This document shows positions 1-64,000 of a DNA stretch of 64,000 nucleotides, piece after piece. The stretch lies in assembly GCA_905250025.1 (NCBI GenBank), contig CAJNOJ010000068.1, forward strand, positions 124,001-188,000, read 5' to 3'. The first letter of the stretch is position 1, and the number at the start of each line of letters is the position of its first letter. A program made the position numbers and the translations under genes. Below the pieces are notes generated by a model, which was not told the DNA's origin, searched no databases, and saw nothing but the letters and a program-made list of their open reading frames with translations. This stretch comes from Adineta ricciae. Its lineage: Eukaryota > Rotifera > Eurotatoria > Adinetida > Adinetidae.

Positions 1-1491
1 GACACTAGTTCGAAGAATTCATATCCATTATCTTTATATTAGACTCTTCATACTTTATATGAATAAAAAATTTCGTCATATTTCCGAGTGAATAGTTCAC
101 AACTTGTATACAGAAGATCCTATTTTCACAGATAAAATCGTTTCTCTGCCAATGGTACGATGTAAGCTTCTCTAGGAGATCTCACATTACGGAAAAGTCA
201 TTCGTTGTGATGGCACCTGTGCGATTATGAAAATAATCAATGATGTATATTATTAACGATTGTTATACTGAACATGAATCCTCATTAAAACTTGCAATAA
301 GTTCGTTATAGACACCTGTAAGCATTGGACGTTTAAACTATAATCGAACATGGGATCGATGTCTGAGAAGACTGAAGAAAATGTTATATGATTACATATT
401 CCAGGAATACAAAGTCATTTACAATTAATAGAATATATATTAAAATGATCCGATACAGATGTTTGTTCATCGGGATACTGATGAAGACACAACGTTATAT
501 TTCTCAGCGGTATTTAATGCAAACAATCATACGGAGAACATCGAATGAAATTGTCAAAGAAAAAAATGAACCCGTGTCTCGTTGTACACATCATGTCGGG
601 TGTGTTTCAACCGTATAACCTGAAACAATTTGTTACGAATTTCATATCCAAGCATTGTTTATTAATCAGCGTTTTTTATTGTCGACTGTTATCAGTGGTG
701 ATATGAATGTGAGTTTCCGTCATATTTAAGAAAGAATGTCTTAGATCGCTGGTAACATGCAAAATTTTGGTTGAGTCTATTTAGAAATATTGTCTGTGAA
801 ATCGATTGACATTCCAACAAGAAGATTCTCAGGATTGTTTCAATTGTCAATCGATCAAGTTCGATTCTCGCTCTGCAAAAAGGTAAGATGAAGAAGAAAA
901 TGAGGCTCGATAAAGTAAACAAGCCATTGGAATTCTGCATAAATCTTATCTTCAACTCTTTTTTTACTGTTCTATGGGATAGTTTCAATTATAGTTGTGA
1001 AACAAAACGCATCGATCAATGCTTACTGATGTGAAAAATAAGATCGTGAAAAATTTTAACGAATCATGAAGTTCAAATGAATAAACGCCAAAATCCATAT
1101 TGAATATTTCAATAATCAATTTGTTCCTTTTATGTGCCGTGCTGAGAAAGATGGTGGATGCAATTATACTCAACCTAAGATAATATAACTTTTTAAAAAA
1201 CGGTGCAGGATGTAGTTTATATCAGTGGTACATCTCTGTGAAGGAAAAATATGAAACATATACGTAAGTCACATTCTGTTGTTTATAATAGCGATCGATG
1301 CTGTCACTTCTGATACTGGACTTCGTACTCAACAAGGAACTATTTATGGTCGACAAACTGAATGAAATATCTCGGATATCTATTCATCTATCTTATGTAT
1401 TAACTCGTTCCTTATGTTCTGTTTAACATACAATACGTAAAAGTAATTCGATGGCGACTGCCAGTCGACCTTTCTTCAGACGTGTTTGTAA
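1..1491. other. No recognisable gene
   Basis: AT-rich sequence with only short open frames and no recognisable protein motif, RNA gene or obvious repeat. Confidence 0.5.
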
Positions 1492-2030
1492 ATGATTCCT
1501 TTCATGCAGTATCATTCGGTCCGTGTTGTCTACATCCTGCTAAGTACTGTTGTTGATTTCCCATTCGATCAGCAAACTATCATAGTTACTCTTAAGAGCC
1601 GCTTGGGTGTGTTAGCAGATATGTATCTAAAGGAATTAGTCGAAGAAGATCCGCGATGGCCAACGGCAGACAATTATATGTAAATGAATCTGGCCTTGAT
1701 TCATCTGAAATATCTTCATTGTACTACAATATGAGTTCTACTCTGAATGCTCCTTTTGATGATCTATTGCAAGCATACGGTGCTCGATACACACGATCTA
1801 TTATTGAGAACTATGTCTTTCTATTGTGTCCACCTTTGACGAATAATGTTATTTCGCACTGGATCAATATTTCTCGAATTTTCGATGAGATTGAAGCACA
1901 ACGTACGAGAGAATTTTTTTCAGTTCTGCAAAATAACAGTACGCGTACGTGTTTGTGTGCCTCTGAATCAAGTTATTGACAGAGCGAAAACAATCATTTT
2001 AAAACAACATTCCCTTTGCGTTCGGAAGTA
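1492..2030 (+). pseudogene. Frame-broken coding relic, unrecognised
   Basis: Three open stretches with coding-like composition follow one another in different frames: 1492-1683, 1656-1979 and about 1940-2030. Reading smoothly through them needs a frame change near 1676 and another near 1945 (just after a GTACGCGTACGTG tract). Neither change point has a convincing GT...AG intron, so this looks like one former gene of about 170 codons broken by two indels. I do not recognise the product. It could instead be a short real gene with sequence errors. Confidence 0.35.
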
Positions 2031-2196
2031 AACTCTTTCCAAGCTGCTGCTTGATGACGTTTATTTGAAAAAGTGCTGGTATTTCTGATGAAATACGTTG
2101 GAAAGATCAACTACCGAGGAGGAAATACAACAAACAATGTTGGTCACTTCCGAATTTCAACATATTGTCGCAAGAAAATGCTGCTATTCACTATAC

Positions 2197-2205
2197 TATA
2201 TAAAA
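2197..2205 (+). promoter_or_regulatory. TATA box
   Basis: TATATAAAA lies 53 bp before the ATG at 2258, a normal distance for a short 5' leader. Confidence 0.55.
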
Positions 2206-2257
2206 CAAGAGGAGAGATCACAGTACACAGCAACAATCAAACTTCGAAAAGATAACC

Positions 2258-2752
2258 ATGTTTGGTATGAATAGCTTCGATATAGAACAAACTGGACGCG
2301 TTGTTCAAGTTCCCAACAATGACATCGCAAGGTGTATGTATTATCTATCGTGTGTATGTAACACAGTTGAATGCAACGAAGGTCAAATAGAGCGATATAC
2401 TGATTATGAAAATTATTGGAAACTATCGCCTGCTGAACATCAAATCGTCTTTCGACTATGTGTAACACTCAGTCCGGATGAGTTCGAAGATAAAATATTT
2501 TTTCAAAATGACGCCATGTGTGGAAATTCAGGCAATGAATTTTACAAAATCGGACAAGTACAAAATCGTCTCTTTGTTGTTCGATCGCTGATGGTCGCTG
2601 GACGAACACGAAGAGTAACCAACATCATGACATACAAACAACACTGGATGGTGAACAATTATTACGGTCCGATGAGTCGATTAGCTGATCGATTCAATCC
2701 GCAGCGACAACTCATGCGAGCAATTGAAGCAGCAGATTGCACCATTTCATAA
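2258..2752 (+). CDS. Small orphan protein (164 aa)
   Basis: Single-exon gene of 164 codons, supported by an upstream TATA box (2197-2205) and an AATAAA signal at 2785-2790 just after the stop. The protein is soluble-looking, without a clear signal peptide or membrane segment. The first half has several Cys (a YLSCVCNTVEC stretch), the second half is basic and Asn/Tyr-rich around VTNIMTYKQHWMVNNYYG. I recognise no family. The core-promoter and poly(A) pair argues that it is real. It may be lineage-restricted. Confidence 0.6.
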   Translation: MFGMNSFDIEQTGRVVQVPNNDIARCMYYLSCVCNTVECNEGQIERYTDYENYWKLSPAEHQIVFRLCVTLSPDEFEDKIFFQNDAMCGNSGNEFYKIGQVQNRLFVVRSLMVAGRTRRVTNIMTYKQHWMVNNYYGPMSRLADRFNPQRQLMRAIEAADCTIS

Positions 2753-3310
2753 ACATTTTTGAATAGTTTCGTCAATTTTTCAGAAATAAAGTTGATTATT
2801 CTATTTGCTTTACACGATTTTACCGGCATGGTTTCTTTTAACTGGTGCGCTAGCTTGAGTGTAAATGAAATAGAAAGATAACGGTATCTCATTCGCATGA
2901 CATTTGTTTCTAGCTCTTTTACACATGTACCTTCAACTAGCAAAGCTTTTATGGTTTATTCGTAATGATTAGTACGACACTCTTTCCGGCAAGCATAAGA
3001 GAGTTGCAGCTAATTTCAACTGTAGTCATTGTTCACTTGGATGCCATCGTGCCATGAGGTAAAAGAACAATACTTTCACCCTTATACTCTCGATGATTTA
3101 TGTTCTGCTGTTCATAGACAAAAAAAATTCAGTATCTATATTTTTTTATTCTGATTAGAAGAGTTTTATGTAGAATTTAATCGACGGAAAAGATAATCAG
3201 ATTAATTCTGCGGTCTTATCTGTTGTCGATGCCATTAACGAATAAGCAATTAGAGCAACTGTTTCCGATAATATTTACTTGCTAATGTATAAATATAGAA
3301 TGAAAAAACT
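2753..3310. other. Intergenic, nothing seen
   Basis: Apart from the AATAAA at 2785-2790 belonging to the upstream gene, I see no feature. Confidence 0.5.
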
Positions 3311-4015
3311 TTATCTACACATGCAATCAGGAGACAAATACTGCCAACAAGACTTTCGAAAGAAAGTCACACGGGATTTTTGACAAGAAATCATACGCAA
3401 TACTTCCAGACTGATTTTTCTCTTTCTTTCCGCCATTGCACATGTTCGTCGTGTTTCGGATGATGAGATGTGATGATCTTGTAGTACACGAAGGATGTGT
3501 TTTATTGTGCCAATACCAAGAAAGAACATTAGTACAGGCGGCTCAATACCTTGAAAAATAAAGTAAATTTCAACTTCAAGCATTTCACATCTACCATCCC
3601 GCGAATAACAAGGTGAAGATTTGTCAAACTGCTGAGCTTCGAAACAATAGAGAATAGGAGAAAAAACAAGTAGCATGACAACAGTAATGGCAGAACCACC
3701 GCGTGTTATCGTTTGTCTATTGCTATACTTTTGAATGCGGACGTCAGCTGACGATGACAAGAACCGATCAATACAACAGGCAACCATAAACCAACTCGAC
3801 AAACAATATGACGAATAATATAGATAAAGGTGCAGTTTACAGACAACTGGTAAATGAAACGTAGGTGCAACTCGAAACCCATCCAACAGTCGAATTGTAA
3901 CCCTCCGATATGGTAAATTTGCTTTTGATGTCGTCAATCCAAGCAACCATAGACGACATGCTCGAATGTTTGAAAAATGAGAATATCTCGTTCTACTACA
4001 AAATTGACTTCGGCA
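3311..4015 (-). pseudogene. Truncated rhodopsin-like GPCR relic
   Basis: The minus-strand frame is open from 4015 and begins at a GPCR intracellular-loop-1-like segment (SHFSNIRACRLW), then covers TM2 to TM5 with a DRF version of the DRY motif (CCIDRFLSSS) and a TM5-like stretch IEPPVLMFFLGIGTIKHI. TM1 is missing: upstream sequence has stops and no hydrophobic exon. TM6 and TM7 are also missing, since the frame ends in a basic tail without membrane helices. The piece resembles the FMRFamide-receptor-like GPCRs that are expanded in bdelloids. I read it as a decayed copy; no start codon fits a complete receptor. Confidence 0.6.
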
Positions 4016-4146
4016 TTATAGATAATCTTATCATAAGCCTATTGAGCAAATTGAAAAGATGAAAACGAAGAATCTTGGTTTTTATTATTTCAGAAGATAA
4101 TGAGTGTTGCATTTATATAAAATTCTTTGGTAAACAATGGCCACAA

Positions 4147-4977
4147 CTATGAAAAAAATTCCTGAAAACCGACGTGATTTCTAATACACAGCAAAAGATT
4201 GACTGTCACTGACCATAGTGTAAACACTCTCCCATCCTCATATCGTCTGACTTGTATGGTAGGATGTCGATCACGTTTGATTTGTGCTAATCTGTGTTCA
4301 GTTTGCTCTTTAGCCAAGTAATTTGGCCATTCGGGTAGCTGGTTAAGAATTTCGGTTAAAGGAAACCAATGAAGTGAATGAACTTCGTCATTTGAAGAAT
4401 AGCCTTTCATCAACAGCTTAACTTCGCTGGGGGTTATTTGAAATGGGTAGGCACTGATAGCATCAACGAATAAAAACCGTTTTAGACGCAACTGATAGTC
4501 TTGCAGAATTTCCTGTTGATCTGTAATCGTTTGTAACGCTTGTAGTGCCACTTCAGCTCGATCTTCGAATTTTCTGCACGGATTCGCAGATGGAAACGCT
4601 AATAGCTGTTCTCGTATTGATTCTTGTCGAAATCTTTTTTCTTTGAGACGTTTGGACACAAACAATAGCCATGTTGTACCCTTCTCGATCTTATAAATCA
4701 ATAGCTGAACCATTGTGCAACCTGTCGGATTTTCTCTTAAGTTTTTCTCATTGATTTCGTCGCGATCGAATAAACGATATTCGGCATTTGGACTGTAATA
4801 GATTCCTAATTTACCGTTCAGTTCATTGGATCGATGCGAGCAATCATCGAATTCATGTTGTCCTTGACAGCTTTCTAACCAATAGCACGCATAACGCGGA
4901 TTAACAGAACCAGCAGCAGTACGTTCGCTGAAACCGCTATCCGAGTAGCTAGTTGTTCGATTGTTATTTGAGGCCAT
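4147..4977 (-). CDS. Possible degenerate Nudix-like protein
   Basis: Intronless gene; 276 residues if started at MASNNN (4977), 281 from the upstream ATG at 4992. The later start is favoured because the TATA element lies at 5001-5009. The middle holds an alternating beta/alpha pattern: a strand-rich VQLLIYKIEKGTTWLLFVSK, a helix with acidic residues around RAEVALQALQTITDQQEIL, and a closing HSLHWFPLTEIL typical of the end of Nudix folds. The canonical GX5EX7REUXEEXGU box is not intact, so catalysis is doubtful. The assignment is an inference from fold-like pattern only. It shares a 117-bp divergent promoter region with the CDC123-like gene. Confidence 0.5.
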   Translation of the reverse strand: MASNNNRTTSYSDSGFSERTAAGSVNPRYACYWLESCQGQHEFDDCSHRSNELNGKLGIYYSPNAEYRLFDRDEINEKNLRENPTGCTMVQLLIYKIEKGTTWLLFVSKRLKEKRFRQESIREQLLAFPSANPCRKFEDRAEVALQALQTITDQQEILQDYQLRLKRFLFVDAISAYPFQITPSEVKLLMKGYSSNDEVHSLHWFPLTEILNQLPEWPNYLAKEQTEHRLAQIKRDRHPTIQVRRYEDGRVFTLWSVTVNLLLCIRNHVGFQEFFS

Positions 4978-5094
4978 TGAGAAAAAACACATTTTTCTCT
5001 CTTTATATACGGTCGCGAGACCTCAAAAGTTTGTTTTTCTCCATTCTGCACATGGTCGATGCTATTGTTCTTTTTCAACGGCTTCCACAATCTA
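4978..5094. promoter_or_regulatory. Divergent promoter region with TATA box
   Basis: The 117 bp between two head-to-head starts hold TATATAAAG on the minus strand (5009-5001), directed at the gene ending at 4147. No comparably clear TATA is seen for the plus-strand gene. Confidence 0.45.
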
Positions 5095-6413
5095 ATGTCT
5101 CTAACATGCAATGCCGACTTTTTTTCTCACCAATACGATCCAAAGCGAGTAAACCCGAACTTTGAATTTTTAATTCAAATAATTCAATCAATATACGAAC
5201 CGTTGGTGGTATCATCGGATGAGTCATCGTGTGCGATTTCGTGTGATTTTCTGCAAGAATTTAATGGCTTGAATCAGCCAGAACAACTTCGATTATTCTC
5301 AAAAATCAGGAATTTACATGAACTCTGGATGTTCTTAGCATTGAACCCAACATCATACGATTGTGAAACATTTTTCCAGGAATTTTATCAATTAACGTCC
5401 AAGTTTCTGTCAGTGAAGCAGCATTTGTGTAAGATGCACACTCCTCACCCTGTCGATAAGAACTTTATTTGGTCTAATTTAGCTTTCCATTGCGAAGATT
5501 TTCTACTAACATTGGGTGTTTCATACGATGATAAATTAAGATACAATTGCTTTCAAATTGTAGCTTTGTTAATCAATGATCCTCATCCGCAAAGTAAAGA
5601 AACGTTAAGAAAATTGGATCGTATGTGCTATGAATGTTTATACGATTTTCATGTTTATTATGAGCAAATCAAAAATTTCACAATTGAATCTCGAATAATT
5701 GATCTGACGAAAGAAGATGTTCGACAATTAATTGATGGAAAAGCGATTCGAAGCGATCTCGAAGAAAAAATCAGTGATGCAATTACTGAACTAGGCGGAC
5801 TCGTGTTTTTCAAAATGCATCGAAGTCCGAAAGATGCTTATCAAAGTAATACATACTTTTCTTTGATCTCGATATTGCTTCGAACAGCTGTTAACGGTTA
5901 GGTCTATGTAAAGAAATCGATAATGAATGGATTCAGATCTGGAAGCTCAACTCGGACGAAGATCCTCAGATTCATTTCATGAAAATTCAAAATTGTGATC
6001 AATTGAAATTGCTCTTCAAGAACAGTTCTCGTCTTCGCGAAGATTTCAACGATGATTCTCTAAATGAAAAACTTGTTTTACGCAAGTGGATCGATGCTCT
6101 TCCTCCTGAATTCCGATGTTTCGTTTGTCACGGACAACTAAATGCCGTTTCATCACAAGGATCTCATCAACATAATGAACATGAATATCAAGAATTTTTC
6201 AACTCATCGTATTTTCACGATATCATTCGATGTATTCCATATTCTCATGCGGTAATCGATTGTGCAGTTAACGTACAGAATCACCAGGTGATCATCATTG
6301 AAATCAATCCATTCAGCAAACGATCATCGGCAGGAAAATATTCATGGATTCTTGACCGGGACATTCTCTATAACCACTACAACAATCATCAATCGACAAA
6401 CATTCGCGTGTAA
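5095..6413 (+). CDS. CDC123/D123-family ATP-grasp protein with a frame break
   Basis: CDC123 proteins are cytoplasmic ATP-grasp chaperones that assemble translation factor eIF2. The family signatures are visible: ELGGLVFFKMHRSPKDAY before the break, then LPPEFRCFVCHGQLNAVS and the closing IIIEINPFSK (equivalent of the family's IDFNPF). Start chosen at 5095 (MSLTCN) rather than 5059. Frame 1 stops at TAG 5899-5901, while the downstream homology (LCKEIDNEWIQIW onward) is open in frame 3 from 5895. No GT-AG pair tested here keeps both sides in frame, so a 1-2 nt indel near 5893-5901 is the simplest reading (real lesion or sequence error). The N-terminal third is divergent from textbook CDC123. 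Confidence 0.65.
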
Positions 6414-6708
6414 AGAATTTTGTTCGTGCGCATAATGGCGATCGAAATTCTTCTCGCCGAAAAGGATTGTCATTAGAAAAAGAATATCCGCGATGTCTGT
6501 TTCTATTTTGATGTAACATTGAGCTAAAAATAAATCTATCGTTGTGACGAAAAACACAACAGCTTGTTTACCTGTACGTCAATTAAATATCGCTTATGTT
6601 ATTGAGTGTTCTTTTGGAAAATCCGAGAAAAATCTTTCTGCACATTTATGTCCATATAATAACATCATCTGTCAATGCATCACATGAAACATGAATCGAA
6701 TTTTCACA

Positions 6709-7900
6709 ATGTCAAACAACGCGACGAAGAAGAAGAGTAGCAGCTGGAAACTGTTCCCTCAAGTAGATAAACAGCGAGAGCAGATTGCTACGATCGATAC
6801 TACAAAAGAAAATATCAATGCTATAGAAATACCATTTGGTTCGATTAATTTCTATCCAGGCAAGAACTTTTCGACGATATCTTCCTCGCTAACCACCATT
6901 TGACTTTGTAGGGGTTCGTATGGCGAATAATTCTTACACTTGTCCAATGCTTGCGATTCATCTCCACATCCAGAAACAGTTCAACAATGGTCGCACGTTG
7001 ATTGATCGAGAAATTCTGACGGATAAGAAGAACGAAGAAGCGATATTTATAGGTAATCGCCGACTGAAAGAAGAAGCTGAAGCTCATGCTGTAGAGGAAG
7101 TAACTATGATTCTGCTTGATGATGTGATGAATATCACTTATGCATCGAATATTTAAAAAAAGATTCAAGTAGAAGTCTAGGAGGATATCGAAATAATACC
7201 TGATTCCAGTAACAGTTACTGGAAGTCAACTCGTAAAACAGCAATGGTGCCTTACGTAGAAGAAGGAACAGATTCCATGCTTTCGAATCGAAATGTAACT
7301 CGTTCACCAGATGAAATCCTTGTATCTGAGAATCGAGTCGATGGCATTTTTTGTCGCAAGAAGAAGAAACCGAATCGGGTTCGAAAACAAACGAAAATTA
7401 CCGATCACCAAATTGAACGAACAATCATCATGGTCATCGAATATAATAAACACAATTATATTGGCACACTTACGAATACACAATATCTCAGTAATGGGAG
7501 AAAATGCTGCTCCATAGCTGAACTGAGATTTTACCTAATAAAAGATACGAAAGTTGATCCGAAACAATTCGATTTGACAAAAAGATACGCCGAAACTTTG
7601 TGTTGAACAGTAATGCATATAAAAGGTATGAAACACAATTACCCGTCGGATAGTGAATTGCAAACGCTTCTTACACTCAATCGTCTAGGCACATTCGGTT
7701 ACGTTTACAACGAACTAACTTTACAAGTTTCGACAGGACTGGTCTTACCCGGAACGACTGATCCTCAGTATCAACAATTTCATTTCGTACCACAGAATCC
7801 ACGACAATACTATCAACAAAAAACGCCATATCAGCAAACATACAATTCAGTTCTAACTCCACGCGTCGTAGGAACTTTGCCATTCTTACGTCAACAATAA
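6709..7900 (+). pseudogene. Cys-rich tandem family, copy A, with three in-frame stops
   Basis: Exons 6709-6859 and 6912-7900 match copies B and C in order and in intron position, e.g. the post-intron start GVR..N.YTCPML and the C-terminal YPS..EL..LL. The second exon stays in one frame over 989 nt but contains TAA 7154-7156, TAG 7178-7180 and TGA 7604-7606. The TGA aligns with an Arg codon in B and C, so CGA to TGA is likely. The intron donor is GC (CCAG|GCAAG) instead of GT. The N-terminal CC..GCCG.CKPP block and the CRCWCC block of B and C are gone. It would encode 379 codons if read through. A Gln/Tyr/Pro-rich tail extends past the B end. Most likely a decayed copy; programmed readthrough is the alternative. 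Confidence 0.7.
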
Positions 7901-8068
7901 ACTTCTAGGGTTATAGAATTTGTTTTTGTATTCTCTATCTGTATACAAACCCACGTGTTTAACTCGTTCTTCACCAATGTGCGCCAAGGGCGACAAAATA
8001 TATATGTAAACGATAATATACTCGTTCTTTCTTTTTTTCAAAGTTTCATCTTGCATTCAAGGACAAAC

Positions 8069-9300
8069 ATGACTGAATCAACCACTAACAAAATGGACGA
8101 CTCCTTTCCAACGAAAATGCTCGCTGCACAGCAGACTGGCTATGGTGAAGTACGTAATGTAATTACTCTTGGGAACGAAGTACCCGTTCCTCGACAATTA
8201 TCGTCAAATCAAATTCTCGTTAAAGTTTACGCTGCATCAATCAATCCAGTTGATTGGAAACTACTCAATGGCAATATGTCACTGATTATTCGACCTTCAT
8301 TTCCACATATACCTGGAAAAGATGTTGCAGGAGTTGTTGTGGATATTGGTGCATCTGTGAAACGTTTTCAAATCGGTGATGAAGTTTACGGAAATCTTCA
8401 TATGGATGACGGTAGTTATGCCGAATACGTTCGAGGAAATGAAGGAAATTTTGCTTTGAAACCAAAGAATTTATCAATGATTGAGGCGGCTGCTGTGCCT
8501 CTAGCATGTGAAACGAGCTATCAAGCGTTGTTCGTTAAAACATCACCACCTGTCGGAGCACAAACTAAAGTATTTATCTGTGGTGGCGCTACAGCAACAG
8601 GATTATACGCGATACAGATGGCGAAAGCAGTTGGAGCTCATGTGGCTACCACGTGTTCACAACGAAATTTTAATGTGATGGAAAAAGTCGGTAAGTCGAT
8701 TCTATTTTTTAGACAAGTAAATTTATTATGCATCGGTAGGATATAAAATTGTACAAGACGTTAATGAAGTTAATGATGATCCACAACAATTGTTGGTCAT
8801 CGATTACAACAGTAAAAATTTTGGAGATATATTAAAAGGTATTTTATCAAAATATTGAGTGCATAACAACAAACTCGTTTGATTTAGATCAAAACTATGA
8901 CCTTGTCTACGATTGTGTCGGTGGCGAACAACAATGGATAGCGGCAAAACAGATCCTTAGACAAGGTGGTCAGTTTGTAACTATAGCTGGTGACGATCCA
9001 GAAGCATCGGTGTCTCTGAAGTCTGCAGTAACGATTGGACCTCGTCTTTTATCGAGAAAATTGGGTTCTGTTTTTGGATCCTCGCATCATGGTTATATAT
9101 TTCATTTGCTTAGTCCAGTTTCTTCTGAACTTGACCTTATACGCAGTGAATTTATCGAAACGGGCAAAGTCAAATCACTGATCGATACAGTTTTCGATTG
9201 GCGAACGGAGGGTGTTGAAGCTTTGTACAAATTGTATGAAAAATCAAAAAGTGGCAAAGCTCAAGGAAAACTAATTTTGAAAATCGCTGACGTTCAATGA
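8069..9300 (+). CDS. Quinone oxidoreductase-type MDR (zinc-less ADH-like)
   Basis: NAD(P)H-dependent medium-chain reductase, 377 aa, expected to be cytosolic. Exons 8069-8690, 8740-8838 and 8888-9300; both introns are 49 bp and every junction keeps frame. N-terminal GroES-like domain (VKVYAASINPVDWKLL, PHIPGKDVAGVVVDIG, GDEVYG), then the Rossmann dinucleotide motif in VFICGGATATGLYAIQMAK (about residues 166-185) and a YDLVYDCVGG segment typical of quinone reductases and RTN4IP1-like proteins. No Cys/His set for catalytic zinc is visible. The start at 8069 was preferred over an upstream frame start at 7955 because the family homology begins shortly after it. It lies between copies A and B of the Cys-rich family. 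Confidence 0.85.
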
Positions 9301-9549
9301 GAGGCCTATTTTCTTTTATTACTTTTCAATAAACGAATTTTCGTCGAGAAAAAAAGAAGCATAGATGAAAAAACGACAGGGGCCAGCGTGATGCACTGAA
9401 GCATTACGCCAGATGATTAAACAAACGTTGAGTATGCATGACGAAGCAAATATTTCTTCGGTGTATTTATACAAGGGTGTTTTTTCAGCGCATTACCTTT
9501 ATGAAACTTGCGTACGATTTCGAACAAGCTATTCTTACAATAAAACGGC

Positions 9550-10305
9550 ATGGGTAAACTCGACGGAAAGATTGCACTTATTACTGGTGGTTCTACTGGT
9601 ATTGGCTTTTCCACTGCAGAGCGATTTCTTGCTGAAGGCGCGGAACATGTCTTCATTACAGGACGACGTCAACAAGCTCTGGATGAAGCCGTAAAAAAAC
9701 TGAATAGTAAACATGTTACAGCAGTACAAGGTGATACCTCCAATTTGGATGATCTTGATCGATTGTATAGCATCATCAAGAAGGAAAAAGGTCATTTAGA
9801 TATCATCTTCGCCAATGCAGGTGGAGGTGCGTTTGCGCCACTTGGTTCAATTACTGAGAAATATTTTGATGACACATTTAACAGCAACGTAAAAGGAGTA
9901 TTGTTTACTGTTCAAAAGGCGTTGCCAATTCTGAAGGATGGAGCATCGATTATATTGAATGGTTCTATTGTTTCCGTGAAAGGAATACCGGCGTTCAGTG
10001 TTTACTGTGCTACAAAGGCAGCTCTTCGATCTTTTGCACGGTGCTGGATTGTTGATTTGAAAGAACGTAAGATTCGAGTGAATGTGGTAAGTCCAGGACC
10101 AATCGATACACCTGGATTAGCCGCTTTGGGAAAAGATGCAGAGGAAACCAAAGCAATGGCTGATACATTCGCATCGCAAGCAGTTTTGAACCGTCTTGGC
10201 ACACCTGATGAGATCGCGAAAGTAGTAGTTTTTCTCGCTTCAGATGATAGTAGTTACGTCACAGGCATCGAACTTTTTGTCGATGGAGGTACAGCTCAAA
10301 TTTAA
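9550..10305 (+). CDS. Short-chain dehydrogenase/reductase, bacterial type
   Basis: Classical SDR of 251 aa, the usual family length, in one exon. Visible motifs are the cofactor loop TGGSTGIG near the N terminus, FANAG, the catalytic YCATK (Tyr and Lys) preceded by the Ser in LNGSIVS, the SPGPIDTPG loop and the C-terminal GIELFVDGG. The substrate cannot be told from the sequence. Absence of introns and the bacterial style of the protein suggest acquisition by transfer, but SDRs are universal and this needs a tree. A TATTTATA element sits about 85 bp upstream; an AAATAAAATC signal follows the stop near 10326. Confidence 0.88.
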   Translation: MGKLDGKIALITGGSTGIGFSTAERFLAEGAEHVFITGRRQQALDEAVKKLNSKHVTAVQGDTSNLDDLDRLYSIIKKEKGHLDIIFANAGGGAFAPLGSITEKYFDDTFNSNVKGVLFTVQKALPILKDGASIILNGSIVSVKGIPAFSVYCATKAALRSFARCWIVDLKERKIRVNVVSPGPIDTPGLAALGKDAEETKAMADTFASQAVLNRLGTPDEIAKVVVFLASDDSSYVTGIELFVDGGTAQI

Positions 10306-10758
10306 TTTTTTGTATCGATTTATAAAAATAAAATCTATTCATTTCAATATGTCTTTCTTGTTTACAAAGAATCACGTCATAGATTTCTACTGTGATCATA
10401 TTTCTTTCTTTTCATGGCAATTACTTCTTTTACTCAATTGTTTCAAGAACATTTGCATTTTCAGTTCTAGACGTAACAATCCTATAATAACGTTGATTAT
10501 AACCTTTGCCGATACACTTTTCTTCGTCGCTAAATTAAAAGAAAACAAAAATAGAACTCCGAAATGTATACTTTCTAGTAATTGAAAATTCATTATGAAG
10601 AGTGAAAAAGGATATTTCCAACCAAATACTCAATAAATTGTGCTGTTGTCTTCATGAGAGTATGTTACTTTATTTCCAGTTTCACAAACCATGTAAGGAA
10701 GAAAAGATGTAATGTAATTGCGTTTATGTTTTAGACTTTATCTACAGTTCGTATCTTC
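10306..10758. other. Intergenic
   Basis: Holds the likely poly(A) signal of the SDR gene (near 10326) and the leader of copy B. No other feature seen. Confidence 0.5.
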
Positions 10759-11907
10759 ATGGAGAACAAAGTACAAAAAAGATCGTGCTTTAGAAATTGT
10801 TGTCCAAATGGTTGTTGCGGATACTGCAAACCGCCTACTCAAGAACAAAAACAAGTTGATGACATTTTGCATGTGGACAAAGCTGTGGTGCCTACTGATA
10901 TACCTTACGGCTTCATTAAATTTTATTCTGGTAAGAATTTTAATGTTTAGATGTTTTCTCTATCACTATAATCGTCACTAGGTGTTCGTACGGTGGAAAA
11001 CACTTATACGTGCCCAATGCTGTCGTTCCATCTTTATCGTCATGCGCAACATCGTGCCAGGCGAGCACAAGACAACCGCACGATGTTTTTGGACAATAAT
11101 AATCAAGTATCCATGCGTCAGGATGAACAGCAAGCAAGTCAGTCCGAGCAAAACCAAGGTGAAGAGGATGTTATGATGGTACCATTAGAGGACATTATCA
11201 ACGTTAGTTTCAAAGCTGAATTTACAAAAAATATCGATGCCGATGTTAAAACAACAATTGAACCAACATACGAACGAAGTGAGAACTGCTGTGATCGTTG
11301 TGCTGCTCCAATCATCAGTTGTTGTCGTAAGACTCGAGATATTTGCTGTTGTATATCTCACGGACAGATGAAGATTGCTCCTCGAGTTGAAAATACGATA
11401 TTTTTCATCAACGGACAGCCCAATACAACTTATCGAGAAGAAGATTTACCCTTACCTGAAGTCAGAGAAGGTTGTTGTACTCATTGTACGAACAAATGTC
11501 GGTGTTGGTGCTGTCGAAGAAATATCTTGGTCAAACTCACAAAGAAGATACACAGCAAATCGGAACGAAAAGCTGAACGAGTCATCACAATGACTGTCGA
11601 GTATGTCAAATACAGCAATATTGACACACCTTCTCATGTGCGTCTACTCACTGGACAAGAACAAGCAAACTTTTACAAAGATAGGTTTCACATCGAGAAG
11701 GAACTGAAATTCTATTTAGTTAACAACAATGAATTCGATCCGACGAACTTTGATGTGAAGAAAGAACAAGCAGAAGCTCTGTGTCGAATGATAAAGCAAC
11801 TGAAAGGAATGAGAAGTAAGTATCCATCGGAGACAGATCTAGTCGAAATTCTCAATCAATCACACCTGAAAACATTTGGTCAAGTCTTCGCTGAACCAGT
11901 TCTATAA
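10759..11907 (+). CDS. Cys-rich tandem family, copy B
   Basis: Two exons, 10759-10930 and 10982-11907, joined by a 51-bp intron; 365 aa. The N terminus has a dense Cys block (CFRNCCPNGCCGYCKPP), followed after the intron by GVRTVENTYTCPML, a His/Gln-rich linker, an acidic PLEDIINV segment, two further Cys clusters (ENCCDRCAAP... and CCTHCTNKCRCWCCRR) and a conserved alpha/beta-looking C-terminal half (VITMTVEYVKYSNIDTP, FYLVNNNEFDP, YPSETDLVEIL). No signal peptide or membrane helix is evident, so the Cys clusters may bind metal in the cytosol rather than form disulfides. Function and family are not recognised. Copy C downstream is its closest relative here. Confidence 0.8.
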
Positions 11908-12501
11908 CTTTCACAGCATAAATAAGAACGCTCTGAATTCCAATAGATTTAAATTACAGTGTAGACGAAGACCCAGTGCAACATACGATGCAATTACGCA
12001 TTTGTTTTGTTTGACTCATATAGTCATCACATACTTTGCTTTGATATAATAAAATTTTTTCCAACTTAACAGAGAGCAAACACACTTTATAAACATTTTT
12101 GAAAAGCAAAGGAAAGAAATTTCTGCCAACAACACTCGTGACGAACTGTACTGCATCTGAGTTGTTATTGAATCAATATGTACACTCTCAGAAGAAACTA
12201 CGAAGCGAAGTTATGACACCGTCTCTAATAAACAAAAAATCATGAAAAAAAATATGTTATTAATGGATTATTCCAATGCATAGTTCGAATGTTGTGTAGA
12301 AACAGCAATAGTCGCCAAGAGTACAACCGAACAACGAGAGACTACTTGCTTTTTACGTTCTCTTGTAAAATTCCAAGAACAATGTTTCGCTTGTTTTTCA
12401 TAGAAAGAGGATTAGTCAAAACACAAATAGCAGTGCACTTTGCAACTGTATATATATTCAATGTTGAGTTGCTTTCGCCATTCATTTCAAAAAGTACTTC
12501 A
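11908..12501. other. Intergenic between copies B and C
   Basis: AATAAAAT-type signal near 12047 may end copy B. The only other feature I see is the TATA box of copy C. Confidence 0.45.
12449..12457 (+). promoter_or_regulatory. TATA box of copy C
   Basis: TATATATAT lies 45-53 bp before the ATG at 12502. It supports that start over the in-frame upstream ATG at 12289, which would lie before the box. Confidence 0.45.
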
Positions 12502-13763
12502 ATGGTAGCCAATTCCAAGAAGGAATCTTGCCCACGACGCACTTGTCGAAACTGTTTTCCTGGTGGTTGTTGCGGATTTTGCAAGCCGCCCGTTCAAGAA
12601 CACAAGCAAAGTGAAACTGCAGTTCATGTAGAACGAGCTATCATTAAAACAGTTGCACCGTACGGTTATATTAATTTTTTTCCAGGTAACAATACTGTTG
12701 CACCCTGAATAATATTTAGCTGATCTCATCTGTTCTTTTTCATATAGGCGTTCGCCAATCGAACAATACATATACTACGCCAATGCTTTCAGTCCATCTT
12801 TATCGGCACGAACTATTTCATGCTAAGATCGCTCAGGCTGAGAGGAAAATTGCTACGGGTGGTCAAAATCGGCAACAAATCACAAAAAATGAACAACGAG
12901 CCAAACAATCGGAGGAAAGTAAAGGTGAAGAAGAAGTTGTGATGATTCCATTAGAAGACATTATCGATATACGTTTCAAATCGGATTACACAAAAAATGT
13001 TAACGCTGATATTCAAACAACGATTGAACCAACACATGAGCTAAGTGAAAACTGTTGTGACCGTTGCTGCGCTTCAATAACGAAATGCTGCTGTGTTTTA
13101 TGTAAACCGAATTCTCAGGTTGCTCCTGATACATCAGCAACAACAGTTACAATGAACCTAGGCCAAGAACGAGGTTCAAACTACGAAGAAGAAGATCTAC
13201 CACTTCCCGAAGAGAAAAGAAGCTGTTGCACTAGATTCAAAGACCGTTTTCGTTGCTGGTGTTGTCGCAAACAGATTTTAGTCAGGCTCACAAGAAAAAC
13301 CTGTACGGAAGCTGAACAGCAAGCACGGCGTGTTGTTACAATGACCATCGAATACAGTAGATACAGCAATCTCGATACACCAACGAATGTACGTCTGCTC
13401 GCAAATCAAGATCAGGTAGACTTTTACAAAGGAAGATTCCAACCGGGGACAAAATTAGAGTTTAATCTGATTAACAACACTGAATTCGATTCGAAGAATT
13501 TCGAAACTAAGAAACAACAAGCCGAAACACTTTGCCGAACAGTTCTACACTTGAAAGCATTGAAAGGTAAATATCCATCGGAAACAGAGCTAGCTGAAAT
13601 TCTTGATCAATCACACATAAGAACATTTGGTCAAGTCTTCGATGAGCCAACTTTACAACTTGCAGCGAATGTCAACAAGGGAGGATCGAATAATGCTCAT
13701 CACCAGCCACAAGGCCAACCGTCACTACTCCATGCAAGTCAGGCGAAGACAATATCAGAATAA
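12502..13763 (+). CDS. Cys-rich tandem family, copy C
   Basis: Exons 12502-12685 and 12748-13763 with a 62-bp intron in exactly the same place and phase as in copy B (after the FFPG/FYSG codons); 399 aa. The same block order is kept: N-terminal CPRRTCRNCFPGGCCGFC, post-intron GVRQSNNTYT, PLEDIIDI, ENCCDRCCA, CRCWCCRK, VVTMTIEYSRYSNLDTP and YPSETELAEIL. It is longer than B at the C terminus by an Asn/Gln/His-rich tail (after FDEPTLQL). Adjacent same-strand position and shared intron show B and C arose by tandem duplication. The function is unknown. Confidence 0.8.
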
Positions 13764-14164
13764 ACATAAACAAAAATACTTTTTCGACTTGTATGAATTA
13801 AACGCTTTCAATAAAAGACAAACACATGATTGTTTATTCTTCTTCTATTCATACTTGTTTTTCTTTGTTGAATTACATATGATTCTATTATTTAAAAGTA
13901 TTATACTTACGAATAGGTAAGCTTCTATTCATATATAACATATGTTGTTATAATTACTTTCACCATGCTTGTCGTTGTTTCTTTGCTTTATATATGTCTG
14001 CTCGCTTTCACATCTTTCTACTGATTGATATCTCTATCCACGTGAATGAATAATCGAGCATATCTATTTATATTTCATACTTTATTCATTCATTCATTAG
14101 ATAGTGATTTTTTTTTGTTGCTTTGAGCAGCTGTGTATTGAATCATAGAGAGTAAACTTTTAAT
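13764..14164. other. Intergenic
   Basis: Contains a short (CATT)n run near 14085-14098. Nothing else seen. Confidence 0.45.
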
Positions 14165-16891
14165 ATGAAGAAATCGTTTGAATCGAAAGCATCAAGGTAA
14201 ATTCATTTTTATGAATAATTTGAATATGATGGACGAGCTGTTTCTTTTGAAGAAGAAAATATCGGTTCCCCGTCGGTTTGATGTTAATAGGATTAGTAAT
14301 CCTTGGTTTGATTATAGCTTTAATGTATGTAGAAAAGGCAATGAATCACCGTGACGTCGATCCATGTGAGTTGATAATTGTTTTCTTGATGGATGAATAT
14401 ATTTTACTTCTAGCGATAACATCGCTTGTAATTGTCACATACCGAAGTAATCGAACAAATACGAAATCAGTAAAAATTGCAGTTACAGATTCATTGGCGA
14501 CTGATGTACGTTTCTCTAGTTATTTTACGCACTCATTCGTTTGCTTTTCGTTCTTACAGTTTATGAAAGCTTTTCATTTGCACGGAATTCGTATTCATTC
14601 TGCTGAATTTCGATATTTATCTAAAGAAGATGACAAAATTCAATGTGAAAATGGTGTTGCGATAATCGGAGATTCTTTTCAAATAATATTTTCTCTGGAA
14701 TATCCATTTGAATGTCAGACATTCAGCTGTAAAGATGGATTGATCACAAAACTTCAATATGAAATCGCTAATCAGTATCATACGATGGTTTTATCGGAAA
14801 AAGTCGCCGATGGTGACATGCGAAATATTCTGTTGAACTTCTGTTCGTTTTACATCAATTCTACAGGTTGATAGATATTCTTCTATAGTACATTCATAAA
14901 ACTTATTGCATTGCCATTTAGGTGAGAAAAAGACGGGCATTACAAAGATTGTTGTCAATTCACTAGACCGTGTGGGTGCTTATGAAAGACTTCGAGGTGT
15001 AGCATATGGTCAATTAGATCCAACGAGTGCGTGCAACAGTATCATTACCGATTTGCAGGTTGCCCCGCGTAATAAAGCCGGTTTGGTGAACTATTCCATG
15101 GATTTCTATATTCTTAAACCAGTCAAGTTATTCGGTGGTAATCATAAAATATTCTTCGAAGTTAATAATCGTGGTCGGAAATTGTTCGGTAAATTTGCTC
15201 AGATATCAGGTGGAAACAATCCTTCGATGGTCAGTGATGTTGAGCGAAGTTTCCTTCTGAAACAAGGATATACGATTGTATGGAGTGGTTGGGATCCAAG
15301 TGTTCCGTCGACTGGTGATTCGAATTTGCTGCGTATTTACGTACCAATCGCAAGAAATCCAGATGGCACATCAGTAACAGGTCCTGTTTATGAATATATT
15401 GTGTTCGATAATCCGACAAGTACATCATACATGACTTCGTATCATACGAGTAGTGCAGACACGAGCACAGCAACATTAACGGTTAAACATCATTTAACGG
15501 ACACTCCGATAGTAATTCCGTCGATGAATTGGACGTGGACGAGTAGTAATACGATAGCTCTTTTACCTTTGAACACGCCATTTCAACAAAGTGCAATTTA
15601 TGAATTGACCTATACAGCCAAAGATCCATACGTTGCTGGCATTGGATTCGCTGCTACTCGAGATTTCGTTTCATTTCTACGCAGTAAAAGATCTGACAAT
15701 CCATTAGCTGGTGACATCAGTCGAGTCATATCTTGGGGTGTTTCTCAAGCAGCACGTTACATGAACGATTTTCTTTCGTTGGGTTTCAACCAAGATTGCC
15801 AGGGAAAACAAATCTTTGATGGTATGTTCAACTGGATGGGAGCTGGAAATGGCGTTGGTCTTAATTATCGTTTCGCACAACCGCAGCGTACGGAACGCAA
15901 TCGACAGGACCATTTCTTTCCCGAAGCAGTGTTCCCATTTACTTATACTATTCTTCGTGATCCACTTACTGGAAAAATTGATGGTCGTAACGCTCGATGT
16001 ATGCGAACTCGTACGTGTCCCAAGATTATGAACGTGAATTCTGCTAACGAATACTGGGCGAAGGCCGCTTCATTGTTGCATTCTGACCTTGAAGGTAATG
16101 ATCTACCCGACCCATTGAATGTACGTTTCTATTTGATATCTGGCACTCAACATGCTGATCCATCACCGCCTGGCTCATATGGAATCTGTCAGCAGTTTGG
16201 CAACACTCTAGATTCTACTCCTATTCTACGTGCGCTCTTCGTTACATTAGACCAATGGCTGGATGGTACAAGACCACCCCCAAGCTTAACTCCAAGTCGT
16301 TCGGATGGAACTGCAACGTTCTCTGATATCACCCATCATTCGTCTCTTGGCATTGGTCGTGTCTCACAACGATCATTGCGGTGGCCAACGATCCCTAATG
16401 TTCTTTACACTGGCTTGATTACCATTCGAAATTTGTTCAATTTCGGATCAAATTATAGCCAAGGTTTTCTTAGTATTAATCCAGTTCAGTCAACAGGCAA
16501 ATACTATTCCTCTTTCGTATCGAAAGTTGATGAAGATGGCAATGAACTTGCCGGCATACGACTTCCGTCTATCTCTGTGCCCGTTGCTACTTATACGGGA
16601 TGGAATCACCGTCGAAACGACTATGGAGGTAATGATGGCTGTGAAGCGATTGGTGCAGTCATTCCTTTTGCTCCTGATTTAACTACGCGAATGGCGAAAG
16701 GCGACACTCGCTTATCATTAGCAGAACGTTATGGCGATCATAATGCATATGTAGCAGCTGTAACTGTAGCTACCACTATTCTTGTCAATCAACGCCTGCT
16801 ACTGCCCTCAGATGCTTCAACATACATTAACAATGCAAAATTATCAATTCAAATTATAAATCATCAAACTTATGGAAATTATACTTGGTAG
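14165..16891 (+). CDS. Membrane-anchored alpha/beta hydrolase (Abhydrolase_10-like)
   Basis: Five exons: 14165-14196, 14253-14365, 14414-14505, 14560-14866 and 14922-16891. The introns are 56, 48, 54 and 55 bp, and all phases agree (837 aa). A basic N terminus and a hydrophobic helix at about residues 18-38 predict a type II anchor. Residues 45-181 are an unrecognised lumenal/extracellular segment. From about residue 182 the protein matches the mainly bacterial alpha/beta hydrolase domain family: GAYERLRGVAYGQLDP, an EVNNRG motif, GWDPS, a nucleophile-elbow-like WGVSQAARYM (Ser about 456) and a C-terminal ERYGDHNAYVAAV with a candidate catalytic His near 787. All four introns fall in the N-terminal part. 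The substrate is unknown; an ester or amide is likely by fold. Confidence 0.82.
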
Positions 16892-17264
16892 TTAAATATC
16901 TATGCAAATCAACGACCCATAAACAGTTGTCTTGAATAATAGCAATTTTTCTTCGTCAAATTAAAAATTGTAGATGTATGTGACCACAAAGAATCTCCAT
17001 CATATATTCAAACATCGATAGATTTAACTGATTATTTCACCATCAGAGATAAGCAAAGGAGAGTTTCTTATCTTAACCGATACAGAAAATAAATAGAAAG
17101 GAGTTTTTGCTCGTTTGCAAATATTTAGTGTGGCTAATTGAATTTGTTGCATCTTCATCATATTATCTCTTAAGGAAACATTTCACATCTCTCAACAATA
17201 CGACGCTTGAGGGTAAACCTAAGCCAATGAAAATTTATATTACAGATAGTTGTAAGAAACGCAT
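16892..17264. other. Intergenic between convergent genes
   Basis: Short 3'-flanking region shared by the hydrolase and the cyclotransferase-like gene. No feature beyond an AAATAAAT run near 17088. Confidence 0.45.
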
Positions 17265-17720
17265 CTAGTTGGTCGATTTTATTATTGAAATAATTGAATC
17301 GATATAATCTTGAGGAAAGTCATGTTCACATGCGCCATCAATAATCGTTCGAAGATATTCATTCGACGGACGGTAGTTTTCGGACGGAGATGTTTCATCA
17401 ATAAATGTGATAGCTCGAATCGTTGACTGATCTGATTGCAATTCAATATCGACTTCAATCATTCGATATCCAGGTTCTGTTTTAAAAAGGAGATCTCGGT
17501 GTTCATTGTTAATACCATACACTAAACCATAGATATAAGAGCCTTTCTTTGGTACAATATTTGCTCTTCCTTCACCATTTGGTTGTTGATGATTGAATCG
17601 TAATTCATAATCAAGCAGTCGACCAACATCAACGCTCAATGGATGATCACCACCTATTCTTTCTTTCAATAAACTTTCTTTCAAATTACTAGCATAACCA
17701 AAGTAATTCAATCGATCCAT
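17265..17720 (-). CDS. Gamma-glutamylcyclotransferase-like protein
   Basis: GGCT-type enzymes release 5-oxoproline from gamma-glutamyl amines in glutathione turnover. The 151-aa product has the family's opening YFGYASNL (from FxYGSNL), RANIVPKKGSYIYGLVYGI, then TEPGY whose Glu (about residue 82) sits where the catalytic Glu of human GGCT lies, and the C-terminal PSNEYLRTIIDGACEHDFP block. Length is close to the family norm. The frame runs upstream to a GTG at 17735 where the duplicate at 29.76 kb keeps an ATG, so translation here probably starts five codons later at ATG 17720. No introns. A decayed LamG gene lies directly upstream. Confidence 0.82.
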   Translation of the reverse strand: MDRLNYFGYASNLKESLLKERIGGDHPLSVDVGRLLDYELRFNHQQPNGEGRANIVPKKGSYIYGLVYGINNEHRDLLFKTEPGYRMIEVDIELQSDQSTIRAITFIDETSPSENYRPSNEYLRTIIDGACEHDFPQDYIDSIISIIKSTN

Positions 17721-17814
17721 TTCGATTACCAACACACAACGAACAATAAGTTTTATCTTCGCGTCCTATCAAACGAGAGAGAAAAAGCAAATAGACAGTA
17801 TGTTGTGGCAAGGT

Positions 17815-17965
17815 AAAAAACGAAATAGTTTATTGACTTAAACAGAACGACAAGCATAAAGTTCATGAATTCGTGTGCGAGTGAAAGCATGATCATAAAC
17901 AGTCAAAAACATAGACTGAGACCTGATGACCGTTGATCAAATTTTTTATTTAGATATTATTTCGA
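17815..17965 (-). pseudogene. Decayed LamG-gene 3' end (duplicate of 29.88 kb)
   Basis: This stretch matches the 3' end of the LamG gene at 29.87-30.11 kb: shared blocks include TAGTTTATTGACTTAAACAG, AAAGTTCATGAATT, GCATGATCATAAACAG and GACTGAGACCTG. About 115 bp that are present in the intact copy between GATCATAAACAG and the CAAAAA block are missing here. Sequence similarity stops by about 17965, so the rest of the gene is gone. Confidence 0.75.
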
Positions 17966-20882
17966 AAGAAAACAGGATTCGATCAGGGTTAATATTTTTC
18001 CTACTATTAGCTTCACTGTTATCTAAAATACAAAAGTAATCATTCAGATACTGTACAGGCATAGCCTTCAAGATGCTCACACTATTGAGTGTTTGGCGGC
18101 TTGGTTCTCTTATAAATTAAAACATCAAACCATTTCATGGGAATCAATGATGCTTCTCGAAGAATTCATTGATCTTTTCCTATAGAAACTGTTCTTCTGA
18201 ACTTTGAGCATTATTTGTTTATGAAAAAAGAAAGACGTACATTCCTGCTATCCTTTTCTTTTAGGTCTATCTGAATGTTTTAATTTAAGATCTTGCTCAG
18301 TTTCCACCCTGCGTACTCCACTAATCTTATTTCCATCGAAAATGTACTGTAAAAGTAGGCGCAATCGACAAATGCGTTCTAGTCATTCGAATCATTTACG
18401 GATTGTCGATACATAGAATTCTTGGCAATGAAAGTTAAATCAGCAAGAATCCCTTTTCATTTATTTTTGTATTTAATATAGTCACTTAAGTTAGGAGAAT
18501 GTTTAAGATGAAGCACGTGCGAAATTTATTCGTGCGAAGCGAATCCTCGTCGGACGATATACGTAGCGGGGATAGTTACAAGGCAGTTTTTTTGTGTCGT
18601 ACTCTAGCAGGAAAAAGGTAAAGTATAGGTAACACAACACGCTGTTCTTTTTGTTTTGTTCTGACAAGGAAAGTCGAGCAAGGTGTGGTAGAATATCGAA
18701 CTTTTCCAGTTTATTTTTGAGTAAAGACTATGTCGAATCTTCGATACAAAAATTCTTAATCAATCCGTAAATATGTTGAAGCGAAATTTAAAAATAATCT
18801 AATATAATCGTACAAGTACAATTCACAGCATTTCATTCATCAGAAATTAAATAAATATTCCTACATATAACATACGATGACGTACAGATTTGATTACTTT
18901 GTTGATTTTCTTCTAAAATCTAGCACTGAAATTAATGATTTTTCAAAGTAATAATCTGTGCCTATGCTTGCTTGATCATTTAAGATATATATAGTGTACA
19001 GAGAATAAAAACCTTCGTCGAACCACTATGAGTTCCACTATCAGCCTGGAGACATATTTCATAGTAAACGATTTCAAAATTAGTCGAACATCAGGATCTT
19101 CCTAATGTCGTTTAGAACTCTGTTGAAATAAATACCACTGGAGTGAGAGTCAGACGTAGCTCTAACGAACTGAATGAGAATTTGATTTGCCGTTGATTCC
19201 ACACCCTGAAAGAAATCCAATAACAAAACTCACGCTTCTACTTCGGAAATATTGAATCTTGATACAGAGTTGACTCTTTTATCAAAACAATATGATAGAT
19301 GAACAAAATTAGTATTCTACCACTCCTCTTCTTTTTGCCTTATTATATATCGTCATATTTTATTTTAAAAAGTGCTTGTGAAACTGGCTTATTTTCTAAT
19401 TGGTAGCACTTTCTATCACATAATATATCAATTTTCATGAAACATTGAGAAACGACGTAATTTTTCTACGTATAGGTGATACCTATACTTGCAGGATAAG
19501 ATAGGACAGAAAAATCCGACCAGCGTAAGCGCCTATGGGACCGTAGCTATTCTGGATATCATGCTTTTCTTTCCAGTATACGTAAGAAAAAGACCGTTGA
19601 TTAGTTCGTTCTATTAATATACATAGTTTACTCGTATTCTGTTCTTATACTGTTAATTATGAAAAGAATATTTTTCAAAAGGTAAAATATACGGAGAACG
19701 AATAGCAAATTTTTTATTCGTTACGCTGCAATTATCTATCGTCCAACGATTGTAGTACCTTTATGTCATACTGGTCTATGGTAAGTAAATACGAATCCGT
19801 ATTTTGTTTTGATATGACAAAAAAACATAAATGAATAATTCAGGTTCTCCCACTGGCTCAGACTTACATGAACAATTGTTAAATTTTAAAGTACAAAATG
19901 TCGATTTTCGACTAGAAATCTACAAACACTTTTTATCAGTTGCAGCGACTTTGTACAGATTTCGATATAACGCCGACAGTCTTTGACTTCATATTAATTG
20001 GATAGTGCCTTGAGTGTTGTTTTCAAACTATGCATTCTTTATTTGATTTATCCCATCGTTCGACAAAAAGAATTGACGAATATCTGAAATGGATGAAGAA
20101 TTACTTTTTTCAACGGATATTCCACTGAAAGTGAAATAAACAAGATCTTCTTATTACGTTTACTCGGTTTTCTTTTTTTTTTCATTTAATGTTGTATTTA
20201 GTTTAGCGAATGAAGCTACGCAGTTAGTCAAGGTGAAATATACAGTAATACACTCGTACGAAACGAATCTTCGTAGGATGATGAAAACAGTCATCGTAAA
20301 TATTATGCTTTCAGGTCAATGTACGTCGTTCGTTTCATTATATGTAAGAAAAAGGACATCGATTGACTAACCGTATTACCGTAGATTGTTTTTGCTCTGT
20401 CGCTACACGCCGAATTAGAAAAATATAGATGCTTCTCGAAAGATAACGTAATAAGGGAGAACAAAAAGCAAATTTATTATTCGTCACGCTGTAATTATCT
20501 GTCGTCGGATGATTACAGCACTTTTCAGTCATACTGATTTATGGTAAGTAAATAAATACCCGTACTTTGTTTTGTTATTGCACTAATATATAAGCAATTT
20601 TTCACTCGTGAAAATTAGCTATTTGTACCTTTCTTGTTACTTTTCGTTTCACATCCTCTGAATGCGATGTTTCAGCGTAGGTATACATCAATTTTGATTC
20701 CGTTCGATTCGAATTCCAAAATCGAAGTAGGAATCGGTGTATCTGTAATCAGATATATAAATGAGTTTTCATTATTTCGAGTAAAACCTATTGGTGCGTA
20801 AGAGAAAATGTCGCGAAAACTAGCAGCTCACTAAGGATGTTGCTTATTCATCGTGATTATTTTACTGGCTTTAGATTGTACT
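17966..20882. other. Gene-free region with diverged repeats
   Basis: Almost 3 kb without a credible coding region. It contains a diverged direct repeat (separate entry) and a weaker third match around 18475-18590 (TTCATTTATTTTTGTATTTA; CGTGCGAAGCGAATCCTCGT). Confidence 0.5.
19555..20578. repeat. Diverged direct repeat, two copies about 740 bp apart
   Basis: 19555-19812 and about 20300-20578 align with many substitutions. Shared landmarks in order are ATTATGCTTT/ATCATGCTTT, GTAAGAAAAAG, GGAGAAC, GCAAATTTATTATTCGT, ACGCTGTAATTATCTGTCGTC, CATACTG..TATGGTAAGTAAATA and a terminal TTTGTTTTG. No coding capacity. It may be an old non-autonomous element or a simple duplication. Confidence 0.6.
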
Positions 20883-23800
20883 ATGAACAATATTATTGAT
20901 CATAGTAGTAGTCGCCACCGGCTATGGGCAATTTGGTCAACGTTCTTCACCATATTCTGTGGCTTATGCTGTTTGGGGACTGTAGCAGCAGTAATTGTTT
21001 TGGCTCTTATTCCGATCTATCTATCACAAAAAGGAAACGATATTGTAACTGATACAAGTATTTATGATAATTACTTATCTTGCTCATATCAAACAAGCGA
21101 CCCTGTTTTTGCTAGGCTCGTCAGCATTCGCATTAACTTATGGCACATCAACGATGGGCATTTCATCTTTCGAAGTGCGTGACTTGAATGCACTAAGTAC
21201 AGAGGTAAATACTCTCGAATGACTCCAAGATCATTGTTGTGTAAGCCTTTCTTTTCAGTTGAATAAAGCGTTTGGTACCAGCGAGATTCAAGTAGTAGTT
21301 GCGAAGTATGACTCTTCATCAAGTGGAAAAAAGAAAAAACGACAGTAAGTTCAACAGATCAACTCTCACTTCTTTCGAATCAAAGGTATCAACAGGACAC
21401 TTTTTTGCTCTGCTTCGCAGGGCAGGGCAGGGCAAATGCATTATATAACTATGTTTACATAGTTAACGTTTTGTACAATATAACCAGTACAATTCAATAC
21501 ATGTGCAGCCCACAAACAGAATAGCATTCAATAAATATGCTTAGAAATACATTTAGCGGAAGAATATTACCGGATTTATTAAATTTTCCTCGCGAAAGAC
21601 CGAATTAAATTTAGTGGTATTATTTATTTTTCGGTTGGTCCTCCTTTATATTACGGTTTAATTCGAGAGAAAATTCAATATAAAACTTTATGTTAGGGGT
21701 GTCACTTTGCCTGTTCTGGAGAATGGAAACGTAGATATTGTTCCGGTTCAGAACGCGGAACGTGAATAGCATTCTTTATTCTTAGGAACGGGAAATGAAA
21801 GTATCGTCTTCAGACATGCAAACCGTGAAATACGTATGTAGTTCGCCCAGTAATTAAATCTAGCAGTCATTCGATATTTATCTTAAGGTACATAGACTAA
21901 GAAACAGCAGCACTACTCGCAATGTTTCCTGAAAAATGAAACATGTTTTAAATGACATTTTCTGACAGTTTCTCTGCATTACTCGACCACGGTTATACTT
22001 TCAGTTCGATTATGCAATACTCAATTTTAGGTAGCAGAGTTGTTCATCCAACTATCCATGGGATGCAGATTCGATGAAAAAGACGGTTGATTGCAGATGA
22101 ATATCATCGTTTTGATTTTCTCACGAAATAGTTTCGAGTCAAATGAATAATAAGCTTCTTCCTTGAACAGCGATCTATTTTTAAAGTAATCAAAAAGCAC
22201 AAAGTTCAATTAATAAGACGTATGAACCAGTTGACATGTTCCTATCACAACGAGTCCTTATATTTTGTAGTTGTTTACTCTTTGATCTCATCAGAATTTT
22301 ATTAATTTCTTTTTCTAAAGATTGCTGTTATTTCATCTGAAATGTTCCTGGTTATAAAAGATTACCTAGGTCAACTATTACTTGATACAGTTGGGAAAGC
22401 GTTTACTAATCATATAAAATAGTGTTCGACGTTATTCGCAAACACAATCACGTTCACTGAGTAGTCTTGCATATTTTTTTAGGCAAAACAACGATTTTTA
22501 GGAGTTTATGATAGGCATGAATAACTAGCACAGCTACCCTGCCCTGCCATGTGGGCACCTCTATTTCGAATTATTCCATTCTAGAGCTCAACAATGCGAA
22601 CAAAATACGAACGTAATTGGAGATTTTGTCATGATTCAGTTTTCGCTGGACTTTTCAAAAGTATGCAAGACGTCAAAATGTCATCAAGACCTTATCAATA
22701 AAGTTCAGTTGCAAATCCGAAACTCTCCAGCAATTACTATTCCAATGACATTGGCGAACGGCACTACCATCAATACATCGCTACATTTTTGTTCATTAAC
22801 ACAAATCACTTCTCAAGGTCGGTATATATACAGAACAGGCGTCCAAAAAAGCAGAGCGTGTTGTCAAATTCAGTCCTGCCTTTTTTCCAGAAGAGTTCAG
22901 CGCATAGTAGGAGAAAGAACTGGCCTGTGGACACCTCAGAAAGGCAGCCACATAATATCTACAATACTACCTCACAACTAAGCAGTGTAGATGCCTTCTA
23001 ACGAGGTCAGATTGTTTAAGGGCACACAAAGAACTATTTTCACGATATTAATATTCACAATCTATCTGCTGATTGCAGGACATTTAAAACGCCTCCCGAT
23101 CGGATGAAAGACCTACTTTATGCAAATAGAGTGCACTATTCGGAGTAGTTAAACACACGCAGTTCTTTCCCAAATTACTTTACTTTCTGTTTAAGAAAAC
23201 TGTCTCGTTCTTTAGTTTCTTTCTGCTCCATCCTGACAGTTTGCAACTCGACTGGCGGCGGAGGCACGTGTGAAGCAAATGGTGGCGATGTCACAAATTA
23301 TAAATGTACAGGGTGTAATTATGGCGGTAATGTAATGAACGCACCCTGTCCAAGTAAGTGATACGCACCGCCGAATAAAACAGTGGATTCTCATGTCTCC
23401 TCTCTAGGTACACCGTGTGCATCTGTCAACTGTAATGCAGCTGCTGGTGGCGGCGCTTGTCAGGCAATTGGCGGTGGAAGTGCAAATTACAAATGCACAG
23501 GCTGTAGCTATGGTGGAGATGTAACGAATGGATCTTGTCCTGGTAGGTGATACGCACCGCTGAATAAATCACTGGATTCACGTGTCTCTTCTCTAGGTAA
23601 ACCATGTGCATCTGTCAACTGTAATGCAGCTGCTGGTGGCGGCGCTTGTCAGGCAATTGGCGGCGGAAGTGTAAATTATAAATGTACAGGTTGCAACTAC
23701 GGTGGAGATGTAACGAACGGACCCTGTCCAAGTAAGTGATACGCACCGCCGAATAAAACAGTGGATTCTCATGTTTCCTCTCTAGGTATACCATGTGCAT

Positions 23801-26800
23801 CTGTCAATTGTAATTCAGCTGCTGGTGGCGGCGCTTGTCAGGCAGTTGGCGGTGGAAGCGCAGATTACAAATGCACAGGCTGTAACTACGGTGGAGATGT
23901 AACGAACGGACCCTGTCCAGGTAAGTGATACGCACCGCCGAATAAAACAGGGGATTCTCATGTCTCCTCTCTAGGTACACCGTGTGCATCTGTCAATTGT
24001 AATTCAGCTGCTGGTGGCGGTGTTTGTCAGGCAGTTGGCGGTGGAAGCGCAGATTACAAATGCACAGGTTGTAGCTATGGTGGAGATGTAACGACTGGAT
24101 CTTGTCCAGGTGAGTGATACGCACCGCTGAATAAATCACTAGAATCTCACGTCTCTTCTCTAGGGACACCGTGTGCATCTGTCAATTGTAATTCAGCTGC
24201 TGGTGGAGGCGCTTGTCAGGCAGTTGGCGGTGGAAGCGCAGATTACAAATGCACAGGTTGTAGCTATGGTGGAGATGTAACGACCGGATCTTGTCCAGGT
24301 AGGTGATACGCACCGCTGATTAAATCACTGGATTCACGTGTCTCCTCTCTAGGTACACCGTGTGCATCTGTCAATTGTAATTCAGCTGCTGGTGGCGGTG
24401 CTTGTCAGGCAGTTGGCGGTGGAAGCGCAGATTATAAATGTACAGGTTGTAGCTATGGTGGAGATGTAACGAATGGATCTTGTCCAAGTAAGTGATAAGC
24501 ATCACTCAATAAATCACTGGATTCACGTCTCTCTTGTCTAGGTACACCATGTGCATCTGTCAATTGTAATTCGACCGGAGGTGAAGGCTTGTGCGTTGCG
24601 GGTGGTGGCGGAACGGCAGATTTCAAATGTATGAATTGTAGTGATGGGACGATAGCATCCAATCAATCATGTCCAGGTACAGAGAAAGATTCTAGTCGGC
24701 ACGAACAGGAAAGATGAAAGTGTTCAGTTAAGAATGTAGTTTGTGGAAAATTTGTCAAGTAGCGTTTCTGACAGCTGTATACGGGGAGGGCATCACCATT
24801 TTCAGCGCGTTGCTTTTGTGTTTTATTTTTCGTTGCTATTCAAAACTCTTTCAATATTCTCAAATGCACGTCACAGTACAGTTAATACTCAGCTGGAGTT
24901 TCGCCCATATCTTAAGATAGTTTGTAATGCATTCATCGTCATATGAGAACCTCGAGCGATAGAGAAGGACGAAACATGTCAAGTAGAAAAGTGACTTTAT
25001 TGTTGGAATACTTGTTTAAATATATGAACGATCCGGAAACTGAGACCGTTCGTAGATAAATGTTAATGATCCTCAAATGAGTTTAAATAATGTTTGGGAC
25101 ATTCTTTTTGATCGCTTCTGATTGTGTTTTAGCGCCGATCCCGCCAGTTACTCTCTTAGTGGCACATACTGATATAGTGGATGTAAAAAGTAATTACACC
25201 TGCCTCGTGACGATATTCAATTTAACAGCTACGGATAATTCCACAGTTAATAATGTTTGCGCACTTAATCATTTGAATGTCGAAGCCAATGGGAATGCAA
25301 GCGTCACTTCGACATCATCATCCTGCCCAAAAGTAACCGATATCCATTCCGCAGGAACAGCAAATGTTAATGAGGTATGCGCAATAAATTCTATGGATAT
25401 AAACGCAAACGATGGATCGGTCGTATCCATTAGTAAAACAGCAACATGTCCTCAGGTGATTACTATTACAGCTAATAACGCGTCTGAAATTGATAACATT
25501 TGTGCTATTAACCAAATGAATGTAGTAGTACATCAAGCTGATGGTATCACATTTAACTCAGCATCATCCTGTGCGAAAAATAGTAGTTTTGATATGGCAT
25601 TCATCGGTCCCGTCTCTAATCTTTGCGCCAGTGAACAAATGACTATTAAATCGATTGACACTGATAGTATCTCCATTGATTCAGTAACTGCATGTCCGAA
25701 ACAGGTTACTCTTTCGTCAGAAAGAACGACGAGTGTTACAAATCTTTGTTCAAGCCAACAATTGAGTATCACATCAAAAAACATGGGACCCATTTCTCTC
25801 AATTCAGCAAATGTATGCCCCGAACAGGCTGTTGTTAGTGTCCAAAATATGCAGGGTATTACGAATCTCTGTGCAAGTCAACAAATCAACATTACAGCAA
25901 GTAGCATGGGCTCAATTTCTATAAATTCAGTGACTGCATGTCCACAACTAGCTGTTGTTACTACCCAAAATATGGGAGGAATCACGAATCTCTGTGCAAG
26001 TCAACAAATGATTATAACAGCAAATAGCATGAGCCCAATTTCTGTTAATTCCGTGAATGAATGTCCAGTGCAGGCTGTTGTTACTACCCAAAATATGGGA
26101 GGAATCACGGATCTCTGTGCAAGTCAACAAATGACTATAACAGCAAATAGCATGGGCTCAATTTCTGTTAATTCCGTGAATGAATGTCCAGTGCAGGCTG
26201 TTGTTAATGCTCAAAATATGGGAGGAATCACGAATCTCTGTGCAAGTCAACAAATGACTATAACAGCAAGTTCCATGAGTCCAATTTCTATCAATTCAGC
26301 AAATGTGTGTCCACAACAGGCTGTTGTCAGTGTCCAAAATATGGCTGGAATCACGAATCTCTGTGCAAGTCAACAAATCAATATTACAGCAAGTAGTATG
26401 GGCTCAATTTCTATCAATTCAGTGACTGCATGTCCACAACTAGCTGTTGTTACTGTCCACAATATGCAAGGTATTACGAATCTCTGTGCAAGTCAACAAA
26501 TGACTATAACAGCAAGTTCCATGAATCCAATTTCTATCGATTCATCAACTGTATGTCCACAGCAGGCTGTTGTCAACGTCCAAAGTATGTCTGGACTCAC
26601 GAATCTCTGTGCGAGTCAACAAATGAGTGTTACAGCCAGCTACACAGATCAAATTTCTATTAATTCAGCAAATGTATGCCCACAACAGGTTGTGATCGAT
26701 GCTCAGTATGCAGGTGGATTTACCAATCTCTGTGCGAGTCAAAGCATCAATATGACATCACAGGGAACTAGGGAGCATTCTATGAATACGTCTTGGCCAT

Positions 26801-27198
26801 GTCCAATGTCAGCTTTTCTTAGCATTACACAAAATGGTACAATGACAGGCATTTGTGCAAATACCTCACTGATCATTAGTGGTTCTGAGTCGATTGTTAA
26901 TGCTAGTACAACCCAATGTGCCGCATCTGTCACTATCACGAGTACTAGTGGATTGACTGTCAACAATCTTTGCGCGACCGGTCAAATAGAAATCAACGTT
27001 GTAAATTCTACGGTGACTATGGCGAAATCCACATGTCCAACAATTGCCAATGTTGTAGCTGATATTTCATCGGTAGTGTATGTTTGTGCAACGACGGCCA
27101 TCAACGCACTTGTTTCGAATAGTGCGAAATTATATTATCAAGGGCCACTGAATCATACACAGACGAGCAATGGTGGTCAAATATTGGCATGGCCATGA
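20883..27198 (+). CDS. Mosaic type II surface protein: 6-Cys exon array plus 41-residue repeats
   Basis: Supported exons: 20883-21057, 21116-21204, 21259-21344, 22585-about 22817, 23240-23353, seven exons of 135 bp between 23408 and 24676, and 25133-27198. Introns 1 and 2 are 58 and 54 bp, intron 3 is 1,240 bp, those in the array 54 bp, the last 456 bp. The structure between 22818 and 23239 is unresolved. The N terminus is cytosolic with a hydrophobic helix at about residues 15-42, so the rest is probably extracellular. Next come an unrecognised ectodomain, eight 45-residue modules with six Cys each, and sixteen repeats of about 41 residues with two Cys each, ending GGQILAWP. The tail resembles a beta-helix or adhesin-type stalk; I name no family. 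A receptor, mucin-like coat or attachment role is inference. Confidence 0.7.
21419..22553. mobile_element. Putative non-autonomous insertion inside an intron
   Basis: The 1,240-bp intron 21345-22584 has a GCAGGGCAGGGCAGGGC motif near its 5' part (about 21419) and the inverted counterpart CCCTGCCCTGCC near its 3' part (about 22534-22546). Normal introns in this gene are 54-58 bp, so about 1.1 kb was added. No coding region lies between the termini, and I could not identify a target-site duplication, so class is undetermined. Confidence 0.45.
23240..24676 (+). repeat. Tandem exon-intron array, period 189 bp
   Basis: Exons at 23240-23353 (114 bp), 23408-23542, 23597-23731, 23786-23920, 23975-24109, 24164-24298, 24353-24487 and 24542-24676 (135 bp each), separated by seven introns of exactly 54 bp. 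The introns are nearly the same sequence (donor GTAAGTGATACGCACCGC, acceptor CTCTCTAG). All junctions are phase 1, so units can be added or lost without a frame change. Each module carries six Cys: PCASVNC, GACQA, YKCTGC and SCP. The middle units are the most alike; the first and last differ most. Confidence 0.92.
25201..27195 (+). repeat. Sixteen 41-residue (123-bp) repeats in one exon
   Basis: Unit pattern: C-P-x2-AVV-x2-QNMxGITNLCASQQM-x-ITA-x-SM-x-PISxNS, with Cys at positions 1 and 19. The first thirteen units are exactly 41 codons; the last three are slightly shorter or altered. Units 6-12 are the most alike, including at the DNA level, pointing to recent expansion there. Alternating hydrophobic positions fit a right-handed beta-helix with one turn or two per unit. 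Confidence 0.85.
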
Positions 27199-27740
27199 AG
27201 ATAGTTCAAAAATCATTATTTACAGACATATGTAACTTTTACCAATATTCATTTATAAGTAGTTTCGATATTAGTCGAATCTTTGATGCTCCGTATTGCT
27301 TTTTATTAGAACTAGGCAGCGAATATGTCAAGTTGATTGTAATGCATTTACTTCCAAACTATCACTATACCAGCACTATAGTGTTCGACATACTCGAACG
27401 AATACTTAGTCCTGTTTGAACAATTATTTCTAAGTCGTTGTCAGTTCTATTCATCAGTTTTGTACTGAAATCGGTACACTTGAAATGCATAACAATTATC
27501 TTAACATGTTCAGTATTTTTTATCTACTATTATCTATTCGCTTTGTTCTTTTTGCTTTTTTTCCGATTTAATACATATGCGTGCGCTTTTCATTACTAAT
27601 CTTTATGTACCATTTTAGATAATAACATACTAGGCATCTCAGAGATACTTCCAGACAACCATCTTGAGGGCAAGATTCATGACTGAAGAATATACGAAAC
27701 AGAACTTTTAATAATTGAAGATCATTTGGAGAAATCAATC
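27199..27740. other. Intergenic
   Basis: Contains an open frame at 27189-27419 without recognisable protein character. Nothing else seen. Confidence 0.4.
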
Positions 27741-29447
27741 ATGAGTTGCATGACACTCGTCAGAATCGTGTTTATTTTTATATTGTTGCAACATTCGTTA
27801 GAAGCGACACGAATATCTAACTGTTACGTGAACATTACTTCCCAAGAAATTAACCCAACTCTTGCTGATAATATCTACTATGTTCAAAGATCAATAACAA
27901 TTGTCGATTTTCTTGAAACGTTATCCATATTGTTGATTATCATTCAAACTTCGGATGATATAGAACAAATCATATACACTATCTTGCGAGTTGGTTTACC
28001 TTCGAAGTCACATCCTACGCTAAGTCGTGTGATACCACCGTCGTCAAAAGATGATGAATATCCCATGGTTGCTGTACAATTACCAATGATGAACGAAAAG
28101 GAGTTTTGTATTTCAATGATAACGTGTGCTTGTAATTTACAGTGGCCAAAAGATCGTTTGATTATTCAGGTACTGGACGATTCGACGGATGAGACAGTCA
28201 TGAAAATGATTGATCTGTGTGTAGAAGAATGGTCAAGTCGAGGGTTTCGAATCGATGTTGTTCGACGTGAAGATCGACACGGTTTCAAAGCAGGAAACTT
28301 AAAAAATGGTCTCGAGAAGATTCAACAATGTGAATACATTGCATTATTCGATGTTGATTTTCTACCCGAAAAGAACTTCCTAGTAAAGACAGTGCCTCTT
28401 CTTTTGCAAGATCCGAAAGTGGCCTATGCCCAAGCACGATGGATATTCACCAATGGAAAAGAGTCACTATTAACACAAATGCAAGAGATTTCTCTCAATC
28501 ATCATCATAAGTGCGAACAAGAAGTCAAATATCGCATGCGTTCTTTTTTTCAATTCAATGGATCTGCTTGTGTTTGGCGAACGAAAGCCATTCACCAATG
28601 TGGAGGTTGGCATACAGACACTCTGGTCGAGGATTTAGATATTTCTGTTCGAGCCTATATGAATGGCTGGTATGCTGCTTATATACTTGATGTTAAATGT
28701 TTGAACGAGTTGCCACCTACTTTCACGGCATACCTCTCTCAACAATACCGATGGTTCAGTGGACCTGCGCAGGTTTTTCGAAAGTTATTCACAGCTGTTC
28801 GTCGAACGTCCCACATGAATGTTTACCGAAAATTGCATTGTCTATGGATGATTTGTCGGCCATGTCTTTACATTGTTCGTTTCGTTATATTTCTTCTGAA
28901 TATAGCTATCAATGCTTGTTTACGAAAAACAGTCAATGTGAACATTTTTATCACATTTTTTCCATTAATTTTAGCCTCCAATATTTTATTCTACACATTT
29001 GAACAAATCCATTTGGTCAAAGTCTACTCCCTCTTTTGTAATGCTATGCTATTTCATCATGCAAGTTCAGCGATAGCAGGTTTTTTCAATTTCAGTTCTG
29101 CTAGAAAATGGATTGTTACTCCAAAGTTTGGTAATCCGATGCGTATGAATGATCAAGAACGAAAAATTGCGGCTTGTCCAACTACCGACACCACGTGTTC
29201 ATATCTCAATCAGTATAATCAAAGTTTGCATGTGGCTTGTGATAGTTTGCAGTCAATTTTTGACGCAATTCGACACCAAATCAACGGCCTGCAAATTCAT
29301 AGAGGATACTTAGCTATGACTTTGTATATTCTTGTATTTTCATACATCGCATTCTTGAATGAACAGTATCTTATAAGTTTAGATTTGACGTTAAATGCAT
29401 TGATGTATACTGTGTTTACTTTGGGCTATTTGGGTAGATCTGAATAA
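27741..29447 (+). CDS. CslA-like family 2 glycosyltransferase (beta-mannan/glucan synthase type)
   Basis: Processive GT2 enzyme of 568 aa in one exon; start set at ATG 27741 (MSCMTL). It has an N-terminal hydrophobic stretch resembling a signal/anchor, then the catalytic domain with the full set of GT2 motifs: VLDDSTDE (about 144-151), HGFKAGNL (180), FDVDFLPE (203), VEDLDISVR (296) and the processive QQYRWFSGP (334, QxxRW). Several membrane helices follow (about 360-470 and 525-568), as in plant CSLA mannan synthases and their bacterial relatives. Such enzymes polymerise GDP- or UDP-sugars across a membrane. Animals normally lack this subgroup, so acquisition by transfer is likely. The actual polymer cannot be read from sequence. 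Confidence 0.85.
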   Translation: MSCMTLVRIVFIFILLQHSLEATRISNCYVNITSQEINPTLADNIYYVQRSITIVDFLETLSILLIIIQTSDDIEQIIYTILRVGLPSKSHPTLSRVIPPSSKDDEYPMVAVQLPMMNEKEFCISMITCACNLQWPKDRLIIQVLDDSTDETVMKMIDLCVEEWSSRGFRIDVVRREDRHGFKAGNLKNGLEKIQQCEYIALFDVDFLPEKNFLVKTVPLLLQDPKVAYAQARWIFTNGKESLLTQMQEISLNHHHKCEQEVKYRMRSFFQFNGSACVWRTKAIHQCGGWHTDTLVEDLDISVRAYMNGWYAAYILDVKCLNELPPTFTAYLSQQYRWFSGPAQVFRKLFTAVRRTSHMNVYRKLHCLWMICRPCLYIVRFVIFLLNIAINACLRKTVNVNIFITFFPLILASNILFYTFEQIHLVKVYSLFCNAMLFHHASSAIAGFFNFSSARKWIVTPKFGNPMRMNDQERKIAACPTTDTTCSYLNQYNQSLHVACDSLQSIFDAIRHQINGLQIHRGYLAMTLYILVFSYIAFLNEQYLISLDLTLNALMYTVFTLGYLGRSE

Positions 29448-29730
29448 AAGTTATGTCCTATTGGACTTCACGTCATCTTTTCGCAAAGATCCATTGGTTT
29501 GTTACACATTTCAACATAAACGAAAAGGAATGAATGGTGCAGTGTACTTCTGTTGTTTCTTTTTTTGACATGTAGTTGCAAGAGAGTGATTCATGAGAGA
29601 TGAATCGATGATAAGCAATACTGTTTTATACGATATATATAACAGAGTGCTAGTTTTTTTGTTGTTGAAGCAACGTTCATTTCCGGAGAATGATGAAAAT
29701 TCAGATTTGTTTAATCTTTAGCAAGAAACA
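29448..29730. other. Intergenic
   Basis: Separates the GT2 gene from the duplicated block; no feature seen. Confidence 0.4.
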
Positions 29731-29760
29731 ATGCAATCGATCCATTTCGATTACCAACAT
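29731..29760 (-). pseudogene. First codons of a lost cyclotransferase-like gene
   Basis: Reverse strand reads ATG then the same eight codons that precede and begin the gene at 17.7 kb (L-V-I-E-M-D-R-L), after which similarity ends. It lies at the same side of the LamG gene as the intact cyclotransferase lies beside the LamG relic at 17.8 kb. Confidence 0.7.
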
Positions 29761-29884
29761 AATGAACAATGAGTTGTTTTTACAGTCAAGATGAGTTTGA
29801 TCACCGCGTTCTTATCAAGCGAGAAAGAAAAAAGCAAACAGACAGCATGTTGTGGCAAGAAAGAAAGTGAAATAGTTTATTGAC

Positions 29885-30619
29885 TTAAACAGAACGACAA
29901 ACATAAAGTTCATGAATTTGTGTAGGAGTGAGAGCATGATCATAAACAGCCAATCCTCCAAGTTGTCCAACGAACCAGTTGCCCATGGTGCCGCTACGAA
30001 ATACTGAACCAACAGTAAAATCAGCACCTTGATCTCCACCATCGTGAATGACACACGGCCAAAAATACGGACTGAGACCTGGTCGTTGATCGAGTTTTCC
30101 ATTTAAATAAGCTTTAGCCCAAATCCCATCGAATGTGACTGCAACTTGTTGCCATTCGTTCCATGGTACAGCAGATTGTCCTATCGTAGCTTCCATACAA
30201 TAGCTATAATCAGGACTAGGAGCGCCCGTCGAGGACAGGTGGCCACACACTTGATTGGCACTACTCCAAATACCAAGATTGAGAAAGAGACAATATTGTC
30301 TTGCACTATTTGTTTCATTCCACATTCCAGCAATCGTTTCGCATTCTTTGCTGCTCTTTTGCTTACGTTTTACCCAAGCAACAATAGATAACTGTGTACC
30401 TAGACCGTGAAGATTAAGAGCAGGACAAGATGTACGTGGAATTTTAAACCATTGTCCCTCTTTTAATTCAGCTGAATACGGACCGATAATTCCGTCTTCA
30501 ACACGTGCAATTGGACCATTCATTTCTTCAAGTGCATAAGCATATTGACCTTCCGATTCTCGACGAGATCCTGGTGGTTCTTGAAACAACCAGCGACAAA
30601 GAGAAGTAACACTTGCCAT
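29885..30619 (-). CDS. LamG/concanavalin-like lectin-fold protein
   Basis: Intronless, 244 aa when started at MASVTSLCRW (ATG 30619); the frame also has an upstream ATG at 30646. The body fits a LamG-type beta-sandwich (Laminin_G_3-like): LSIVAWVKRK after an early strand pair, GIWSSANQVCGHL, EWQQVAVTFDGIWAKAYLNG, GADFTVGSVFRSG and the closing FVGQLGGLAVYDHALTPTQIHELY. These domains bind carbohydrate or protein ligands. No clear signal peptide, so location is uncertain. The family is common in bacteria as well as animals. The 3' end of this gene and the start of an adjacent cyclotransferase gene recur, decayed the other way round, at 17.7-18.0 kb. Confidence 0.82.
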   Translation of the reverse strand: MASVTSLCRWLFQEPPGSRRESEGQYAYALEEMNGPIARVEDGIIGPYSAELKEGQWFKIPRTSCPALNLHGLGTQLSIVAWVKRKQKSSKECETIAGMWNETNSARQYCLFLNLGIWSSANQVCGHLSSTGAPSPDYSYCMEATIGQSAVPWNEWQQVAVTFDGIWAKAYLNGKLDQRPGLSPYFWPCVIHDGGDQGADFTVGSVFRSGTMGNWFVGQLGGLAVYDHALTPTQIHELYVCRSV

Positions 30620-31034
30620 TATTGTGTATACTAGACACACGCGCAAATGAATACAAGTACAAGCTTCTTATCATAAGATGATGATAATAATATTCGTTTT
30701 GTGTATGTTATCAACCGACTGTTGAAAACTTCTCGCACCTTAAGAGAGAATTTTCACGATTATGATATTTGAAATTCAAGTTAATATCAACATTGATTAG
30801 CACCAAGGATGTTACTGTTGCCTATAGCACATATTAAAAAGCTTTCAAATTTGTCGTATTTTTTGTATTATGAATCGAAGAAGGATAACACGTATTCGTT
30901 TTTTTTATTGTTGCAAAACAGGTGTTTTTATCAACTGCGTTATAAGATAAATCTTTGCGCATATGACGAAGAGATGACGGCACTTTCTACAACTGCGTAT
31001 TTCTCATAATTCAGTTTTGAATCAGTGACTAACG
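30620..31034. other. Divergent intergenic region
   Basis: Between two head-to-head genes (LamG to the left, kinase to the right). No clear TATA box or other element is seen. Confidence 0.4.
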
Positions 31035-33869
31035 ATGACACACGTTGATAACTCGATTGCCCGTATGTTCCGTTCGAATACAACAATTCAACAGTCGACT
31101 TGTTCAATAATCTCACAATTTTGTAACCTTCAACAACGATTTTTAAATGATATCGAATCAGTTTGTGATCAATTACAGACTCTTAAAGATCTCATCGACG
31201 TACTTCTAGACACGAACAAAATAGCAACGCTCAAGCAATACAAAATAAAGAATAGAATTGAAGTGATTGTTTGTGGAGCAAAATCATCGGGGAAGACATC
31301 TTTTATTCATGAACTTCTCCGATGTGGTCAATTTCTACCCACCGATATCAATGGTATTTCACAACGGAACGTCAAATTTTCCTATGCTGCTTCTAATAAA
31401 GCTTGTTTAATCCTACACGAAACGAATGGGCAAACAGTCTCATCTACGAATCGTATTAATCTATCATCATTTTTCAAAACGCACATCGCTTCGGAAGAAT
31501 TAAAGGCAACGCTTGCACCTTATCTACTTCAAGGAGAACATACCATTGAATCAGACGACTGGAAAGCATCTCTCGTTGAACTCTGTTTTCCATCAAATTT
31601 CCTACAATCAAATATTGATGTATACGAAATATCAACAATTACCGCAATAAAGAATATTCATCTAACAAATCCATATTTTCTATTCGTTTACGAAGGTGCT
31701 ACCATCTCCGATGAGACAAAAACATATTACGAACAACTGCGACTAACTCTTGGTGATACCGTTCATGATAATATATTCTTTCTCAATACTGAAATCGATC
31801 TCGACGATGATCGAGAACGAAATCGTCGATATGAAAATTTAAGAGATGTTCTGACCATGAATAACCGATTGCCTCGCACATGTGACGAATGCAATTGCTT
31901 TGATATTTTTAGTAGTGAACATCCACGACAGAACGTTATCGATCGTATCGTTCGTTTTGTTTTCGATAGTGCTTTACGAAACACTCAAGAAGTCAGCACG
32001 ATTATGTTGGATGCCATTGATACATTTTTCGATTTCGTTCTAATGACAAATCAGCGTTCGGCAAGAAAATGGAACCGTCTACGAGAAGGAGCATTACATT
32101 GGGCGACGGAATTCTTCCAACAATATCGTTTACAGGCCGATGCCATCGGTGACGAAGCACAAAAACAGTTGTCTGTTCGATTACGTCAGCAACGCAAACA
32201 ACTAGCGAAGAAAATAGTTGCATATAGAAGAGAACGAAGTGAACATTTGGATTTGCAAGTTTCAAGCGTTAGTTTGATTAATGCTATCCAACCAATTGAA
32301 ATATTCGATGATAGAAATTTTTTGCGTTCAATTCTTCAGGAAGAAATTGTCCGACCGGTTTTAAGTAAAATTTTCAATCAAATCAATGATCGAGTCAGTA
32401 CGCACATCGACCAGAACTTAGTCGAGAAACAATCCATTAGACACAACGAATTAATTCTCGCAGCTTACCGTGAATTTCTTGATCGCATCAAGATTATCGA
32501 TACGACAAAACGTCGAGATTATTTCAAAAAGCAATCGTTCAAAGAAATTCTCGTCGGAATCAGCGGACTAATGAATACGCTTGGAACACTGTTCTCGATT
32601 AAAGAATTGGATATTGACTCTTCCGATGAACACATCATTGAGGAAGACGTCGAACGAAGTTTTGTCGACATTGGTGAAAGCATTAAACGGAATATTCGAG
32701 ATGAAGTCGAATCGAATGAAAGATTTGTTAAGCAGAAAATTCATGCTTACCATCAAGCTGCTTTAGCCACTGCAAATATCCGGCAACAAGCATATCGATT
32801 AGCTCGATCTTTTGCACCGCAATTTGCTCGCCTCGAATGTCTTCTGCTCGCTAACTTAGATTTAACTAAACATTATGGAAGGACACCGACGATCAATTTG
32901 GGCGAAACTTTGGGTCACGGTGGCTTCTTTTCTGTACATCCTGCCTCGTGGGATACAGAACGAGATCTTGTAGCTAAAATTCTACTGGATTCAAGCAAAT
33001 CGTCCGATTTTGCTTATATGGAGGCACACTTTCATCGGACGATAACTCGATTGAACATTGAACATATCGTTCCATTACATTCGCTGCATTATGACAATCA
33101 AAACGATCGATTGTATATTCTTCTTCGGCGCTACCCTATGAGTTTACATACTTATCTGACAAATCACATGGCGGATTTAACCATGAGCGATGCTATGCGT
33201 ATTCTACTTCATATAAGTCGTGCTATAGCACATATGCATGTGCAAAATCTTATTCATCGCGATATTAAAACTCAAAATATTTTGCTCGATGATCACAGAA
33301 ACGTCTTTCTAGCTGACTTTGGCACGTGTCAACATGGTTCAGAAAATCATACGATCATTGGTTCGCAACCTTTACCCCCAGAATTTCATCATAACCGTAG
33401 ATCAACAGCTTTTTCATATACAGGCACCGCTGTCGATGTGTTTTCACTTGGAGTATTGATGTATGCTCTTGCACCGAAAGCAGTTTATCAGAATCCACGT
33501 GATAGCATCACAGAAGCTGATATCCGTGAGCTCATTCATATGCCTGAGCGTTACAGAACTCTGATACTCGACTGCATTCATCCGAATGCCAGTACACGAC
33601 CAACCGCGGCTCAAGCTGTTGAACAACTAACGATGATTGCTGAGCAAGTTGCCAAAGGAAAGGAATGCTTGATGTGTTTTGAATATCCAATCTTTAGTCG
33701 ATGTTTACCATGTGGTCATAAGACAGTGTGTGGAAAATGTTTTGTAATCTTGCAACAGCGTGCAACGACAAGAAATCAACCACAATGTATCGTTTGTCAG
33801 CAAGCGATTGCTAATACGCGTGAAGATACTGATAATGCTACGTTCGTAGAAATTCATCCTTCATTTTGA
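31035..33869 (+). CDS. P-loop GTPase-like + protein kinase + RING protein (DSTYK-like)
   Basis: Single-exon gene of 944 aa. N-terminal coiled region, then a P-loop GAKSSGKT (residues 81-88) in a dynamin-like GTPase arrangement, a long helical middle (about 330-610), and a protein kinase domain with glycine loop GHGGFFSV (about 626), Lys in VAKILL (647), HRDIKTQN (about 740) and DFG (761). The kinase C-lobe keeps DVFSLGVLMYAL. The last 70 residues are a C3HC4-like RING: CLMC...CLPCGHKTVCGKC...CIVC. The order resembles animal DSTYK (dynamin-like region plus dual-specificity kinase) with an added RING that could give E3 ligase activity. The activation segment is short and atypical. Signalling function is inferred only. 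Confidence 0.82.
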   Translation: MTHVDNSIARMFRSNTTIQQSTCSIISQFCNLQQRFLNDIESVCDQLQTLKDLIDVLLDTNKIATLKQYKIKNRIEVIVCGAKSSGKTSFIHELLRCGQFLPTDINGISQRNVKFSYAASNKACLILHETNGQTVSSTNRINLSSFFKTHIASEELKATLAPYLLQGEHTIESDDWKASLVELCFPSNFLQSNIDVYEISTITAIKNIHLTNPYFLFVYEGATISDETKTYYEQLRLTLGDTVHDNIFFLNTEIDLDDDRERNRRYENLRDVLTMNNRLPRTCDECNCFDIFSSEHPRQNVIDRIVRFVFDSALRNTQEVSTIMLDAIDTFFDFVLMTNQRSARKWNRLREGALHWATEFFQQYRLQADAIGDEAQKQLSVRLRQQRKQLAKKIVAYRRERSEHLDLQVSSVSLINAIQPIEIFDDRNFLRSILQEEIVRPVLSKIFNQINDRVSTHIDQNLVEKQSIRHNELILAAYREFLDRIKIIDTTKRRDYFKKQSFKEILVGISGLMNTLGTLFSIKELDIDSSDEHIIEEDVERSFVDIGESIKRNIRDEVESNERFVKQKIHAYHQAALATANIRQQAYRLARSFAPQFARLECLLLANLDLTKHYGRTPTINLGETLGHGGFFSVHPASWDTERDLVAKILLDSSKSSDFAYMEAHFHRTITRLNIEHIVPLHSLHYDNQNDRLYILLRRYPMSLHTYLTNHMADLTMSDAMRILLHISRAIAHMHVQNLIHRDIKTQNILLDDHRNVFLADFGTCQHGSENHTIIGSQPLPPEFHHNRRSTAFSYTGTAVDVFSLGVLMYALAPKAVYQNPRDSITEADIRELIHMPERYRTLILDCIHPNASTRPTAAQAVEQLTMIAEQVAKGKECLMCFEYPIFSRCLPCGHKTVCGKCFVILQQRATTRNQPQCIVCQQAIANTREDTDNATFVEIHPSF

Positions 33870-34078
33870 TTATATTAATAATAAAATATTTCCAGTTATT
33901 TTCGAGGTGTTGACTATGAATAAGTATCAAAAGGCACAAAATTGGTCATCCGTTAGAATATGAGATTTATTTTAGTTGTTAGTTACCGAATACTTTTTTT
34001 AATATGAATACGCTTCAGAACACAATCATCCTCAAGATTCAGATTCTATATTCGTTATTCATGCCTCCCGAAAACATT

Positions 34079-35038
34079 TTACATACGACGCATTTCAACA
34101 CGATTGCTTCGACAGCAAACAAAATGCGAAACAAACCTAAGGAGTTCTTTTCGGTAGGACTTGGCTGAAAAAAAGTATACATAGAAATTTGACGCATAAC
34201 TAATGTATAGAAGAATATTCGCTATATTAAAAACCATTGTTTCTTGAGCTAAACGATATGCTGTTTTGTTTGTTGATGTTGTTGCAATTTGATAAATAAC
34301 AATGATTGAGAAAGGCACTACGGGAATGATGATTAAGATACTTTGTAAAAGGATCATTGATGTTAAACCTCGTTGAAATGTTCCTCCTAGGTGAACAAGC
34401 ATCCGCGATTTGATATTCAAATATGTTCGCCAACCTGTAACAGCCAATACAGTTCCGGGCATAATCGAACCCAACATTGGTCGAGTAAAATAATTCACAT
34501 ACGAAGTCCATGCTGCATTAGTTCCGGAACATTGATAGATTACATTATCATTAGAGTTGTTCACTTGAATAATATGATAAAACACTATAAATGGTATATG
34601 AGTCAACATGATAACTGAAGTAGCGATCAGAATAGCTAGTTTTGCTGTTTTCAATTTGTTTCGATTATGCCATTGCATATATTGACATGAAACCAAATAT
34701 CGATCAATTGAAGCAAAACAGATGCATGTTAAACTGGTGAAGGCACTTGTGTACGAAAGAAACCAGCGACTTTTACACCACGTTAGACTAGTTGATGATG
34801 CATCAACGGAAAAACCTATGCTTAAAATTCTTGGTAACAGACCTGTCAGTAGTGTGATGATATTGGAAATCGAGGCAAACCATAATAAAAACGAACAAGG
34901 ATTTGTTCGAGTCGAAAATAAGACGAAAAGATTGCTTAGGTTTCCGATTAGACCAAGCTTTAATATAATGAAACCGAAATAAATACAAAATTGGCTGCCG
35001 AAGAAAATCAACGATGTTGAAGACATCGATGGAAACAC
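34079..35038 (-). CDS. Rhodopsin-like G-protein-coupled receptor (FMRFamide-receptor-like)
   Basis: Intronless seven-helix receptor of 319 aa. Visible are TM1 with GNLSNLFVLF, an ICL1/TM2 TNPCSFLLWFAS, TM3 ending SIDRYLVS (DRY), TM4, a long second loop with Cys, TM5, TM6 around LLQSILIIIPVVPFSIIVIY and TM7 SYASNFYVYFFSAKSYRKEL, where the usual NPxxY is altered. A basic Cys-containing tail (FVCCRSNR) could be palmitoylated. This type is strongly expanded in bdelloids. The ligand is unknown; peptides are likely by family. Confidence 0.82.
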   Translation of the reverse strand: MFPSMSSTSLIFFGSQFCIYFGFIILKLGLIGNLSNLFVLFSTRTNPCSFLLWFASISNIITLLTGLLPRILSIGFSVDASSTSLTWCKSRWFLSYTSAFTSLTCICFASIDRYLVSCQYMQWHNRNKLKTAKLAILIATSVIMLTHIPFIVFYHIIQVNNSNDNVIYQCSGTNAAWTSYVNYFTRPMLGSIMPGTVLAVTGWRTYLNIKSRMLVHLGGTFQRGLTSMILLQSILIIIPVVPFSIIVIYQIATTSTNKTAYRLAQETMVFNIANILLYISYASNFYVYFFSAKSYRKELLRFVSHFVCCRSNRVEMRRM

Positions 35039-36525
35039 GAAAGAATGAACATGGTAAAACGTTCAAGTCAGTTTAGTTAATATTTGATACGCTTAATTAC
35101 CTTTACATTCAATTAGAGAAGATGTCATTTGCATGAACAATTATTTGGCTTTCAATAAATCCGGATAATCTTGTTATTATAGTGTCGAAGTACTGCGTCC
35201 TCGAGTCAGCTGTCGAAAAGGTTTTTTTGTTACTTATGACAACAGACGCCTACTTTAGAGAAAGAGAAACGCATTTTTTTCTATTAATCATACTGCACTG
35301 CTGTCGTCGTGGCAAATTTTCTTTTACTTAAGATAAGAATTCGTCGCTCACATGTTGTTTTTGCGCAGTTTTTTTTTCTGAGTATAAATTGAGGTATGGA
35401 GAGGTGTGAACGATAACATATTTGTTTAACATGTAGCAAACAATTTCAATGTGATGATTTATGAAATTCTTGCTGTCAGCTGCACACACTCCGATGCAAC
35501 CGTTTTTAGTCACTGATAAACAACACAGCGGCTTGTGTTGCATCAAAGCTAACCTGGCAAAAGCAAGCAAGCAACGATTCAAATAATGAATAGTGTCACA
35601 TAGTTAGAGTTCTAGAGAACTCTAAATGTGCGACACTACCACGGTTTTCCAAGAGTCAATGCTGTGAAATTGTTTATAATAGCAATTCGTCGACTCTACG
35701 AAAACATCTTATATCCTCAGTTTATAGCTCAACGTGAGAAAAAGGTTATGTTTCATATGTGTCACTGTCGGTGCCGCATATTTTTATACATATATGCATT
35801 TATTTGTGTTTGGAATATAATAATCGTCAAGCATCTAGACAATGCTTGTATTATTAATAATATCTATCTTTTCACAACTTTGTATCCAAGATTTGTATCG
35901 ACTATGCGGTAGCTTTGAAATTGATTTTGTTGATTGTGCTGTTGAATATGTTGTTGCATAGCCTTCTCTGCATCTTTGCGTGTGCGGTATCTTCCAAGTT
36001 CAATGTCATTCCCTTTGAAAATAATTCGAAATACATTTCAACGATAGACAAGACTACGATTTCACAGATGAACTCTTGCTCTCGTCTCATACATACATTC
36101 ATTGATTAGGAGAAAAACTTCATTGTAAACGTACCTAAATCATCGGCACACCATACGATAAAATCCCGTGCTTCAGCCCTTTGATCATTCATAGTGCGTC
36201 CACCCGCTAGCTAAATTCTGTTGTTCTGTTCTTTCACTCTCATAAACAAATGTAAGAAAGAAAAACGAAAGATACGATTTATAACGTTATATATATGACT
36301 CATAGCTTTCGACTCTCTCAGAGATTCACATGATGAGTATAGTCATTTTTTATTGAAACTCGAGGATAAATAAAATATAAATGGAATCAAGAGGTTTGCG
36401 TAATTTGAAGTGTGCATAGAGACAATAGAAAACCGAGAGAGGATAAAGATAGTTAAGCAAAGCATGTGGAAAAAGCGTTTAGAAATATTTCAAAGTGTTC
36501 AAATGATATCATCGCTTCAGTTTTG
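35039..36525. other. Intergenic region, 1.5 kb
   Basis: Only short open frames without recognisable character. Contains an imperfect palindrome at 35591-35638 (separate entry). Confidence 0.45.
35591..35638. repeat. 48-bp imperfect palindrome
   Basis: Arms TAGTGTCaCAtAgTTAGAGTTC and its near reverse complement flank a TAGA centre, with a perfect inner stem TTAGAGTTC/GAACTCTAA and outer stem TAGTGTC/GACACTA. Could be a hairpin, a factor-binding site or a small element end. Confidence 0.6.
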
Positions 36526-38018
36526 CTATCCAATAGAGAAACTAACAGTTCCTTTCCCATAGGCAATCACTGCATATGGACCAGTTACATTAGTCCAATA
36601 TGTGGTGACGACTAGTACATAAGTTGATATTGGACTGATATTTGTGGATAAGAGAAATGCACCATAGCCAGCGCTGTTATCATTGCTTATAAGAAAATTT
36701 GTATCCGGAGCAGAAGCTATAAAGCTACTATTGTAAATGTATCCATAGGTATCAACGTTACTATAGGATACAATGTAATACGTCCCATTCGTACTTACAT
36801 TGAGACGAAGTGCTATGTAGTAATAGTATAGACCGTCGGAACAATTTCCAACCCGACAGAATGTTGCACTGGTATTGTTCAATGTTGATGAATACAATGA
36901 TCGTTGAGTTGTTAGACCTTTAATTAATCAAAATAAGAAAATTTAAATGATATGCCGCCCCAGTTTTTCATTTTCTCACCTGTTATATTCAATAAAGATG
37001 GTGCCACTGATCCAGGACCAGTAATAGTTACTGTATAAGATCCTAAATTAAATGTATAATACGATGTCACTACGATGATATATTGTACTGATGCTTGGAG
37101 AGTAGCATTCATCATAAATTGCCGACTGCCACCGTCATCATCGTTGGAAGTGACTAAATTGGCAGTTGGATTGAACGGATCAAAGGTACCACTATATAGA
37201 TACCCATATGTATCTAGACTGCCACTCGATTTCATACTATACAGACCAGTGGCAAGTACAGTCAATCGGAAAGCTTCAAAATATTGGCTTGCGTCCAAAC
37301 AACTAGCACCTCGGCAGAATGTTTGACTGGAAATGGTCAACGCCGATGAATATTGAGAAACTAATTATAAAGAAAGAAATACATTATTCAGTTGTCAGGG
37401 ATTACTTCATATGAGAAGATTCTTGAAATATAATTTCCTTTTCATATAGAATCATTTAAGTCTGGTAAAGTGAGTTGATTTTAAGATTTCCTCTCAATAC
37501 AACGCCGTTTAGCGTCATATTTATGTCATGGATATCAATAAACAATTCTTCGTAAGATATATGATAAATTGAAGAACGTGTTGAATAACAAACCTGTATT
37601 ACTAACGGCTGCCGCTTGGGTTGTGCTGGCGCGCGTACTGCTTATTGTACTGAACAACGTTGTTGATGGATTGGTAATACCAGTAGTACGGCTTGCGTCA
37701 TACATCGTCGTGTTCACTCTATTTGTTGAAACGTCTGCAATAACGATGGAAATTAGCAAATACCATCTGAGTGTTCCCTGTTAAATTTTGACTTACTGGC
37801 GCCCATGAATACACTCATTGTTGTACTTTGTTGTACTGTTGTATTGTCTAACGTGTGTCGTCAAAGATGAAAGAAAGAATAGGAAAACAGGACTCACTTG
37901 AAGTAATTATTGGGTCAGTTTTTCGTTTGAAATAAAGAGTTAGTGCAGTAGCGACCGCTGCTGCGACCACGATACCGATCGATCCTAATATCAAAGCAAT
38001 TTTAATCGTACGTCCCAT
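36526..38018 (-). CDS. Single-pass ectoprotein with two pre-peptidase-like beta domains
   Basis: Five exons on the minus strand: 38018-37898, 37835-37797, 37734-37594, 37360-36980 and 36917-36526; all in phase 1, 357 aa. N-terminal MGRTIKIALILGSIGIVVAAAV... is a type II anchor. Exons 2-3 code a Ser/Thr-rich stalk. Exons 4 and 5 each code one copy of a beta-sandwich domain with the pattern TFCRG..C.D...YY.A.RL.V...G.Y...S...DTYGY.Y, SND, and Y.LVVT.Y.....G.Y.V, similar to bacterial pre-peptidase C-terminal domains. One domain per exon with phase-1 borders suggests domain duplication. Surface binding role inferred. Confidence 0.75.
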
Positions 38019-38963
38019 TGTAATGGTGAAAACTATTCCGTCGGATTTCTTCACTGACTGTGACCTAAATAAATAAGAATAAATAACACAAATTTACATT
38101 CAAATAATGTAATTTCAAGAAGATGTTTTCTTCCCTATTCTACTATATGACACTCACTCGAATAGAGAATAAGAAATAAACTGAGATGAAACTGAGTTTT
38201 GCGATGAGAATATATGGGGCTACACTCGATAATATTTTTGTAATTATCGAAAGAAATTAGTTTTCCGAAGAGTTGAAGATATAGGAAACGCTTAAGATCG
38301 CTTCTTCACAGAAAATGAAGTTAGCATGACAACAAAACTTATGATAATGTATACAAAGATGTAAGCAATGTGATTCTTGCGAAGTGTCCCATCTGTGTTA
38401 GTTGTAATCAAAATAATAACAATCCTCAAAAACTTCCGCAAAACGATGAGAAGTTGTTTTTTATCAAGTAATATTGAAAATAAAAGTAGCTTCTAGGCGA
38501 CATGGAGCGAGGTAAGAAAATATCAAATAGTCAGAGAGTTCTTGTTGTAATTCGATTTCTCTATAGTTTGAAAGAGAAGGTGAGATGATTGTATATCTAT
38601 TCGGAACAAAAAAAATGTTAGACTCACAATTATATTTAAATGGTTGTGAAACATATTATCGGTCTCGCAATCGTATTTTCCCCGTACGTTAAGAGAATGT
38701 ACATGAGCAAGTGTAACATTTATGAGGTGTTGTATTTTCTTTATAAAAATCATACATAACTAGGAAAAAAACAGTGATTTTAACATGTGTACTATACGTA
38801 TAATACTACATCTAAAATATTCAGAGACAGCTGCCAGAAGAAAACAGTGTAATGATTGAGATCTGTTGTGATATATAAAATACAAAAGTTTTGCTCGACA
38901 CTTGTGATCATACACCTGAGTCTACGGATCAGTATAGGCACTGTTGATCTTGGCGTGTGTTGA
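38019..38963. other. Intergenic region
   Basis: A possible 5'-untranslated intron acceptor (TTATTTAG) lies near 38065 upstream of the previous gene. Nothing else seen. Confidence 0.4.
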
Positions 38964-39434
38964 CTATTCGTTTCGATCACTTGCTTCTACACTGAGCTTT
39001 GCTTCATGCACATCATCTAATAGAAATTGAAGTGTAGAGCGCAACCGAGTAAATGCTGCTGGAGAAGAATCACTTTGTATAACCAATAAATAGTCTTGCC
39101 GAAGTATCGTAAAACCGATTTTTATCCACAGCTTACCTTCTTGGAAAGTGTCGATCCACATATGTGACGGATTATTATCAGCTGAAAAATCGCTATCAGA
39201 AGGATAATAAATATGGAAGTAAACATTTTGGAAGAGAACCAATTGATCTCCTACAATATTTCTGTTCCGAGAAGAAAGAAAAAGATCGATTCGTTCAAAA
39301 TTTGGTATCTGGGCTTGTACGTGTTGAATGCAGGCGTTTCTATCAATAAAATATTGAACACGCTGTTCGAAATAAGTTTGAATAAATACATGTTGTCTTT
39401 CCGAATCAAGAAGGATGACGCACTGGTTGACCAT
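38964..39434 (-). CDS. Unrecognised protein (156 aa)
   Basis: Open from ATG 39434 (MVNQCVILLD); the frame extends five codons further up to a TTTCAG acceptor-like site near 39459, so an upstream exon may be missing from this model. The protein alternates strands and helices (QCVILLDSERQHVFIQTYF; LWIKIGFTILRQDYLLVIQS; a closing amphipathic helix LRSTLQFLLDDVHEAKL) and looks like a complete small alpha/beta domain. No family recognised. Same strand and 130 bp downstream of the next entry, so the two may belong to one transcription unit or one gene. Confidence 0.5.
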   Translation of the reverse strand: MVNQCVILLDSERQHVFIQTYFEQRVQYFIDRNACIQHVQAQIPNFERIDLFLSSRNRNIVGDQLVLFQNVYFHIYYPSDSDFSADNNPSHMWIDTFQEGKLWIKIGFTILRQDYLLVIQSDSSPAAFTRLRSTLQFLLDDVHEAKLSVEASDRNE

Positions 39435-39564
39435 ACTCGGCAATATAAACAAATCTGAAATAAAAATACAACTTAAAAATCAATAATGATAGTACAATTA
39501 TTGGTAAAGAATATGAAAGTCTCTCACGTTCATCGCTCACATCTCAAAATCTTTTATTTTTGCA

Positions 39565-40929
39565 TTAGTCTCTCTCGTTGACATTGATTGCAGCAAGATG
39601 GTCCAGTTGTTTTAAAATCTCAATACACTGATCAAAACACCTTCCTGCATTGATTATATCGTGTTTTTTCGCTTGTCTGTCACCCACAATTCGATTATTC
39701 ATTGCCATGTCAATTGCTACCTGCACAACTAGTTCCTGAAGGTTCTCAGAAATGTATTGAATGTGGAAATATTCTTTGAAAAAACTTTCTTTGTCCATAG
39801 GCTGTGCTCCAAAGAGGTAGATCGATGGAGGCGCATTCATGGAAGATAAACTGTTCAATAATCTTTTATCATCATCGGTCGAAAACGAACAAATTATTGA
39901 TGATGGCTGATGAAATTTTTGTAATTGATCGTAGCTTTCTTCTTTGGAAACAATTGTCAAGTTTTGACCGAAGAGCTGCTTGGATAATTTCGATATATTC
40001 TCGAAAGTTTTCTTTGAAAATGACGTTTCAAGAAGGTAGACTTGCATAACAGAAGTATTTTCTTGTTGCATTGCGTTCTCTAATACTGTATCTCCATGTT
40101 GATAATCTCCGCGCCTGTTTTCTGTTCGATCATGTTCCACAGACTTGGCTAAGTCACTTGTCTCTTTTAATTGAAGATATTCCGATAGGTCGTTTTTCTT
40201 ACTACAAGCGACAGAGCCGCAACTAGTTCGAGTATTGTCAGACATTGTTTCACGGAGTAGTTCTTTTATACCAGCAATGTGCTTATTGATGTCTGTGACA
40301 CGATCATTTGTTGTGATACCTGGCCCTATATGAGTAGCGCGTGACATGAGTGTCTTGGCCCAAACGAAGTACTTGAGTTTTTGTGATAGGTTTTCATGAG
40401 TCGATATGTTTTTCCCAAGTTTAACGAAATAGTCTGCGATTTCGAGTGATATTTTAGACAGCAAAGATTTTTCATGATCGAAAAAGTGTACATGGTCCTG
40501 AATATCAGCTAGATTTATGTCTGAATTTTCACCATCCATGTCGAGTATATAAATCGAGATGCTTTGGTCTTCATAAGGTCTACAAAAAACATCATCGTAC
40601 TTCTCAATAATTTTCGAGACGAAATCATTAAATAAATGACTTAAAAAAACTATGAATGTTCGCCTGCCTTTGGTTTCTTCTAAATAATCTGCACAAACAT
40701 TTGTATCAGTGCACACGCAGACTTCATTAGCATCGCCTTGGTATGAAAACCATGTGCTACCAGAAGGGATTTGAGTTGTACTATGAATATTCGTTCGACT
40801 CATATCCACTGAAGAATTCCACTCTGGATGTAATGTCGTAGAAAAAGCATTTTTAAGTGTTTCATACGAGTTAAATTGATCAACGCTTGCGGCAACAAAG
40901 ACAATCAATGGTTTTGATGCTAAAAACAT
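39565..40929 (-). CDS. Unrecognised protein with two similar alpha/beta halves
   Basis: 454 aa from ATG 40929 (MFLASKPL); a TTTCAG acceptor lies just upstream, so a 5' exon is possible. The N-terminal half (LIVFVAAS..., TFIVFLSHLF, ISIYILDMDG, HVHFFDHEKSLLSKISLEIADYF) and the C-terminal half (VMQVYLLETS..., SSIICSFST, PSIYLFGAQP, FHIQYISENLQELVVQVAIDMA) show the same strand-helix order and similar ends, joined by a charged linker. This suggests an internal duplication of a Rossmann- or TIR-like fold. The C-terminal CFDQCIEILKQLDHL helix is typical of helical-repeat contexts. Function unknown. Confidence 0.6.
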   Translation of the reverse strand: MFLASKPLIVFVAASVDQFNSYETLKNAFSTTLHPEWNSSVDMSRTNIHSTTQIPSGSTWFSYQGDANEVCVCTDTNVCADYLEETKGRRTFIVFLSHLFNDFVSKIIEKYDDVFCRPYEDQSISIYILDMDGENSDINLADIQDHVHFFDHEKSLLSKISLEIADYFVKLGKNISTHENLSQKLKYFVWAKTLMSRATHIGPGITTNDRVTDINKHIAGIKELLRETMSDNTRTSCGSVACSKKNDLSEYLQLKETSDLAKSVEHDRTENRRGDYQHGDTVLENAMQQENTSVMQVYLLETSFSKKTFENISKLSKQLFGQNLTIVSKEESYDQLQKFHQPSSIICSFSTDDDKRLLNSLSSMNAPPSIYLFGAQPMDKESFFKEYFHIQYISENLQELVVQVAIDMAMNNRIVGDRQAKKHDIINAGRCFDQCIEILKQLDHLAAINVNERD

Positions 40930-41547
40930 GTTGTATGAGATACTGAAAGTGAAAAAATACATTCGTATTACTTTTCCTTTTCAAAAAAAAAGACAAATAC
41001 GCTATTAAGACGACATAAATCGTCATACGATAGGAAAAAAATATTCAAATAAGGCTGTGTACAAGGAGGTATTTTTCTTGTTCTATGTTCTTCATCAAAG
41101 TGCATTCGTCCATGAAATATGATCAAGCGCATACAAGTATGAATAAGAATTGTTTCATAATATCGTGTCTATGCACCGAGTAAATCTTACTTTTTTACTC
41201 ATTCACATGCGGAGTGAGAATCACGATCTGTTATCATGTTACTTAAGATGGTGATGATACTACGGGGATTGGCGGACTAATGCAATCATCAGCTATCGTC
41301 TGCATTGATGGAATACATGATACGATAGTGAAAGAAAACTCGAAATACCCAATTAGACTATTTGACTTGTCAACTTTTCCAGTTGGAAATCGAGGCTAAT
41401 GATGTGCCTGATAGATCTAAATCTATTAATCCGGAGTAGAATATGTGTTGATATAATTGACTATAAAAGAATATTAACTATCACGCAGACTTATCCTAAT
41501 AGTAGAAATAGAGGATTCGACAATACGTTGTAGAGGCATTTGGTAAA
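40930..41547. other. Divergent intergenic region
   Basis: AT-rich; no element recognised. Confidence 0.4.
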
Positions 41548-42593
41548 ATGGCAAATAATAGTTCCATTATAAATGTTGAACTGAGTCGAAGACTTACATC
41601 TATCTGCTTGTTGATGTTGATTCTGCCGTCAATTGTTTGTTCTTTATTTGTTTTGTCTTTTATTCTACGTAAAAAACAAATATGGGTCCGCTTGAACAAT
41701 CATATCTTCATCTGCATTTTTCTGCTTTATTTCGTTCAGGTAAAAACGTTAGCTGATGATCTCATATAAAAAACTCACTAATCTTCTAGGGTACATGCGA
41801 TCTGCCTTTAGCAATTATCTTATTCTATCAAGGGAAAGTTGCTTTCTCCTCCGATCGATTCTGCGCTTATTGGTACGTGTTGACCTCCTTTATAAATATG
41901 AGTTCTGTACAACTGAATGCATATCTATCCATTGAACGTTATTTTCTCATCTTTCACAATCCATTTCTCATCAAGTAAGTACTACACTGACATTCATGTA
42001 AATCTTTAATGAACGTTTTTACAAATAGACACAAGATCATCGTACACTATATTCCGATGATTACATTCATTGTTATGCCGTTCGTGTACGTCGTCTATGT
42101 GGTCAACTTTATGCCATGTGTAAACCATTTTGATTATCATTCATGGGCATGCGGTACTGCATGTTATCTTATTCACCCAGTGACAGGAACATTTTCCTGG
42201 GTGTTTGCTATCATCGCGCCTCTGATTGTGATGATTATCTCGAACACGGTTCTCATTGCACGTGTACTTTATTTCAAAAAACGAATGATGCAACGACGGA
42301 TCTGGTATAAGAATCGTAAAATGCTCTTGCAGCTTCTATCTCTAGTTGGAATGTTATACATTTCTTGGATGCCTTCAGGCATCACGTCAGTTATCAATAA
42401 TTATTATCCAACTTCGATTTCCATGGAATTAACTGTCAATTGGACATTGATTTGCTTCATTTATGTTGCAACTCTCTTTTCACCACTGACGACTATTTTG
42501 GCAATACCGGAACTTAAAGAGGAAATCTTTCGAAGTCTCAATCAATGGACAAAATCTAGAAGTAGTATCCGAATTATTCCCGCAGCACAATAA
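41548..42593 (+). CDS. Rhodopsin-like GPCR, three exons
   Basis: Exons 41548-41739, 41790-41974 and 42029-42593; introns of 50 and 54 bp, phases agree, 313 aa. Seven hydrophobic segments are present; TM3 ends in SIERYFLIF (ERY form of DRY), the second loop has Cys residues (CVNHFDYHSWACGTACY), TM6 holds MLYISWMP and TM7 FSPLTTILAIPELKEEIF. Unlike the intronless receptor at 34 kb this one has introns within the TM2/TM3 region, so it belongs to a different receptor group. Ligand unknown. Confidence 0.82.
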
Positions 42594-42687
42594 AAGAACA
42601 TTGACGACAAAATTCTGTTCAAAGAAATGAAATAAAATTTTATTAAATAAAAAACCATTCGCGAAAATATTTCTTCATAGAGTTCAT

Positions 42688-44400
42688 TTAATATCGGTTA
42701 TCATCGTCGGTCACAGTGATAACATTTACTTTAACTGATCTTGGTTGACGTCCTTGGCACGGTCGTCGACACAACTTTACTATCGTTCGATTTTTCAATT
42801 GAAAATTCTCAAATTGATCATCGATATCTTCTAAAATAACACCTCGGGTCTCAGGACAGAAGAAATAAACAAATATCACCGCTAATAATGTCAAGCTACT
42901 GAAGAGATAAAACACACCGTGAATTCCCAACGGTGTAATCAATTCTAAGATATATGACATAATTGTACCCATAAACCAGTTGCTCCCTGTTGTAATCGAA
43001 ACTGCACGAGCACGAACATTGAGTGGAAAAATTTCTGCGGCATATATCCAAGCAATTGGACCCCAAGAGAGTGCGAAGAATGAAACAAAGATCGCCGTGG
43101 CTACTAACATAATAATACCTGAACTTCGACCGCACTCCACGACCTCTTCAGTCACTGTTGTTCCATCAACAATGTTCTTCGTCACTTTACAACCTGTAAC
43201 AAATATAGTTGCTGCGATAAGATGGCCGATAACCATCGCTAAACCACAAAAAATTAAAAGTTTGCGCCGGCCAAGTCGATCGAATAGAAACAGAGCAGGT
43301 ATTGTACTTAGTAAATTCACCCCGGATAAAACTAATAAAGAAATAATACCTTGACCAAGAATACTTTCGTAAATGATTCCACCGAACGTAAATATCGGAT
43401 TAATTCCAGTTGCTTGTTGGAGGATATGAATTCCAACTCCGATTCCAAGTCTTTCCAGCATTTTCTTCGTAGTGAATAATTCCTTGATCGATACCTGAAC
43501 GCCTTCGTCTTTAATTGCGTCATCGATCGCCTCTAATTCTGCGCTGACGTCGTCAGTTCTTCGGATACGTTTCAAGCTTTTCTCTGCTGCTTCGCGACCT
43601 TTTCTCTTGAATAACCACCGAGGCGTTTCCGGACAGAAGAATATTCCGATCATAATTGCAATCGGTGCGATTAAAATAATTCCATTGGATAATCGCCAGC
43701 CTAATGGATGATCCTTTAAGAAAAGATTGACAACGTTCGCAACGAACAAACCAAGAACGACGGTCATTTGCATAAAACCGGAGAGCATGCCACGAATGTT
43801 CGTCGGAGCGATTTCCGAAGCGTACAACGGACAAGAAAACGAAGAACAACCTACACCTGTCCCTTCGACGACGCGACCAATAAGAATTAAGATCATAATT
43901 GACTTGGATTTACCCGGTGGAAATATAACCATCGACGTTCCAGAAAGAAATAGAATCGACGCCGTGAAAATAATCGCTCGCCGCCCGAATCTTTCAGCGA
44001 CAAACGATGAAATAAAGACAGCACCAAGAAAACATCCCACATTATATAACAATGTGAAAAGCACTAGAAATCGTCGATATTCCGATGGTAGAGCAGCAAC
44101 AGGGAGATCACAAACAGTTTTATTTGCATACACATCAATACAAAAATCTTCTTTGAACGAAGGCATAACGACAATGCCACCAGTTACACCCTGATCATAC
44201 CCGAAAAACCATCCACCTAATGAGGAGAAGGCTGCTAAGAGAACTGCAAAATACGGCTTTTTGTACTGAATGTTTTCATGACGATGGTGAACGTTGGTTT
44301 CGCCATCCGTTGCTACCGACATTCTTTTGATCTGTGGTTCAGGCTCCTGAGCCGAGTCATCTGCATACAAGCCGGGATGTAGGATTGATTCGTCGGACAT
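42688..44400 (-). CDS. MFS sugar porter (hexose transporter type)
   Basis: Twelve-helix sugar transporter of 570 aa in one exon. Motifs: GYDQGVTGGI in TM1, GRR after TM2 (ERFGRRAIIF), GRVVEGTGVG, PxYxSEIAP, the PETPRWL loop, QQATGINPIF in TM7, a second DRLGRR, WGPIAWIYAAEIFP and the C-terminal PETRG. GYDQGVTGGI and the long N-terminal tail are more like fungal and plant hexose transporters than animal GLUT proteins. Proton symport of a monosaccharide across the plasma membrane is the family role. Lack of introns fits horizontal acquisition, unproven. Confidence 0.88.
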   Translation of the reverse strand: MSDESILHPGLYADDSAQEPEPQIKRMSVATDGETNVHHRHENIQYKKPYFAVLLAAFSSLGGWFFGYDQGVTGGIVVMPSFKEDFCIDVYANKTVCDLPVAALPSEYRRFLVLFTLLYNVGCFLGAVFISSFVAERFGRRAIIFTASILFLSGTSMVIFPPGKSKSIMILILIGRVVEGTGVGCSSFSCPLYASEIAPTNIRGMLSGFMQMTVVLGLFVANVVNLFLKDHPLGWRLSNGIILIAPIAIMIGIFFCPETPRWLFKRKGREAAEKSLKRIRRTDDVSAELEAIDDAIKDEGVQVSIKELFTTKKMLERLGIGVGIHILQQATGINPIFTFGGIIYESILGQGIISLLVLSGVNLLSTIPALFLFDRLGRRKLLIFCGLAMVIGHLIAATIFVTGCKVTKNIVDGTTVTEEVVECGRSSGIIMLVATAIFVSFFALSWGPIAWIYAAEIFPLNVRARAVSITTGSNWFMGTIMSYILELITPLGIHGVFYLFSSLTLLAVIFVYFFCPETRGVILEDIDDQFENFQLKNRTIVKLCRRPCQGRQPRSVKVNVITVTDDDNRY

Positions 44401-44912
44401 ACTTCACAACGTTTATTGACAAGTTTCTAAATGAAGCTCTCGTTTCGTCAGATGAGAGTATACAAAAGATAAACGACTTACATCTTATCTCGATTTCTAC
44501 TCTTATGGCGATTCAAAACAATTTTATCTTCGTTGACTGAGGTGAATTGAAGTGCGAGTTTTTACCTTGAAAATAAAGATGTTATAAAACAATCGTGTAA
44601 TAAATCAATGGACATGTATACGCATGTTGTTTCTATTGAGAATTGATCTCGATGATCATCGTTGTGTTTATGACAAACCCATTTCTTCTTTCCGGGGGCC
44701 ATAGAATTTTATACTTAATAGTGAAAATTATCTTATTCTAACCTTCACTTCTACTGATGTTGAAGATTTTACAATTCTTTCGAATACAATCGAATGAATC
44801 AATATTTATATTTAGTCAATAACAAATCTCTTTCTTTTTAATGAAACACCAAACGATTCGAGATAGAAGCAATGAATACTTGAATAAGTCGAAGACAATC
44901 TGTACATATATT
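44401..44912. other. Intergenic region
   Basis: No recognisable feature. Confidence 0.4.
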
Positions 44913-46001
44913 TTAAATCGCATCTAAAATACTATGCAATTTCAGATTAACTGAATTCCAGAATATACTGATATACGTGTCCGTGTCTCTCGCATTGAAT
45001 TCATTCGACATGGTATAGATAAAATTCTCTCCGTAGTATAGGTACTGTGTGTAATTATACAACGTTGAAAGTAATATTGGATATGTGTAAGTACTCCATG
45101 CGAATATGATTACAGCAACGGCAACTTTCTGTAACTTCTCCGGACGGATCATCGGTACATAAAAGATCTTTTTGACGACTGGTATGTGCATTAATACAAA
45201 GACGATAAAGAACAGAGCAGCAAACCAAATAGTCATATAGACTATCGTCATGAAAAGATAAGCGAAGAACATTGGTATGATGTGAGTGATCAGATATGGT
45301 AATATCAGCCCACCGGCAAAAAGAAATGTAATTAAGGCTGACCAAAACCCTAAATGGAAGTTTATTCGATCGAGACACGTGATTTTTTGTTGATATATCC
45401 TCTCGTCTCGTAAGGCGATCGTTTTCATCACAAAAACGCACACAAAATTCACGTAGGAGACAAATACGTAGTTAAATATTCGATAGCCGAATGCATTGTA
45501 ACAATTCCAATGAGTTGCACGATCAACTGACATGCAGAAGGTTTGGATGTAGCTGTACCAAACACAATGTCCGCAAATCGGAAGAAAGTAAAAGATGAAG
45601 TCGAATATATCAAATGATAATTTATCAACCAAATAATCATGTGCGTAATAGGCGATGATATAATGTTCATAATGGTTAGGAGAACTAATCCAAGCGTGCG
45701 TCGTTGGTTGTAAGGTTCTTGGAACTATATTGACAATTTCCGACCGATGAGTTATTAAATATTCGTAGAGATGTATTTGATAGTACAATACCCACCTAAG
45801 CAGTGCGATTTCTAAAGTCGAATTGAACACATGATACCGAACAAGATTCCACAGTCGTTGAATTAGTTGTAATATGACAATCTCGACGATCATGATCCAA
45901 TATGGTTGGATATTCATATGTTCTTGTGGAAGAGTATACAGCAGTGGGTTGGCATCTTGATGAAGAATCGGAATCGGCCCAGATGTACCATTGGAATTCA
46001 T
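44913..46001 (-). CDS. Multi-pass membrane protein, unrecognised (362 aa)
   Basis: Intronless, rich in Tyr, Phe, Ile and His. Hydrophobic segments occur around residues 34-55, 125-150, 175-195, 215-240, 245-275 and 290-310, predicting six or so membrane helices with a lumenal N-glycosylatable N terminus (MNSNGTS). No transporter, receptor or enzyme signature is visible. A membrane protein of unknown, possibly rotifer-restricted, family. Confidence 0.6.
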   Translation of the reverse strand: MNSNGTSGPIPILHQDANPLLYTLPQEHMNIQPYWIMIVEIVILQLIQRLWNLVRYHVFNSTLEIALLRWVLYYQIHLYEYLITHRSEIVNIVPRTLQPTTHAWISSPNHYEHYIIAYYAHDYLVDKLSFDIFDFIFYFLPICGHCVWYSYIQTFCMSVDRATHWNCYNAFGYRIFNYVFVSYVNFVCVFVMKTIALRDERIYQQKITCLDRINFHLGFWSALITFLFAGGLILPYLITHIIPMFFAYLFMTIVYMTIWFAALFFIVFVLMHIPVVKKIFYVPMIRPEKLQKVAVAVIIFAWSTYTYPILLSTLYNYTQYLYYGENFIYTMSNEFNARDTDTYISIFWNSVNLKLHSILDAI

Positions 46002-46409
46002 CGTGTGCTGATGTTTGTTTATACTAGTTTTTGTCGCTCAAAATAAAAAAGGTGTAGTTTATGTGCTTGTGAGTCTCAAGGTAATAATAATTTTCGCATA
46101 GAAAGAGAACGTTCCTTGTAAGAGACGTTGACTGATGCGTGACTGTTTTTCATTTATGCTTACTTTCGATATTTTTATACATCAAGGATGCTTATCAAAA
46201 TCTATAGGTGATTTGAAGGCAAAAATGATTTCGTTGATGTTCGGTCGAAGAGACTCAAAACATGCCCATAATACCGTGTACAAAACAGATTTATAAAAAA
46301 AATCAGCCAATGATGTTTTTAGTTTATGTTTATATTTTTCTTTTTAATAATCGCATGTTTAAGGCAAATTATTTGAAGAGATAGAACGAAAAGGTAGAGT
46401 AAATGAGAT
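46002..46409. other. Intergenic region
   Basis: No recognisable feature. Confidence 0.4.
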
Positions 46410-46690
46410 ATGTCGTTTGTGGGTAAGGATTACCGTGAGTTCATGGTTTCAGAGTTTGAAGCATTTATACGTCCATACTGCAGAATAATTGAACTCGAGA
46501 ATTTTCAAAATCGGCTACGTAGATATTCGACCACTGATCGCGTGTTGTACCAATTGTGGAACTCAATTGTATCCCTGACGATCCTGGAGAGCCAAAATTG
46601 CCAGCTACAATTGTGCCATTGGAGGAATCGATCTGTTTGAGTGGTCAATTACTTAAATTGAAACGAAAAGTATTCGAAAGTTTACAGTGG
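46410..46690 (+). pseudogene. Short frame-broken relic, unrecognised
   Basis: An open frame from 46410 (MSFVGKDYREFMVSEF...) runs smoothly to about 46565. From there a coding-like segment (PDDPGEPKLPATIVPLEES...) continues in another frame to about 46688. A single indel near 46565 would join them. No family recognised. Confidence 0.35.
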
Positions 46691-46719
46691 TAGTAAATGT
46701 TCGGATCAATAACGTATCC

Positions 46720-47191
46720 TACAAATTTGTGATCCCACCAAGAAGAGTGCTTATTGTTGTATTTGGTGTCCATTTCGTCACTTGAGTAATAGTATTTTCT
46801 ACGACATACACATTGAGGCTGAAATCTACCACATGATTATTGGAGCAATCCGCAAGATAGATATTTTGATGAGAATCATAGTCGATAGAAAATAGCTACC
46901 GGTTGTAATAAACTGATTCAATGCACTACCCACATTCGTACCAGAACCAGTTACAAGAACATCTACAGTAGCATCTGGTGCATATTTCATGGCACGTCAA
47001 TTCAAAGTATCACTAATATAAAAATCATCGTTAGAATCTGCAAATAGACCAGTGGAATGTTTTAATCGAATCAATGCATTGTCCGCGTATGTAATAACAA
47101 TCGTATTCGAAAAAATACTACTAGTAGCTGATACAAGCAACCAAAATTCGAAGAGATAACAAAAATCTCGAATGCATTTATACATATACAA
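46720..47191 (-). pseudogene. NHL-repeat propeller relic
   Basis: Minus-strand translation shows NHL-type blades: GLFADSNDDFYISDTLN, then after a stop RAMKYAPDATVDVLVTGSG, and in a shifted frame DYDSHQNIYLADCSNNHVVDF. The TGA after DTLN stands where the family usually has Cys, Asn or His, and a frame change near 46890 is needed. No start and no complete propeller remain, so this is a gene fragment in decay. Confidence 0.65.
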
Positions 47192-47681
47192 GGATTGACC
47201 AACGGCTCGTTTTATTTTCAGTTTTTACCCGATGGATACCATGTTCAAGATATATCACACCTATGGTCGTTGCATAAGTCATATTTCTATGTACATTTAC
47301 AACTGTATTATCAAATAGCTGACAGTTTGATGTCGACTGCTAAAAATGTAAGTGCTGTGCAAAATATTTAATTCAAACAAACTAGTTGATATAGGAGACT
47401 GTTCGCCTTTGCCTTGTCTATTGGCTGTAAAAAGAAATACAAGAGAAACTCTTCTGGAAAGAGACATACATACTAATCAGCGTATTCCAATGTACCTTTC
47501 TTGTCCAATTCTTCCGACACTTAATTGTAACACTGTTGATGTCGAAAGGAATAAATGCACGATTACTAGTTCTGTATCTCTCACGGCGATCAGAAAAAGA
47601 TATTCTTTTGCGTAGACTATATTTAATAATAAAAAAGGCAATGAAATCTGAGAAATTTCTTCTTCATACAATAGAGCAGAA
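47192..47681. other. Intergenic region
   Basis: Small open frames only; an AATAATAAAAA run near 47625 may serve a neighbouring poly(A) site. Confidence 0.35.
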
Positions 47682-48769
47682 CTAAACCCGCGGTTCTTCT
47701 AGTGATTGCGGTTCAACCTCTTGTCGTTTACGACAAAAACATCCATGTCTATCCTGTTCCGTATGCTCGCCGTATAATTTACTTAAATATGTTCCAAGTG
47801 GATCAGGTAGTGGTTTGTAGTGTTCAACATAGTACGCATTGATTTGCGCACCAATGATAAGAATAATTGCAAAGTAATAAAAGAAAAGAATAAGAATCAC
47901 AGCGAAACCGATTTGGCCTAATAGAAATCAAAACTAATTTAAAAAGAAACAACGTGCAATTCTTTTTTCAACTTACCAGCATAATTACTCATAAACTGCC
48001 GTACGTAGAGAGGAAATAAGATGATGAATATTTCTATGGTCACAGCAGCTGTCAACGCACCACGCCATGTTGTTTTAAAACTCATCTTTTTATTCGGCAC
48101 CAGCCAGTAAATAATTTCGAAAAGACCAAAGGCAATACTTGATGATAAAGCGATCCCCGCAAGAAAAACTCCAAATTGAGCGCCACCACTGGACACATTA
48201 TTCATCACTGCTGTTGGAACTGAGCTCGCAGTAAGCATTAAAACAATGACGATGATCAAAAGAAATAGAGTACCGAGTGCCATTAAATTTTGGCGAAGAA
48301 ATGAACGTTCGGGTAAACGATAAATAATTGTCATCGATTGATCTATTTCAATGAACAGTCGAGAAGAGCCGAACATTGCTAAAAGGATGCCAATAACAAA
48401 TATAAGTCCAGCATCATTCGATAATTGATTGAAAGCAAGATCGACGATCTAAATCAAGTTTTATACTCATTAGATTTTCGAAGAAATAGAGGTATATGCT
48501 TTTACTTGTTTTATGCCATTTTGTGTTGTATTATCAGTAGGAAATGATTGAATGATTTTGTTTTTCAAATCATCTTGATGTTCTGGAGAGTTTCGTAGAA
48601 TCAAACCAATAAGTCCGAAGACTATTATAGCAATCGGTAAAATTGCCACTAAGAAATTATAAGCGAGCATCGAAGCTAAATCTAATGACCAATCATGAAG
48701 GAATTTCTTTAATAGTTGACGAATTGGTTTCGTTCTATTTTTAGTTCGTTGAACAGCATCTTCGATCAT
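47682..48769 (-). CDS. YihY/BrkB-family membrane protein with introns
   Basis: Exons 48769-48506, 48448-47977 and 47917-47682; introns of 57 and about 59 bp; 323 aa. Start set at ATG 48769 because only a TTG lies upstream. The protein has the YihY/BrkB layout: an amphipathic N terminus leading into SLDLASMLAYNFLVAILPIAIIV, the conserved RxxxxIEID-type segment (SSRLFIEIDQSMTIIY), and further helices including ALSSSIAFGLFEIIYWLVPN, AALTAAVTIEIFIILFPLYV and VILILFFYYFAIILIIGAQIN. About six membrane helices. BrkB proteins are overwhelmingly bacterial and of uncertain transport function. Two short introns show it is resident in this genome. Confidence 0.82.
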
Positions 48770-49737
48770 AGTTTTACAATAAATAACAGCAGGTATGAAA
48801 CTCAAGGAGTAGAGAAAGGTCGATCAGTGCAACAAGCGAGAGCGAGAAGGAGAGAAAGAGAAATGGTTGCAGAACATTCTAGCACGTGTGCGAAGAAAAG
48901 AACGTAGAGTTCATTACTGACACACCATCCGTCAAGGTTTCACTGCTATGAGAACGAACTGTACGAGATGGCCAAATTAAATCGTATTTCAACATTGATT
49001 TATTAATATATAACTACATCTATCTTTTGAATCCATTTATCTCCATCATAGCATTCATATCGATCTATCGAAACTATCTTCGGTTGCAAACAATGCTATT
49101 TGGTGAAGAGACTGCTGTTATCGCACATGATAATTACTATCTACTCTCAGTATTCATCATGATTGACCTTGTGCTTTATATTCGTGTATCAAATAAACGC
49201 CATCGCTAATAGAAATACAATTCTTATTCTCATTAGCGTATCTAGCTAGATTTGTGCATTGTTTCACTCAATCAATAAGTTGAAAGCAAATCCTGGGAGC
49301 ACAGCCATGTTGACTGATATTCCATCTGTGAGAAAAACTTCGTTCTTTATTGACAGAAAATACGCAATTACTTCTAGATATTTATTTTGCCATTTCTTCC
49401 TCACTTTTGTTTTCTGCTCTACCATGTTCTCATGCGGAAACGATCAACAATCATGTTTTCTGCATAACCAATAGCGTTTTGTCTACATGAGTCATCATAT
49501 TTTGTTATTCATTACGATCGAAAAATAAATGTCGCTATCGTCGAATATATTTGTTCCATGACATCGCGCAGAAGTAGATCAGAATATTTTTCTGATTCTT
49601 GAGTCAATACTGCTTCCCGGCTCCTTGACAAGTAAATGCAACATTAATTTTTTTTCAAGCGTTGTTATCAACACACAGTTGACAGAACGACAAAAAAACA
49701 TTAACATTTCGTTCTTATCATTTTCCATCTGAATCAA
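48770..49737. other. Divergent intergenic region
   Basis: Holds a purine-rich GAGAGCGAGAAGGAGAGA-like run near 48838-48865. Short open frames at 49027 and 49259 have no recognisable character. Confidence 0.4.
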
Positions 49738-51276
49738 ATGAATTCTAGTGTCACAATAGTCGATGATAAAGCTAAGGTTACAGAAGAAACGGATTCTCCA
49801 TTAAAAGGAATCCGTTGTGGTGCTGTTGTTCGACCGGAACCATTATTTCATCGTCGAACACGACTAATAATCGATACACATTATAACAATGAACATAATC
49901 TATTACGCAATGGTTTAGAACAAACGGAATTCGATCATATCAACTTAATTTCGTTAGACAAACTCTTTGACAATAAACGTGAAATATTCCTGGGCTTTGG
50001 CTTACCAAATGTGTATTTAACAATTCCGAATGAACAATTCGATGCTTATATTAAATTCGCTGCATTTATGTTCTGGCGTCAATTAAGTGCTGTTGTCAAC
50101 ACAAAAGGTCGCGTTCAATCCGGTTTTCTGATTCGGTTTCGGGATACGCCAGAAGATATGCTCACGGCCATTCGCCAGTCGATGCAACAACACTCGAATC
50201 AACGACATATTTCATGTGCATATGCCAATGCATCTGTATTAACTGCATCTGGAATGACGAGCGGCGGCTCTGATCTTCGCAGTAATATCGGCGCGCGTTC
50301 TTTGTTTCAACAAATCTATGAAAAAGGATTGGAACTGAATGGCGAACCGATCAAATTCGATATTATTCGAACAACTCCCTTAACGTTAGAAGAACATTTT
50401 CACGAAGTTCGCAAGAAGGAATTCACAAGTATCGGCCGAACTTTCAAGAAGATTTACAATGAATGTGTACACTCAGATGATAAAAATCGTGCACCGTTAA
50501 TCGAAGTTCACGATAGTCCTACGAATCCGATCATTGAATCGAACAAAGATTACTTGACTCGGTTAGAAATTTCACGTCCGGCACGACTGGGAGCGATCAT
50601 AAGAAAAATTTGGGGCTCACACACATTATTCAAAGTCATTCCTAATCAGGAAAAGATTGACATCAATATATATCTCCCGGAAAGTCTTCGCGCGTTTCCT
50701 TCGAAAAATCCCGATTTATTCACACGCTTGAAAAAGTATTTACTCTTTTCTCGACCAGTCGTGTTAACCATCCGAAAGCAAATGGCATCGCTTTGGGATG
50801 ATCATGGAGAATTTTCTTCCTCGTCTATAGCATCAATGATGAGTATCAACACAAAAGCCGACGCACATGTCTACAACATTGTGATTACGGGACATCATTT
50901 GATCGGAATGCATAGTAATCCGTTTCTGAGTTCGAAAGTAGTCAACTGGATTTTGTCGAAACACGTTCTCATTTCCGGTTATGATGATGATGTCCGTTTT
51001 GCTGGTGAAGCCTGGATGGAACATCAAGCGGACGGAGTGATCTTTCATATCACGAATAATTCGGGCACTTACAAACCGAATCGGGAGCATTTGGCAAAGA
51101 CAGCTCAGTTTTTATCGGATGTTATTCCTGGATTGCATGTACAAACTCATGCGGCTGAGGATCTTCCGGCGACTTCTTCCGAAAAGAAGAAGAAAGAAGG
51201 GACGTTGTTTAGCATGAAGAATCTTCTTATTCTTATCATCGCAATTCTGATTGGATTGTATTTTACTAGATTTTAA
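49738..51276 (+). CDS. Tail-anchored protein, unrecognised (512 aa)
   Basis: Intronless. The body is soluble and mixed alpha/beta; the C terminus is a charged KKKKEG linker followed by a single hydrophobic helix (NLLILIIAILIGLYF) and two residues, a classic tail-anchor for ER or outer mitochondrial membrane. The last domain holds HHLIGMHSNPFLSS...GYDDDVRFAGEAWMEHQADGVIFHITNNSGTYKP...FLSDVIPG. Its GE-x-G-x-I-x-N-x-SG-x-Y-x-P layout recurs at the C termini of several bacterial and eukaryotic proteins of unknown role. Function not assignable. Confidence 0.6.
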   Translation: MNSSVTIVDDKAKVTEETDSPLKGIRCGAVVRPEPLFHRRTRLIIDTHYNNEHNLLRNGLEQTEFDHINLISLDKLFDNKREIFLGFGLPNVYLTIPNEQFDAYIKFAAFMFWRQLSAVVNTKGRVQSGFLIRFRDTPEDMLTAIRQSMQQHSNQRHISCAYANASVLTASGMTSGGSDLRSNIGARSLFQQIYEKGLELNGEPIKFDIIRTTPLTLEEHFHEVRKKEFTSIGRTFKKIYNECVHSDDKNRAPLIEVHDSPTNPIIESNKDYLTRLEISRPARLGAIIRKIWGSHTLFKVIPNQEKIDINIYLPESLRAFPSKNPDLFTRLKKYLLFSRPVVLTIRKQMASLWDDHGEFSSSSIASMMSINTKADAHVYNIVITGHHLIGMHSNPFLSSKVVNWILSKHVLISGYDDDVRFAGEAWMEHQADGVIFHITNNSGTYKPNREHLAKTAQFLSDVIPGLHVQTHAAEDLPATSSEKKKKEGTLFSMKNLLILIIAILIGLYFTRF

Positions 51277-51461
51277 TTATGCGAGAACTAACGAAGTTCT
51301 ACTTTTGACAAATTATAAGCTTCATTTTTTCAAACAACCAACTGAATAAGAACAAAAAAAAAGTATGCCACTGTTTTCTCTGCCGACGTTGTGCAATGGC
51401 GACATCGTGTTATACTCTTATAATTGCTGTCGTTGCCACAAGGACATTTTGGCGATCATAA

Positions 51462-52476
51462 TCAAATCAATTTTTTCGAGTCTCTGATCGTATCATCGAA
51501 AATCATGTTGAAATATTTATTGGAATTGATCACATTCATTCTGGACAGTCGCTTATTCCACTTCGCCGCTCTTTTAATCCCTTCCTCACGCGTCGGCATG
51601 ATGTAGTGATTGAGGCGAACTTGTTTCATATCGACATAGAGTGTATCTTTTGCGGAACTGTTCCTTCCAGTTAATTGATGAAAATGTACACCTAATTCAC
51701 GAATTTTACCCACTTTGATCATTTCCTGAAATCCAAAAACAAAATCAAATAACGTGTACGCACCGACGCACACTACACTCACTTTTCCGAATCCTTCATC
51801 ACATGAATACCATTCGTTATTTGTGGTACAATTAAATAAATCTTGAAGATGTTTACTTATGTATTCACCGAGATGTTTGTGTGGTTTTCGATAAACGTTC
51901 GTTTCTAATAACGAGTTATTGATCATTTCAGTATTCATATCATAAATATATCCTAAGCTTGCACGTGAGAACATTCAAAAATTTGCAACTATTTGTCTTA
52001 CCGTAGCGAATTTCTTGAAAATGAAACTTATCATATTTGTGATAGTTTTTAAAGATAACATCAGCTTGTTTAACATTTAAAAACTCATCAATATCTTGAA
52101 TGAAAAGTAGATCGTCTGATTTCATTGGTTGATCAAAACATGATAAACAATAGTTAAATTCTTGATGAAATTCATGTTTATGAATGATCCCTATCGAATA
52201 TTGTGCTAGGAATGTTTTATTGAAAGTTTCTCCAACATTAATCAAACAAATGTTCTTAAAGCCAACGATATTCAACTGATATTTGATCCATTCAGTTAAA
52301 TATTTTTCGGATTCATTTAATACTTGTGTACAGACATAATAAGAGTAAGGAGGAGTTGTGCTGCTTTGAAAGATGCTTTTGACATCACGTCGTTGGCCTA
52401 GCTTATAGAAAATTACACTGTTCAAGATCAGAATTAAGAGGAGGATGAAAAGAGTTGCACGTGGTGCCGACACCAT
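51462..52476 (-). CDS. GT92-like glycosyltransferase, type II membrane protein
   Basis: Exons 52476-52002, 51952-51783 and 51725-51462; introns of 49 and 57 bp; 302 aa. Start ATG 52476 (MVSAPRATLF) leads into a signal anchor (FILLLILILNSVIFY). Domain features of the DUF23/GT92 family: YVCTQVLNESEKYLTEWIKYQLNIVGF, a DxD-like FIQDIDEFLN, and C-terminal LNHYIMPTREEGIKRAAKWNK. These Golgi enzymes add galactose to glycans in nematodes and plants. Donor and acceptor cannot be read from sequence. Confidence 0.8.
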
Positions 52477-52899
52477 GAGGAATATGTGTGATGCAGACAA
52501 TGATTTCGTTACTTTTGTTCTCGTACATTTATTTATTCAGGACATGCACGTCGTATTTTACATTAAACGAACTCGTTTTTTTTCTGAATTGTGTGGCATA
52601 AAGAGAATTTTCTTTTTCTTTTTACTACGTTAATAATTTGACAGGCAGTTAAACAGAGTACAGGATTGAGTTACTCGACACATCTAGGGATCAATTTTTT
52701 TATCCTCTATTGTGTACAAGTTCATAACAATCGCTCTCATTAAAAAACTAAAACATTTGAGAATCTTTCTGCAATTATCATCGTATTTTTCTCTCGATTA
52801 TGGTGTTTTGCATTTGAATCACATGAAAAACAAGGTGCTTTTGCTTTTCTGTTGCAACATGATGCAAGTATAACGTGAGTCATTCGCACGTCATCTCAT
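52477..52899. other. Intergenic region
   Basis: No recognisable feature before the long hairpin. Confidence 0.4.
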
Positions 52900-53097
52900 C
52901 ATCGGTGTGAAGCTAGCACGAACAAACGATGTGTTAGCTAAAACTTTTTTACTAAGTATGTCCCGTCCATGAAAACTACACCATTCGATGCAGAATTAAA
53001 TTCTGGGTCGAATGGTGTGGTTTTCATGGATGGGGCGTATTTAGTAAAAAAGGTTTTAGCTAGCACATCGTTTGTTCGTGCTAGCTTCACACTGATG
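52900..53097. repeat. Near-perfect 198-bp hairpin
   Basis: Arms 52900-52997 and 52999-53097 are reverse complements with one centre base, nine substitutions and one single-base bulge. Eight of the nine mismatches would be G-U pairs in a plus-strand RNA. The open frame starting at 52969 crosses the hairpin and is not convincing as a protein. Confidence 0.9.
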
Positions 53098-53975
53098 AAC
53101 AATATTGACAGATTATTTGCCTATATAACTGTTTCAATTTTAAACTGTAACGGCAGCCAAATTAAGCTCGCAAGACGTGATTGTAATATAACTTTTGAAT
53201 TTCGGTTCAATCCATCTGTTGTTGCTTATTATGAGCGTGATGCCATAATATCGTTATACCCGGTATTCATCCGAAAGCAGACAATTAACTATGTTACCAT
53301 ATGCAGTTGACTCGATGTATCCAACTCCATACCCCACATAGAAGTGTATCCCGGAAAACTGAGGAATACAAGTGGATTTGGTGTATTCAGCCACTACCCT
53401 CACCCACGCCCTTTTTTAATAACAATGATATGGAGTGGGCGGCTAAAAATGGTGTTCTATGGCCAATTTTTTATGCTAAATCAGGAGAACGATTTTCCAA
53501 AGCTATAATATATATTTTTAAAACCTCCTTTTCTGCAGCATTTTCAGGGTTTCTCTACGAAGACGACTTTTTATATCAATGAATTATACATATTCGGATT
53601 CAGCACATCTGACTGTATCGAATCACGTGAAAAAAAATCAGCAAAACAAATTTGCTCGAGTTTTGGCTGCTACCAGTCTTATACCGTTCGTTATAATCAG
53701 TAAGCAATCATTTCCTCACTCTTCATGAACGTAGTCTATTGTGCACAAAGCTTGGTGAGGACTTCTTCCAATATCACAAACTACTTATCTCACAATTCTC
53801 AACAAATAATGGCGTCTAACAAAGTAAATTAACTAATTAAATAAAATATCTATATCTTTGAAATTAGCTTGACACGCGTCGTGGTGCTGTATTCATTCAA
53901 ACTCAAGATGGTAGATAAATTTATTTTATATTTATAAAAAAAAATGGATATGTTGATAGTTGTCGAATGAATCAC
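53098..53975. other. Region of doubtful coding potential
   Basis: Open frames at 52969-53310 and 53301-53582 overlap in different frames. Their translations carry no recognisable motif; they may be parts of a broken element adjoining the hairpin. A CCCTCACCCACGCCC telomere-like tract lies at about 53397-53411. Confidence 0.4.
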
Positions 53976-54530
53976 TTATACTAATGATACACAACTTAAG
54001 GTCCGAGGAAGTTCAACAAAGAGGCACCAAGGGAAAGGCGCGTGAAGGCGATCCACCTCCATTTCATCTTTTACTTTGCTCTTTTCATTCACTATAGCTA
54101 GTCGGTACTCTTCACAATTGATCGTAAGTATGAACACACTGTTATCTTCTGCATTTCCTGGCAAATTTGACGCTTCCGAATTTCCATTGCACCGCCTGAA
54201 GCCGCTCTTGATCCACCAACCATATGTAGATGGAGTATCATCATACTTGGGCACTTGAGGATGAAGCGGTATGGGTACTATATTTCGTGAGCGAATGCCC
54301 AAAAACACATTCCCAAAGTGGATTTTCACTTTAATTTGATGAATACCAGATGAATAAGAGTTGTTTCCAAGAGCACATCCATAAGCACCATGTCTTAGCT
54401 TTTCGCACACCCTTCCATCATTCACTACTTGAATTGCATACTGGTCGGGGCTATGGGTTTCTTCAAATTTCTCGTCATCTACCGTGTTTGTAGTGGTATG
54501 ATTTCCTGTCTGTGATGTAGATGATGTCAT
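53976..54530 (-). CDS. SPRY/B30.2-like domain protein (184 aa)
   Basis: Intronless. A Ser/Thr-rich acidic N terminus (about 25 aa) precedes a single SPRY-like beta-sandwich: GAYGCALGNNSYSSGIHQIKVKI, VFLGIRSRN, TYGWWIKSG, VFILTINCEEYRLAIVNEKSK and PWCLFVELPRTLSCVSL. SPRY domains mediate protein-protein binding, often in ubiquitin-ligase or immune adaptors. No partner domain is fused here. It lies in the repeat-rich half of the window, next to the hairpin. Confidence 0.75.
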   Translation of the reverse strand: MTSSTSQTGNHTTTNTVDDEKFEETHSPDQYAIQVVNDGRVCEKLRHGAYGCALGNNSYSSGIHQIKVKIHFGNVFLGIRSRNIVPIPLHPQVPKYDDTPSTYGWWIKSGFRRCNGNSEASNLPGNAEDNSVFILTINCEEYRLAIVNEKSKVKDEMEVDRLHAPFPWCLFVELPRTLSCVSLV

Positions 54531-54621
54531 CTGTCTTTTAAAATTGTATTCACTAGAACTTGCTAATCTTCTGTCCTTCTGGTTTATTATACGCGTGTTG
54601 TACTATTTACTCTTCCACTCT

Positions 54622-54782
54622 CGCTTGCTTACTCTTTGACGCATTGCTTTGCGACGACGAAGAAAAAAATATACCTTTCTCTATCCTTTTTTTCGCTTGG
54701 TTATTTGTCTGCACGTTGCTTTGCGACGACGAAGAAAAAACATAACTTTCTCTATCCTTTTTTCGCTTGTTTATTCTTTGAC
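54622..54782. repeat. Short tandem duplication, period about 71 bp
   Basis: Two full units start at 54622 and 54694 and a third partial one at 54764. Landmarks are CGCTTG, TTGCTTTGCGACGACGAAG and CTTTCTCTATCCTTTTTT. Confidence 0.8.
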
Positions 54783-54790
54783 TACATGAG

Positions 54791-55956
54791 ACTTATGAAG
54801 TATGGTATTAAGACCTTACAGAACCATTTTTGAGACTTGTATTTAGTCGCTCAGAAGTTTTGGTCAATAAAAAATTTTCTTTTTCACTGCAAATAATTCA
54901 ACAGCGCAGTAAACTAATCAAGAAAAGTAGACTCTTTAATGAGAAAATGGAATGATCTACTACGATTTTAGTTTTAATACTACGCAAATGAGTAAATTAC
55001 TGAGCAAGAATAATTTTTACTAAGGATTTGATTTAACACTGAGCACTCAAGTATATCTATCGATAGCTTGAATATAATACTGAGTATATTTTATTGAGTA
55101 AGAAGCATAAAATGCTAAGCGTTTAATTGGTTCCCGTTTTTTTACTTCACGTTCATTTTAGTCCTCTTGTCTAAACATGCGCTCGTGGCTAAAAATAGAT
55201 GAACGAATGAAAATGAAAAGATCATGAACAGTAGAGTCCGGCGGGACTGTCCCAATCCCTATTTCTTCCGATCCCGGCCCCACTCCCATCGGCATAAAAA
55301 TTGAGCTCGGCACAATCCCGCGAGGTCTTATCTGACGAATAATCACCTTAAAATGTACATTTCATCCTTATACTTCAGTAAAGAAACCATAGCAGCATGA
55401 AGTGCAATACGTTGAAGTCCCATTTGACATGTGTTAGCGTAATATTGCTGACACATCGGGAACGAGCGGATCCAAATGGGACTGGCATTGGGATGGGTCT
55501 CGTCCGGTTGGAGCGGGATCGGAATCTGGACAAAAAACCCTCATCCTATCGAATCCAAATGAACAGCTAAATTTGAGCTTCTTGTGCTTTTCATTTTTTA
55601 TGCATCCGTAGAACACTCAAAAAAAATCCGGCGTTTAATCAACCCTCAAAAAGGGTTTATGACTGAAAAATTTGTTCATCAACGTGATCTACTTCTTGAT
55701 CAACCCTTTTTCTTAATAAACACCAAAAAGGTATTGTAACGATAATGATATCGTTCATCTCTTTCTGTTCTTTATTCTATCACCTCTACATTATACTATC
55801 TCCGGGTCATATCTCTCTTTCCTCTTCTTTATATAAGCGCGCGTCTTATTGTGAAAGAGATACCTTCTAGTCACGTAGAGTAGTCAATAAACATCTATAC
55901 CGTGAGAAGCGGTCAGCTACTCAACCAGTTTATCGTTACAGCAGTCAGGGTGATAT
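54791..55956. other. Gene-free, low-complexity region
   Basis: AT-rich to about 55230, then two G/C-rich patches (about 55238-55325 and 55455-55535) made of loosely repeated GGGAT/GGGACTGG-type words on one strand or the other. A local hairpin AACCCTCAAAAAGGGTT occurs near 55641. No gene recognised. Confidence 0.45.
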
Positions 55957-55962
55957 ACACCC

Positions 55963-55993
<31 letters not shown>

Positions 55994-55995
55994 TA
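55957..55995. repeat. Telomere-like tract
   Basis: CACCCACA followed by five CACCCT/CCCTCA units on the plus strand, i.e. TGAGGG/TGTGGG on the other. Bdelloid telomeres are built of TGTGGG; this is an interstitial variant. Confidence 0.65.
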
Positions 55996-56011
55996 ATTAG
56001 CTGAAGTAAAA

Positions 56012-56082
56012 TTTCAAATAGTTCAATTGATAGAATAGCCGACCGGTTATCGGAAGATGTGGGTTCGAGTCCTACTTTGATT
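56012..56082 (+). tRNA. tRNA-like cloverleaf, anticodon GGT (tRNA-Thr-like pseudogene or SINE head)
   Basis: Sequence folds as a 71-nt cloverleaf. Acceptor TTTCAAA/TTTGATT (5 of 7 pairs), D arm GTTC/GAAT with an 8-nt loop, anticodon stem GCCGA/TCGGA with loop CCGGTTA (anticodon GGT at 56045-56047, but C instead of U at position 33), variable AGAT, T arm GTGGG/CCTAC with loop TTCGAGT. Box A (TAGTTCAATTG, 56019-56029) and box B (GGTTCGAGTCC, 56062-56072) both fit pol III promoters. The two unpaired acceptor pairs and C33 speak against a working tRNA. Confidence 0.6.
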
Positions 56083-56591
56083 TAATGATCTACTTTAACA
56101 AATTGTTCGTATTTGTTAAAACATATCTCTGTGATTTCACTTGAGTAGCTTGACATCCATACAATCGTGGACAAGTGGAAAGATTTCTAATTATCGATTC
56201 TTTTATACCTATTTTCAAACTCACCCACACCCACACCCACTCTCAAGATGTCTGTAGGCGAATCCGCCTTGGAAAAAGTCGAATCCGACTCTAAGATATC
56301 CTACGTGTAAGACTGTCGATGTGAATACTATACTATATCGACACCACCTCTCACCCATATGTTTATACGATTTTCAAGATGCTTTAGATACTCATCATTG
56401 CCCTTGTATTTTATATGTCTTTTCACGGCTTTCTCCAACTAATATTTTCTTTCCTTATCTTCATTTGTGCTTAGACATTAACTATTTAATATCCAAACGT
56501 AGCCGAGTCATTTATCAACTCTTTCTGTTCTTGGAGAAGCATTTCTCGTGTTATGTGCAGTTCTGGCCAAAAATATTCCCCCTGTACGTTA
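56083..56591. other. Region downstream of the tRNA-like sequence
   Basis: Contains a second telomere-like tract (TCACCCACACCCACACCCAC, about 56221-56240). The open frame at 56321-56623 has no recognisable character. Confidence 0.4.
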
Positions 56592-57336
56592 GTACCAAGA
56601 TGAGCTGGAAAGCTGGAAACTAGTATACATGTAGTTCTGAATCAATGCTGATCAGGGATGCAACTCGCACCTCGATTGGGTGAATTATAAGAAAGTTACA
56701 ATGTTAAAGGTGTCTTTTTGCTATGGACTCCATATCTATGGAATAAAGTTTATAGTCTTTTTTCTATCATATTTTGCAATTTCTCGAACCTTTTTTTTGA
56801 TAGATATGCACCTCTACTTATGCTAGTTATGTACTGAAAAGATGAGCATATTTCTTCCAGTATACGAGTATCTGGATCGAAGACAATATTCATATTTGAT
56901 TATAGCACCATTTCTTTCTAGAACATGATAGGTTGTTGAAAGTTTTATGGGATAAAGAGGGACACTGGAAGAAAATTTGATGTACGTTTCACGGTTATTG
57001 AATGAACTATATCTGAATTATGAAGTACACAATGATCCAACTCAGATGCTTTGCTCACTGATACTTCTACCAAAATGCTTCCAGTTTCAGAACAACTGAT
57101 TGAATCTCGACGAAACTTTTACTAGAGATAACTAGAGTATTGGCCTACAATATGGGAGAAACGGAAGTTCATAAGGTACTTTCGTTCCTGAGTTAAGGAA
57201 CGCAGAGTGATAGGACGCCGCAAGCATTGTAACTTTCTCATAACTGATGCAATTGAGGTACGGGTTGCACCACTGATCAACATTCGTTGAGAACTACATG
57301 CATACTAGTTTTCAGCTTCCTGGCTCATCTTGGTAC
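56592..57336. mobile_element. 745-bp inverted-repeat element
   Basis: About 117 bp at the left end (GTACCAAGATGAGC..., 56592-56706) recur inverted at the right end (57227-57336, ...GCTCATCTTGGTAC) at roughly 80 per cent identity by eye. Landmarks: AACTAGTAT, CATGTAGTTCT, TGATCAG, GAAAGTTACAATG. The interior has no coding region. Non-autonomous foldback/MITE-like. No clear target duplication seen. Confidence 0.75.
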
Positions 57337-57568
57337 AAAGATCCATAGGAGGATACTTTTGACTAGTACTCAGGTAGACAAGTCCCATACTCGGATCCGA
57401 TCGGATCCAGCGTCGGATTTGTTGACTTGGGTACTGTAATGTGGAGACATAAGTTTCATGCTATAATATTAATATGAAACATAAATAGTTATAGATTATT
57501 ATTTAGAGTGCGTTCATCAGATCAGTTAGAAAGAAGGAAACATAGCTCATTCTAAAAGCGCTTCCTAT
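57337..57568. other. Short intergenic region
   Basis: Contains a perfect 16-bp palindrome GGATCCGATCGGATCC at 57393-57408. Confidence 0.5.
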
Positions 57569-58612
57569 ATGTCTTCCACACGCGTTAAATGGATGTGGAA
57601 TTCCAGCGCAAATCCATCCTCAAAGTCAACGCCAGTTAGTTGGCGTTACTATTCAGATGTCGAAAATGAAATGATTGAAGAAGCATTTGCAGCTGGTGAA
57701 ACTTATGCTTTGTTGGATGATTATCACGTCGATTTTAAGCACAATCTTCAAATTTCTAACAATGACCAAAACAAACAACGACCAGTCAAGCGAAAAGTAT
57801 ACTGTAAAGACGAAAGAATTCTCCGAGAGGATAGGTTTTTACCCAATCCTATTGCTCCCGATATTCCTTTCGGTGGTAGCTATGGTTTTATTTCACCTTT
57901 CATAAAAGAAACAGCAAAACATCTAAACATTACCAGCGACGAATTACCTACCAAAAATGAGTCAGTTGTTCCAGTGATCGTAGAAAAAGCCGCTTTAGGC
58001 ATTGTTGAAGAAGGTATAAAATTGGGGAAGAAACGCGAAGCAGAGAAAATGGCAAAGGAATTACGGGCGAAGAAAAATCTCGCAATGAAAGAAGTTTGGA
58101 GTTGTTGTGCGCATCTTTATACTTTAGAAAGCTTTTTATACAAAAAAATAAATGAAATTATGCGATTAATAGGAAGTAAACAACACGAACAAGTATGGCG
58201 AAGTAAAATCAGCACATTAGGTCCATTCTGTCTGCTCCTATGGGACAATCCCTTCGACAGTAAAATGATCAAACCGGGTACAATATTGTATCGTGGAGCG
58301 AATCTACCTGATCATTTGATTACATCATTCAACGAGGAGTGTTCGAAAGATCCCAAGCCATGGCATACTTTTCAAGCATTTACTTCATGTTCTCGCAATC
58401 GGAGCATAGCGAAGAACTTCGGCAACGTCTTATTTGTTATGAAAACTCGTATCGCTTTTACTGTCGATCTTAGTTCGTTATCGGCATATGCTCATGAAGA
58501 AGAAGAGCTATTACTGCCCGGTGTTTCTTTTATAATTGACCGAATAAAGTTTAAGAAAAAACACGTCATCTATCTAACACTTCAACAACGACATAACAGT
58601 AAGTTAAGATGA
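57569..58612 (+). CDS. WWE domain + ADP-ribosyltransferase (R-S-E class)
   Basis: Intronless, 347 aa. Residues about 8-75 form a WWE domain (WMWNSSA...WRYYS...IEEAFAAGE...VDF...RPVKR), which binds poly- or iso-ADP-ribose. After a Lys-rich helical linker, a mono-ADP-ribosyltransferase fold follows with the arginine-specific triad: Arg in LYRGANL (about 242), Ser in FTSCS (about 273) and an acidic EEEE at about 309-312 in place of ExE, then LLLPGVSFIIDRI. No signal peptide, so it probably acts inside the cell. Substrate unknown. WWE-ART pairings are known in bdelloids. It stands isolated between inverted-repeat elements. Confidence 0.82.
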   Translation: MSSTRVKWMWNSSANPSSKSTPVSWRYYSDVENEMIEEAFAAGETYALLDDYHVDFKHNLQISNNDQNKQRPVKRKVYCKDERILREDRFLPNPIAPDIPFGGSYGFISPFIKETAKHLNITSDELPTKNESVVPVIVEKAALGIVEEGIKLGKKREAEKMAKELRAKKNLAMKEVWSCCAHLYTLESFLYKKINEIMRLIGSKQHEQVWRSKISTLGPFCLLLWDNPFDSKMIKPGTILYRGANLPDHLITSFNEECSKDPKPWHTFQAFTSCSRNRSIAKNFGNVLFVMKTRIAFTVDLSSLSAYAHEEEELLLPGVSFIIDRIKFKKKHVIYLTLQQRHNSKLR

Positions 58613-58805
58613 TTTCCTAGTATCTTTTCATGATTAGTACATGGATATTTCATCTACATTTCTCAGTCCTCCTATTTGAGTTTTTCTAGAAGGACAGTTA
58701 TATAAATAAAAACAGAACTGACAACATAGAGTAGAAGTATCAAAATGGTTTCAATAGAGCACAACCAGCCATCTCTACTAATGATGGAAATTCTGTAGTG
58801 CTTTT

Positions 58806-59150
58806 TTGCTGTCCGTCCTTTCGATAATTCTTAGAGAAGGCTAGTTAATGAGTCGCAAGGCCTTTTCGCAAGATGAGCGAGTATAGTAGTATACTTGTCG
58901 CTATATCGGACTTTGAGAGTATTTGCACTTCTTGAAATCAGCCACCAAGAAAAATCACTGTTGATAAAAAGGAAAAACTCGACATTTTTAAAACTATCAT
59001 CTTTCTGGCAGTGGCATTTCAAGAAGTGCAAATACTCTGAAAGTCCGGTATAGCGACAAGTATACTACTACAACCTTTCTTCATGCGAACGAGCCTTGCG
59101 ATTCACTATAACTAGTCTTCTTCAAGATATATCGAAAGGATGGACAGCAA
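58806..59150. mobile_element. 345-bp inverted-repeat element
   Basis: Arms of about 135 bp, starting TTGCTGTCC and ending GGACAGCAA, are inverted copies with scattered mismatches. Inner matches include TAGTAGTATACTTGTCGCTATA and AGTATTTGCACTTCTTGAAAT. The central 60 bp are unpaired. No coding capacity; MITE/foldback type. Confidence 0.8.
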
Positions 59151-60333
59151 TAAAGACACTACAGAATTTGCATCGCCATGAGAGATGACAGACCGTACAC
59201 AGTAAGAGATTCGATTCTACTAAACTGGTGTTTAAAATTTGATCTTTCGTGCAATTGAGACGGATAATTGTAACTAGAATAAAAATATCTCCGGTTAGTC
59301 CTCTTCTTTTCACCAATAGTTGCAAGTTTTACACCTGATTACTGCCTTTAGTTATTTCCATTTGTCTCTATAAAAAAATACAGAAAAAGAGTTTAAAATA
59401 CTAGTACCCATTTCGAAACAGAAGACGGATTACGTTAAAGCGAATAGCTCGAGAATGGAAATAGCTAGCGGCCTGTGGATTTGTCGTTGGAACGAGGAGA
59501 TCGGAGCAGGCAAGTTTTCTGAAAACTTCTCTGTTTAAAAACTAACCAATAGGATTAAAATCTGTAGGAAACGTTGAAAGTAGTTTTTTGAAGACTTTTT
59601 CGTTCGTGTTCTAGTCTTTAGTTAGTGTATTCGGTAATGAAAATGATCCCCTTTCGAGCTACACGAAGTCTAGCTCGATAGTATGTTTCCTTTGCAAGCT
59701 ATAAGCTTTGGAAGTATGAGTGTAGTAGATATGGGTACAGATGTAGGTGGGACGTGGAACAAAGGAAATTGTCCACACCCACATCTTCATACACATACTG
59801 AACAGTGGAATTCAAATAAACCTGTACTCTACTTATACCCGCATATAAGAACGAAACCAACCATAAGAGACGGCAAGCAACTTTATATCTATAATAATTC
59901 AAAGATGTCCTTAACTTCATTTTATATCTTATAGCACCCCAGCTGTTCAATAAAAACAGGTTCACGTCTAACCTTACTATATTATAAATAAAATATTACC
60001 GAAAAAAACACTTTCGATGAAACATACACCATAGTCTACTTCACTTAATCACGTATATTATGCTATATGAAAGCAAACGAACTACATTCTTCTTTTGAAT
60101 GGGAGGAAAGTTGGATAAACCACACGAGTCTCAGAAACAAAAAATCATTCATCAGATCATAATCTAAGGGAACGCAGAGCTTTAACAGCCCAAGAACTCC
60201 TAAACTTCTGAGATTTCCCTCCACCGACAATAAAGCCATCACTCCAAATCGTCCCAGGGAAAATCTCCATACTTAGCACTGCGAAAGCTCACTCTCATTT
60301 AAAACCTATTTACTATTTAATACACTTTCGTAG
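59151..60333. other. Gene-free region
   Basis: Short open frames only. CCACACCCACATC near 59773 is another telomere-like word. The last part (about 60160-60333) may hold an upstream exon of the next entry but I could not define one. Confidence 0.4.
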
Positions 60334-60653
60334 AGTCAGAACTTCATCATCTCGATACTTTCAACCAACCAGATTCAGATGATGATGCTGATCTTGATGA
60401 AGATGCTGATGCTGCTCTTGATACTGCTCGTGCTGCTGATGCTCGTCGTGCTGCTCGTCGCACTCTTGGTGGTCGTCTTCGTTCTACAGCTAGTCGTATT
60501 GGACGTCGTTTGGGTCGTCATTTTGGTCGTGATAGTAGTAGTGATAGTAGTGACAGCGATTCTCTTGATTTTGAAGGCAATTTTTTTGATTATTTTGATG
60601 ATGCTGCTGTTTTTACTCACGACCGTTATGGTTCTGAATATGAATGGGAGTGA
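60334..60653 (+). CDS. Terminal exon of an Asp/Ala/Arg-rich protein (partial)
   Basis: From an acceptor-like TTTCGTAG (ends 60333) a frame without ATG runs to TGA 60651-60653 and codes an acidic stretch (NQPDSDDDADLDEDADAAL), a basic Ala/Arg stretch (AADARRAARR...GRRLGRHFGR), SSSDSSDSDSLDFEGNFFDYF and HDRYGSEYEWE. Codons are almost all NNT (GAT, GCT, CGT), unlike neighbouring genes. The alternative plus frame is a poly-Leu/Val shadow, and the minus frame a Thr/Ser-rich shadow. Looks like the C terminus of a nucleic-acid- or chromatin-associated protein; upstream exons not identified. Confidence 0.45.
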
Positions 60654-61163
60654 TCTTTCAATTGAACAGATGAGTCGGATGTGGGATTTTCAATGTAAGA
60701 AACTTTTTTTTTGATGTTCTGCGTTTCGAGTTAATGAAATAGAAATGTATCTTTGAAAAACACATAATGAGTAAGTTACTGAGATATTAAATGCGTAATG
60801 AATAGGTTCCTGCATCTGATGGTAATTTGTGAGCACTGTATGAACATGTATATGTGAGTGTGGATGTGTATAGGTGAGTAGATAGATGAGAGTAAAGCAG
60901 TGGTGGCGTGAGTGTTTGAACTTTGGGGGCGGGGAGTGTAAAATTCTGCGTGAAGGTAATATATAAAACCGCACAATTTCAATATGTTCATTGTATTTAT
61001 TTTTCATTATATTTAATACAATTCGTTTTGAGTTACATAGAGAAACTACAGGTTTGAAAGACATACGAGATGCATAAAATACTTAAAACACAAAAGCAAA
61101 ACCTGGCCTCGTAGCGACCATTTAAAAAGATATAGGAATATTTAGAATAATGGTTCCGTGAGA
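60654..61163. other. Gene-free region
   Basis: G-rich runs on the plus strand near 60840-60945 (GTGAGTGTGGATGTG, GGGGGCGGGGAG). Nothing coding recognised. Confidence 0.4.
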
Positions 61164-61452
61164 TGCCTAATTCGACTTATATTATAAGTCGATCCCCGAC
61201 AGGCTAGTATCAATTCGAATATAAATATATATCTATATAACACTTATAACAAATGACTAGATAGGAATAGAAATAGATTTAGTTTCACTTATACATACAC
61301 ACCCCACACCCTCACTTATATCTATCTCGATTGAGGGTGCTGCCGTGGGTGTGGGTGCGCGTGAGGGTATATGTGTATAAGTAAAACTAAATCTATTTCT
61401 ATTCATAAGGGTGCTATGAATTGGTCATTTATATTATAAATCGAATTAGGCA
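61164..61452. mobile_element. 289-bp nested inverted-repeat element
   Basis: Ends with TGCCTAATTCGA...TCGAATTAGGCA; the terminal repeat continues through TTATATTATAA (about 26 bp). Inside, a second inverted repeat (ATAGAAATAGATTTAGT..., about 61268-61320 and 61336-61405) carries telomere-like CACACCCTCAC and its complement. No coding region. Confidence 0.75.
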
Positions 61453-61605
61453 GCTACTCCTTTTCTGAAAGAAAGGGTTATAGCGTCATAAATCTGGTCG
61501 TTGAAATGCAAAAAGTTTGCTTGCTTGTTTGTTTGCATAATCCAATCAGATTGCAGCATTCAATCAACGAATGAAAACTTAATCATGGTCATTAGCAAAC
61601 GATTG
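61453..61605. other. Spacer
   Basis: Short sequence between the inverted-repeat element and the tandem repeats; includes GCTTGCTTGTTTGTTTGC near 61519. No gene. Confidence 0.4.
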
Positions 61606-61880
61606 ATGGAAGGTTCTCGGAGTCGAGGGACTCGAATCTGAGGTTAGCTTTTCGAAATTCTAATGACCTCATTAGCTAATTCAGCAATGAAAATTTTCTT
61701 CGTTGTCGAGTAAGGGTTGACCGAAAGGTAATCGAGGTCGAGGAGCACGAATCCGAGGTTAGTGTTGCTTCATTAATTATTAATTATTAATTTTTGATTA
61801 ACTAGTCACGACTCATTAACATCCATTGTCAGAGTAGACCGAAAGGTTGCTGACGTCGGGAAATTCGAAATTGAGGGTAA
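61606..61880. repeat. Three diverged direct repeats, spacing about 115 bp
   Basis: Copies near 61606, 61719 and 61837 share the frame GAAAGGTnnTCGAGGTCGAGG-like start, an ACTCGAATCTGAGG / CACGAATCCGAGG / AATTCGAAATTGAGG middle and GTTAG/GTAAATTTCG end, with AT-rich spacers that include CATTAGCTAAT and TTAATTATTAATTATTAA. Confidence 0.55.
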
Positions 61881-62134
61881 ATTTCGTCTTATTCGCTGAG
61901 CCTGAGCTTATTCCTTCCTCTTTACAAAGGAGATATTTTTCTTTATCTGTTCTGAAATCTTTTGTAGAAGATGGTGAGCTGAACGCTATTCATGGACGTC
62001 ATGCATACAAAGATAGTAGCTCAAGAACTTATACGAAAAGATCGAATGCATTGTACATAATGATGTTTCTAATTGAAGAAATCCGAAAAAGTGACATGAG
62101 CTTAGTATCATCTTTGCTTTGTAGACTGTATACA

Positions 62135-62375
62135 TCGGTAAAACGGAAAATCGACAATAGGAATTTGGACAACGGAATTTGGGCAATATTGCCGGATTTA
62201 AAAAACTGCCTAGAGATAGGGTGAGGATGCAGATGAGGATGTGAGGGTATGGATAGGTCTGGGCAGTAGGATACTACATGAAAATTTGTACTGAAATACT
62301 CCTAGGAAAGCCTATGCAGTTTTTCAAATGTGCAAGATTGTCCAAATTCCTATTGTCGATTTTCCACTAAACCGA
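62135..62375. mobile_element. Small inverted-repeat element, about 240 bp
   Basis: 62135-62172 and 62338-62375 are inverted copies (shared GAAAATCGACAATAGG and AATTTGGACAA), as are AAAAACTGCCTAG (62200-62212) and CCTATGCAGTTTTT (62311-62324). The loop holds telomere-like GGGTGAGG and GTGAGGGT. The open frame 61847-62224 overlaps the left arm and is not convincing as a gene. Confidence 0.7.
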
Positions 62376-62390
62376 TTACAAGCAGTAAAT

Positions 62391-62699
62391 GTAGTTTTGA
62401 TTGTAGGAATAAGACATACATTAACCTTTACTTTTGAGGAATGTTAAGAATCCTTGATCAACGAACGTATTTCAAAAAATAATTGTAAATAAGCAAAACT
62501 GTCTTTGGATCTGGTTGAATCCTTAACGCCGTTATTTTTATCTATTAGACATATCTGTGATTTCAGATAAGGATGATATGGACCAGCATAAGACTAGAGA
62601 TGAGATAAAGGGATTGGTCGGACACAGCAGCTCTTGATGTACTATTGAATTCGAATCTTTGGAATAGATCTACGCGGATTCCACAACAATCACGAAGGA
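62391..62699. other. Intergenic region
   Basis: No recognisable feature. Confidence 0.4.
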
Positions 62700-63030
62700 T
62701 TAATTTATTTTGTTTGCATCAGCTAATAAAGAAGCATCGATTTTCTCTTTGTCTTCAATTGAACAAGGTACTTTTAATTCAACATGAGAGTTAATATGAG
62801 AAAGATTAAATAAAGATTGATTATAATCCATTGTTGAAAAATTCATTAGACGATTGTATAAATATTTTCGAGAGCGTCGAACCCAAAAAGTAATCTTACT
62901 ATCGTCACCATAATCATAACGTGCCTTGACAGAAAGACCAACATGATTTCTCAACTGATATTGTGGCAAAAAAAAGGAACAATTCCAAGCACGATACATA
63001 CTAAAGATCCACGTATCTTGATGAGCACCA
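62700..63030 (-). CDS. C-terminal part of an unrecognised protein, cut at the ambiguous base
   Basis: The minus frame is open from the ambiguous base at 63031 down to the stop at 62700: GAHQDTWIFSMYRAWNCSFF, then ARYDYGDDSKITFWVRRSRKYLYNR and an acidic, Lys-containing end. The reading clearly continues upstream of its first ATG (62999), so the 5' part is missing. No family recognised. Confidence 0.45.
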
Positions 63031-63031
63031 N
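63031..63031. other. Ambiguous base (N), possible assembly join
   Basis: The only N in the window. A minus-strand coding frame ends at it from the left and a plus-strand coding frame begins at it to the right, neither with its own start. Confidence 0.6.
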
Positions 63032-64000
63032 CTTTTGTACAAAAGATTTCTTAAATCATCGCCAATGGCTCTCCGGAGAGTTTGAAAAACTCATTGAGTC
63101 CCGTAATCATTTTCAAGAGACATTCAACGACAAGAGAAAACTGGAAGATTTTCAAGATGCACTTCGTTCTGAAGTTGACCAATGGGAAAGTGGTACTTGT
63201 AGCAAAGTACGATGCACAGCTGAGAAAGCCCGTTGTCAATATTCGAAAATGTTGAACAGCGATATTAAAAATATCGACGATAGTTTACGTAGTGTAACTG
63301 AACGACTTCGCGAAATGTATGAGGCGGATAATTTCGTTGAAGATGATCTCACGCAACTCGGTGCTATTATTTGTGAATTAGAGAACAATTTCCAACAACT
63401 CACTAACTCTTCTCGAATCGCGCTCAATAAGGAAAACAGTGAACAGCTAGATTGGAACTTACTCATCTATGTCGATAGCAAGAACACTCATGACCAGAAG
63501 GTAATTATGAAATAAATTAACGAGAGATGATAATACCTACAAAAAATATGTATACTGTAGGCTGATGTACCATGTCCATCGGAAGATATTAATTGTCAAT
63601 GGAAAGGTCCACTCGATGAGATAAACAATCATATCGTCGTGTGTGCATTCATCCCTCGTCGATCGAAGATTGAAAGGTTTCATGCTATAATTGAGCAACT
63701 AAGCGAGCGAATCAAACAGCAAGGAGTAAGAATCGATGGAGACGAGTACCAAATTGAACAACTACAAGAAAATCTACAGCAGCGAAAAAATGAAGTTGAT
63801 CTAGGCAAGAAGAACATAGAGCAATTGCAAGATGAAATCAGACAACAAGTCATCCAAATCAGTATTCGTAATGTAGAAATTCAGCAACTTAAAGATCAAT
63901 TGAAACGAGAAGAAATTCGAGCGAATATTAGCGAAGGTGTTATTCAACAATTGAGAGATAGGTTAAAACAGGAAGAAGCTGAAGCCAAACGAAACAATGC
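63032..64000 (+). CDS. TRAF-type zinc finger, coiled-coil protein (partial at both ends)
   Basis: Exon 63032-63500, intron 63501-63560 (60 bp), exon 63561 to the window end, frame kept at the junction. The first exon is helical and charged (LSGEFEKLIESRNHFQETF; DIKNIDDSLRSVTERLREMY). The second opens with a TRAF-type zinc finger, CPSEDINCQWKGPLDEINNHIVVC, followed by a long coiled coil with heptads (AIIEQLSERIKQQG..., IQQLKDQLKREE). TRAF-type zinc fingers act as adaptors or E3-associated modules; a RING may lie upstream of the break. The frame to the left of the N is not homologous in style, so the 5' end is taken as missing. Confidence 0.65.

Follow-up and report, generated by a model that had tools for sequence, protein, structure and literature searches.

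How does a gene come to carry a run of exons of one exact length, separated by introns of one exact length, and what happens to such a run over time? The question is raised by a gene of the bdelloid rotifer Adineta ricciae which lies in a window of 64,000 nucleotides (by window we mean the whole stretch of DNA that was analysed). In agreement with this species, the NCBI protein P0001 of A. ricciae has a 99% match, over 285 residues, on contig C138 of the genome. The explanation that we favour, and consider quite probable, is that of a modular gene with a self-recombining array of 189-bp units, whose second copy is the homologous haplotype and whose array provides a length-tolerant extracellular spacer or stalk.

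Layout of the array

The splice borders and the gene model were deduced from the sequence and from paralogs (Table 1). Preceded by a divergent module exon, seven exons of exactly 135 bp form the array, here called array A, and all seven introns are exactly 54 bp long. For positions 23297-24572 Tandem Repeats Finder gives a period of 189, 6.8 copies, 89% matches and 0% indels (score 1915); the period takes in the intron and there are no indels between units. Every border is in phase 1, the module exons are phase 1-1, and each of the seven 135-bp exons codes for six cysteines. The coordinates and the repeat analysis confirm what the first-pass annotation had described, namely seven 135-bp exons, 54-bp introns, an exact 189-bp period, phase 1 throughout and one six-cysteine module per exon. 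It had also called the introns almost the same sequence. This is right for their uniform length, but their identity within the array spans 75.9-98.1%. Among the exons, the six central ones are 84-96% identical to each other, whereas the seventh, A7, is only 61-68% identical to them. Identical core units do not occur within one array, where any two differ at 13 or more of the 189 positions. The phase 1 borders support the view that gain or loss of a unit is neutral for the reading frame, and with it the earlier proposal that copies can come and go without harm to the frame.

Table 1. Features of the first copy of the locus (positions in the window)
Feature	Position	Strand	Remark
N-terminal domain exon (FSLDFSKVCKTSKCHQ...), phase 1 donor	22585..22817	+	borders deduced from sequence
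Intron before array	22818..23239	+	sequence; A/B divergence 9.8% over 399 bases
Alternative acceptor of pre-array intron	intron end 23215		next exon 24 bp longer, in frame
First, divergent module exon, 114 bp	23240..23353	+	from 23216 with alternative acceptor; 9.6% different from first exon of array B
54-bp intron 1	23354..23407	+	in-frame TGA if retained
Core module exon A1, 135 bp	23408..23542	+	
54-bp intron 2	23543..23596	+	
Core module exon A2, 135 bp	23597..23731	+	possible mosaic: A1-like head, A3-like tail (uncorrected p 0.013)
54-bp intron 3	23732..23785	+	
Core module exon A3, 135 bp	23786..23920	+	possible mosaic, break at unit position 98-100 (uncorrected p 0.001)
54-bp intron 4	23921..23974	+	
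Core module exon A4, 135 bp	23975..24109	+	
54-bp intron 5	24110..24163	+	
Core module exon A5, 135 bp	24164..24298	+	
54-bp intron 6	24299..24352	+	
Core module exon A6, 135 bp	24353..24487	+	
54-bp intron 7, edge intron	24488..24541	+	array-B state at intron positions 17 and 20
Last, divergent module exon A7, 135 bp	24542..24676	+	93.3% identical to last exon of array B
Intron after array	24677..25132	+	sequence; A/B divergence 11.9%
Last located exon, intronless 123-bp (41-aa) repeats, ends at TGA stop	25133..27198	+	
Single N, scaffold join, first copy of locus / second copy	63031..63031	.	

A second copy of the locus

About 64.6 kb downstream of array A, on the same contig (C68), a collinear copy of the locus in the same orientation carries a second array, B. 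It has four core units; of its five introns four measure 54 bp and the remaining one 56 bp. The copy-number variation that had been expected from the repeat structure is found between the two copies of the locus: A has 6 core units and B has 4, two fewer, with the reservation that both numbers were read from a scaffolded assembly and could be in error.

A single N is placed exactly at the junction of the two locus copies. The same holds more widely, as an N lies between the copies in all eight adjacent near-identical pairs of C68:64001-295000, pairs which were chosen by eye; 14 N runs were found, six of them not between copies. The median dS between the A and the B copy is 0.138 (12 ORFs; 13 were tried and one has no match in B), and for homologs in A. 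ricciae a mean KS of 0.135 has been published (PMC5916493). Because of the N gaps at 8/8 pairs and the agreement of the two values, the data suggest that the second copy is probably the homologous haplotype, scaffolded in series. The six N runs that are not between copies speak against this reading, and so does the report that linked homologous blocks number only two in another A. ricciae assembly (PMC5916493), when C68 alone has eight near-identical pairs. Within this one assembly A and B are probably allelic, and the array would then differ in length between the two alleles of a single animal or clone.

Alternatively, array B could lie in a genuine 65-kb tandem duplicate, and 6 versus 4 units would then be divergence of paralogs and not of alleles. 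In line with such a segmental duplication, both copies are on one scaffold in the same orientation, the SDR gene reaches >80% identity only at these two places among the 15 matches listed, and the last 10 kb or so of the first copy (C68 176.9-186.6 kb) lack any match longer than 300 bases in the other one. In the second copy, however, the unmatched end holds an N gap of 1,879 bases, and both the placement of the Ns, at this junction and at all eight pairs, and a dS equal to the published homolog KS speak for haplotypes. We regard the duplication as unlikely; it would leave the mechanism of unit turnover unchanged and so overlaps with the explanation that we favour.

Amplification of exon and intron as one unit

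A search of the 130-Mb genome with an intron pattern of 31 bases, in which up to 3 mismatches were allowed, gave 12 places, seven in array A and five in array B; there was no match on the reverse strand, and the reversed control gave none either. The intron sequence is found only together with the module exons. As the pattern is present in the two arrays and nowhere else, the amplified unit is the exon plus the intron, and the earlier claim that the two were amplified as a whole is supported.

Near-identical introns are a hallmark of introners, and such mobile introns could have entered an already existing series of exon repeats independently of each other, each at the equivalent position. The nearly identical introns of the arrays would agree with this. 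But introners place the same intron in many unrelated genes, and here all 12 places are in two arrays; the exons diverge together with the introns, and in the paralogs C896 and C566 the equivalent module exons are separated by different introns, 53-62 bp long. An origin from introners is therefore highly improbable. Intron gain by tandem duplication was set aside as well, since the paralogs carry an intron between equivalent module exons.

Could the spacers be no introns at all, but part of a 63-residue repeat read through a recoded TGA? Eleven of the 12 spacers have 54 bp, a multiple of three, and are nearly open, with one TGA as the sole in-frame stop in 10/12; on retention, each of the 12 would bring a TGA into the reading frame at the third codon of the intron. 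All 12, however, have GT...AG ends, the last spacer of A has a TGA and then a TAA, one spacer of B is 56 bp long and the paralog spacers measure 53-62 bp. Moreover, the variable sites are distributed over the three frame positions as 6/7/11 in core spacers, compared with 6/7/26 in exons. Translation through the spacers is extremely unlikely, and we treat them as introns.

Probable turnover of the units

The 10 core units are divided, in their best tree, by a single branch with those of A on one side and those of B on the other. Its support is 94/93, which falls below the starred threshold; the split is present in 96% of 200 bootstrap trees. With the introns alone it is weaker (74/89; 72% of bootstrap trees). 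The array ends have stayed orthologous, exon A7 being closer to B5 than to the core exons of its own array. Tree and edge exon identity together show interior units which are closer within an array than between arrays, and orthologous edges. Homogenisation is nevertheless partial, because dS among core units (0.25 in A and 0.29 in B) exceeds the allelic dS of about 0.13. Nine polymorphisms are common to both arrays and only 2 differences are fixed.

Some core units look mosaic, with putative breaks inside the exon: permutation yielded uncorrected p values of 0.001-0.005 in A (best 4 of 56 triples) and 0.002-0.004 in B (best 2 of 12 triples). Intron sites 17, 20 and 21 separate introns 1-6 of A from all five introns of B. 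This array-specific patch of 5 bp (sites 17-21) is situated between sites 4 and 38, which are both polymorphic in both arrays. Unequal crossing-over, to which the array had initially been ascribed, would account for the difference of whole units between A and B, but acting alone it poorly explains a 5-bp patch and for this reason short conversion-like tracts are needed in addition.

The following course of events is quite probable. Repeated DNA would recombine with itself. Misaligned, that is unequal, exchange would then change the unit number in whole steps, and short conversion-like tracts would partly homogenise the interior units together with their introns. As each unit has phase 1 on either side, each change of length would stay in frame while the introns are removed by splicing. 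In this way the protein would gain or lose beads of 45 residues between its N-terminal domain and its solenoid-like repeat domain.

The six-cysteine module and its neighbours

Judged by their sequence the modules are six-cysteine and EGF-like in appearance. In canonical EGF domains the spacing is C4-x-C5 with disulphide pairing 1-3, 2-4, 5-6, and exon-shuffling work has described EGF-like modules in symmetrical phase 1-1 exons. The rotifer module likewise has six cysteines in a short Gly-rich domain, a predicted C3-C4 hairpin and one module per 1-1 exon. Unlike canonical EGF it has C4-x2-C5, as in module A6 with C-x4-C-x8-C-x11-C-x2-C-x10-C, and scanning 21 modules against Pfam gave no EGF family at E ≤ 10 (the filters drop most matches above 0.1). 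For PF00008, no place on C68 is among the 150 candidates that were scored out of 1446. Altogether Pfam returned no usable match; the four weak families listed for the 21 modules do not include LRR, and the exons are 135 bp long and in phase 1. The best structure model of the module has a mean pLDDT of 77 and a hairpin around C3-C4 (the other four models 42-66), and no match to the module in the PDB was found with Foldseek (E ≤ 10), VIA-align 2 (1 chain) or a sequence profile. Protein relatives at E ≤ 0.001 were found neither for the N-terminal exon plus modules (438 aa) nor for the spliced conceptual protein of 1117 aa, A. ricciae included.

The modules appear to be flanked on one side by a rotifer N-terminal domain and on the other by a repeat exon predicted to be all-beta. 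The N-terminal domain exon has 30 genome matches at E ≤ 0.01, itself included; its amino acid identity is 89% to the second locus copy and 55% to the paralog C896. The exon of 41-aa repeats, predicted to be all-beta and solenoid-like, matches two A. ricciae proteins with 46-47% identity, both without six-cysteine modules; Foldseek with the model of this repeat gave 13 matches at E ≤ 10 and none at E ≤ 0.001 (best E 1.3). The exon has the same length, 687 aa, in A and B. Its 123-bp array was considered as a stable control and rejected: 5/16 units best match a unit at another offset, one of them in a tie.

Among core units dN/dS is 0.14-0.19 and third positions make up 26 of the 39 variable codon sites of the core exons. 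Purifying selection thus seems to keep the module sequence, and the label of a diversity-generating array given at first is unsupported. In such an array selection for variation would act on a surface protein that differs through unit number and exon skipping, for which frame-neutral borders, similar splice sites and unequal unit numbers in A and B would be suitable. Apart from the low dN/dS, however, very small introns are expected to splice by intron definition, which disfavours skipping, and the conserved open stretches at 19.0-22.6 kb offer no convincing candidate for a signal-peptide or membrane exon. A diversity generator is accordingly quite unlikely. Most likely the array serves as an extracellular spacer or binding stalk that tolerates changes of length, a function which we read from the Cys-rich modular make-up only.

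Comparison with known arrays

The array appears to change its length by a kind of process which is already known from other organisms. Among the closest cases are the Tetrahymena LRR genes (PMC6564038). There too runs of exons have one exact length, one intron phase and a characteristic intron length, the unit number is variable with unequal crossing-over as the proposed cause, and older members carry diverged introns. The Tetrahymena exons, however, are exactly 90 bp, in phase 2 and code for LRR modules; young introns of T. thermophila have about 257 bp, with a subset of 122 bp, compared with 54 bp in the rotifer; the arrays are linked to a retrotransposon; and about 72,000 such exons in ten species stand against at least four places in one genome here (PMC6564038). 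The authors of that paper were not aware of another eukaryote in which tandem repeats have exons and introns as uniform as these (PMC6564038). The rotifer locus represents such an array in an animal, though at small scale.

In human LPA (PMC6314250) the copy number of a unit with a Cys-rich domain, kringle IV type 2 (KIV-2), likewise varies and changes the protein size. The LPA unit, however, has 5.6 kb, as opposed to 189 bp for a single exon with its very small intron in the rotifer, and kringles are a defined family whereas the rotifer modules have no Pfam family match. Dscam-type arrays resemble the rotifer gene in that exons of a single gene have been duplicated in tandem; in Dscam these are mutually exclusive, whereas full inclusion of the rotifer exons, all phase 1-1, is in frame. 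In the open-licence literature we found no report that deals with this gene or describes arrays of this kind from rotifers.

Should the two copies be alleles, the array is a short and countable marker of exchange inside a bdelloid chromosome, and recombination in bdelloids has been debated (PMC7749112). As every unit carries its own intron, the array might even be a natural recombination recorder in which, within each homolog, units are shuffled, gained, lost and patched in short tracts more than the homologs exchange with each other. We advance this idea tentatively and with some doubt. If true, a single amplicon of 1.5 kb could suffice to detect and date the exchange within a homolog, which may be connected with the repair of breaks after desiccation.

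Further arrays in the genome

With arrays A and B, module arrays are present at at least four places in the genome. The paralog C896 has two introns, both of 62 bp and 93.5% identical, and its exon pairs are 69-72% identical. Exons 2 and 3 have 59 of their 70 first bases in common, and the copied tract therefore seems to begin and end inside exons. Apparently C896 represents an independent second round of intron-containing amplification. C566 is an older, diverged array. Stages of the array process can thus be compared in one genome between A, B, C896 and C566.

Architecture and origin of the array

Array A, the tandem array of exon-intron units coding for 45-residue six-cysteine modules, comprises eight module exons divided by seven 54-bp introns. 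All module exons but the first measure exactly 135 bp, and Tandem Repeats Finder gives a period of 189 without indels. The introns are mutually 75.9–98.1% identical, the core exons (those of the interior, near-identical units) 84–96%. As far as the sequence can tell, loss or skipping of one module exon would leave the reading frame intact. Intron retention would halt translation, since an in-frame TGA is the third codon in all 12 introns of array A and of array B, the second array about 64.6 kb downstream.

We searched the genome (130,461,839 bases, 1033 contigs; the window is C68:124001-188000) for the intron pattern and found it at 12 places, every one inside array A or B. A mobile intron is thus very unlikely. 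The two introns of the paralog on contig C896, 62 bp each, are 93.5% identical, whereas the four introns of the C566 paralog (53–61 bp) have diverged to a pairwise identity of 43–57% (shuffled control 36 ± 7%). Exact periods therefore point to recent exchange, and the older C566 array no longer has one.

Among known systems, the Tetrahymena LRR family comes closest; it has exons of exactly 90 bp and a single intron phase, and unequal crossing-over was proposed for it (PMC6564038). The KIV-2 repeat of human LPA belongs to the same kind of system, but its unit spans 5.6 kb (PMC6314250). The principle of such arrays is already known from these examples; what sets the present array apart from them is its modules, its occurrence in a bdelloid and how small its unit is.

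Probable turnover of the units

Array A has six core units and array B four. The first exons of the two arrays are orthologous and 9.6% different, as are the last exons (6.7%), and the last exon of array A shares only 61–68% identity with the core exons of A. In a tree the core units group by array (support 94/93; 96% of 200 bootstrap trees); with the introns alone this split is supported by 74/89 and 72% of bootstrap trees. Two sites are fixed between the core units of A and B, and nine polymorphisms are common to both. Intron sites 17–21 are array-specific except in the last intron of array A, and sites 4 and 38 are polymorphic in both arrays. In a mosaic test, the best four of 56 triples in array A reached permutation p values of 0.001–0.005 and the best two of 12 in array B 0.002–0.004 (uncorrected, triples non-independent). 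Breaks at unit positions 98–100 fall within the exon.

We suggest that misaligned exchange and short conversion-like tracts would reshape the array interior and that the edges would escape both. Unit counts, edge orthology, tree, intron sites and mosaics together fit such a mechanism. Homogenisation is only partial, because dS among core units (0.25–0.29) exceeds that between the two copies of neighbouring genes. The neighbouring array of 41-aa repeats seems to have turned over likewise, since 5 of its 16 units (one tied) find their best match at another offset.

The second copy of the locus

Self-comparison of C68:64001-295000 reveals the locus twice, about 64–65 kb apart and in the same order and orientation. 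The copies are 87–95% identical in longer blocks and 72.6% and 84.8% in two short ones, and they are joined at a single N, the only one in the window. From this comparison we chose by eye eight adjacent near-identical pairs, and in every one N separates the two copies (a single N in six pairs, a run of 5 in one and a run of 55 in another); six more N runs in the region are not situated between copies. We compared 13 ORFs with the second copy, and 12 of them found a match there, with a median dS of 0.138, or 0.131 (n = 11) when the exon of 41-aa repeats, misaligned at 64% amino acid identity, is omitted. According to PMC5916493, the mean KS of Adineta ricciae is 0.135 for homologs and 1.267 for ohnologs. 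Given the N at all eight junctions and a dS near the published homolog value, the second copy most probably represents the other haplotype. Two points count against this: that paper reports just two linked homologous blocks in its A. ricciae assembly, and the final 10 kb or so of the first copy have no match, although the region opposite contains an N gap of 1,879 bases. The side-by-side near-identical blocks of C68 with N between them are probably haplotigs scaffolded in series, which, if true, would inflate the tandem-duplicate counts of the assembly.

Selection, modules and the rest of the gene

Comparisons of core units gave a dN/dS of 0.19 within A and of 0.14 both within B and between the arrays, and third positions make up 26 of the 39 variable codon sites; both results point to purifying selection. 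Each module has the pattern C-x4-C-x8-C-x11-C-x2-C-x10-C and is predicted to form a hairpin (mean pLDDT 77). It looks EGF-like, yet it did not pass the tests for EGF applied to it, and no family match was found in Pfam or in the PDB by sequence profile, Foldseek or, on one chain, VIA-align. The modular, cysteine-rich make-up suggests that the array may be an extracellular spacer or binding stalk that tolerates changes in length.

The exon upstream codes for the N-terminal domain, which has 30 genome matches at E <= 0.01, its own included; a scan of conserved open stretches at 19.0–22.6 kb of the window found no gene start. Downstream, a 456-bp intron is followed by the single intronless exon of 41-aa repeats, for which a regular all-beta, solenoid-like fold is predicted (mean pLDDT 82, from an input of three sequences only); Foldseek found no significant PDB match for this model. 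The only two relatives of this exon in a large protein database are both from A. ricciae, and contig C138 is a 99% match to one of them over 285 residues. This suggests that the genome belongs to A. ricciae or to a strain very near it.

Coordinates of features in the window and on other contigs of the genome
Feature	Location	Remarks
Another gene, distant copy of the N-terminal domain	window 14641-14850	38% identity, E 1.7e-7; also in the second locus copy
Intronless array of 123-bp (41-aa) repeats	window 25741-26693	equal length in both locus copies
(CACCCT)6 run	window 55958-55993	just ahead of the tRNA match
tRNA match	window 56012-56083	Rfam, 39.7 bits
Single N between locus copies	window 63031	
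Paralog with the same N-terminal domain	C896:5072-6662 and beyond	three modules, own near-identical 62-bp introns; then many tandem copies of another domain (CPTGQTGITF..., by eye)
Same-strand pair resembling the near-identical block pairs of C68	C138, 209.5-212.1 and 216.5-218.8 kb	
N-terminal-domain region, twice	C439, 11.9-13.4 kb (+) and 63.0-64.2 kb (-)	opposite orientation, ~50 kb apart
True EGF (PF00008) matches	C8:18-22 kb and C77:174-179 kb	repeated spacings of ~345 bases

Other observations

The EGF stretches on C8 and C77 are perhaps a further exon-intron unit array. ARAGORN, run in bacterial mode, did not report the tRNA. Palindromes have been described in Adineta vaga, and the inverted pair on C439 either resembles these or is an assembly effect.
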